Positions 1 to 37,660 of a stretch of DNA of 37,660 nt are shown one piece after another (position 1 is the stretch's first letter; every line of letters starts with the position of its first letter). The position numbers and the translations under genes were made by a program. Location of the stretch: NCBI GenBank assembly GCA_003599505.1, contig QZKO01000079.1:1-37660 (forward strand), written 5' to 3'. This stretch comes from Nitrospiraceae bacterium (GTDB taxonomy: Bacteria; Nitrospirota; Thermodesulfovibrionia; UBA6902). The notes beneath the pieces were generated by a model, which saw only the letters and a list, made by a program, of their open reading frames with translations, made no database searches and had not been told where the DNA came from.

Positions 1-1
1 C

Positions 2-235
2 AATATCAGGGTGCAAACTTATTGGCAACTGGGTGAGCGGATCGTCAGAGAGGAGCTGAACAACCAGGACAGGGCTGACTATGGGAAATATCTGGTTGAT
101 AATTTAGCGGTTGATTTGGGTGTTAAAAGGCAAAGGCTGTATGAATTCGTTCAGTTTTACAGGGCGCATCCAATTGTCCGCTCACTGAGCGGACAATTGA
201 GCTGGACTCACTACAGACGGTTACTTGCAATAGAA
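2..235 (+). pseudogene. DUF1016 (YhcG-like) nuclease N-terminal remnant, truncated at both ends
   Basis: The reading frame is open from the left edge of the window; the GTG at 11 is probably internal. It reads as the N-terminal DUF1016 domain: a YWQLGERI segment, a central KRQRLYEFVQFYRAHP helix and the LSWTHYRRLLAIE motif typical of the family. In complete proteins this helical domain is followed by a PD-(D/E)XK nuclease domain. Here the similarity stops at about 235, where the frame runs antisense through the end of the znuB-like gene and stops at 355. I infer a truncated remnant joined to the znu locus by a rearrangement or insertion. Family assignment is fairly sure from the motifs. The 5' part lies outside the window, so I cannot tell whether the start is also lost. 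Confidence 0.65.
171..199. repeat. 29-bp perfect palindrome inside the DUF1016 remnant
   Basis: Two 14-base arms (CAATTGTCCGCTCA and its exact reverse complement) flank a single central C at 185. It lies within the codons for the PIVRSLSGQLSW motif, which is conserved in the DUF1016 family, so the symmetry may partly be a by-product of coding constraint. The arm length is still unusual for coding DNA. Confidence 0.9.
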
Positions 236-238
236 GTT

Positions 239-1054
239 TTAATCATGATCGTTCCCGGTTACAGTCTTCTCCAGGCTTCTTCCAATGACCTTCACAACAA
301 GCAGTACCAGAAAAACAAGACTCAGCGACGCCACCGTCATAGGCGCTGTAGGTAAATCTATTTTGTAAGATATGCCTATGCCGATAATGCTTGCCGCAAA
401 CCCCGCAATCCAGCCGATCATCAAAATCCTGAAAGGGTCTCTCGTGTAAAGTCGTCCGATAAGCGCGGGGATTATCAGGAATGAAAAGACCTGAAGTATC
501 CCGGCCATCTGGACGGACTTCGCAAGGACGAGCGCAAAGGTGACAAAGAAGAGAAACTCCCAGAAAAAGCCGTTTCCGCCTTCAAACGTAAGTGCAAGGA
601 ATTTCTTCCTGAAGATGAAATGAAAAGAACCGATAATCCCGTACAGGATAACGGCGGAGATGATGTCTTTCGGAGTCAGCCACAGGATATTACCGCTGAG
701 GATCGCCTTGAATTCTTCGGCCCCGTGCGGCGACCTGTCGAGGATGAGGATGCTCACGGCGAAAGAGAATATATAGAGCACGCCGATGAACGCTTCAATG
801 TTGACGAAGCGCCCGAACCTCCTCGAAAATGAAAGTATGGAGGCCCCCAGGATCGCAAATATCACAGACATGACATACGTGTTCTCATAGGAAAGGAAGA
901 ACGACAGGGCTATCCCTATGCCGATGAACTGGGCCAACGCAATATCGACAAAGATGATGCCCCGTTCAAGGATATGGATGCCGAAGTAGGCATGAATCAG
1001 GATCAGGACCACGCATGCAAGAAACGGATAAAAAAGAAAACTGAGGGCCTCCAT
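239..1054 (-). CDS. znuB: ZnuB-like metal ABC transporter permease
   Basis: Integral membrane permease of the ABC-3 family (zinc/manganese uptake). About eight hydrophobic segments are visible, with family features such as FVDIALAQFIGIGIAL near the N-terminus and the SFLIIPALIGRLYTRDPF region that should contact the ATPase. Length of about 271 residues is normal. An upstream in-frame ATG at 1060 exists, but GGGAGG would then sit one base away; the ATG at 1054 has a 7-base spacing and gives MEALSFLFYP, so I chose it. It follows the ZnuA-like gene by 12 bases in the same operon. The partner ATPase (znuC) is neither between them nor downstream, where the DUF1016 remnant begins within a few bases of the stop. 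Metal specificity (Zn or Mn) cannot be fixed from sequence. Confidence 0.88.
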   Translation of the reverse strand: MEALSFLFYPFLACVVLILIHAYFGIHILERGIIFVDIALAQFIGIGIALSFFLSYENTYVMSVIFAILGASILSFSRRFGRFVNIEAFIGVLYIFSFAVSILILDRSPHGAEEFKAILSGNILWLTPKDIISAVILYGIIGSFHFIFRKKFLALTFEGGNGFFWEFLFFVTFALVLAKSVQMAGILQVFSFLIIPALIGRLYTRDPFRILMIGWIAGFAASIIGIGISYKIDLPTAPMTVASLSLVFLVLLVVKVIGRSLEKTVTGNDHD

Positions 1055-1066
1055 AATCATGCCTCC

Positions 1067-1948
1067 CTATTCCAGACCCTTCAGGACTTCATCCATCAGG
1101 CTGAACCAGTCTTTTGCAGTTTCAGTTGCGCCGACATCGTGAGGGAGCACAACCGACCTCGCCCCTGTTTTGAGCGAAAGGGATGCGGCCTCCTTTTTCC
1201 CGGCAACATATGTAGCGATGATGGCGTTCGGCTTTGCTTTTTTTATCAGCGCTATCATCTCCTCGATATGGCCTGCTGAGGGCGGGATACCCGGCTTCGG
1301 CTCTATATACCCAAGTATCTGAAAGCCGTTTTCCTGCGCGAGATATTCAAAGAGCTTGTGATAGGAGATGTATTTTTTACCTTTAAGCGGCATACTGCTC
1401 CACTGCCTCTGCTTCTCCGCGAGCCGGTCTTTGAAAAGCTGCAGGTTACTACGATAGAAATCCGCATTGCCGGAGTCTATGCCGGAAAGTGCGTTTGCCA
1501 TGCCTTCAGCCACTCTCAGGATGTTCTTTGGGGAGAAGTGATAATGCGGATTGCCGAGGGGATGCACATCCCCCATGCTTCTATCAAAAGAGGATGGTTT
1601 CTCCATAGGCGTGATAAACTGCGAACAGTCAAGGTTTCCGGTCCGCCCCGGCTGTATGCCGGGGTTGTTGGAAGACTCTATGATGCGGGGAAGGTAGCCG
1701 ATCTCGAGTTCAAGACCGTTATACATGAGTATGTCCGCTTTTCTTGCGGCAAGGATCATGCTCGGCCTGGCCTCGGCGAAGTGCGGGTCCTGCATGGGCT
1801 TGATAAGCGTAGTGATCTCGATGTTATCTCTGCCGATCTCCTTCGCAATGCTCCCTATCCAGGGAAGTGTCGTCACGACCTTCACTTTTGCAAGCGATGG
1901 AGTTGCAGCCAGCAATATCATCAAAACGGCAAGCAAATATTTATTCAT
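1067..1948 (-). CDS. znuA: ZnuA-like periplasmic zinc/manganese-binding protein
   Basis: Cluster A-I metal-binding lipoprotein-like fold of the ZnuA/TroA family, captured in the periplasm. Residues 1-20 form a signal peptide ending ATPSLA. Metal-ligand candidates are H56 in DPHF, H135/H137 in GNPHYHFSP and H197 in SYHKLF; an acidic ligand is expected in the C-terminal DVGAT region. The loop before H135 is short and not His-rich, unlike E. coli ZnuA. AGGAGG precedes the ATG at a good distance. It sits between an outer-membrane porin gene and the permease gene, which fits a trans-envelope metal uptake operon. The family also includes Mn and Fe binders, so zinc is the most likely but not the only reading. 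Confidence 0.9.
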   Translation of the reverse strand: MNKYLLAVLMILLAATPSLAKVKVVTTLPWIGSIAKEIGRDNIEITTLIKPMQDPHFAEARPSMILAARKADILMYNGLELEIGYLPRIIESSNNPGIQPGRTGNLDCSQFITPMEKPSSFDRSMGDVHPLGNPHYHFSPKNILRVAEGMANALSGIDSGNADFYRSNLQLFKDRLAEKQRQWSSMPLKGKKYISYHKLFEYLAQENGFQILGYIEPKPGIPPSAGHIEEMIALIKKAKPNAIIATYVAGKKEAASLSLKTGARSVVLPHDVGATETAKDWFSLMDEVLKGLE

Positions 1949-1975
1949 TGAAAAAACCTCCTCTTTCTGATTTGA

Positions 1976-2001
1976 TCTCTGTGCCTCTGTGTGCTCTGTG
2001 G
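1976..2001. repeat. Degenerate CTCTGTG direct repeats
   Basis: Three imperfect copies of a CTCTGTG-type unit lie in the 61-bp gap between the porin stop and the znuA start. A related CCTCTGTGG segment lies at 19869-19878 upstream of the cytochrome-nap operon. This looks like a dispersed low-complexity intergenic repeat rather than an operator. Confidence 0.6.
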
Positions 2002-2009
2002 TTTATTTC

Positions 2010-3386
2010 CTAAAACGGATGCGCCGCATGAGCGCCGATTCCCATGATAAACTGGAGCCACCACTCATGGTTTGTCTCTTCATTCCTTGCTGATTTATCA
2101 TGATTATACTGGAGCTTTATGCGCGAAAATTCAGTCGGATGAAATTCGAGCATCCCGGTCCCCCTCCAGGGTTTCCCGTCGAAGTCCTGCTCCTCACCTG
2201 ATAGCTGATATTCATCTTTGAACAGGTCGAGGACATCATATCTCGCCCCGAGACGCCATCTGTCCCACCCGTAAACAGCTTGAATATAGGCCCCGTCCTG
2301 GGCCCGCTTGAGCGTGTCAACGACAGCCTCGCCATCTTCATCCAGGAGTGCGTCGCCGTTTTCATCAAAGGCGCTTAGATCACCCTCCTGCGTACGATAG
2401 AGGTATTCGCTCTGGACCGTGAAATTCCTTCCCCTTGACGGCTTCCATTTGTACGTAAGCTCGAATCCATAGAGTCTGGAATCCCCTTCGAACTCCGTGT
2501 CCTCTTCTATCGAGCCGGTCTTTGTCTTTCCTGTCATCACCGAGGGACCGAACAGGATAGTCGAGTCATCAGTAAGATCAAAGGACGCCTTTGCGAAGAA
2601 AGTATAAGCATGGGGTCCGGACTTGGCGTCCTCGCCGAAGAGTATCTCGTTTTCACCCTGAAGGACTTCGGCGCCCAGTAGGGTGTAGAAGGGGAGTGCA
2701 GGAAAAAATGTAACCTGTGCCCCTTTTTCGATCACACCCTCACCTCCCATAAATGCCCGGTACGGCAGTGGGATGTCCGCAAAGTCCCATGCATGAGGAT
2801 GCTGGGAGTTGATCCTTCCAAAGCTGCTTTTAAACTTCCCGCCTTTCGCCTGCAACCCATGCGGCAGTGACGTGGTAACAAAAAATGCCTCTTCAAGCTC
2901 TACTCCCTCTTCCGTCACGGGGATGGTCGCATAGAGATTGAAATACGGGTCAACAGGAGCAAACAGGAAGAGCTCCGCTGCTTCAAGGCTAAAGCCCTTG
3001 CGGTTCTCAAGGCCCTCTGTCGTAAAACCGGGGATGCTTCTGTTCTCAAGCTCCTCCTCGGTAAGGTTCGACGAATATACAAAGGTATCGAGCACAAGTG
3101 AGATGTTCGGGTTCGAAAGCGCGGATGCGCCGAATAGCCCGGAGGCTGCCTGCGCTTTCGGCTTTTCAGCTTCCTCTTTGACCGTGCCCGCGGTTTCCTG
3201 CGGCTTTTTATTGTTTAATTCTTCCCTGAGCTCATTGATAATTTTATGCTGCTCTTTTATGGTTTCTCCCTGCTGCTGAATCGTATCTTCCAGCGCTTTC
3301 AGCCTTGATTCAATGTCAGCTCCGTATGACGGCATAGAAAGACATAGAGTAAAAATGATGAATAAGAATGCTGCCCACCTTTTCAT
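2010..3386 (-). CDS. Outer-membrane porin with N-terminal coiled coil, zinc operon
   Basis: Predicted outer-membrane beta-barrel. Residues 1-22 are a signal peptide (MKRWAAFLFIIF, cleavage after SYG). Residues about 24-58 form a short coiled coil (ESRLKALEDTIQQQGETI) like the periplasmic trimerisation helix of phosphate- and metal-associated porins. The rest alternates aromatic strands and ends in HAAHPF, with the terminal Phe typical of BamA recognition. An acidic loop (DENGDALLDEDGEAVVD) could bind a divalent cation. An earlier ATG at 3428 exists, but AAGGAG sits just upstream of 3386, which starts the signal peptide. First gene of the porin-znuA-znuB unit, so import of zinc or manganese across the outer membrane is the likely role; this is inferred from context. 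Confidence 0.8.
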   Translation of the reverse strand: MKRWAAFLFIIFTLCLSMPSYGADIESRLKALEDTIQQQGETIKEQHKIINELREELNNKKPQETAGTVKEEAEKPKAQAASGLFGASALSNPNISLVLDTFVYSSNLTEEELENRSIPGFTTEGLENRKGFSLEAAELFLFAPVDPYFNLYATIPVTEEGVELEEAFFVTTSLPHGLQAKGGKFKSSFGRINSQHPHAWDFADIPLPYRAFMGGEGVIEKGAQVTFFPALPFYTLLGAEVLQGENEILFGEDAKSGPHAYTFFAKASFDLTDDSTILFGPSVMTGKTKTGSIEEDTEFEGDSRLYGFELTYKWKPSRGRNFTVQSEYLYRTQEGDLSAFDENGDALLDEDGEAVVDTLKRAQDGAYIQAVYGWDRWRLGARYDVLDLFKDEYQLSGEEQDFDGKPWRGTGMLEFHPTEFSRIKLQYNHDKSARNEETNHEWWLQFIMGIGAHAAHPF

Positions 3387-3586
3387 AGGGTTCTCCTTTT
3401 CAATGAAATATACGCAGGACATGGACACACCTGTCCCGCTGTTGTGAAATGTGAAATGCCTGGAAAAGAGTTAGACCGGAGGGGCGCGTAAAGATATGCT
3501 GGTTACATAAACAGAGCCGAAGGTAATCGGCTCCCGGGGTAAATCTATAGCGGCATATGTCAGGACGACATTGCCGGAAGCAAGGC
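3387..3586. other. Intergenic stretch upstream of the porin gene
   Basis: No gene is convincing here. The only structure seen is a 7-bp stem (GAGCCGA/TCGGCTC, 3514-3533) with a 6-base loop, placed where the leader of the minus-strand porin-znu transcript would lie. It has no T-run and matches no riboswitch I recognise. No clear Zur-type dyad was found by eye. Confidence 0.4.
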
Positions 3587-3730
3587 ATAGAAGAAGCCGA
3601 CAGGCTTTGCGACAGGATAGCCATAATCGTAGAGGGCAGGATAATCTTCACAAACGCCCCGGAGGCCCTGAAAAGGCAGAGTGTCATGATTCATCTTCTG
3701 TCCGCTGATAACGGAGTTGACACGGCTACT
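3587..3730 (+). pseudogene. Fragment of an ABC transporter ATPase C-terminus
   Basis: The frame reads IEEADRLCDRIAIIVEGRII and continues TNAPEALKRQ. This is the segment after the H-loop of drug/ABC-2 type ATPases (usually Y-x-EEAExLCDRIAII-x-x-G-x-I, then a TPxxLK motif). Walker A, Q-loop, signature and Walker B are all absent; upstream codons do not resemble an ABC protein. It is therefore a relic, plausibly left by the same rearrangements that placed the DUF4143 gene here. It is on the opposite strand from the znu operon and of a different ATPase subfamily, so it is not the missing znuC. Confidence 0.6.
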
Positions 3731-3740
3731 AAAATGAGCT

Positions 3741-3773
3741 ATACTCCAAATTAGTTAAACTAAATTGGAGTAT
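3741..3773. promoter_or_regulatory. 33-bp near-perfect dyad overlapping the ribosome-binding site of the DUF4143 ATPase gene
   Basis: Outer arms ATACTCCAA/TTGGAGTAT (9 bp) and inner arms TTAGTT/AACTAA (6 bp) are perfect; one A-A mismatch separates them on each side and the centre is A3757. The right arm supplies the only Shine-Dalgarno-like GGAG (3767-3770), 11 bases before the ATG at 3782. Either a repressor bound here or an RNA hairpin formed here would block expression of the downstream gene. Autoregulation is an inference. Confidence 0.7.
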
Positions 3774-3781
3774 ATTCCGGA

Positions 3782-4948
3782 ATGAAAGAGTTCAAAAGAA
3801 TTCTGAATATCAAATTACCTGATAAGCAGTCTGCCTTTTTATGGGGCGCCAGGAAGACAGGTAAAAGCACATATTTGAAAAAGCGCCTTCCCAACAGCAT
3901 CGTATTTGATTTTCTTAACACAGATATTTTTTTTAAAATTTCTAAAAATCCGGCGCTGTTGCGGGAAATCCTTTCAGCAAAAGACAAAGGTCCACTTAAG
4001 CATCCGATAATATTGGATGAGGTGCAAAAGGTCCCGCATGTGCTGGATGAAGTGCATTGGCTGATAGAGAACAAAGGTTTAAGGTTCATTCTCTGCGGTT
4101 CGAGCGCCAGAAAACTGAAGCGGGGACATGCCAATCTTCTTGGGGGCAGGGCATGGCGTTATGAAATGTTCCCTCTGGTTACGACTGAAATAGAAAATTT
4201 TAACCTGCTCAGGGCGCTGAATCAGGGACTCATACCATCGCATTATCTCCAAAGCAGTGAGAATGCAAAGAAGTCGTTAAATGCTTATGTTCAGGATTAT
4301 TTAAAAGAAGAGGTCTTTGCCGAAGGATTGACCCGCAATGTCCCGGCATTCTCAAGATTTTTTGACGCCTTTGGATATTCGCACGGCGAACTTACCAACT
4401 ATTCCGATATTGCGCGTGATTGCGGCGTAGATTCAAAGACGGTCAAGGAATATTATCAGATACTCGTGGATACGCTCATGGCAATTAGAATAGAACCGTT
4501 TAAGAAAAGACAGTCCCGGCAGGTTATAACCAAGGCAGTAAAATATTATCTCTTTGATGTGGGAGTAGCCGGCTGCATTACTAAAAGGCATTTGTCCGAA
4601 GAAAGGGGGGCTGAGTTCGGCAAGGCTTTTGAGCATTTTATACTTATGGAAATTACCGCGTACCGCTCTTACGGAAATCATGATTTCAGGATTAATTTCT
4701 GGCGGACCAAGTCCGGCCTTGAGGTGGATTATGTTATCGGAGACGGCGAGACAGCCATAGAGGTAAAAAGCACGGATAATGTTGATGTAAGGAATTTAAA
4801 GGGGTTGTTTGCTTTTATGGATACACATTCTCCAAAGAGAAGCATTGTTGTCTGCAATGAAAAAGAGAAAAGGATTCACGGCAAAATAGAGATAATGCCG
4901 TGGCGGGAATTCCTCTATGATCTCTGGAATGACAGGATATTGAAATAA
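3782..4948 (+). CDS. AAA_14 / DUF4143 family ATPase
   Basis: Single-gene ATPase of the archaeal-type AAA_14 + DUF4143 class. Walker A is GARKTGKST (about residues 23-31), Walker B is HPIILDEVQK (about 78-87), and FILCGSSARKL is the sensor strand (about 101-111). The C-terminal half holds a winged-helix-like segment (NYSDIARDCGVDSKTVKEYY) and a PD-(D/E)XK-like core: FEHFILMEI, LEVDYVI, then AIEVKST. Length of 388 is usual for the family. Members are scattered by horizontal transfer and their function is poorly known; toxin-antitoxin or DNA-maintenance roles have been proposed. Here it stands alone, flanked by gene fragments, behind a long dyad. Assignment to family is firm, function is not. 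Confidence 0.9.
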   Translation: MKEFKRILNIKLPDKQSAFLWGARKTGKSTYLKKRLPNSIVFDFLNTDIFFKISKNPALLREILSAKDKGPLKHPIILDEVQKVPHVLDEVHWLIENKGLRFILCGSSARKLKRGHANLLGGRAWRYEMFPLVTTEIENFNLLRALNQGLIPSHYLQSSENAKKSLNAYVQDYLKEEVFAEGLTRNVPAFSRFFDAFGYSHGELTNYSDIARDCGVDSKTVKEYYQILVDTLMAIRIEPFKKRQSRQVITKAVKYYLFDVGVAGCITKRHLSEERGAEFGKAFEHFILMEITAYRSYGNHDFRINFWRTKSGLEVDYVIGDGETAIEVKSTDNVDVRNLKGLFAFMDTHSPKRSIVVCNEKEKRIHGKIEIMPWREFLYDLWNDRILK

Positions 4949-4982
4949 TAATGAAAGGTCGGGAGGGGGCTGCCCCTCATGG

Positions 4983-6314
4983 ATGGGTATTATGCCGGGA
5001 CCGAATAACAGCGCTATTTATCTGCGCCTGGTATTTTTTATCGCACTTTTAATAATTTTATTCTCCCTGCCGGTCTTTGCAGAAGAATACTCTTTTGACA
5101 TCTCGGAGATCGAGAAGAAGCCTTATCATATAGGCGGTTATGCGGAATTCAAACCCGTGCTTTCCGGATTGGACAGAAATTCATCTCTCTACAAGCTTAA
5201 ATTCTACAACCGCGACGAGGGCTCTTCACTTGAAGAATACAACGCCGCCCTTCAACTGGAAGGCAGCCTGGAAAAAGGCATTGCGCGCCTTTTTGCAAGG
5301 ACAAACACCGAGTACAAAAAATCTTATCTCGGTGAAGACCAAAAGACAACGGTTTATGAAGGGTCCCTTTCGATAAAGCCCTCTTCATCTTTGACAATAG
5401 ATATCGGCAAAAAGACCCTGAAATGGGGCAAGGGCTATGCGTGGAACCCGGTTGCTTTTGTAGACAGGCCGAAAGACCCTGACGACCCTGAGCTCGCTCT
5501 TGAAGGTTTTATCGTAGCCTCGGCGGATTATATAAAAAGCTTTCAGGGGCCGCTGACAACTGTTTCATTTACGCCTGTTGTAGTCCCGGTCTATGACCAT
5601 GTTAATAATACCTTTGGAGAGATCAATAACATCAATTTTACAGGGAAGCTCTACCTTCTGCTGTATGACACGGACATCGATTTCATTGTCCTGACAGGCG
5701 GAAGCAAGACGACAAGATACGGCATGGATTTTTCAAGAAATATAACCACCAATTTGGAGGTCCACGGAGAATTTGCATTCATCAATGATTTCAGGAAGAG
5801 ATTTATCGACGGCAACGGAGACCTTTTGGATAAGGAATACGATGCGAAGAGCTATCTTGCGGGGCTCAGATATCTTACAGAGAAGGACACCACATACATC
5901 CTTGAGTATTACTATAACGGGACGGGTTTTACCGCCGGAGAGATGAAGGACTTTTTTTCTTTCATAAATACGGGCTATGGCTCTTTTGTTTCAACCGGCA
6001 GCGAAGCGCTCCTGAAAAAGGCGGCCAACGTCACCGAAGGCAATTACGGCAGGCCGAATCCGATGAGGGATTACGTCTATTTCAGGGCCAGTCAGAAAGA
6101 GCCGTTTGATATACTCTATTTCACGCCTGCGGCCACAATAATATTGAATGTGAATGACAAAAGCTTCTCCCTTTCGCCGGAAGCGGTATACACAGGCATC
6201 ACAAATCTCGAATTGAGGTTTAAAGCTGCTTTCATAGCAGGAGAGCGGTTCAGCGAGTACGGTGAAAAGCAGAACGATTACCGTGTGGAAGCAAGGGCAC
6301 GGTATTATTTTTAG
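4983..6314 (+). CDS. Orphan outer-membrane beta-barrel protein
   Basis: About 440 residues with a signal peptide (LVFFIALLIILFSLPVFA, cleaved before EEYSFD) and alternating-residue strands to the end; the last residues are RARYYF, a terminal-Phe beta-signal. A segment SSSLTIDIGKKTLKWGKGYAWNP near residue 140 resembles the capsule-assembly or alginate-porin type of barrel, but I cannot name a family with confidence. The start is uncertain: ATG 4983 and ATG 4992 are both in frame, and a purine-rich stretch (GGGAGGGGG) lies about 15-25 bases upstream. No partner genes adjoin it; the convergent gene is a chemoreceptor. Substrate unknown. Confidence 0.75.
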   Translation: MGIMPGPNNSAIYLRLVFFIALLIILFSLPVFAEEYSFDISEIEKKPYHIGGYAEFKPVLSGLDRNSSLYKLKFYNRDEGSSLEEYNAALQLEGSLEKGIARLFARTNTEYKKSYLGEDQKTTVYEGSLSIKPSSSLTIDIGKKTLKWGKGYAWNPVAFVDRPKDPDDPELALEGFIVASADYIKSFQGPLTTVSFTPVVVPVYDHVNNTFGEINNINFTGKLYLLLYDTDIDFIVLTGGSKTTRYGMDFSRNITTNLEVHGEFAFINDFRKRFIDGNGDLLDKEYDAKSYLAGLRYLTEKDTTYILEYYYNGTGFTAGEMKDFFSFINTGYGSFVSTGSEALLKKAANVTEGNYGRPNPMRDYVYFRASQKEPFDILYFTPAATIILNVNDKSFSLSPEAVYTGITNLELRFKAAFIAGERFSEYGEKQNDYRVEARARYYF

Positions 6315-6329
6315 CTGAGATAAAGCGGC

Positions 6330-8807
6330 TCAGGTCCGCTTGAACCACGCGGCAGCGGTGCTCAGGTCTTCAGCGTCTTTATAGAGCTCGTCCGAAGCCT
6401 TCTTTATCTCGGTAATGGAGTCGTTCATCTCTGTTGTAATACGGGCTATAACTTCCATGCTCTGGGACACCTGCTCCGAGGCGGCGGACTGCTCCTCTGA
6501 AGCCGACGCTATCCTGTGTATCATGTCCGCTTCCCTGTCTGAGGCCGTCACTATCGCGTCGAGCGAGGACTTTGCCGATTCGGCCAGATTTACCCCTGAT
6601 TCCGCTTCAGATTTCCCGTGTTTCATGGCTTTTATGGACTTTGCCACGGCATCCTGGATCTTCTTGACGATGCCGACAATCTCCTGTGTGGAGCCTACGG
6701 TCCGTCCGGAGAGGTGTTTTACTTCGTCGGCGACAACGGCAAACCCCCTGCCGTATTCGCCCGCGCGCGCCGCTTCAATGGCCGCGTTCAGCGCAAGGAG
6801 GTTGATCTGCTGGGCTATGTCGTTGATAACGTCTATTACCTTGCCTATCTCTCTTGAGCTCTCGCCGAGGGACTCCGCGAGCGCTGAGGCGTCATTAACT
6901 GCCGACGAGATATTCATCATGCCGTTGACCGTGCGGTCCACCGCTTCCCTGCCTTTTCTCGCAAGCTCGGCGGTGTCTTTTGAGGAATCCGAGGTGTCCA
7001 CGGCGGTCTTCGCGACTTCAGCGATGGACTGGGACATCTCTGTCATGGAGGTCGCGGACTGTTCTGTCTGGCCTGTCTGTTCAACCGACCCCTTTGATAT
7101 AGTTTCCGCTGAAGACTGGAGCATTATGGATTTCATGGCGAGGTTGTTGATTATCGTCGCTATTTCGTCGATTATAGCGCTCAGTTTTTGCGACGCGTTG
7201 TTGAAATGCCCGGCCACATCGCCGAATTCGTCCTTCCGGTCCTCGGCTATCCTGCGGCTGAAATTTCCGTTGCCGAACTCCTCGGCCAGGGTCACAAGCT
7301 CATGAATCGGGTCCGTAATCGACTTTGAGAGCGTCCTGCTGAAGAATAATGAAAAGACGAGTATAACCAGGCCGATTGCCGCGATGCTGATTATGTACGT
7401 CCTTACGAGACTGTTTACGGATTTTACGCTTTTTTCCTGTTCAGCCTGCGCGGCTGTTATCCCTATTTTCCCCTTTTCACGCTGGGCCGTCATAAAGGTC
7501 TTAAGTCTCCCGTTCAGGTCCGAGACCTTATCATTTACATGTAAAACGTTCCTGAGTTTTTCGATGACCCCGTCACGCGACATCATCAGGTTTCTCACCT
7601 CGTTCAACGAGGAGACCGCGCTCCTGAGCAGCTTTATTTCATCGGCCCTGCCGAGGGACGAGAGCGCGTCAGTCAGTTTCTTCCCTGCCGGGTCGGCTTC
7701 GTTAAATTTAACCCGTAAATGCCCGGACAGCATGTCAAGCCCCCCGGATGTTTTCGCCATGAGGGCATTGTGGATATGGTGTTGTATTTCAGAGCCGAGA
7801 CTGACGAGCTCGCTGTTAAGCGACAGTATGTTCGTTGCGTTATTCGAGCTGTCCAACGAGCTTTCAAGGGTTTTATTTTCCAGGTTAAATGTTTCCGATG
7901 ACTTTTCGTCAATATCGCTCATAATAACGGTCATCTGGGACAATTTCTGCTCGATGACGCTGCGCGCCTGCATAAACCTTTTTTTCGTATCGTCGTCCGG
8001 GTTTTTCAGGTAAGACTCCTTCATCTCGACCAACCCCCCTGCCCCGGTAACATGCTTTGTGACGTCGGACAGGCCGTCCATGAGGTCTTTGGCTGCGCTG
8101 TCGGTTTTTATGAATTCACTCTGCGCAATCCACCGCGCTGAAGCGTTAAAGCGGCTCTGCGCCACAGTAATCTCGCTTCTTGTTTCCGCCGCGACTATCC
8201 TGAATACAGCCTGATTGAGGTCCTTTAACGCGTGCGCCACGACCTGGACGTTTTTTGCCTTTTTAGTTGTCCTCTTGACGCGTTCATTGGACGTCGAGAG
8301 CTGCGTCATGGAGCCTTTCTGCAAGTTCCTGATCGAGACGTCCATAGCTTCGAGCTTTTTCGAGGCGTCGGTCAGCTTCGTCTCTATCACTCCGGATGCA
8401 GCGGCCGACTCTGTTTCGGCCCTGATCCTCATTTCCGTTATACTGATGATGTTGTTTGTAATAGAGGTAAGGTCTCCGATTTCGCTGTTCTCTTTCTTTT
8501 CACCCTTGAACGCGGACAACTCTTCAAATGTCTTCTCCGCCTCATTCAGTGATTTCTCAGCGTCTGATTTTGAAGAGCTGAAGTCGGCAAGGGTAGCGGA
8601 AGAAGTAACCTTAAGGAGATTGGAGATATGCTCCTGGAAGGCCCTTTGCAGCTCGATGGTCTTTATCTGATACGGGGTCGAGCTTTCGGTAAGCCTGGAA
8701 AGATTCCCCTGGACATATTTCATGCCCAGGAGGCTGAAGACGACAATGAAGACAAGAGCCCCCATCGTTGACAGCACATTGATCAGCATCTTGTTTTTAA
8801 TCTTCAT
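6330..8807 (-). CDS. Methyl-accepting chemotaxis protein with long periplasmic helical domain
   Basis: Transmembrane chemoreceptor of 825 residues. TM1 is at about 9-30 and TM2 at about 472-492, enclosing a roughly 440-residue, almost entirely helical periplasmic domain without Cys, about three times the size of Tar-type sensors. A HAMP domain follows ([20 protein letters not shown] and [16 protein letters not shown]). The signalling hairpin is visible near residue 665 with [18 protein letters not shown] and [12 protein letters not shown]. The C-terminus is AAAWFKRT, so there is no CheR-tethering pentapeptide of the NWETF type. It starts 15 bases after the stop of the PstS-like gene, suggesting that the binding protein presents its ligand to this receptor. 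Ligand unknown. Confidence 0.92.
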
Positions 8808-8822
8808 TTTGTCCTTAATCCC

Positions 8823-9605
8823 TTAGTCTTTAATATACCTTTTGCCGTCGCCTTTGAAGAAATCCAGCACCTTCTTTACTGAAGGAGAGGGCTCTCCTCT
8901 TGTTATAAGCATGAGCGGCCTGCTGATATCCTGTGTCTCGACTATCTTTACCTTTCCCTCGTTTCCTGGGAGGTTAACAAACCCCATGCTTACCGCGCCT
9001 ATGCCTTCAGGGAACATGTTGACATTATCGATCTCTTTTCTTGTAGTCTCGACTTCGAGTGCGCCGACAACATAATCCTCTCCGTCCATTATGGTCTTTT
9101 GAAACACCTTCCTTGTCGCCGAGCCGAGATGCGATGTCACGACTATTACAGGCAAGTCGGGACCGCCGACTTCCTTCCAGTTCGTGATCTTGCCGGTGTG
9201 GAGCGCCTTTAACTGCTCCTTTGTAAGCTTTGTGACAGGGTTTGAAGGATTGACGATTACCTTTATTACATCCGAGGTGATAACGTTCGGCTTCAGCTCC
9301 GAGGTCGTCTCAAGTCCTGTGGCCAGCTTCATGCTCGAGACCGCGTCGGCAAGCTCTTCTGACGCCATGGATGCGTCACACGCGCTCTTTATCAGGTCTT
9401 CGAGCCCGTTGCCGGTGCCGTTGCCGATAAGCTCAAGCTTTATGCCCGTGGCTTTCTCAAGCGCCTCTTTGCCGGGCTCCATAACCCTTTTCTGCACAGT
9501 GGTCGAACCGTGCAGCCTGACGACCTCCGCCGCGCCGGCAGTGATTGCCGCCAGCAGGATAATTGAAAACACTGAAGAAATAAAAACCATGACGCCTTTT
9601 TTCAT
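8823..9605 (-). CDS. PstS-like periplasmic oxyanion-binding protein
   Basis: Solute-binding protein of the PBP-like / PstS superfamily, 260 residues. Signal peptide 1-25 ends TAGAA. The anion-binding signatures are LHGSTTV (residues 31-37) and SHLGSATRKVF (about residue 160), the same positions used by PstS for phosphate. It is short for PstS (usually 320-350) and there are no pst transport genes nearby. Good AAAGGAGG precedes the ATG. It is the first gene of a two-gene unit with a chemoreceptor, so sensing rather than transport is plausible. The ligand could be phosphate, tungstate/molybdate or another oxyanion; the sequence does not decide it. Confidence 0.82.
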   Translation of the reverse strand: MKKGVMVFISSVFSIILLAAITAGAAEVVRLHGSTTVQKRVMEPGKEALEKATGIKLELIGNGTGNGLEDLIKSACDASMASEELADAVSSMKLATGLETTSELKPNVITSDVIKVIVNPSNPVTKLTKEQLKALHTGKITNWKEVGGPDLPVIVVTSHLGSATRKVFQKTIMDGEDYVVGALEVETTRKEIDNVNMFPEGIGAVSMGFVNLPGNEGKVKIVETQDISRPLMLITRGEPSPSVKKVLDFFKGDGKRYIKD

Positions 9606-9672
9606 CGCTCCTCCTTTTAATTGTTTTTTAGTTCGACGTTTTTTATATCGGCTTTTTGCGGATATTCTTTAG

Positions 9673-9752
9673 TAGGGGAGAACCTGAATTTTTTATAGGG
9701 GAAAACCTGAGGGGGCAAGGGGTCAAGGGTCAAGGGGCAAGGGGTCGAGGGG
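9673..9752. repeat. Direct and G-rich tandem repeats upstream of pgi
   Basis: TAGGGGAGAACCTGA (9673-9687) recurs as TAGGGGAAAACCTGA (9696-9710). It is followed to 9752 by a purine tract made of GGGGTCAAGGG/GGGGCAAGG units. Similar GGGTTCAAGGG units form the hairpin between nxrA and nxrB. The tract sits between two divergently transcribed genes (PstS-like and pgi). Confidence 0.75.
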
Positions 9753-9787
9753 CCGGCTATTGCCGGGTTGGGTTTGTGTTAAAATAA

Positions 9788-11467
<1,680 letters not shown>

Positions 11468-11502
11468 ACCAGGACAAAGCCGGAAAAAACATTAAAAAGT
11501 TA

Positions 11503-13125
11503 TTGGCGGAATTCAGGGCCTTAAGGATCAGTCTCAGCCTGAAATTCGTTATCGGTATCGCGGTTGTATTGTCCGTTGCAATGGGGGTGTCTCTTTATTT
11601 TATCGCCAAAAACCATGAAAATCTCATAATAGAGCAGGTCGATCTGCAGGCAAAGACCTTATTCAGGCAAATTATCATTACGCGGAAGTGGATTGCGGAC
11701 CACGGAGGCATTTTTGTTGAGAAGGTCCCCTGGCGAGAGCCGAGCCCTTATCTCAAAGCGCCTGAGATTGTGGATATCAGAGGCAGGAGATATGTTAAAG
11801 AAAGTCCCGCCATGGTCACAAAGGAGCTGTCGAAGTACGCGCAGGAAAAGGGGCTTTTCTGGTTTCACATAACAAGTCTTAAGCTTATGAACCCTGAGAA
11901 CGCCCCCGATGACTTTGAAAAGACCGCCCTTCAGGAGTTTGAGCGCGGCAGGCTGAAGGATTCTTTCAGGATTGATAAAATCGGCGCATCCCGGTATTAC
12001 AGATATATCGCGCCGCTTTACGTAGAAGAGTCCTGCCTCAAGTGTCACTCTCATCAGGACTATAAAGTCGGGGACATAAGGGGCGCCATAAGCATATCAG
12101 TGCCCATGGATTACGCTTTTTCCATGATACGTTCGGGAAGAAGGGACATGGTGCTGGCGAGCGCCGCGACAATCGGCATATTAATGCTGGTGCTTTTTGT
12201 CATGATGAAAGAGCTGGTCCTCCGTCCGGTCAAACAGTTGAAGACATCGATGCGGAACTTTTATGGAGAAGAGAGCGCTGAATTGTCCGTTATCAGGACC
12301 GGAGACGAAATCGAAGACCTCAGCAAGTCGTTTATTGAGATGTCAAAAGCGCTGACCGATTATTACGCGGACCTTGAAAACAGGGTGCAGGCGGCAACGA
12401 AGAGTCTTGAGGAAGTAAACGCAAAGCTGGTTGAATTAAATGAGAAAAAATCCGACTTTATAGCAAAGATATCGCATGAGCTCAGGACGCCCATGACGTC
12501 CATCAAGGGAGCCATGGATTACCTGCACGCCAGGATCCCCATGATCTCCCGTAACAGTAAAGACTCGGAAGACCTCATGGAATTTCTTTCCGTCATAAAG
12601 AAGAACGCGGACAGACTCGTACGGATGGTCAACGATACACTGGACCTTGAGCGTCTTGAATCAGGGATGTTTGATCTTCATTTCAGTTCAGTGGACATAC
12701 TCTCTCTTATCAAGGAGGTAATAATCAGTTTCCAGACTGTAACCGCCGAGAGAGACATTACCTTTAAAATAATATCGGATGCCGGAATAATTGTTTATGC
12801 GGACCAGGACAGGATAAGGCAGGTCCTGATAAACCTCATATCAAACGCGGTCAATTACTCCCCGGACAACTCCGGGATTCAGGTAACGGTTATTGAGGCA
12901 GACGGGAAAGTTTCCGTTACAATCAGGGACCAGGGACCCGGCATACCTCCGGAAGTCAGCGGGAAAATCTTTGACAAGTTTTATACAATAGGCAAACGGC
13001 AGGGGACGGGACTCGGCCTCGCCATCTGCAAAGGTATCATCGACGCCCATAAAGGTGAAATAAGAGCGCTGGAAAACGTGGAAAAGGGAGGCGCGATATG
13101 TTTCTCGCTGCCGAAAATCCGTTAA
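11503..13125 (+). CDS. Sensor histidine kinase with periplasmic heme-c type (Tll0287/DUF3365-like) domain
   Basis: Membrane histidine kinase. TM1 at about 14-35; periplasmic domain about 36-213 resembling the Tll0287/DUF3365 sensor with a CLKCH heme-c motif at 178-182 followed by GDIRGAISISVPM; TM2 at about 214-236; HAMP; coiled coil; H-box SHELRTPM with H325; then N-box NLISNAVNYS, G1 DQGPGIP and G2 GTGLGLAICKG. Covalent heme suggests redox or NO sensing. The start is unclear: the frame is open back into pgi with no ATG. TTG 11503 lacks a Shine-Dalgarno, whereas CTG 11464 overlaps the pgi stop and has AGGA seven bases upstream. The cognate regulator follows after a repeat tract, and the nap genes lie just beyond it. 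Confidence 0.88.
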   Translation: MAEFRALRISLSLKFVIGIAVVLSVAMGVSLYFIAKNHENLIIEQVDLQAKTLFRQIIITRKWIADHGGIFVEKVPWREPSPYLKAPEIVDIRGRRYVKESPAMVTKELSKYAQEKGLFWFHITSLKLMNPENAPDDFEKTALQEFERGRLKDSFRIDKIGASRYYRYIAPLYVEESCLKCHSHQDYKVGDIRGAISISVPMDYAFSMIRSGRRDMVLASAATIGILMLVLFVMMKELVLRPVKQLKTSMRNFYGEESAELSVIRTGDEIEDLSKSFIEMSKALTDYYADLENRVQAATKSLEEVNAKLVELNEKKSDFIAKISHELRTPMTSIKGAMDYLHARIPMISRNSKDSEDLMEFLSVIKKNADRLVRMVNDTLDLERLESGMFDLHFSSVDILSLIKEVIISFQTVTAERDITFKIISDAGIIVYADQDRIRQVLINLISNAVNYSPDNSGIQVTVIEADGKVSVTIRDQGPGIPPEVSGKIFDKFYTIGKRQGTGLGLAICKGIIDAHKGEIRALENVEKGGAICFSLPKIR

Positions 13126-13199
13126 TCGTGTCCGTAAGTCGTGTCCGTAAGTCGTGTCTGTTATTCACGGTCACGAATCACGGTCACGGTTCACGGTTT
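13126..13199. repeat. 13-bp tandem repeat and CACGGTT-type repeats between kinase and regulator genes
   Basis: TCGTGTCCGTAAG occurs twice exactly (13126-13138, 13139-13151) and a third time imperfectly (13152-13164). It is followed by TCACGG units with CACGGT spacing to 13199. The first copy starts right at the kinase stop codon. No spacer-repeat architecture is present. Confidence 0.85.
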
Positions 13200-13207
13200 T
13201 TTGAACT

Positions 13208-13888
13208 ATGAACCGTATACTCGCTATCGACGACGACAGAGACATTCTGAAGGTCCTTAAGGCCAACCTTGAGCTCCACGGTTATGAAGTCGATACGGCA
13301 GAGACCTGGACAGAGGCGCAGGAGAGATTGTCCGGACGGATGCCCGACCTGATAATCCTTGACGTAATGCTTCCTGACAGAGACGGGATGGAAATCTGTC
13401 GTGATTTAAGGAAGGATTTTCCTGAAATACCCATCATTATGCTTACGGCCAGGGATAAAGTCTCTGACAAGGTCTTCGGCCTTGAGAGCGGCGCTGATGA
13501 TTATGTAGTAAAGCCTTTTGAGACACTTGAGCTTCTTGCAAGGATCAAGGTGTGTCTCAGGAGAGCGGCTTCCCGGTCAGTAAAAGAAGAAGTGAGTATA
13601 GGGAATCTCAAGGTCGATTTCAAAAAGCGTATTGTCACGGTTTCAGGCAAAAAGATTGACCTGACGCCGAAGGAATATGATTTGCTGTGTTTTTTTATTA
13701 CCCGCCGCGGAGAGGCCCTGAGCAGGGACACAATAAGAAAGGCTGTATGGAAAGGCTCACAAATTTACTCGTGGAGCAGAGTTATAGACGTCCATATACA
13801 GCATCTCAGGCAGAAAATTGAGAAAGATCCCGCAAATCCAAAATATATATTAACGGTCCCCGGCGCGGGGTATATGTTCAAGGAATGA
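13208..13888 (+). CDS. OmpR/PhoB-family response regulator
   Basis: Cytoplasmic DNA-binding regulator of 226 residues. Receiver domain 1-120 with acidic pair D8/D9, phospho-acceptor D52 in LIILDVMLPD, T80 and K102 in VVKPFE. C-terminal winged helix about 130-226 with LTPKEYDLLCFF, RVIDVHIQHLRQKI and the wing GAGYMF. Partner of the heme-containing kinase just upstream. No good ribosome-binding site precedes the ATG; the repeat tract occupies that space. The target genes are not shown by sequence; the convergent nap operon next door is one candidate. Confidence 0.95.
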   Translation: MNRILAIDDDRDILKVLKANLELHGYEVDTAETWTEAQERLSGRMPDLIILDVMLPDRDGMEICRDLRKDFPEIPIIMLTARDKVSDKVFGLESGADDYVVKPFETLELLARIKVCLRRAASRSVKEEVSIGNLKVDFKKRIVTVSGKKIDLTPKEYDLLCFFITRRGEALSRDTIRKAVWKGSQIYSWSRVIDVHIQHLRQKIEKDPANPKYILTVPGAGYMFKE

Positions 13889-13903
13889 CTCCGGAACATT
13901 AGT

Positions 13904-13986
13904 AGCCACGAATATCCACGAATAACCACAAAGCCTGAAACCACACTTCTTTTACTATTCGAGACAATTCGTAAAAATTCGTGGCT
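13904..13986. repeat. Inverted repeat region between convergent genes
   Basis: AGCCACGAAT (13904-13913) and its exact complement ATTCGTGGCT (13977-13986) frame a 63-base loop that contains further CCACGAATA/ATTCGTAAA sub-repeats. It occupies nearly all of the gap between the regulator gene and napD, which converge. It could act as a bidirectional terminator in RNA but has no T-run. Confidence 0.7.
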
Positions 13987-13994
13987 GACACTTT

Positions 13995-14228
13995 TCAGTC
14001 AGCCCCTTCAATGCTGTAGTAAGCCAGATGGACGTTTTTTACGCCCTTGATATCCCGCAGAGGCTCAAAGTCATCTTTTACTTCAGCCATCGTTTCTCTT
14101 TCAATAATAAATACTATTTTTTCATTATTGATCTCATTGACCTCAATGTCCCGCATTCTCAGCTCGCCTGAGACCCTTTCTACCTCACCTGATTCAGTTA
14201 CTTCGATAAAACCGCTCGCAACCACCAT
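13995..14228 (-). CDS. napD: NapD-like chaperone
   Basis: Small cytoplasmic protein of 77 residues with the NapD ferredoxin-like pattern: VVASGFIEV at the start, EKIVFIIERE in the centre and a final KGVKNVHLAYYSIEG strand. NapD binds the Tat signal of NapA and holds it back until the molybdenum cofactor is in place. TAAGGAGG stands six bases before the ATG. Last gene of the cytochrome-napA-napG-napH-napD unit, two bases after napH. Short and divergent, but position and C-terminal pattern make the call good. Confidence 0.8.
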   Translation of the reverse strand: MVVASGFIEVTESGEVERVSGELRMRDIEVNEINNEKIVFIIERETMAEVKDDFEPLRDIKGVKNVHLAYYSIEGAD

Positions 14229-14230
14229 GG

Positions 14231-15091
14231 TTACCTCCTTATACGGGCAAACGGCCGTTCACCCCTACCAAAGCCTATTCTCACAAGTTTCCCTTTTGTG
14301 CCGCAGGCTTCGATGCATCTTCCGCAATAGATGCAGTTTGTATCCCGCAGTCCCGGTTGATCCAGATAATGGGTCATCTTAACATCCATGTAGCATACCT
14401 GCTCGCAGAGATTGCATTCACCGCAGTCTCCTTCGGAAAATTTGAGTTTGATAAGACTTATTTTATTAAACAGACCATAGGTCTTCCCTAACGGACATAA
14501 GACCTTGCACCATAGCCTCGGGAAGAAATATTCCAGAAACAACAGGGAAAAAATGACAAAGCCCGAAAACAATAACACACTTGAATCGGCCGGAAGATCG
14601 AGGGCAAAATATACACTTGAGTTGATCAGCGTGAAAAAGTTCGTAAGGTGTGAAAGATAGCGTGTGAAGGAGGGGACGCCGAGTAGCCCTGAGATTACGA
14701 GTAGTGCGGCAGCAGCGCCGTAACCGATATTGTGTGATATGTTTTGTAGGGGCGATTCATGAATCGCCCCTGCCGGTAACTGCCGGCTTTCTATCTTGCT
14801 GACCAATCCAAAAAGAAAATCCATCGGACAGACCCACCCGCAGAACGCCCTGCCGAATATGAGATATATTCCGATGACCGGAAGTACTGCAAGCAATGCC
14901 TGAAAAGTGAAAGTCTTTGATGCAGCAAGTGTTTCAAGATAAGCAAAAACATCCATCAGATTTAAAGACCATATTGCAAGAGACCCGGTAAGCCCGCCGA
15001 CGAGAACCTTCATCCTGAAAAATTGCAGAAGGAATAGAATTATTATTCCCAGCAGCACAAAACGCCGACCCCTACCTGTACTCACGCTCAA
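14231..15091 (-). CDS. napH: NapH-like membrane polyferredoxin, quinol dehydrogenase subunit
   Basis: Inner-membrane protein that oxidises menaquinol and passes electrons to NapG. Four or five hydrophobic segments; the twin motifs GRAFCGWVCP (C84, C88) and LWCKVLCPLG (C195, C199); two cytoplasmic [4Fe-4S] sites C223/226/229/233 and C253/256/259/263. The frame overlaps the napG stop by 20 bases. Start TTG 15091 has GGGGG eight bases upstream; GTG 15085 is an alternative. Residues about 106-116 (PAGAIHESPLQ) are encoded by a 24-bp palindromic repeat inserted after the first CxxxCP motif, apparently without breaking the frame. No napC or napB is seen, so NapGH is probably the sole quinol entry for NapA. 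Confidence 0.9.
   Translation of the reverse strand: MSVSTGRGRRFVLLGIIILFLLQFFRMKVLVGGLTGSLAIWSLNLMDVFAYLETLAASKTFTFQALLAVLPVIGIYLIFGRAFCGWVCPMDFLFGLVSKIESRQLPAGAIHESPLQNISHNIGYGAAAALLVISGLLGVPSFTRYLSHLTNFFTLINSSVYFALDLPADSSVLLFSGFVIFSLLFLEYFFPRLWCKVLCPLGKTYGLFNKISLIKLKFSEGDCGECNLCEQVCYMDVKMTHYLDQPGLRDTNCIYCGRCIEACGTKGKLVRIGFGRGERPFARIRR
14748..14771. repeat. 24-bp perfect palindrome inside napH
   Basis: Arm AGGGGCGATTCA is followed immediately by its exact complement. Palindromes of this GGGGCGATTCATGAATCGCCCC type are familiar as dispersed intergenic repeats in many bacterial genomes; that is from memory and not checked here. In this case it lies wholly within the reading frame. Confidence 0.9.
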
Positions 15092-15854
15092 TCAGCTTCC
15101 CCCTTTCCATGATTCCGGGCAGGTTTTGACCGTATACAATGTTGTACCTTTCTTCACTGGACATGGCCAGGAGTCTCCTGAAATCATTTATATAAGCCGT
15201 CCTGCTCAGTTCATATTGCCGTTTTGTGACAACTTTTATTGCCGAGCCTCCTAAGGGGCAGTATTTTACGCATAATCCGCATCCGACACAGTTGTCGTTA
15301 ATATACGGCTGATTGCCCCACTCGCCGTTGTAGAATTCAAATATCTTCCCGCCCATTGGGCAGGCCTTGCTGCATGAAAGGCAGACATCGCCATTCCAGC
15401 CGAAACACAGGCCGAAATCTATAAGCGCCATGCCCATCGCAACATCTTCTTTTTTTGTTTCTTGCAGGGCGCCTGTCGGACAATGTTCGGGGCACTCCAT
15501 GCACAGTCCGCATGGGAAGTCGCGCATGTCTTTTATGTAAGGGGCGCCGTATTCAAAAATCCCCCTTAATCCCCCTTTGCCAAAGGGGGAGGTTGCGACA
15601 GCATCATATTTCATCACATGACAGACGTTCACGCACACACCGCAGCTTATGCAGGTGGCAAGGAATGCTTTCTCCGGTAAAGCGCCGGGCGGTCTTATCA
15701 GCCCGCCGGCGGGTATATGAGGAAGGGGAACCATTGACTGCTCCGCCGCGTCAGGCTCGTCAGCGAAGATCTGACGCCTGCTGCAGATCGCGGTTGCTAT
15801 GCCCGCTACGGCTGCTGTCTTAATGAAGTGCCTACGTGAAAGTTCCAAAGCCAT
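15072..15854 (-). CDS. napG: NapG-like periplasmic ferredoxin
   Basis: Tat-exported iron-sulfur protein linking NapH to NapA. Tat motif SRRHFIK at residues 6-12. Sixteen cysteines make four [4Fe-4S] sites: C68/71/74/78, C115/118/121/125, C150/158/161/165 and C189/192/195/199. Length of 260 is close to the family norm. Residues 88-99 (TSPFGKGGLRGI) come from a palindromic repeat inserted between the first and second clusters. The first cluster ends CVNVCH rather than the usual CP. GGGAG abuts the ATG, an unusually short spacing. Lies 60 bases after napA and overlaps napH. Confidence 0.9.
   Translation of the reverse strand: MALELSRRHFIKTAAVAGIATAICSRRQIFADEPDAAEQSMVPLPHIPAGGLIRPPGALPEKAFLATCISCGVCVNVCHVMKYDAVATSPFGKGGLRGIFEYGAPYIKDMRDFPCGLCMECPEHCPTGALQETKKEDVAMGMALIDFGLCFGWNGDVCLSCSKACPMGGKIFEFYNGEWGNQPYINDNCVGCGLCVKYCPLGGSAIKVVTKRQYELSRTAYINDFRRLLAMSSEERYNIVYGQNLPGIMERGKLIEREYR
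15556..15590. repeat. Palindromic repeat element inside napG
   Basis: TCCCCCTTTG-C-CAAAGGGGGA (15570-15590, 10-bp perfect arms) preceded by a second TCCCCCTTAA copy. Elements of this sort are normally intergenic and widely dispersed, to my knowledge. On the minus strand it is read in frame as TSPFGKGGLRGI. Confidence 0.9.
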
Positions 15855-15914
15855 CTCCCGTTACCCCTCTGTCTAACTTTTCTTGCCTCTTGCCCTTTGC
15901 CTCTCGCCTTTCTT

Positions 15915-18900
15915 TTACGCCACTATCTTTCCAGGCTCTGCCTGTCTGCCTTTTGTCCTGCCCTTATATATCTTCACTGCGAACATCTTGTAGTCCGCCT
16001 GGAAACTGAAGGGGTCAAAGGCGTCGCGCATAATCATATTGATAAGCTTATATTCATCGAACCAGGGAATGAACACATAGTCGTGTCTCGGGCCGCCCGT
16101 CGCCTTTGCCGTATCGAGTAATTTTGCGGGGAGCTCTATTTTCCCCCTCGGCGATTCAACAATTACGGAATCGCCGTTTTTAATTCCGAGCTTCTTTGCA
16201 AGCTCTTCATTAAGCTCGACATACGCGCCGGGCACCGCCCTCGCAAGCTCCGGGACCCTCGTTGTCATGCTGCCCGAATGCCAGTGCTCAATAACTCTGC
16301 CGGTGCATGCGCCGTATTTGTAATCCGTTGTATCGATGATGAGGAGTTTGCTGCCGTCAGCTTTTACATACTCATGCCTCAGATCATGGAACTCCGCGGG
16401 GCTCAGCGCGATATTCTTGAGGGCGCGTATATCCTTTTCAGGATCGCCTATGACATCCGCTGTGTATTTTGCGGTCTCATCAAACGGGAGGGCGCTGTTT
16501 TCCGCCACCTTCGCGGGGTTGAACTTCCTCTCGATAACCACAACGTTTTTATACTTCGTAAACTGTTTGCCGTCGAATTTTGCCGCCCACCAGGGATTGG
16601 CCCATGCGATGGCCCTGCCGTCCCACCCGGGGATCTTTTTGGTCTTGCCGTCAGGCATGGTCAAATCTACCATCCCATTGATAAAGGCATTGGAATTATA
16701 GAAACTCGCGTACCATCCGTCGGGAATATTTTGCGCCTTCTGATAATCCCGGTCCGCCTTCATTGCGTTGACATTTTTTTCAAGCCATGCGCCGTAGACC
16801 GGATTGAAATCTTTCATGTTCTTCAGATAGAACCCTGTCTTCCCTTCTATGTGAGGGTCATAGGGCCAGGCATACTGAATCCTTGACTGGTATTTTTCAT
16901 ATCTCTGCTTAATTTCGGGATTAGTATGGACTTCCTCAGGGAATGGAATTCTGTATCCATAATTCTGCTCCAGAAGGAGTTCGCGTCTCATGCCGCTGAA
17001 ATCATATCCAGTCCCCTTTGACAGGGCCCTGAGCTCGTCCCAGATGTTCCATGAAAATTTCCTGTTCCATTCTTTTGTCTTTCCCGCCTCGATGGTCTTT
17101 TTCAGCCATTCGCTTCCATCATATTCAGAAGGCCAGAATTGGGATATATGCCCCTTCGGAACAAGCCCTTTTTCTTCAAGTCTTCTCATAACGCACGCGA
17201 ATATGGTGTGATCAGGCAGGGTGTTGCCGTACGGTTCAATTACCTGCTTGACGACCTGATACCTTCTCTCAAGATTTCCGAATATGAACTCCTTCTCATA
17301 CCAACTGGAGGCCCCGAGAACAATATCCGACACCTGAGTTGTAGCGTTGGGAAATGCTTCGAGTGTTATAACGAGAGGCCAGGCTTCGCCTTTATTGGCT
17401 CCGCCCATTGCCAGCCTGTAGGGCCATGAATAAGGAAGACTCTGCCCGGCGTTTACTGTTGAGATAAACATCGTCTTTATCTGCCCTGCGCCGAGTCTCC
17501 TGAACATCTCCATCGTGTGAGGCCCGGGTTTGTCGTGAATCTTTATCTTTGCTGTTTCTTCCGATATCACGGAATCAGGCAGACCCTGTTTTTTCAGATA
17601 TTCCGCAGACCTTTCCTTCCAGATTTTTTCAACGGCTTCTCTGTGGAGGGGATTTGCGACAAGCCTTCCATAAGGGAGCGCGTGACATAAGGCCCCCGGG
17701 GCCCGGATTCCACCGCAGGCGTTGGGCTGTCCGGTAAAGCTGAAGGAATGCCTTCCGGGTTTAACGGCCTTGCCTGTGATCAGATGCAGCATGTGGAGCG
17801 ACGCGTTCGTCCACGTGCCCTGAAGCTTCTGATTTACGCCCATACACCACGCGGACAAGGTGTAACCCTCCGCGAACCATTTCGCGGCGAGCCTTATGGC
17901 CTCAGGGCCGCTTATCTTTTTCCATGCTTTTGTCGTCTTGTCATAAAGCAGGGGCGCTTCGCCTTCAAAGATTATTTCTGAGACCTTTTCAGGCCTGTAA
18001 TCTTCGAGGAACTTAAGGAATACGGCAAAGCCTTTATACAGGTCTTTCATTATCTCTTCTTCGGAGGCGTATTTATTCTTAAGGTTCGGAAAAGTCTTTC
18101 TCGGTTCTGCGGTATAAGTGAGGTCCCACGCGGCATCTCTTGCTCCACCGTAAGCAGTTTTTACCCAGGTCTTCTTTACATCTTCGTGAATTCCGAAGCT
18201 CACATGCCTTTCAATAAATTTCTTGTCCAGATATTTCCACCCGGCCTCGACCGTGCCTTTTCCCACGTCAGCCTTCGCCCCGTCAAGTTCATGCGCAATG
18301 ACATATGCCATGGAATTGAGGAGCACAAGGTCTCTTCCACTCGCAAAGGGCAGCCATAAATCGGCGATAGTCCCGGAGCGCGTCTTTCTCGGGTCCGCGA
18401 GAATAACCTTTACGTTTGGGTTTTTTTGCTTCATGGCGGCCATCCTGTTGAAAATTATCGGGTGTCCTTCGGCTGTATTGCTGCCTATTAAAAATAGTGT
18501 ATCGGCATGTTTCCCGTAATCCGGGTCAGGGACGTCAATATCATCAAGACAGCCGTAAGGTTCATCTTTGCCGAATGTATAAAGATAGCCGACGACCGCG
18601 GAAGCCATGCACATCCTCGGCTGCCCTTCGATGGCATTATTTGCGAGCATCCCTCCGCCCTTGAATACTTTATTCATGATATGCGTCTCTTCAGTGCCGA
18701 GCTGCCCGCTGCCGTAGAATGCGACGCTGTGCTTTCCGGATTCCCTGACCGATTTTTCGACTGCGTCAGCCGTGAAATTTATCGCGTCTTCCCAGGGCAC
18801 GAGCACAAAGTTTTCTTTCAAATCGGTTTCAGAAGGCTTCAGTCCTTTCGGGTCTTTTGTCGTCTTTCCCGTAAGCACCCTCGGGGAGTTGACCATATCA

Positions 18901-19250
18901 GGCTTTCCTGTCTTAGGGTTGATCCATTCCTTCCTGATAAGAGCGCCTTTCGGTCTATCTTTATACGCAATGGCCTTGTGGAGATAAAAACCCTTTGTGC
19001 AGAGCACGCCCCTGTTTACAGGGCTTTTGAGGTCCCCTTTTATTGCCAGAATTTTCGTTACCTTTCCTGTCTCATCCACCTCGCCGTCAGCAATCATCGA
19101 ACATCCTACGGCGCAAAACCTGCACTGCCCTATAGGTATCGATTTAACAGGAAGGCCAGCGTAAAGCATCTCCGGCACGGATATGCCTGCTGCTGCGGCA
19201 GCTGACGTTATAGCGCTCATTCTCAGAAAATCTCTCCTGCTTATTTCCAT
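15915..19250 (-). CDS. napA: NapA-like periplasmic nitrate reductase catalytic subunit, enlarged
   Basis: Molybdenum bis-MGD enzyme reducing nitrate to nitrite in the periplasm. Tat motif SRRDFLR at 4-10. [4Fe-4S] ligands C43/C46/C50/C84 in CRFCAVGC and GVLCTKG. The Mo-ligand cysteine is C214 in [10 protein letters not shown], followed by the FGKDEPYGC stretch typical of NapA. The C-terminal NapA signature [20 protein letters not shown] is present near residue 1010. At 1,111 residues it is about 280 longer than common NapA (about 830); extra sequence is concentrated around residues 330-470 and 780-960. Preceded by a heme-containing gene and followed by napG. AAGGAG lies at a proper distance. 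Identity as NapA-family is firm; substrate nitrate is by family, and the insertions leave room for another oxyanion. Confidence 0.9.
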   Translation of the reverse strand: [1111 protein letters not shown]

Positions 19251-19338
19251 GTCATGATCTCCTTTTTATAAACTAATTGGGCGATCGGCAATAGGGAAGT
19301 TTCTTGATCCCATAGCCTATTGCCTGTTTTATCAAACA

Positions 19339-19836
19339 TTATTTTGCAACAATCGAATACGCGTCAGCGCCGACTGCGTCTCCAACCGGTGAGAAGTCTC
19401 CATTGGCAGCCACGGCCATTACCGTCAGGTTTACACCTGTCTTCTCACTGGGCGCCTTCCATTTAAAGGTCCATTTCCTGAATGCGGAACCTTCCTGTGT
19501 ATGGGTCAAAAAGCCTTCACTTAACTGTGTATTATTTTTATCTGCAGCTATGAGCTCGCCGCCGGTGGCCTGCGCGGCAAAACCTCCTGCCACATCGCCG
19601 GAGCTTTGCATGCCGCTTACAACAGTCAACGTCATCTTGTAGGTTTTGCCGGGAATGTATTTAAGCGGCAATCCCTCAACCCTGATCTCTGCCGGTCCTG
19701 TCCCGCCTCCGTGACATGAGCCGCACTCGAAATTCGGGGCGCTGTTGTTGGAGCCGCTCCCGGCTGAAATCATAATCAGGATCAATCCCGTTATCAGCAC
19801 AGGCAGTAATAAATATTTTTTTGTTCTTATCGCCAT
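19339..19836 (-). CDS. Secreted monoheme protein with Reeler/choice-of-anchor-V-like domain
   Basis: Exported protein of 165 residues: N-terminal signal or anchor helix (about 8-25), then FECGSCHGGG with a CxxCH heme motif at 38-42, then an Ig-like beta domain (GKTYKMTLTVV, RKWTFKWKAP, NLTVMAVAANGD) resembling the Reeler/choice-of-anchor V fold, in which a CxxCH-containing N-terminus is common. First gene of the nap operon, 88 bases before napA. NapB is missing, so this could be the electron-transfer partner of NapA, but only one heme is encoded and there is no direct evidence. AAAGGAG precedes the ATG. Confidence 0.72.
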   Translation of the reverse strand: MAIRTKKYLLLPVLITGLILIMISAGSGSNNSAPNFECGSCHGGGTGPAEIRVEGLPLKYIPGKTYKMTLTVVSGMQSSGDVAGGFAAQATGGELIAADKNNTQLSEGFLTHTQEGSAFRKWTFKWKAPSEKTGVNLTVMAVAANGDFSPVGDAVGADAYSIVAK

Positions 19837-20144
19837 AATTCTCCTTTCTTTCTTTATTAACCTTTGGTCCTCTGTGGTTCAGAAACTGACTTTCAATAAA
19901 AGTTTAATAACATCAAAGGTAAATTTGCAGTTAATTGATGTTAACTTTCGGTAAATTCAGCTCCCTTGAAATTTACAGTATCTTTACCTGCTTTAACTGC
20001 ATATTTACACGCAACGGTATTAAAATTTAGTCAAGAAAAAACACACTGGTATACTTTTAAAAAGAACAAACAGGGAGGTGAAAATCATTCATCATGAAAA
20101 TAATCTCCGGTGAATACCGGGAAATTTTAAAAGGAGGTATTTGT
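19837..20144. other. Divergent control region between the nap operon and the octaheme reductase gene
   Basis: No gene of its own. It holds a CCTCTGTGG repeat (19869-19878), the 18-bp dyad at 19929-19946, a TATTAA box for the minus direction (19904-19909) and a TATACT box for the plus direction (20050-20055) that lacks a convincing -35. The frame of the reductase is open back to an ATG at 20094, but AAGGAGG at 20131-20137 supports the start at 20145. Confidence 0.6.
19929..19946. promoter_or_regulatory. Crp/Fnr-type dyad, AGTTAA-N6-TTAACT
   Basis: Perfect 6-bp arms separated by TTGATG. Half-site spacing equals that of Crp/Fnr sites. Toward the nap operon a TATTAA box lies where a -10 element would be if this dyad sits at about -41.5, giving a leader of about 60 bases before the cytochrome gene at 19836. 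Binding by the Crp/Fnr protein encoded at 23851 is an inference. Confidence 0.5.
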
Positions 20145-21818
20145 ATGAAAGGGAAACTGTATATTTTATGTGCAGCGGCATTCGCGCTTGTCATGACGAT
20201 CGGCATTTATTATTCAGGCGTCGACGCGCAATATAAAGGCGCGGCCGTCAAGAAGGCCGCTCCAAAAGAAAAAGATGTTAAAGCTGAAGCATGCTATGGC
20301 TGTCATATGCCGGTCAAAGAGCTCCACACAATGGGAAAACATGCCAAAGTTAATTGTGTGAACTGCCATAAGGGACTTGATGCGCATCTAAAAGGACCTG
20401 GTCCGGACACAAGACCTGTAACGGACACATCATGGGAGGCCTGCGGCCAGTGTCATAAAGAACAATATGAGAGTTATATGAAGGTGGCGTATCACAGGCC
20501 GGCGAGGGACGAGAAGTCCCAGCTTACAAACAGGGCGCCGAATCCCTTCTGGGACAAGCTCATGATGGGCCACGGGTTTACAAAGGAGCATAATCTTACA
20601 AGGAGTCACAACTGGATGCTCATTGACCACCTCGTTGTCGACAGGGCCTACGGAGGAAGGTTCCAGGGCAAGAACGGATGGCAGTATATTTTTGAGGAAG
20701 GAAAGGCATGGGACGTTCTGAAGGACAATTATCCTGACAGTAACGAACACAAGCCTTTTATCCCCCAGAGCGCTCCCGCTGCGAATTCTGTCTGCCTGCA
20801 GTGTAAGACACAGGACCATATCCTTGACTGGGCCTATATGGGCGACCCTGATAAAGGCGCGAAATGGTCCAGGGCCTCGAATGTAGTCGAGCTTGCAAGG
20901 TCTCTGCAGCATGGGCTTAATTGTTTCCAGTGCCATGACCCTCATGCCGCAAAACCGAGAATAGTGAGGGACGGGATGATAGACGCGCTTACAAGACCTG
21001 ACGGCGACACATTATGGCATAAAGACCCAAACAGGACAGGAATAAAGGTTATTGATATGGGCGTCAGAGGCTATCCAAGGAAGATTGCGCTTCTTGATAA
21101 GTATGACACAAGGCTGCAATGCGGACAATGTCATGTTGAATATAACTGCAATCCCGGCACGGACACCAAGACCGGCGAACCAGTGAAGATGACGGACAGG
21201 AGGACGAACCACTTTCCGTATAAGGATGTGTTCGGCCTGTATGAGCACTATGTCAATAAGGTTAACTTCCTTGATTTCAAGCACGCTTTGACAGGGGGAC
21301 TCCTCTGGAAGGCGCAGCATCCTGAGGCGGAAGCCTATTACAATTCAAGACACGCAAAGGCAGGCGCAGGTTGTGACAGTTGTCATACCCCAAAGGTAAA
21401 AGATAAGAAAACCGGAAAGGTCTACACGTCACATTTTGCAGTTACGCCCAAAGTCCAGCTTAAAGAAACATGTTTAAAATGTCACTCTAAGTGGTCGGAA
21501 GAACAGGCTAAATATGCCATTGATTCCATTAAGGCGCATATAAAAGGGAAGATGAGAAAATCCGAGTTCTGGCTCTCTTCCCTCATTGACAAAATAGTTG
21601 AAGGCAAGAAGGCAGGCCTGGATTCAGAAATAATAAAGCAGGCGCAGGACCAGCATCTGAAGGCACATATCCTATGGGAGTTCTGGACTGCCGAGAATTC
21701 AGATGGCTTCCATAATCCCGAAATGGCCAGGGAATCGCTCACAAAGTCAGTGGATGAGTCACAAAAAGGCATAAAGATAATTAACGACGCGATTGCCGCG
21801 AAGACGGCAGCGAAGTAG
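20145..21818 (+). CDS. Octaheme c-type nitrite reductase (ONR, ammonia-forming)
   Basis: Exported multiheme cytochrome of 557 residues; residues 7-24 form the signal/anchor helix. Eight heme motifs: CxxCH at 50, 71, 100, 260, 326, 410 and 443, and CLQCK at 217-221. Lysine ligation of the fourth heme is the mark of octaheme nitrite reductases (TvNiR type), whose last five hemes correspond to pentaheme NrfA. Catalytic candidates: Y333 in CHVEYNC, H380 in FKHALTGG, and the NrfA-like QHPEAEAY. C335 two residues after Y333 matches the Tyr-Cys pair that is cross-linked in Thioalkalivibrio enzymes. It should reduce nitrite (or hydroxylamine, sulfite) by six electrons to ammonium. Divergent from the nap operon and terminated by a strong hairpin. 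Confidence 0.92.
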   Translation: MKGKLYILCAAAFALVMTIGIYYSGVDAQYKGAAVKKAAPKEKDVKAEACYGCHMPVKELHTMGKHAKVNCVNCHKGLDAHLKGPGPDTRPVTDTSWEACGQCHKEQYESYMKVAYHRPARDEKSQLTNRAPNPFWDKLMMGHGFTKEHNLTRSHNWMLIDHLVVDRAYGGRFQGKNGWQYIFEEGKAWDVLKDNYPDSNEHKPFIPQSAPAANSVCLQCKTQDHILDWAYMGDPDKGAKWSRASNVVELARSLQHGLNCFQCHDPHAAKPRIVRDGMIDALTRPDGDTLWHKDPNRTGIKVIDMGVRGYPRKIALLDKYDTRLQCGQCHVEYNCNPGTDTKTGEPVKMTDRRTNHFPYKDVFGLYEHYVNKVNFLDFKHALTGGLLWKAQHPEAEAYYNSRHAKAGAGCDSCHTPKVKDKKTGKVYTSHFAVTPKVQLKETCLKCHSKWSEEQAKYAIDSIKAHIKGKMRKSEFWLSSLIDKIVEGKKAGLDSEIIKQAQDQHLKAHILWEFWTAENSDGFHNPEMARESLTKSVDESQKGIKIINDAIAAKTAAK

Positions 21819-21840
21819 GGGCATCTCAGGAAATGGCGAT

Positions 21841-21879
21841 AGTTAATAGCAAGCAGCAGGTAGCTGCTTGCTATTAACT
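21841..21879. terminator. 17-bp perfect hairpin between convergent genes
   Basis: AGTTAATAGCAAGCAGC and its exact complement surround a 5-base loop (AGGTA). It lies 22 bases after the octaheme reductase stop and 55 bases beyond the stop of the convergent YVTN gene. No long T-run follows on either strand, so it may be a transcript-stabilising structure or a bidirectional terminator. Confidence 0.7.
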
Positions 21880-21934
21880 ACTTTCGTGCTATGGATTTCG
21901 TGGGGGCTGCGGTGCCGCAGGAGCATGGCTGTTC

Positions 21935-22912
21935 CTAAAATGCCACAACATTCCATGGCAGGCCGTGATATGGACTGTCAGGAATGCCGCTGAGTTTTAT
22001 CGTATCCACTACTTTGTTCTTTGCGATATCGATTACTGAAATGGTGCTGTCGGCATAGTTTGCGACATAGGCCCTGCCGGTCCCGGAATTTACAGACACC
22101 CCCATAGGCTCTTTGCCCACATTAATAGTATCTGTCACTTTATTGCTTTTGACATCAATGACCGAGACCGTATTACCCATTCTGTTGGTTACAAATACCT
22201 TGTTATTAACCGGATCAGCCGCTGCCTTCCACGGCTTTTTACCGACAGGAATGGTGGTCAAAGCACTGTCGGTTGCAGTATTTATAACAGTAACGGAATT
22301 TTCGCCGAGGTTGACGACATAAGCCATTTTGACGGGATGACTGATTGCAATGCCGAGCGGCACCTTGCCTGTTTTAACGGTTTTTATAATTTTCTCGCTT
22401 ACTCCGTCAATAACCGATACGGTATTGTCGTTTGAGTTGGTTACAAAAATTTTATTATCAATGATATTGACGTCAAATGAGCCGGAGCCGGTTTTTATCG
22501 TGTTTGTAACCTTGTTGGTTGTCATATCAATAACTGAAACCAGCCCTTCTGCGGAGCATGCCACATACGCCTTATTGGCGCCGGGATTGATCGCTATGCC
22601 TGTCGGTTCTTTCCCGACTGTTACTGTTTCAAGCAAGGAATTGCTTTCAATATCAATAACCGACACGCTGCTGTCCGAATGGTGAGCATTTGTGATGTAT
22701 GCCTTGCCGGACGCGGTGTTTATTGCCGCTCCTGCAGGAATAAGTCCCGACCTCCAGGTTATTAGCGCTTCATTTTTGGCGGTATCAATCACAGTCACTG
22801 TGTTGTTGCCTGCATTCAACACATATGCGCGGTCCATGAGCCTGTCTCCGAAAGCGCCACTGATCCATGCAAAGATCATCAATACAGGAACTGCCAATAA
22901 CGTCAATCTCAT
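21935..22912 (-). CDS. Secreted YVTN-family beta-propeller protein
   Basis: Exported 325-residue protein: signal helix about 3-20, then six to seven repeats of about 42 residues with the pattern AYVxNxxxNTVSVIDxxxNKVxxTIxVGxxPxG. It is the YncE/YVTN seven-bladed propeller class. Such proteins occur beside c-type cytochromes and nitrite-related enzymes in anaerobes, and the cytochrome-cd1 propeller shares the fold, but no CxxCH or catalytic motif is present here. Convergent to the octaheme reductase. It may be a structural or electron-transfer accessory; function is not established. Confidence 0.85.
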   Translation of the reverse strand: MRLTLLAVPVLMIFAWISGAFGDRLMDRAYVLNAGNNTVTVIDTAKNEALITWRSGLIPAGAAINTASGKAYITNAHHSDSSVSVIDIESNSLLETVTVGKEPTGIAINPGANKAYVACSAEGLVSVIDMTTNKVTNTIKTGSGSFDVNIIDNKIFVTNSNDNTVSVIDGVSEKIIKTVKTGKVPLGIAISHPVKMAYVVNLGENSVTVINTATDSALTTIPVGKKPWKAAADPVNNKVFVTNRMGNTVSVIDVKSNKVTDTINVGKEPMGVSVNSGTGRAYVANYADSTISVIDIAKNKVVDTIKLSGIPDSPYHGLPWNVVAF

Positions 22913-23112
22913 TCTTTTTCTCTCCTTATGATTATTATATTTGCCGTTCTGTCTGTAAACGACCGGCAGCGTTATTAAACCACTTTCACTTAATACTTGG
23001 CAAGATGATTTTACAGGTTACGCCGGGGTACCGGCACAAATCGTCTTCAGGAAAATATCATTTATCCTTACTATGGATTTTTTCCGTCTTATGTCATAAA
23101 CTATATCCAATC

Positions 23113-23850
23113 ATGTTTACTGTTGTCCTGTTTTTATCTGTTCTCTTTATACCCTCGTTCGCTCATGCCTGGGGGCCGCTCACGCACGTTTACCTGGGCT
23201 ATCAGGTCCTTGATATAGGAGCGGCCCTTATACCGGTCGGCGTATACCGCATTCTTAAAAAATATAAAAACGATTTCCTTTACGGGAATGTGAGCGCCGA
23301 CATTATATTCGGCAGGAGATTCCAGGGAGACGATAAAAACACTCATGATTGGCAAATCGCATGGAAAATACTTGACGCCGCCAGAACAGACCGGCAGAAG
23401 GCCTTCGCGTATGGCTATCTTACGCACCTTTGCGCTGATACGGTAGTCCATAATCTCAAGAAAAGCAGGATGCCGTTCAGTCATCCCATCCTCGAGGTAA
23501 AGGCGGACAGCATAGTTGAGAAGAAATACCGTACCGCGTTGAAGAACCTTGATAAGGTGATGCAAAAAAGGCATGACATCTTTCTGGAAGACAACCTTGA
23601 CAGCCTCCTCTTTTCCTTTAAGACCAACAGAAGGATATTCAAAGGCGTTCTGCTGCTGTCGAGACTTCCGAATTACGCCCCCCTTTCCAATTTCATTGAT
23701 GACCGGTTCCCCTACGAAATCCCCGTCATGAAAATATACAATTTCCGGCAGGAATCCCTTGCGAGGATGCTTGAACTGCTGAATAACGGCAGGGATTCAG
23801 CGGTGCAGCAGGAACACCCGCTGGGAAGATACAAAAGAAAAGCCTCGTAA
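23113..23850 (+). CDS. Zinc-dependent phospholipase C-like protein
   Basis: Exported protein of about 245 residues with signal peptide MFTVVLFLSVLFIPSFAHA, then WGPLTHVYLG at the mature N-terminus. Zn-dependent phospholipase C enzymes use the N-terminal Trp amino group and a nearby His as metal ligands. Further candidates are NVSADIIF, THDWQIAW and YGYLTHLCADTVVH, giving the expected His/Asp set. The frame is open further upstream (ATG 22867, ATG 23005) but no Shine-Dalgarno supports either; I chose the ATG that gives a standard signal peptide, although it also lacks one. Immediately followed by the Crp/Fnr gene with no gap. Substrate and link to respiration unknown. Confidence 0.72.
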   Translation: MFTVVLFLSVLFIPSFAHAWGPLTHVYLGYQVLDIGAALIPVGVYRILKKYKNDFLYGNVSADIIFGRRFQGDDKNTHDWQIAWKILDAARTDRQKAFAYGYLTHLCADTVVHNLKKSRMPFSHPILEVKADSIVEKKYRTALKNLDKVMQKRHDIFLEDNLDSLLFSFKTNRRIFKGVLLLSRLPNYAPLSNFIDDRFPYEIPVMKIYNFRQESLARMLELLNNGRDSAVQQEHPLGRYKRKAS

Positions 23851-24543
23851 ATGACAAAGCCCGCTACAGAGACGTTTAACGATCTCCGCACCTTGCCGTG
23901 TCTTTCCGGCCTGAAGGACGAAGATCTTTCGGCAATAGGGGAACAGGCGCACATCAGGACCTTTTTAAAGAACGAGACCCTGTTCAGGGAAGCCGACCCT
24001 GCAAATTTTGTCTTTGTTGTAAAAACAGGAATGATCAAATTGTTCAAGACCTCTTCCGGGGGCCGTGAGTTGTCCATTAAAATACTCGGCCCTTCAGAAT
24101 ATTTCTGCTGCGCGCCCCTCTATCTTGACGGCAGATATCCTGTCAGCGCCGTTGCCAGGGAGGATTCAGCGGTGGTAGTCATCCCGGCCAGGGATTTCAA
24201 GGAATTAATAGGCATCGGTGTAAACGAAATCGGCCTGAGAATAATAGCGGGCCTGTGCGGCAAAATAAAATACCTGTCCGGCCTCGTGGAAGACCTCTCG
24301 TTCAGGGACGTCGAACAGAGAATTGCTCTCGTGCTTTCACGTCTGGCTCAGGAGAAAGCGCCGGATAAGAATATCGTTTCACTTGCCATAACCCACCAGG
24401 ACCTTGCTTCAATGACAGGGACGGTAAGGGAGGTCGTCTCGCGGACGATGCTGAAGCTGAAGAAGGAAGAAGTCATTGTGGAAAGCAGCGTCAGGGGCTT
24501 CACGGTAGATAAACAGAAACTTTCAACCCTCCTTATTCCATGA
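23851..24543 (+). CDS. Crp/Fnr-family transcription regulator
   Basis: 230 residues: cyclic-nucleotide-binding-like beta-roll (about 15-125), dimerisation helix (about 126-155), and winged HTH with THQDLASMTGTVREVVSR (181-198). The recognition helix has RE..SR like Crp rather than the E..SR of Fnr. The N-terminal cysteine cluster of Fnr is absent; Cys occur at 17, 86, 87 and 136, so oxygen sensing by an Fnr-type [4Fe-4S] cluster is unlikely, and heme, nucleotide or NO sensing as in HcpR/DNR is open. Starts directly at the stop of the phospholipase gene and overlaps the MOSC gene by four bases. Candidate controller of both respiratory operons on either side. Confidence 0.93.
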   Translation: MTKPATETFNDLRTLPCLSGLKDEDLSAIGEQAHIRTFLKNETLFREADPANFVFVVKTGMIKLFKTSSGGRELSIKILGPSEYFCCAPLYLDGRYPVSAVAREDSAVVVIPARDFKELIGIGVNEIGLRIIAGLCGKIKYLSGLVEDLSFRDVEQRIALVLSRLAQEKAPDKNIVSLAITHQDLASMTGTVREVVSRTMLKLKKEEVIVESSVRGFTVDKQKLSTLLIP

Positions 24544-25190
24544 CCGGGAATGTTATAGAAGCGCTTAATATCGGCCTTCCAAGGAGAGAAGAATTCTACG
24601 GCAGGGAGGTCACCACAGGCATCTGCAAAATGCCCGTACGCGGTCCTTTGCGTCTGAATAAAGATGGGTTCGAAGGAGACGGTGTCGCCGACTTAAAGCA
24701 TCACGGAGGTCAGGATAAGGCAGTTTGTGTTTACAGCATCGCCCACTACCCTTACTGGGAAAATATCCTCGAAACCAAATTGCCTCCTGCTGCATTTGGC
24801 GAGAATCTGTCCGTATCAGGTCTTCTGGAAGATGATGTCTGCATTGGGGATATTTTTCAGGCGGGAACCGCTTTAGTGCAGGTCAGCCAGCCGAGGCAGC
24901 CCTGTAAAACACTTGCCGCGCGGTATGGAAGAAATGATTTTGTTAAACTTGTCGTCGATTCCGGTAGAACGGGTTTCTACTTCAGGGTGTTGGAAGAAGG
25001 AATTGTAGAAAGGGGTCCATGTCTTATACTCAAAGAAAGGCCCCATCCCCGTATAACTGTTTCTTTCGCCAACCGCGTCTATCATTACGATAAAAGAAAT
25101 TGTGAAGCTGTCAACGCGGTGCTTGCAGTTCAGGCCCTTTCAGAATCCTGGCGACAATCGTTCCTGAAACTGAAGGAATCATGCCTATAA
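24540..25190 (+). CDS. MOSC domain protein (YiiM-like)
   Basis: 216 residues. MOSC beta-barrel features: GPLRLNKDGFEGDGVADLKHHGG, VCVYSIAHYPYW, FGENLSVSGL and QPRQPCKTLAARYG with the conserved Cys at 122. A C-terminal helical extension (about 160-216) corresponds to the 3-alpha part of YiiM proteins. MOSC proteins bind sulfur carried on cysteine or molybdenum cofactor; YiiM/YcbX types reduce N-hydroxylated compounds using Moco. Overlaps the Crp/Fnr gene (ATGA). Its place between two molybdoenzyme operons fits a role in Moco handling, but this is inferred. Confidence 0.88.
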   Translation: MTGNVIEALNIGLPRREEFYGREVTTGICKMPVRGPLRLNKDGFEGDGVADLKHHGGQDKAVCVYSIAHYPYWENILETKLPPAAFGENLSVSGLLEDDVCIGDIFQAGTALVQVSQPRQPCKTLAARYGRNDFVKLVVDSGRTGFYFRVLEEGIVERGPCLILKERPHPRITVSFANRVYHYDKRNCEAVNAVLAVQALSESWRQSFLKLKESCL

Positions 25191-25239
25191 AACGTCATAA
25201 GAAGCTTCTTTAAAAATTTACAGAAAATTTACATCATTC

Positions 25240-25257
25240 CAGTAACAAAAGTTACTG
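25240..25257. promoter_or_regulatory. Crp/Fnr-type operator, CAGTAAC-AAAA-GTTACTG
   Basis: Perfect 18-bp dyad with 7-bp arms, centred at 25248.5. Read as AGTAA-N6-TTACT it has the half-site spacing of Crp/Fnr sites. The centre is exactly 41.5 bases upstream of A25290, the first base of the UspA start codon, which is the class II activator position if transcription starts there. Confidence 0.7.
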
Positions 25258-25277
25258 ACATCCCGCCGGCGGTGTTT

Positions 25278-25283
25278 TATCAT
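25278..25283 (+). promoter_or_regulatory. Predicted -10 element (TATCAT) of the respiratory operon
   Basis: TATCAT matches TATAAT at five of six positions and lies seven bases before A25290. With the dyad at -41.5 no -35 box is needed. Start of transcription would coincide with the ATG, implying a leaderless message; in agreement, no Shine-Dalgarno precedes this ATG. Confidence 0.55.
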
Positions 25284-25289
25284 TCCATC

Positions 25290-26369
25290 ATGAACGAGAA
25301 AATAAATAATATCATCCTCTGTTTTGACAACAGCGATTTGTCCCTTCAGGCGTCTGAAGCGGCCCTCGACATCGCCGTCGCCTTAGGCTCGGAGGTCGTA
25401 GGAGTCCACGCTTACAACGCCTTCATGCATGAAGGCGCGTTCAGGATAATGGAGCCTACTCTCCCGGAAGCCTACCAGAAGGAAGAAATATTGCAAAAAC
25501 AGAGAACCGTCCACAGTACGCTCATAAACGTAGGTATGGAGAAAATATCTCTCTCGTATCTCAAACCTGTTGAAGACTCTTTTCAAAGCGCCGGCGTCAG
25601 TTTCAGACCAAAGGTGGTGGAGGGGAAGAATTACAGCGTAATAAATGCGGTCCTGCGGGAAGAAGACGGTGATCTTGTCATGATCGGATCCTCGGGTTTT
25701 AACGGAAACGGCACGGGGTTTATAGGCAGCGTATGCTCAAGGGTTTTGAGAAATAATGATAAGAACTTCCTTATCGTCAGGAAGCATATCGATTTAAGAC
25801 AGCCGAAATTCGTGGTCTGCCTGGACGGCAGCTCTTCCTCAATCAACGCCCTGAAAATGGCCGATCTCTTTGCCGGTAAATTCGGGGCCGGGATACACCT
25901 TGTTTACGGCTTTGATTCTGAGCTGCATAAAAACCTGTTTATGAGACTTAAGGAATCTGTGATAAACAGGGAGGGGTTTTCGTTCAACTCAAAACAGCAG
26001 GAGAAGATACACGATGAGTTTATTGATAAAGGACTCGCGCGCGTGGGCAACATGATACTCGATAAGGCGGAGAAGGAAGTTATAGATGCAGAACACAGAG
26101 CACAGAGCACAGACATCGGCAAAGGATGGGGACTTGTAGGTGAGATTGACAGAGCGCCGTTTGTCAAGAAGGTCCTTGAAGGCCATATCTACAAAAGGAT
26201 ATGTGATTATGCCTCGGAGATAAACGCAGACATGATATTTATAGGCAGGAACGGCAGGCACTTTTCAGAAGGGATGGATATAGGGTCGGTTACGGAGAAC
26301 GTTGTGAGGTTCGCCCCGTGCAGTATATTTGTATCACAGTCGGAGAAGTATAAGGGATGGGAATTATGA
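25290..26369 (+). CDS. Tandem universal stress protein (UspA) domains
   Basis: 359 residues with two Usp domains. Domain 1 (about 1-165) starts NIILCFDNSDLS and ends with the ATP-binding signature GSSGFNGNGTGFIGSVCSRVL. Domain 2 (about 175-359) starts FVVCLDGSSSS and ends GRNGRHFSEGMDIGSVTENV, also with the G-2x-G-9x-G-S/T pattern. A helical insert in domain 2 contains AEHRAQSTDIGKG, partly encoded by a CACAGAG-type repeat. First gene of the long respiratory operon and overlaps the radical SAM gene by four bases. A GTG at 25272 is in frame but ATG 25290 fits the promoter geometry. Likely couples energy state to the operon, an inference. Confidence 0.88.
   Translation: MNEKINNIILCFDNSDLSLQASEAALDIAVALGSEVVGVHAYNAFMHEGAFRIMEPTLPEAYQKEEILQKQRTVHSTLINVGMEKISLSYLKPVEDSFQSAGVSFRPKVVEGKNYSVINAVLREEDGDLVMIGSSGFNGNGTGFIGSVCSRVLRNNDKNFLIVRKHIDLRQPKFVVCLDGSSSSINALKMADLFAGKFGAGIHLVYGFDSELHKNLFMRLKESVINREGFSFNSKQQEKIHDEFIDKGLARVGNMILDKAEKEVIDAEHRAQSTDIGKGWGLVGEIDRAPFVKKVLEGHIYKRICDYASEINADMIFIGRNGRHFSEGMDIGSVTENVVRFAPCSIFVSQSEKYKGWEL
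26089..26115 (+). repeat. CAGAGCACAGAGCACAGA tandem repeat in the UspA gene
   Basis: Two to three CACAGAG/AGCACAG units in frame, encoding EHRAQST within the insert of the second Usp domain. It is related in composition to the CTCTGTG repeats at 1976-2001 read on the other strand. Shorter and less certain than the repeats in napG, napH, nxrB and nxrC. Confidence 0.55.
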
Positions 26370-27595
26370 AAGACTACAAGCCATACCTGGTATCATGGAA
26401 CCTTACAAAGAGGTGTAATCTTGCGTGCCCGCACTGTTACATTGATTCAAACTCGAGACTCCGGAACCTCCGCTCCGAATTGTCCGGGGATGAGGCAAGA
26501 CTGGTCATCGATGAATTGTCTTATCTTAATTCCCCCCTCATGCTTATCCTGAGCGGCGGGGAGCCCATGCTGAGAGACGATATATTTGAAATAGTGGAAT
26601 ATGCCTCCGAGGCCCGGTTTATCACTGTCATGGGCTCAAACGGGATACTCCTTACAAAAGAAAATCTGAAACTCCTGAAAAAGGCCGGACTGAAAGGAGT
26701 GGGAGTCAGCATAGATTCGGTTGACAGCCGGTGTCACGATTCATTTCGCGGCCTTTCAGGGGCATGGGAAATGTCTGTCGATTCCATCAGGTCCGCAAAG
26801 GAAGCAGGGATTGAGGCGCAGATGGACGTATCTCTTACTGATAAAAATGTGGACCACATAGCCGGTTTTATAGAGCTCGGCGCTTCCCTGTCCGTAAAAG
26901 CAGTAAATTTCTTCTTTCTTGTCTGTACCGGCAGGGCCATGAAGACGGACATCGCGTCATACCATTACGAAACCGCATTGAAAAAGATTACGGAGATCTC
27001 AAAGACAGAGAAGAGACTCATGATCAGGGCCAGATGCGCCCCGCACATATACAGGCTTCTTCACGAAAGCGGGACCGACATTCCCGAAGGCACAAGAGGG
27101 TGTCTTGCAGGAAGGCATTACATGAGGATAGACCCCGAAGGGAACATAACGCCGTGTCCGTATATGCCTCTTGCAATCGGCAATATTAAGAAAAAATCGC
27201 TGACAGAGATATGGGAGGAGTCGCCGGATTTAAAGAAGATGCGCGAAGGCGCATACAAACACAAATGCGGCATATGCAAGTACGCGGTAATATGCGGAGG
27301 TTGCAGAGCCAGGGCCCTGGCTGAAAGCGGTGATTTTATGGAGGAGGACTCTTTATGCACATACACGCCTTCGGGAGACGAAGAGATCAGACTTGATGCA
27401 GGATGCGTGACTGAACTTTCATGGGATGACGCGGCAAAAGACAGGATAAGAAAAGTCCCTGTGTTCATGCAGGGGATGATTATAAAAATGATCGAAACAA
27501 AGGCAAAGGAAAGAGGGATCGAGGTAATAACCGGAGAACTGATAGGTGAGTTGAAGGAGTCTTTGGGAGTACACGCTAATAAAAGGAGGTCTTGA
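26366..27595 (+). CDS. Radical SAM/SPASM protein with C-terminal PCP_red domain (AhbC/AhbD/NirJ-like)
   Basis: 409 residues. Radical SAM [4Fe-4S] motif CNLACPHC (C17, C21, C24), GGEP motif in LILSGGEPMLRDD, a SPASM region with Cys in GCLAGRHYMRIDPEGN, TPCPYMP, CGICKYAVICGGC and a final SLCTY. The tail, from LSWDDAAKDRIRKVP to the end, matches the PCP_red domain also found in light-independent protochlorophyllide reductase. This group includes AhbC/AhbD (siroheme-derived heme synthesis) and NirJ (heme d1). A role in making or altering a tetrapyrrole for the operon's cytochromes is likely, though not proved. ATG 26366 (overlap ATGA) has GGGATGGGA upstream; ATG 26357 is too close to any Shine-Dalgarno. 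Confidence 0.85.
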   Translation: MKDYKPYLVSWNLTKRCNLACPHCYIDSNSRLRNLRSELSGDEARLVIDELSYLNSPLMLILSGGEPMLRDDIFEIVEYASEARFITVMGSNGILLTKENLKLLKKAGLKGVGVSIDSVDSRCHDSFRGLSGAWEMSVDSIRSAKEAGIEAQMDVSLTDKNVDHIAGFIELGASLSVKAVNFFFLVCTGRAMKTDIASYHYETALKKITEISKTEKRLMIRARCAPHIYRLLHESGTDIPEGTRGCLAGRHYMRIDPEGNITPCPYMPLAIGNIKKKSLTEIWEESPDLKKMREGAYKHKCGICKYAVICGGCRARALAESGDFMEEDSLCTYTPSGDEEIRLDAGCVTELSWDDAAKDRIRKVPVFMQGMIIKMIETKAKERGIEVITGELIGELKESLGVHANKRRS

Positions 27596-29283
27596 TGGGT
27601 GGCTGGATTAAAAAGCAGTTTATTCTTTTGATTGGCCTGGCGATTGCCGCTGCGGGGATTTATATTGGAGCGCAGGCGGGTGTCGACTACAAAGATTTTC
27701 CTGTAATCGGCGCCAGAAACGCGGTATGGGTCCTGGCCCAGACCATGCTTCTTTTTGCGGCCTTTATTTTAGCTGTGCCTGTGTTTGTAATGATAATTGA
27801 AATAACAGGCTATGTTAAAAAGGACCGGAGGCTCGATGCCCTTGCAAAGGATTTCGCAAGGCTGCTTCCCATTTCATATTCGATAACCGCGATTTTGGGC
27901 GGGCTATTCACCCTTGTCAGTTATTCCCTGTTCCCGAAGTTTATGAACTATATGACGGCAGGGTTTAAACCTACTTATGTTGTATTCGCGGTCCTTGTAT
28001 TCCTTGAGTCAACAGCGGTATATATTTACTGGACCACATGGGACCGACTCCAGGGGGATAGAAAGAAACAGCATATCTTCCTCGGCGTACTGCTGAATGT
28101 CCTCGGCACCCTTGTCATGATGGTCGGAAACGTATGGGGCTCTTTCCACTTAAGCCCCGCCGGCGTTGACGCGGCAGGAAAGATCGTGGACCTCAGAGAG
28201 GCTGTTTTCAACCTCACATTCTGGCCCATCAACATCCACAGGTTTCTTGCCAATGTTTCTTTCGGAGGGTTCATATGCGCGGCCTATGCCGCATATAAAT
28301 ATCTTTCCTCTGAAACCGACGAAGAAAGATCGCATTATGACTGGATGGGCTACACAGGGACTTTTGTCGGAGTAGCCACGATGATACTGCTTCCCTTCGC
28401 GGGCTATTATTTCGGCATGGAGATATACAGGTTCAACGCGCAGATGGGGATTACGTTCATGGGAGGCGCGCTTTCAAAAATATGGCTGCTGCAGGCGATA
28501 GTAATAGCAGTGATATGGCTCGGGGTCTGCTACTATCTCTGGATAGGGCTGAACAGGATACCCGGCTCTGAGAAATACAAAAAAATAATCCCCTGGATAA
28601 GCTGGGGACTGATCATCGCCTTTGCGATATGGGCCACGCCGAGGGCCTGGGTCGCCTCACTGGAAGATATGGCGGGAGGGGCCCATCCGATCTTCGGCAC
28701 TGTGGGGATAATGGCCCCCAAGATAGCGGCTGTCAATTTCGCTATCGCAGGCGTGATACTGACCTTTTTGTTTAACAAACACGCCGGCAGGATAATCCCC
28801 GAGGGCAGGAAAGGGTATATTTATCTTGAGTGGCTGGTCTTCCTGCTCATAATCGCTGTAAACCTTGTGGTGCTCTACTACAGTTACAAGGTGCCGTCCG
28901 CTCAAAGGATAAAACTTTCCATCTATACATTTATTTTCATGGTCCCCGCCATCGGGCTTATATATCTTCTTGACGGGCTGCTGCTCAAGGGTTCTCAACG
29001 GGTAGGCGAGATAAGATGGGGCAATATGCCTCCGAGATCGCAATATGCGTTAATCGCGGTTGCTGTTTCAAACGTGTGGGCCATGGCGCTTCTTGGTTAC
29101 GGGAGGGCCGCCGCGAGGCTCAACTGGCATGTCTACGGAGCGCTGGAAGACACATCAAAATACGCGGGACTGCCTTCAATGGGAAACGCGACCATGGTCA
29201 TATCCGGCATCACAATATTATTTCTTGTCCTTATAGGCGTTGTTTTCAGATTCACCGGCGCTGAAAAAGGAGGTGTAAGATGA
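27595..29283 (+). CDS. Cytochrome bd oxidase subunit I-like (CydA-like) membrane protein
   Basis: 562 residues with about 14 hydrophobic segments. The N-terminal half aligns with CydA: ARNAVWVLAQTMLLF with the first helix, VVFAVLVFLESTAVY with the active-site helix, GDRKKQHIFLG, NVWGSFHLSPAG (like NGWMQNPIG) and PINIHRFLANVSFGG with the heme b558 His at 215. By eye, the b595 ligand His19 of E. coli is replaced (Met51), Glu99 is not matched, Glu107 is kept as E138, and no GRQPW quinol loop is found. It therefore resembles the bd-like proteins of Nitrospira more than true oxidases. AAAGGAGG lies five bases before ATG 27595, which overlaps the preceding stop (TGATG). Likely the membrane heme b/quinone port of the Nxr system; no cydB is present. 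Confidence 0.85.
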   Translation: MGGWIKKQFILLIGLAIAAAGIYIGAQAGVDYKDFPVIGARNAVWVLAQTMLLFAAFILAVPVFVMIIEITGYVKKDRRLDALAKDFARLLPISYSITAILGGLFTLVSYSLFPKFMNYMTAGFKPTYVVFAVLVFLESTAVYIYWTTWDRLQGDRKKQHIFLGVLLNVLGTLVMMVGNVWGSFHLSPAGVDAAGKIVDLREAVFNLTFWPINIHRFLANVSFGGFICAAYAAYKYLSSETDEERSHYDWMGYTGTFVGVATMILLPFAGYYFGMEIYRFNAQMGITFMGGALSKIWLLQAIVIAVIWLGVCYYLWIGLNRIPGSEKYKKIIPWISWGLIIAFAIWATPRAWVASLEDMAGGAHPIFGTVGIMAPKIAAVNFAIAGVILTFLFNKHAGRIIPEGRKGYIYLEWLVFLLIIAVNLVVLYYSYKVPSAQRIKLSIYTFIFMVPAIGLIYLLDGLLLKGSQRVGEIRWGNMPPRSQYALIAVAVSNVWAMALLGYGRAAARLNWHVYGALEDTSKYAGLPSMGNATMVISGITILFLVLIGVVFRFTGAEKGGVR

Positions 29284-29711
29284 AAGGCGGATTGAGACTT
29301 ATAATCGTTGCCCTGATTGTCACAGGCTTTTACGCGTGGTTTGGAAATTCAATACCCCAATCAGCATGGGAAGCCCCGAAAAAAAAGCTGCTTACAGCGG
29401 ATATGACCCCAAGACAACTGTCGACAGAAGGGAAAGAGATTTTCAGGAAGGCAGGCTGCGGGGTCTGCCACAGTGTGACAGGCGGGCAATTAAGGGGGCC
29501 TGATTTATCGAGGATCGGCTCTGAGAGGGACGCGGAGATAATGGCCGCGATACTTTACAGCGGGACCGACGTAATGCCTGCCGCAAATAAACCGCCCGCT
29601 AACCTTAATGACGCGGAGATAACCGCTGTGGTCGCGTATATGCAGAGCCTCGGAGGGAGACCGAAGGTGAAGATAGGGGATATAAAAGTGGAGGATTATG
29701 ATGGACGATAA
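29280..29711 (+). CDS. Membrane-anchored monoheme cytochrome c
   Basis: 143 residues: N-terminal anchor helix (LRLIIVALIVTGFYAWFG), then a class I cytochrome c domain with CGVCH at 60-64, GPDL after it, and the likely axial Met at 99 (TDVMPAA). The C-terminal helix DAEITAVVAYMQSLGG is typical. The start codon overlaps the CydA-like stop (ATGA) and has GGAGGT upstream; the 3' end overlaps the next cytochrome gene. Expected to carry electrons in the periplasm between the bd-like subunit and the Nxr complex. Confidence 0.92.
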   Translation: MKGGLRLIIVALIVTGFYAWFGNSIPQSAWEAPKKKLLTADMTPRQLSTEGKEIFRKAGCGVCHSVTGGQLRGPDLSRIGSERDAEIMAAILYSGTDVMPAANKPPANLNDAEITAVVAYMQSLGGRPKVKIGDIKVEDYDGR

Positions 29712-30429
29712 CAACAAGGGCATACCATCCGGGATTATCGCATTGGTTACTATTATCGGTTCGTATGTGCTTATGAGGTTTGTGGCGCAGCCGCCGCTGC
29801 CGTCAACCCTCACCAACTTTTTTATGATGTTTATTCTTGCTGGGGTGGTAATCTACATTACACTTGAAGACAGCAGGATAGAGGAATTTCTTGATTTCAT
29901 ATCTTTCAGGTCAAAACTGCCCCTTGTCTGGGACATATTCAGAAAGGCCATCTTCGCGGCTATCCCATTCTTTGTCGCGTACAATGTTTATTCCACTGAG
30001 AAGATAACTTATTCTCCTCCCGGCGAGCTTTTCCAGCCCCACGTTACGCCCCCGCAGTGGGTTGTCGACTACAAGGTCCCTGAATGGGCGGCAAATCCTG
30101 AAAAGTGGGAACAGCGGTTTATTGATCAGGGCAAAAAAATATATGAAGATAATTGCCTTCCATGCCATGGAAAAGACGCCGATGGAAAAGGTCCGGCGGC
30201 CTCATCCATCAGATATCCTGCAGCGCCTACCAATTTTAAAGAGCCGGGAACTATCGCGCAATTGCCTGTTTCATATGTTTACTGGCGCGTGAGGGATGGG
30301 GGGATATTTGACAAGCAATTCAACAGCGCCATGCCGGGCTGGGGAGAGGAATTAGAGGAAGAGGAAATATGGAAAGTGATTATGTACACCTATCACAAGG
30401 CTGGTGTGAAACCGAGGACGTGGGAGTAA
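29701..30429 (+). CDS. Membrane-bound monoheme cytochrome c with three transmembrane helices
   Basis: 242 residues: hydrophobic segments at about 11-30, 39-55 and 80-95, followed by a periplasmic class I cytochrome c domain. The heme motif is CLPCHGKDADGKGPAA (152-156) and the likely sixth ligand is Met 211 in NSAMPGWGEEL. ATG 29698 is also available, but GGAGG sits three bases from it and six from ATG 29701. Overlaps the previous cytochrome gene by 11 bases. The multi-helix anchor suggests it belongs to the membrane complex with the CydA-like protein. Confidence 0.9.
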   Translation: MDDNNKGIPSGIIALVTIIGSYVLMRFVAQPPLPSTLTNFFMMFILAGVVIYITLEDSRIEEFLDFISFRSKLPLVWDIFRKAIFAAIPFFVAYNVYSTEKITYSPPGELFQPHVTPPQWVVDYKVPEWAANPEKWEQRFIDQGKKIYEDNCLPCHGKDADGKGPAASSIRYPAAPTNFKEPGTIAQLPVSYVYWRVRDGGIFDKQFNSAMPGWGEELEEEEIWKVIMYTYHKAGVKPRTWE

Positions 30430-30464
30430 GGCAGGGCGTAGGGGGTAGGGAAAGGAGATAATAG

Positions 30465-31163
30465 ATGATAGATAACGCAGAAAAGGCTTTTCAGAGAAGC
30501 AAGGTTTATGAATTGACGGCTTACGCATTCGGGGAGCCGTCTGAGGAGTTTCTAAGTTTTGCAAGAAGCGGCGAGCTCCTGAAGCATATGAAAGAATCTT
30601 TAAGAACGCATCCTTATGCCGTTGAGATGGATATCCGGCCGCTGGAATTAATCATTGAAGAATTGAAGGATATTGATATTCATGAGCTGCGCCTGGAATA
30701 CGGGAAGATGATCTCCCCTGAGATGAATTTCCTTTACGAATGTAATTACCACCCTCCTCTTAATGCCTCTGAAGAAATGTCTGATGTTGCTGGATTTTAC
30801 AGGGCGTTCAGCATGGGGTTTACAGGCGACAGGCCCGACCACATATCCATGCAGCTTGAATTCATGAGGCTGCTGACCCTGAAAGAGGCAAAGGCGCTCC
30901 TTGACAGAGACACGGAAAATGAGGGAGTTTGTGTTTCCGCTCAAAAGAAATTCCTCCACTCTCATCTCGGCAGATGGACCTCGACCCTCTCACGTATGGC
31001 TGGAGGGATAAGGTTCTATGGACCATTCAGCGCTTTGATAAAGAACTGGCTGACCGTTGAATGCACTTATCTGTCCGCAGGGACTGATGAAATATTTTAT
31101 AACTGCCGGAGCAGTTCCGGAGAAGAAAATTCTGATTGTTTTTCCAAAGGAGGCTGCGCATGA
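30465..31163 (+). CDS. TorD/NarJ-family molybdoenzyme chaperone
   Basis: Cytoplasmic all-helical chaperone of 232 residues with the family features RSKVYELTAYAFGEPSEEFL at the start, LRLEYGKMISPEMNFLYECNY in the centre and DHISMQLEFMRLLTLKEA. It should bind the Tat signal of NxrA and assist cofactor insertion. An unusual Cys-containing tail (residues about 213-232, with C213, C224 and C231) has no counterpart I recall. AAGGAG upstream; overlaps nxrA by four bases, as expected for a dedicated chaperone. Named nxrD in some nitrifier annotations. Confidence 0.88.
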   Translation: MIDNAEKAFQRSKVYELTAYAFGEPSEEFLSFARSGELLKHMKESLRTHPYAVEMDIRPLELIIEELKDIDIHELRLEYGKMISPEMNFLYECNYHPPLNASEEMSDVAGFYRAFSMGFTGDRPDHISMQLEFMRLLTLKEAKALLDRDTENEGVCVSAQKKFLHSHLGRWTSTLSRMAGGIRFYGPFSALIKNWLTVECTYLSAGTDEIFYNCRSSSGEENSDCFSKGGCA

Positions 31164-34100
31164 AGGGATTTAGCAGAAGGGATTTTCTGAAATGGTCTTT
31201 GGCCGGCGCCGCCGGCATTGCCGTGAGCTCGCCCAAATTCGCATTCCTGCAGCCCGTGAGCGTTGATAACCCTCTCGAATCGTATCCCGACAGGGAATGG
31301 GAAAAACTCTACAGGGACAAGTTCAGGTATGACGAAACGTTCACTTTCACCTGTGCGCCTAACGACACCCACAACTGCCTGCTCAGGGCTTATGTAAGAA
31401 ACGGCGTTGTGGTAAGGACAGGGCCTACATATGCGTTCGGTGATGCTACTGATGCGTACGGCAATCAGGCTTCTCACAGATGGGAGCCGAGGTGCTGCCA
31501 GAAGGCGCTGGTCCTGCCGAGAAGATTTTACGGCGACAGGAGACTGAGGGGCACTATGGTCAGAAAGGGTTTCCGGGACTGGATAAAGGCAGGGTTTCCG
31601 AGAGATACTGAGACAGGAAAACCCCCGGCAAAATATTTTGACAGGGGAAAAGATAAATGGCTTAAAGTTCCCCACGACGAGGCCTTTGAGCTTACAGCAA
31701 TGGCAGTAATGAATATAGCTGAGACTTACACTGGAGAAAAAGGCACCGGGCTGCTCAGAAAGCAGGGATATGATCCTGCATCAATTGAAACCATGCAGGG
31801 CGCAGGGACACAGGTCTTAAAACTGAGGGGCGGGATGCCGCTCCTTGGGGCCACGAGGCTGATGGGGCTTGTCAGGGTCGCCAATATGATGGCGCTCCTT
31901 GATGACCATATCAGGCATACGGGGGCTGAAAAGTCTGTCGGCGGAAGGCACTTTGACAATTACTCCTGGCATACGGACCTGCCGCCCGGACATCCCATGG
32001 TTACAGGGCAGCAGACCGTGGACTGCGACCTGTCAATGGCCGAGCAATCAAAGCTCATCACGCTCTGGGGTTTAAACTGGATTTCCACAAAGATGCCCGA
32101 CTCCCACTGGCTCACGGAAGCAAGGCAGAGAGGCACCAAAGTCATAAACATAACCATAGAGTATCAGTCCACCGCCAATAAATGTGACGAAGTGATTGTG
32201 ATAAGACCGGGCACAGACCACGCCCTCATGCTCGGTGTTGCAAGCATAATCATGAAAGGCAAACTCTATGACGAAAAATATGTGAGATCGTTTACAGACC
32301 TGCCGGTCCTTGTAAGAACAGATACCCTGCAGTACCTTCGGGCCTCCGATATTGTTGAGGATTACAAAAACTCTGAATTAAAAAATTATATGACGGTCCT
32401 GAAGACGGATGAGAAACCCCCTGCTCCATCAAAACAGTCCGGACAATATCTCCCTGAAAAGATGAGGGCCGAGTGGGGAGATTTTATCGTATGGGACAGC
32501 AAAAAAAACGAGCCCCGTATTATCAGCCGCGACATTGTAGGGGAAAGATTCGAGGAATTGGATGTCGTCCCTGCCCTTGATGGCGTCTATAAAGTCAAAA
32601 CAGTTGACGGCACAGAGATTGAAGTCCGGCCTGTCTTTGATATCCTGAGCGAGTATCTCACGGAGTTTACACCTAAAACCGTTTCAGAGATTACATGGGC
32701 TCCTGAAGCGGCAATACAAAACCTTGCGAAGGAAATCGCCAAATACAAGGCGTCTACATTCTTCGGGGTAGGCATGGGCCCGAACCAGTTTTTTAACGCG
32801 AGCCTTAAAGACAGGGGAATATTCCTTATCGCGGCCCTCACAAATAATATCGGGCGCATTGGAGGTTCTCCGGGAAGTTATGCCGGCAATTACCGTGTGG
32901 CTTTGTATAACGGGCTCCCCCAGTACATAATCGAAAATCCATTTGATATCGAGCCGGACCCTGAGAAACCCGTGAGATTGAAACCATACCTGAAATTTGA
33001 GTCCGCGCACTACTTCAGCCACGGCGATAAACCGTTGAGGCTCGGCAATAAACTTTTCACAGGGAAGACGCACATCCCGACGCCGACAAAGTTCCTCTGG
33101 TTTTCAAACAGCAACTCTATTATCGGTAACGCGAAATGGAGCTATGAAATCATTGTGAATACCCTGCCGAAGCTTGAGGCGGTTGTAATGAACGAATGGT
33201 GGTGGACGATGTCCTGCGAATATTCCGATGTCGTCTTCGGCGTTGACTCATGGGCGGAGTTCAAACACCCGGACCTGTGCGGCTCCGTGACCAATCCGTT
33301 TAACCAGGTTTATCCAACGACGCCTCTGAAAAGGATATTCGACACGGTCGGCGACATTGATACGTACGCCGGGGTCGCAAAAAAACTCGCGAAACTGACA
33401 GGAGACAGACGCTTTGAAGACTACTGGAAATTCGTATATGAAGGCAGGGTCGATGTATATCTCGACAGGATAGTAAAGGGAAGCAGCACGCTCAAAGGAT
33501 ATTCCTTCAGGCAGCTTCACGACCTGGCATTGAAGGGGATACCGTCGCTGAAGAATCTCAGGACGTATCCAAAGGTCGCGGGCTGGGAACAGACCAATGA
33601 AAGCAAACCGTGGTATACAAAAACGGGAAGACTGGAATTTTACAGGGAGGAACCGGAATTTATTGAGCACGGCGAGAACCTGCCGGTATACCGCGAACCT
33701 ATTGACGCGACCTTCTATGAGCCCAATGTGATCATTTCAAAAAAGATGAGCGTTCTCAAACCATCACAGCCTGAAGATTACGGGTTAAGGAGAGATGATC
33801 TCCATACCGAGACTAGGCAGGTAAGGAATGTGGTCAAGCAGTGGTCGGAGTTAAAGAATACCAGCCATCCCCTTGCGCATAAAGGGTACGGATTTTTGTT
33901 CATAACGCCAAAATACAGGCACGGGGCGCACTCTACCCCTATCGACATCGATATGATGACTGTATGGTACGGCCCGTTCGGCGACCTCTACAGGCGTGAC
34001 AAAAGGATGCCCTGGGTCGGAGAGGGATACCTCAATATGAACCCTGAAGACGCAAGGGCGCTGAAAATTAACGACGGAGATTATGTATGGGTTGACGCCG

Positions 34101-34603
34101 ACCCTGAGGACCGGCCGTATCATGGATGGAAGAAGGGAGATGAAGATTACAAAGTGGCGCGCATGATGTGCAGGGTGAGATATTACAGCGCCATTCCACG
34201 TGGCGTGCTCCAGATGTGGCACAACATGTATCAGGCCACGCACGGCTCGGTGAAAGGTCATGAGACAAACCCGGACGGTCTTGCTAAGAACCCTGAAACG
34301 AATTATCAGGCGATCTTCAGGTACGGAGGACACCAGAGCTGCACGAGGGCCTGGCTCGGACCAACATTAATGACGGATTCCCTTGTCAGAAAAGACGTCT
34401 TCGGACAGTTGATCGGTAAAGGGTTTCTTGCCGATATACACTGTCCCGTCGGCGCCCCGAGAGAATCGTTTGTAAAAGTGACAAAGGCTGAAGACGGCGC
34501 TGTCGGAGGCAAAGGACTCTGGAGGCCCGCTGCGCTCGGGTTCAGGGCAGGATATGAAAATGAGTCAATGAAGAAGTATTTGAAGGGGGAATATATTATC
34601 TAA
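31160..34603 (+). CDS. nxrA: NxrA-type nitrite oxidoreductase / nitrate reductase alpha subunit, periplasmic
   Basis: Type II DMSO-reductase-family Mo enzyme, 1,147 residues. Tat motif SRRDFLK at 5-11 puts it in the periplasm. Candidate [4Fe-4S] ligands: C65, H71, C73 and C112/C113 (TFTCAPNDTHNC, PRCCQKAL), the spacing of the Nitrospira/anammox branch rather than the NarG HxxxCxxxC. The Mo-ligand Asp is D273 in SWHTDLPPGHP, equivalent to the NarG aspartate. Length agrees with Nitrospira-type NxrA. AAAGGAGG precedes the ATG, which overlaps the chaperone stop. It could oxidise nitrite or reduce nitrate; chlorate and selenate enzymes are relatives. With a nap/ONR locus nearby, nitrate reduction is at least as likely as nitrification. 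Confidence 0.92.
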   Translation: MKGFSRRDFLKWSLAGAAGIAVSSPKFAFLQPVSVDNPLESYPDREWEKLYRDKFRYDETFTFTCAPNDTHNCLLRAYVRNGVVVRTGPTYAFGDATDAYGNQASHRWEPRCCQKALVLPRRFYGDRRLRGTMVRKGFRDWIKAGFPRDTETGKPPAKYFDRGKDKWLKVPHDEAFELTAMAVMNIAETYTGEKGTGLLRKQGYDPASIETMQGAGTQVLKLRGGMPLLGATRLMGLVRVANMMALLDDHIRHTGAEKSVGGRHFDNYSWHTDLPPGHPMVTGQQTVDCDLSMAEQSKLITLWGLNWISTKMPDSHWLTEARQRGTKVINITIEYQSTANKCDEVIVIRPGTDHALMLGVASIIMKGKLYDEKYVRSFTDLPVLVRTDTLQYLRASDIVEDYKNSELKNYMTVLKTDEKPPAPSKQSGQYLPEKMRAEWGDFIVWDSKKNEPRIISRDIVGERFEELDVVPALDGVYKVKTVDGTEIEVRPVFDILSEYLTEFTPKTVSEITWAPEAAIQNLAKEIAKYKASTFFGVGMGPNQFFNASLKDRGIFLIAALTNNIGRIGGSPGSYAGNYRVALYNGLPQYIIENPFDIEPDPEKPVRLKPYLKFESAHYFSHGDKPLRLGNKLFTGKTHIPTPTKFLWFSNSNSIIGNAKWSYEIIVNTLPKLEAVVMNEWWWTMSCEYSDVVFGVDSWAEFKHPDLCGSVTNPFNQVYPTTPLKRIFDTVGDIDTYAGVAKKLAKLTGDRRFEDYWKFVYEGRVDVYLDRIVKGSSTLKGYSFRQLHDLALKGIPSLKNLRTYPKVAGWEQTNESKPWYTKTGRLEFYREEPEFIEHGENLPVYREPIDATFYEPNVIISKKMSVLKPSQPEDYGLRRDDLHTETRQVRNVVKQWSELKNTSHPLAHKGYGFLFITPKYRHGAHSTPIDIDMMTVWYGPFGDLYRRDKRMPWVGEGYLNMNPEDARALKINDGDYVWVDADPEDRPYHGWKKGDEDYKVARMMCRVRYYSAIPRGVLQMWHNMYQATHGSVKGHETNPDGLAKNPETNYQAIFRYGGHQSCTRAWLGPTLMTDSLVRKDVFGQLIGKGFLADIHCPVGAPRESFVKVTKAEDGAVGGKGLWRPAALGFRAGYENESMKKYLKGEYII

Positions 34604-34617
34604 GGGTTCAAGGGGTT

Positions 34618-34679
34618 AGGGTTCAAGGGTTCAAGGGTTTTTCACTCGGACCCTCGGCCCCTTGAACCCTCGAACCCTA
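34618..34679. repeat. GGGTTCAAGGG repeat hairpin between nxrA and nxrB
   Basis: AGGGTTCAAGGGTTCAAGGG (34618-34637) pairs with the inverted copy at 34658-34679 with one mismatch, leaving a 20-base loop. Further GGGTTCAAGGG units start directly after the nxrA stop. It fills most of the 93-base gap inside an operon whose other gaps are 35 bases or less. Confidence 0.85.
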
Positions 34680-34696
34680 TCTTTGAGGGAGGTTTA

Positions 34697-35830
34697 ATGG
34701 CAAAGAATAAAGTAAACAACTGGCAGATCCGGCGTGAGATGTTTTATCCGTATGAAGAAGTAAGGCCGCAGAAACAGTTTGCCGCGGTCTTTGACATCAA
34801 CAAATGCATAGCCTGCCAGACCTGCACTATGGCGTGCAAGCAGACGTGGACCACCGGCAGAGGGCAGGAATACATGTTCTGGAACAACGTGGAATCGAAG
34901 CCGTACGGGTTCTATCCTCTTGCATGGGATGTGAAGATCCTTGAGGCGCTCGGCGCGCAGAATTGGGACGGGGACAGATATTCAGGGAAAACAATTTTTG
35001 AGGCCGCGCCAAAGGGACAGGCCGTGGAAGGCTATCTGCCCGAGGACGCTGATTACGCATATCCTAACGTCGGTGAAGACGAACCGTTCGGAGAAGTTAA
35101 AAAAGGGGACTACATCACGATCCCTCACAGGGTGTGGCATTTCTATCTGCCGCGTATCTGCAATCACTGCACCTATCCGGCCTGCGTGGGGGCATGCCCG
35201 AGAAAGGCGATATACAAAAGAGAAGAAGACGGGATAGTGCTTGTGGACCAGAAACGGTGCAGGGGATACAGGGAATGCGTAAGGGCCTGCCCTTACAAGA
35301 AGGTATTTTTTAACAAGACGACGAAGATAGCGGAGAAATGCATCGCCTGTTATCCGTTGATTGAAAAAGGCGAGCAGACCCAGTGCATCAGGACCTGCAT
35401 CGGCAGGATCAGACTCAACGGGTGGCTTCATCTGCCTGAAAAGGCGGACCCTTCAAACCCCATGGATTATCTGGTCCATATCAAAAAGGTCGCCTTGCCG
35501 CTTTTTCCGCAATTCGGCCTGGAGCCGAATGTTTATTATATACCTCCCATTCATGTGCCGGCGCCTTATCTCAGGCAGATGTTCGGACCGGGCGTTGAAC
35601 AGGCAATAAAGACGTACAAGACCGCGCAGAACGATGAGACCCTGCTCGGGGCCCTGACGGTCTTCGGTTCTTCCGAGTTCCGGGTTTCAAAGTTCCGGGT
35701 CTCAAAAGGGGTCGTGACGGGTTATGACGACAAAGGAGATGAGCTCGTAAAGGTCCCGTTAAAAGAGCCTGTCTTTATCAGGCCGTTTCATGATGAAAAA
35801 CTCCAGGTATATCGCCATAACATAACATAG
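34697..35830 (+). CDS. nxrB: NxrB-type iron-sulfur subunit
   Basis: Electron-transfer subunit of 377 residues with sixteen-position cluster pattern: C37/40/43/47, C155/158/163/167, C188/194/198 with Tyr 191 where the fourth Cys would be, and C215/218/230/234. As in NarH, where Trp takes that place, this predicts three [4Fe-4S] and one [3Fe-4S]. No Tat signal, as it should be carried out with Nxr[21 protein letters not shown] and the long insert with [14 protein letters not shown] are typical of the NxrB/NarH branch. Residues 326-336 ([11 protein letters not shown]) are encoded by a 15-bp tandem repeat near the C-terminus. GGGAGG lies upstream of the ATG. Confidence 0.93.
35676..35705 (+). repeat. 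15-bp tandem duplication inside nxrB
   Basis: AGTTCCGGGTTTCAA is followed at once by AGTTCCGGGTCTCAA (one mismatch). The unit is a multiple of three and adds EFRVSK-type residues. GTTCCGGGTTC repeats are, to my knowledge, common between genes in related genomes. Confidence 0.9.
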
Positions 35831-35839
35831 GAGGCGGGA

Positions 35840-36778
35840 ATGAGAAATAAAAGTCAGAAGTCAGAAGTCAGAAGTCAGAAGTCGAAGGAACTCGTTACTT
35901 TCTTTCTCTTACTGCTCACTGTTCACTGTTCACTGTTCACTGATTACGCTTACTCCCAGGGTCTTATCGTTATGGCAAATAAAATTTCCGGTGAGCTGCC
36001 GCTTGACCCTGATAACAGCGCCTGGAATAGGGCCTCAGGTATTGAGATCCCTCTCGCACCCCAGGTTATGGCGAAGCCGAGGGTATATGAATCGGGCATA
36101 AAGAAATTGAACGTCAGGGCCTTGCATAACACAAAAGAGGCGGCCTTCCTGCTTACATGGGAGGACAACACTGAGGACGCGGCAGTGGACGTCGACAGAT
36201 TTTCCGATGCTGTCGCGCTGGAGTTCCCGTCATCCTCTTCTGAGGGTAAACCCCATTTCGCGATGGGCGACACGGAGAAAACAGTAAACATCTGGTTCTG
36301 GAAGGCTGCGTGGCAGAGCCGATCCGACGGCGATAAAGTTTACGCGACTTCAGATGACTTTCTTGGCGGAGTTCTGGCAGGAAATCCCGTATCGGAAGAG
36401 CGGACCTTGCCGGTAGAAAATCTTGTTGCCCAGGGGTTCGGGAGCGCTACGGACATGGAAAAGGCGGACATTCAGAATATCACAGGCAGCGGTAAATGGA
36501 AGTCCGGCAAATGGGCCGTTGTATTTAAGAGACCGCTGACATCGGACGGCAGGTTTAACGTTAAATTTAAAGAAGGCTCTGTCACGCCTCTTGCATTTGC
36601 TGTCTGGAATGGTTCAGAAGGCGACAGGGGCGGAAGGAAGGTTGTATCCACCTGGTATTATGTCGGGTTTGAGACAGAGGAGAAAAAGACAATATATTTT
36701 TACCCTGTGCTCGCGTTTATAGGCGCGCTTGGAATAGAAGCTGGAATAATTATGGGAATAAGAAGAAAAAGGGTGTAG
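35840..36778 (+). CDS. nxrC: NxrC-like heme b subunit (ethylbenzene dehydrogenase gamma-like)
   Basis: 312 residues. Signal region 1-40 (TFFLLLLTVHCSLFT, cleaved near AYSQG), then a beta-sandwich of the type II DMSO-reductase gamma family (EbdC/ClrC/NxrC), which holds one heme b with Met and Lys ligands. Candidate ligands: Met in HFAMGDTEKTVNIWFWK (about residue 142) and Lys in WAVVFKRPL (about residue 237). A C-terminal helix (YFYPVLAFIGALGIEAGIIMG) ends in RRKRV and would anchor it in the inner membrane facing the periplasm. GGAGG precedes the ATG. The first 40 codons contain two arrays of 7-bp repeats. Electron exit or entry point between NxrB and the cytochromes. Confidence 0.87.
   Translation: MRNKSQKSEVRSQKSKELVTFFLLLLTVHCSLFTDYAYSQGLIVMANKISGELPLDPDNSAWNRASGIEIPLAPQVMAKPRVYESGIKKLNVRALHNTKEAAFLLTWEDNTEDAAVDVDRFSDAVALEFPSSSSEGKPHFAMGDTEKTVNIWFWKAAWQSRSDGDKVYATSDDFLGGVLAGNPVSEERTLPVENLVAQGFGSATDMEKADIQNITGSGKWKSGKWAVVFKRPLTSDGRFNVKFKEGSVTPLAFAVWNGSEGDRGGRKVVSTWYYVGFETEEKKTIYFYPVLAFIGALGIEAGIIMGIRRKRV
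35853..35887 (+). repeat. 7-bp tandem array (GTCAGAA) at the start of nxrC
   Basis: Four exact GTCAGAA units (35853-35880) and a fifth variant (GTCGAAG), beginning five codons after the ATG. Encodes the polar, Lys/Ser-rich n-region of the signal peptide. The unit length is not a multiple of three. Confidence 0.92.
35916..35943 (+). repeat. 7-bp tandem array (TCACTGT) in the nxrC signal-peptide region
   Basis: Three exact TCACTGT units and a fourth variant (TCACTGA), encoding the TVHCSLFTDY part just before the predicted signal cleavage site. As with the first array, loss or gain of a unit shifts the frame. Confidence 0.92.
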
Positions 36779-36805
36779 GGAGTAGATGGGGAAAAGGAGG
36801 TTATG

Positions 36806-37480
36806 ATGAATCTTAAAGAAGAAGGGCAAGAAGTCCGTTCACGTGTAACATTAAATGAAATTCCGGGGCGGTTCCTCGAATGGCTTGTTTCATCAAGGAC
36901 CAAATTTCTCAACGACATGCTGGAGGGCAAACCGATGCGATATTTTTCCGCGCATCTTCCGGTCATGGCTACGTGGAGGGAAGGGGACCCTTTCCCTGTA
37001 AATATGACGGTCAAGGGTATCGGGTTAATTCCGAAGGATGAGTGTATTCAGGACTACACTGATATGTTTGAAGCAGTGATTGCAGAATCCAGGACAAAAT
37101 CATGGGAGGAAAGCCTTCATAAAAGGATCGGGGTCATGAATAAACTGTACAATGACGCCGGCTGCTTTAATCCGGCCCTCCTTGGAGGCCTGGAGATATT
37201 TGAAGGAAAGGCTTACGAGAATCTAAGGGAGAACCCCCATACGAGCCTGCTTTATGTCGGCATGGCCCATTCTCCCCACGGCATGCAGTATACAAGTTTT
37301 CAGGTAAACGGTGAAGTTGAACTTCTTGATAAAAACAACCCTTATTACAGGTTCCTGCTTGCTTCGAGAAAGCTGTTTGAATTTGAGAAATTCCACCTCT
37401 ACCAGCCTGATTATCCTTTCGGCTATCTTATCAATGTTATTGAAGTGAGGGACAAATCACCGTGGTCCAGGAATAAATGA
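36806..37480 (+). CDS. Conserved-looking protein of unknown function, possible flavin split-barrel
   Basis: About 224 residues, no signal peptide and no membrane helix, so cytoplasmic. I do not recognise the N-terminal half. The C-terminal half (GKAYENLRENPHTSLLYVGMA, then FQVNGEVELLDKNNPYYRFLLASRKL and GYLINVIEVRDKSPW) is reminiscent of pyridoxamine-phosphate-oxidase-like FMN-binding split barrels, where a strand NLxxNPxxSLxxV precedes a G-x-a-x-l strand; this is a weak match by eye. AAAGGAGG precedes ATG 36803 and ATG 36806; the latter has better spacing. It is 27 bases downstream of nxrC and probably the last gene of the operon, so a role with the Nxr complex or its cofactors is possible. 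Confidence 0.7.
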   Translation: MNLKEEGQEVRSRVTLNEIPGRFLEWLVSSRTKFLNDMLEGKPMRYFSAHLPVMATWREGDPFPVNMTVKGIGLIPKDECIQDYTDMFEAVIAESRTKSWEESLHKRIGVMNKLYNDAGCFNPALLGGLEIFEGKAYENLRENPHTSLLYVGMAHSPHGMQYTSFQVNGEVELLDKNNPYYRFLLASRKLFEFEKFHLYQPDYPFGYLINVIEVRDKSPWSRNK

Positions 37481-37564
37481 CATTGTGTTTTTAAGCGATT
37501 TTTGTTACGATTTTACCTCATTAAACGAAAGAAGCCGACAGCCGCCGGCTGACAGTTAAAAATC

Positions 37565-37660
37565 ATGGAAGACAGAGAAGCTAAATCAATAATCGAGGCG
37601 GTCCTTTTTATGAGCGGCGAGCCGGTATCTCCTGATTCCCTCGGTAAAATCCTGGAGATT
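37565..37660 (+). CDS. scpB: ScpB, segregation and condensation protein B (5' part only)
   Basis: The first 32 codons fit the N-terminus of ScpB: SIIEAVLFMSGEPVSPDSLG is the characteristic first winged-helix segment. ScpB works with ScpA and Smc in chromosome condensation. The gene runs off the right edge. An 84-base gap separates it from the respiratory operon; that gap contains a short CCGACAGCCGCCGGCTG inverted segment and no strong terminator. This is a housekeeping gene and marks the return to core chromosome. Confidence 0.85.
   Translation, partial: MEDREAKSIIEAVLFMSGEPVSPDSLGKILEI

Follow-up and report, generated by a model that had tools for sequence, protein, structure and literature searches.

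The window analysed here, a 37,660-nucleotide stretch from a Nitrospiraceae bacterium, carries on its forward strand a gene (27595..29283) for a bd-like, CydA-related membrane protein that has Met at the position of the heme d ligand and stands in one operon with genes assigned to nitrite oxidoreductase (NXR). The protein is a membrane descendant of an oxygen-consuming respiratory enzyme, and probably it now passes electrons between NXR and the membrane and does not use oxygen. Stated in full, the best reading is that its oxygen-reducing heme site is dismantled, that a b558-type heme is kept and that it serves as the membrane electron-transfer arm of the periplasmic NXR; we consider the chances of this reading to be about even. 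The role of bd-like proteins in nitrite oxidisers and anammox bacteria has been debated since 2010–2013, with oxidase, anchor and reverse electron transport as candidates. A conserved variant that lacks the ligand of the O2 site and is joined to an NXR operon separates those roles, and it uncouples the bd-like module from the O2 site. Since the variant is conserved without the ligand, its function cannot depend on the His-ligated heme of that site, and an electron-transfer role becomes directly testable. The active-site loss and the fusion into the operon appear to be unreported in the open-licence papers covered; the module itself is known from nitrifiers.

Heme-ligand positions of the bd-like protein

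The open reading frame starts at 27592/27595 and ends at 29283 on the plus strand, has a Shine-Dalgarno sequence and encodes 562 residues counted from the ATG. Its Pfam match to PF01654 (E 1e-15) is confined to residues 48–278, and the CydA-like match spans TM1–5. Solved CydA chains match with E-values down to 1e-8 as single sequences and 6e-16 as a profile, and profile–profile alignment with canonical CydA (hhalign) gives 97% probability over residues 41–243. The AF2 model (pLDDT 86, pTM 0.88) superposes along its entire length on solved CydA structures (VIA Z 30–34). It has about 13 membrane helices; the CydA-like N-terminal core is present, and the Q-loop is replaced by membrane helices. 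The best fold match outside CydA is ActF (Z 21.7, 319 residues, rmsd 3.5). This ActF/NrfD likeness may be general to every CydA, and it is kept out of the proof.

In E. coli CydA, His19 ligates heme d, Glu445 ligates heme b595, and His186 and Met393 ligate heme b558 (PMC8585947); Glu99 faces heme d (PMC8585947, PMC8324918, PMC6853902). MAFFT alignment with E. coli CydA and profile–profile alignment agree in pairing Met51 (plus-strand codon 27745..27747) with His19, Phe131 (27985..27987) with Glu99, Glu138 (28006..28008) with Glu107 and His215 (28237..28239) with His186. The pairing of Phe131 with Glu99 carries a gap at E. coli Leu101. By these alignments the heme d ligand is gone, while Glu138 and the b558 ligand His215 are retained, the latter in all 130 family members. 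This bears out what the initial annotation had read by eye, including Met for His19, which is the same in all alignments. A sequencing error behind Met51 is ruled out, because a change from His to Met alters all three codon bases and recurs in five assemblies. Met51 could itself ligate heme, and O2 or NO chemistry is thus conceivable.

The same annotation had taken a missing GRQPW motif for a missing quinol loop. The motif is not the Q-loop; it belongs to the Glu445/heme b595 site and is half kept, as R508-LNW-H512 (29116..29130). R508 and W511 correspond to E. coli R448 and W451, and Ala occupies the position of Glu445. The family motif is RQHW where the window protein has RLNW, and R508, W511 and H512 are near-invariant in the family. 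The Q-loop is absent all the same, as alignment with E. coli CydA finds no equivalent of its residues Lys252 and Glu257, and the second b558 ligand, the Met393 equivalent, is not conserved across the aligned bd-like family. The alignments, of the kind that had been proposed as a check, restore neither the heme d and b595 ligands nor a Q-loop. With canonical CydA (E. coli, Geobacillus, Mycobacterium) the protein shares the fold and the His186 and Glu107 equivalents; unlike canonical CydA, it is without equivalents of His19, Glu99, Glu445 and Met393, without the Q-loop and without CydB.

The bd-like family and the Met-type clade

There are 274 candidate relatives in bacterial genomes, from Nitrospirota, Nitrospinota, anammox Planctomycetota, Gemmatimonadota, Poribacteria, Myxococcota, Pseudomonadota and other phyla. 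They match over the full length (E to 1e-146, 37–85% identity), and the tree places the window protein among them. Judged by this homology, it is a member of a widespread bd-like family and not an aberrant CydA. None of the aligned family members has the Q-loop residues, Glu99 or Glu445; the family has Tyr at the Glu99 position and retains His19. In the alignments, the losses of Glu99, Glu445, the Q-loop and CydB are family-wide traits, and only the replacements of His51 by Met and Tyr131 by Phe are specific to the clade of the window protein. The initial annotation misread family-wide traits as losses of this protein because its comparison was made with E. coli CydA only. Glu99 is indeed unmatched, with Phe131 in its place, but this does not count as a loss of its own, since the family already has Tyr.

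The family is the one whose nitrifier members have been described as a "bd-like oxidase" with 14 helices and no quinol residues (PMC3578206, PMC6606698). In Nitrospira, Nitrospina and Kuenenia, bd-like_3 forms a module with two cytochromes c and alt_NxrC_2, and a role near NXR was already suspected (PMC3578206, PMC6606698); the nitrifier module has been published as an NXR anchor with quinone access (PMC6606698; PMC3578206). The window protein resembles bd-like_3 in whole-chain homology (about 37–44% identity to most relatives compared), and the two modules share the absence of a Q-loop, extra helices, two cytochrome c neighbours and an EB_dh protein. In the nitrifier and anammox module His19 is kept, the EB_dh protein is mostly a diheme form of 470–580 aa and nxrAB lies elsewhere, whereas the window has Met at His19 and its module in one operon with torD-nxrABC. 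The window protein also belongs with the OR-N proteins of Murali et al. (2021), as far as these are portrayed in citing papers (PMC10839748, PMC12342949), sharing with them cytochrome c neighbours, a CydA core that has no quinol site and the absence of CydB. Unlike the OR-N family as portrayed there, it is without the His19 ligand and without the second CydA-like partner of CydAA'.

Among 130 non-redundant members, position 51 is His in all 123 assessable other homologues and Met in exactly five; position 131 is Tyr in 125 members and Phe in the five Met51 proteins. These Met-type proteins, from the window genome (G000) and genomes G004, G163, G222 and G353, group in a single clade (support 100) within the class Thermodesulfovibrionia. 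Their hosts are subsurface bacteria among anaerobic nitrogen and sulfur cyclers, and the genomes compared are mostly metagenome bins. Met at position 51 is the derived state, because His is found in canonical CydA and in every other relative. Histidines 160, 215, 364 and 512 are kept in all five proteins, and the conserved His and Met residues are likewise kept except those replaced at 51 and at position 500. Of the 69 positions with at least 97% conservation among the other family members, the clade keeps 56. Changes in the clade include Y113F, Y131F, W209F, W295K and Q445T. With a long stem branch (1.2 changes per site) and 13 of 69 positions changed, the two changes beside heme d give no statistically sharp signal of targeted loss. 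Between the Met-type genes dN is 0.09–0.25 and dS is near or beyond saturation; dN so far below dS indicates purifying selection without decay and rules out a pseudogene.

PF02322 (CydB) has no match in the whole window genome, as had been claimed for cydB, nor in the four other Met-type genomes; an orphan CydB elsewhere in the genome is thereby ruled out. There is no second PF01654 protein in the window genome. The Met-type gene is the only CydA-like copy in G000, G004, G163 and G222, and G353 has a second, His-type copy. A CydAA' heterodimer is ruled out for four of the five genomes, which hold no second CydA-like gene.

The nitrite oxidoreductase operon

The operon runs on the plus strand. 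It begins with a double universal-stress protein (Usp; 25272..26369, PF00582), a conserved neighbour found at 18 of 57 other loci, and a radical SAM/SPASM protein of heme-synthesis type (AhbD/NirJ2-like with PCP_red domain; 26357..27595), found at 17 of 57 other bd-like loci. The bd-like gene is followed by two monoheme cytochromes c, one membrane-anchored and of 143 aa (29280..29711; PF00034 and fusion matches), the other of 243 aa with N-terminal hydrophobic helices (29698..30429; PF13442). Then come a TorD-like chaperone of type II DMSO reductases (30465..31163; PF02613, TIGR03482), the Tat-exported molybdenum subunit NxrA (31160..34603; 983 bits over the full length to Kuenenia NxrA 7b04), the iron-sulfur subunit NxrB (34697..35830; 401 bits to 7b04_A) and the heme-b subunit NxrC (35840..36778; EB_dh, PF09459, TIGR03477, matching 7b04_C), which has a C-terminal hydrophobic helix and no CxxCH. 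The last gene, orf225 (36803..37480), encodes a 225-aa protein without a match in the Pfam search that is conserved at the operon end in the locus comparison; it also occurs near His-type modules (L184, L187, L188, L190, L191). The genes mostly overlap or stand at most 35 bases apart, with the largest gap, 93 bases, between nxrA and nxrB, and overlapping or abutting genes have their own ribosome sites. By homology to solved NXR subunits, nxrABC is assigned as nitrite oxidoreductase.

This order is repeated in G004, G163 and G222, with Usp and radical SAM swapped in G163, and in four of the five genomes the two cytochromes c, TorD and nxrABC are encoded in one operon with the Met-type gene. In G353 the Met-type gene is accompanied by both cytochromes, NxrC and orf225, but the type II molybdenum enzyme there is only distantly related and is split. 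Its molybdenum gene, downstream of the Met-type gene (L177:15157-17923), consists of two overlapping open reading frames, from either a frameshift or an assembly error.

The His-type module consists of the bd-like protein, two cytochromes c and an EB_dh protein that in most loci read is of greater length and carries two CxxCH motifs. Among 57 well-flanked His-type loci, the 243-aa-type cytochrome is present in 55 and the EB_dh gene in 54; NxrA or NxrB above 400 bits is found in none. The 143-aa-type cytochrome c is fused to the bd-like C-terminus in Scalindua and several Nitrospirota (E down to 6e-19), so that physical partnership with a cytochrome c is well supported. The radical SAM protein (AhbD/NirJ2-like, PCP_red) and double Usp accompany bd-like genes across phyla (L013, L015-L025, L044, L051, L058), a pattern suggestive of a dedicated step in heme maturation.

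NxrA at 70–100% identity to that of the window occurs in 4 of 230 Thermodesulfovibrionia genomes, each of which carries the Met-type gene. In the remaining fourteen NXR genomes of the class NxrA is 55–58% identical to it and the Met-type gene is absent; the hypergeometric probability of this co-occurrence is 4e-8, a value that ignores kinship and linkage. NxrA in this class has also been reported by others (PMC11033732). The two NxrA lineages are patchy over several families of the class, which suggests horizontal spread of the NXR operon. Six clusters of the 55–58% type were read, three with Rieske protein, cytochrome b and hexaheme cytochrome c and three with diheme cytochrome c. In the first three (L237:11013-14884, L238:4577-8427, L240:10552-14411), the Rieske protein, cytochrome b and a flavin/Fe-S pyridine-nucleotide oxidoreductase lie directly upstream of nxrA and the hexaheme cytochrome c downstream, with families checked in L238 and genes of L237 and L240 assigned by size and order; this is apparently an NXR-dedicated bc-type complex. 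In the window, the bd-like protein and its two cytochromes c occupy the slot that such a complex holds in these sister clusters.

Possible function in electron transfer

As an arm of NXR, the protein would lie on a path leading from NxrA (Mo) through NxrB (Fe-S) and NxrC (heme b) to the membrane cytochromes c (29280, 29698), and from these through its own heme b at His215 to the quinone pool. NXR-type enzymes can run in either direction (as cited in PMC11033732), and the path could carry electrons from quinol to nitrate reduction or from nitrite into reverse electron flow. Heme content, quinone contact and direction are inferred. On this reading the protein would stand in functionally for a bc-type complex III and carry out no O2 chemistry. 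Its slot and the lack of bc/b6f cytochrome b (PF00033/PF13631) in the window genome and its nearest relative G004 point to a quinone:cytochrome c role, and in the best reading it probably has such a role and is not an O2 reductase. The non-oxidase reading of the initial annotation, a quinol dehydrogenase or heme relay, fits the NXR operon, the fusions and the Rieske/cytochrome b slot, even though part of its premise was misread. We propose tentatively, and at somewhat less than even chances, that this bd-oxidase descendant is a dedicated quinone:cytochrome c oxidoreductase hard-wired in an NXR operon, which would add a third type of complex III to bc/b6f and alternative complex III. The likeness to alternative complex III and bc complexes lies in the proposed quinone:cytochrome c link and is a functional analogy, with the ActF fold match and without demonstrated sequence homology.

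Besides possible heme binding by Met51 and the long stem branch, three observations speak against the NXR-arm reading: the protein has no recognisable quinone site, the CydA Q-loop residues being absent family-wide; the type II molybdenum enzyme near the Met-type gene of G353 is of another kind and disrupted; and some sister NXR clusters manage with diheme cytochrome c alone. Another quinol route may run through NapC-type quinol dehydrogenases, with matches above the family cut-off in G004 and G163 and two sub-cut-off matches, both in one 1083-aa frame, in G000.

The missing quinone site also suits a protein that only docks NXR and relays electrons by heme b from NxrC to the cytochromes c, without quinone chemistry. 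The cytochrome c fusion and an operon holding two monoheme cytochromes c and a heme-b NxrC agree with this, yet an anchor needs less than a heme protein of 13 helices kept under strong purifying selection, a quinol-oxidising type of complex holds the slot in three sister clusters, and the window genome is without bc/b6f; we consider such a limited role unlikely, at perhaps one chance in four. An O2 or NO reductase fed by cytochrome c, with Met51 or another heme ligand, is less probable still. In its favour, a citing paper (PMC10839748) presents OR-N proteins as presumed O2 reductases linked to cytochrome c, E138, R508, W511 and H512 are retained, and Met is able to ligate heme. However, the His ligand of the O2-binding heme is invariant elsewhere, this clade alone has lost it along with the Tyr opposite, and the CydA' partner is missing in four of the five genomes. 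The window genome also encodes a member of the heme-copper oxidase superfamily (PF00115, E 3e-65, without an NCBIfam match), so the organism may respire O2 or NO independently of the bd-like protein. A degenerate remnant without function, which the lost ligand and long stem might suggest, is highly improbable given dN far below dS, a gene intact in five species, the retention of the remaining conserved His and Met residues apart from position 500, and a conserved operon order.

Further redox genes lie in the same window. A seven-CxxCH cytochrome c of NrfA type (PF02335; 20094-21818) adjoins the NXR region, and the minus strand at 14231-19250 encodes a second Tat-exported molybdenum oxidoreductase of 1111 aa with an Fe-S subunit and a further Fe-S protein.
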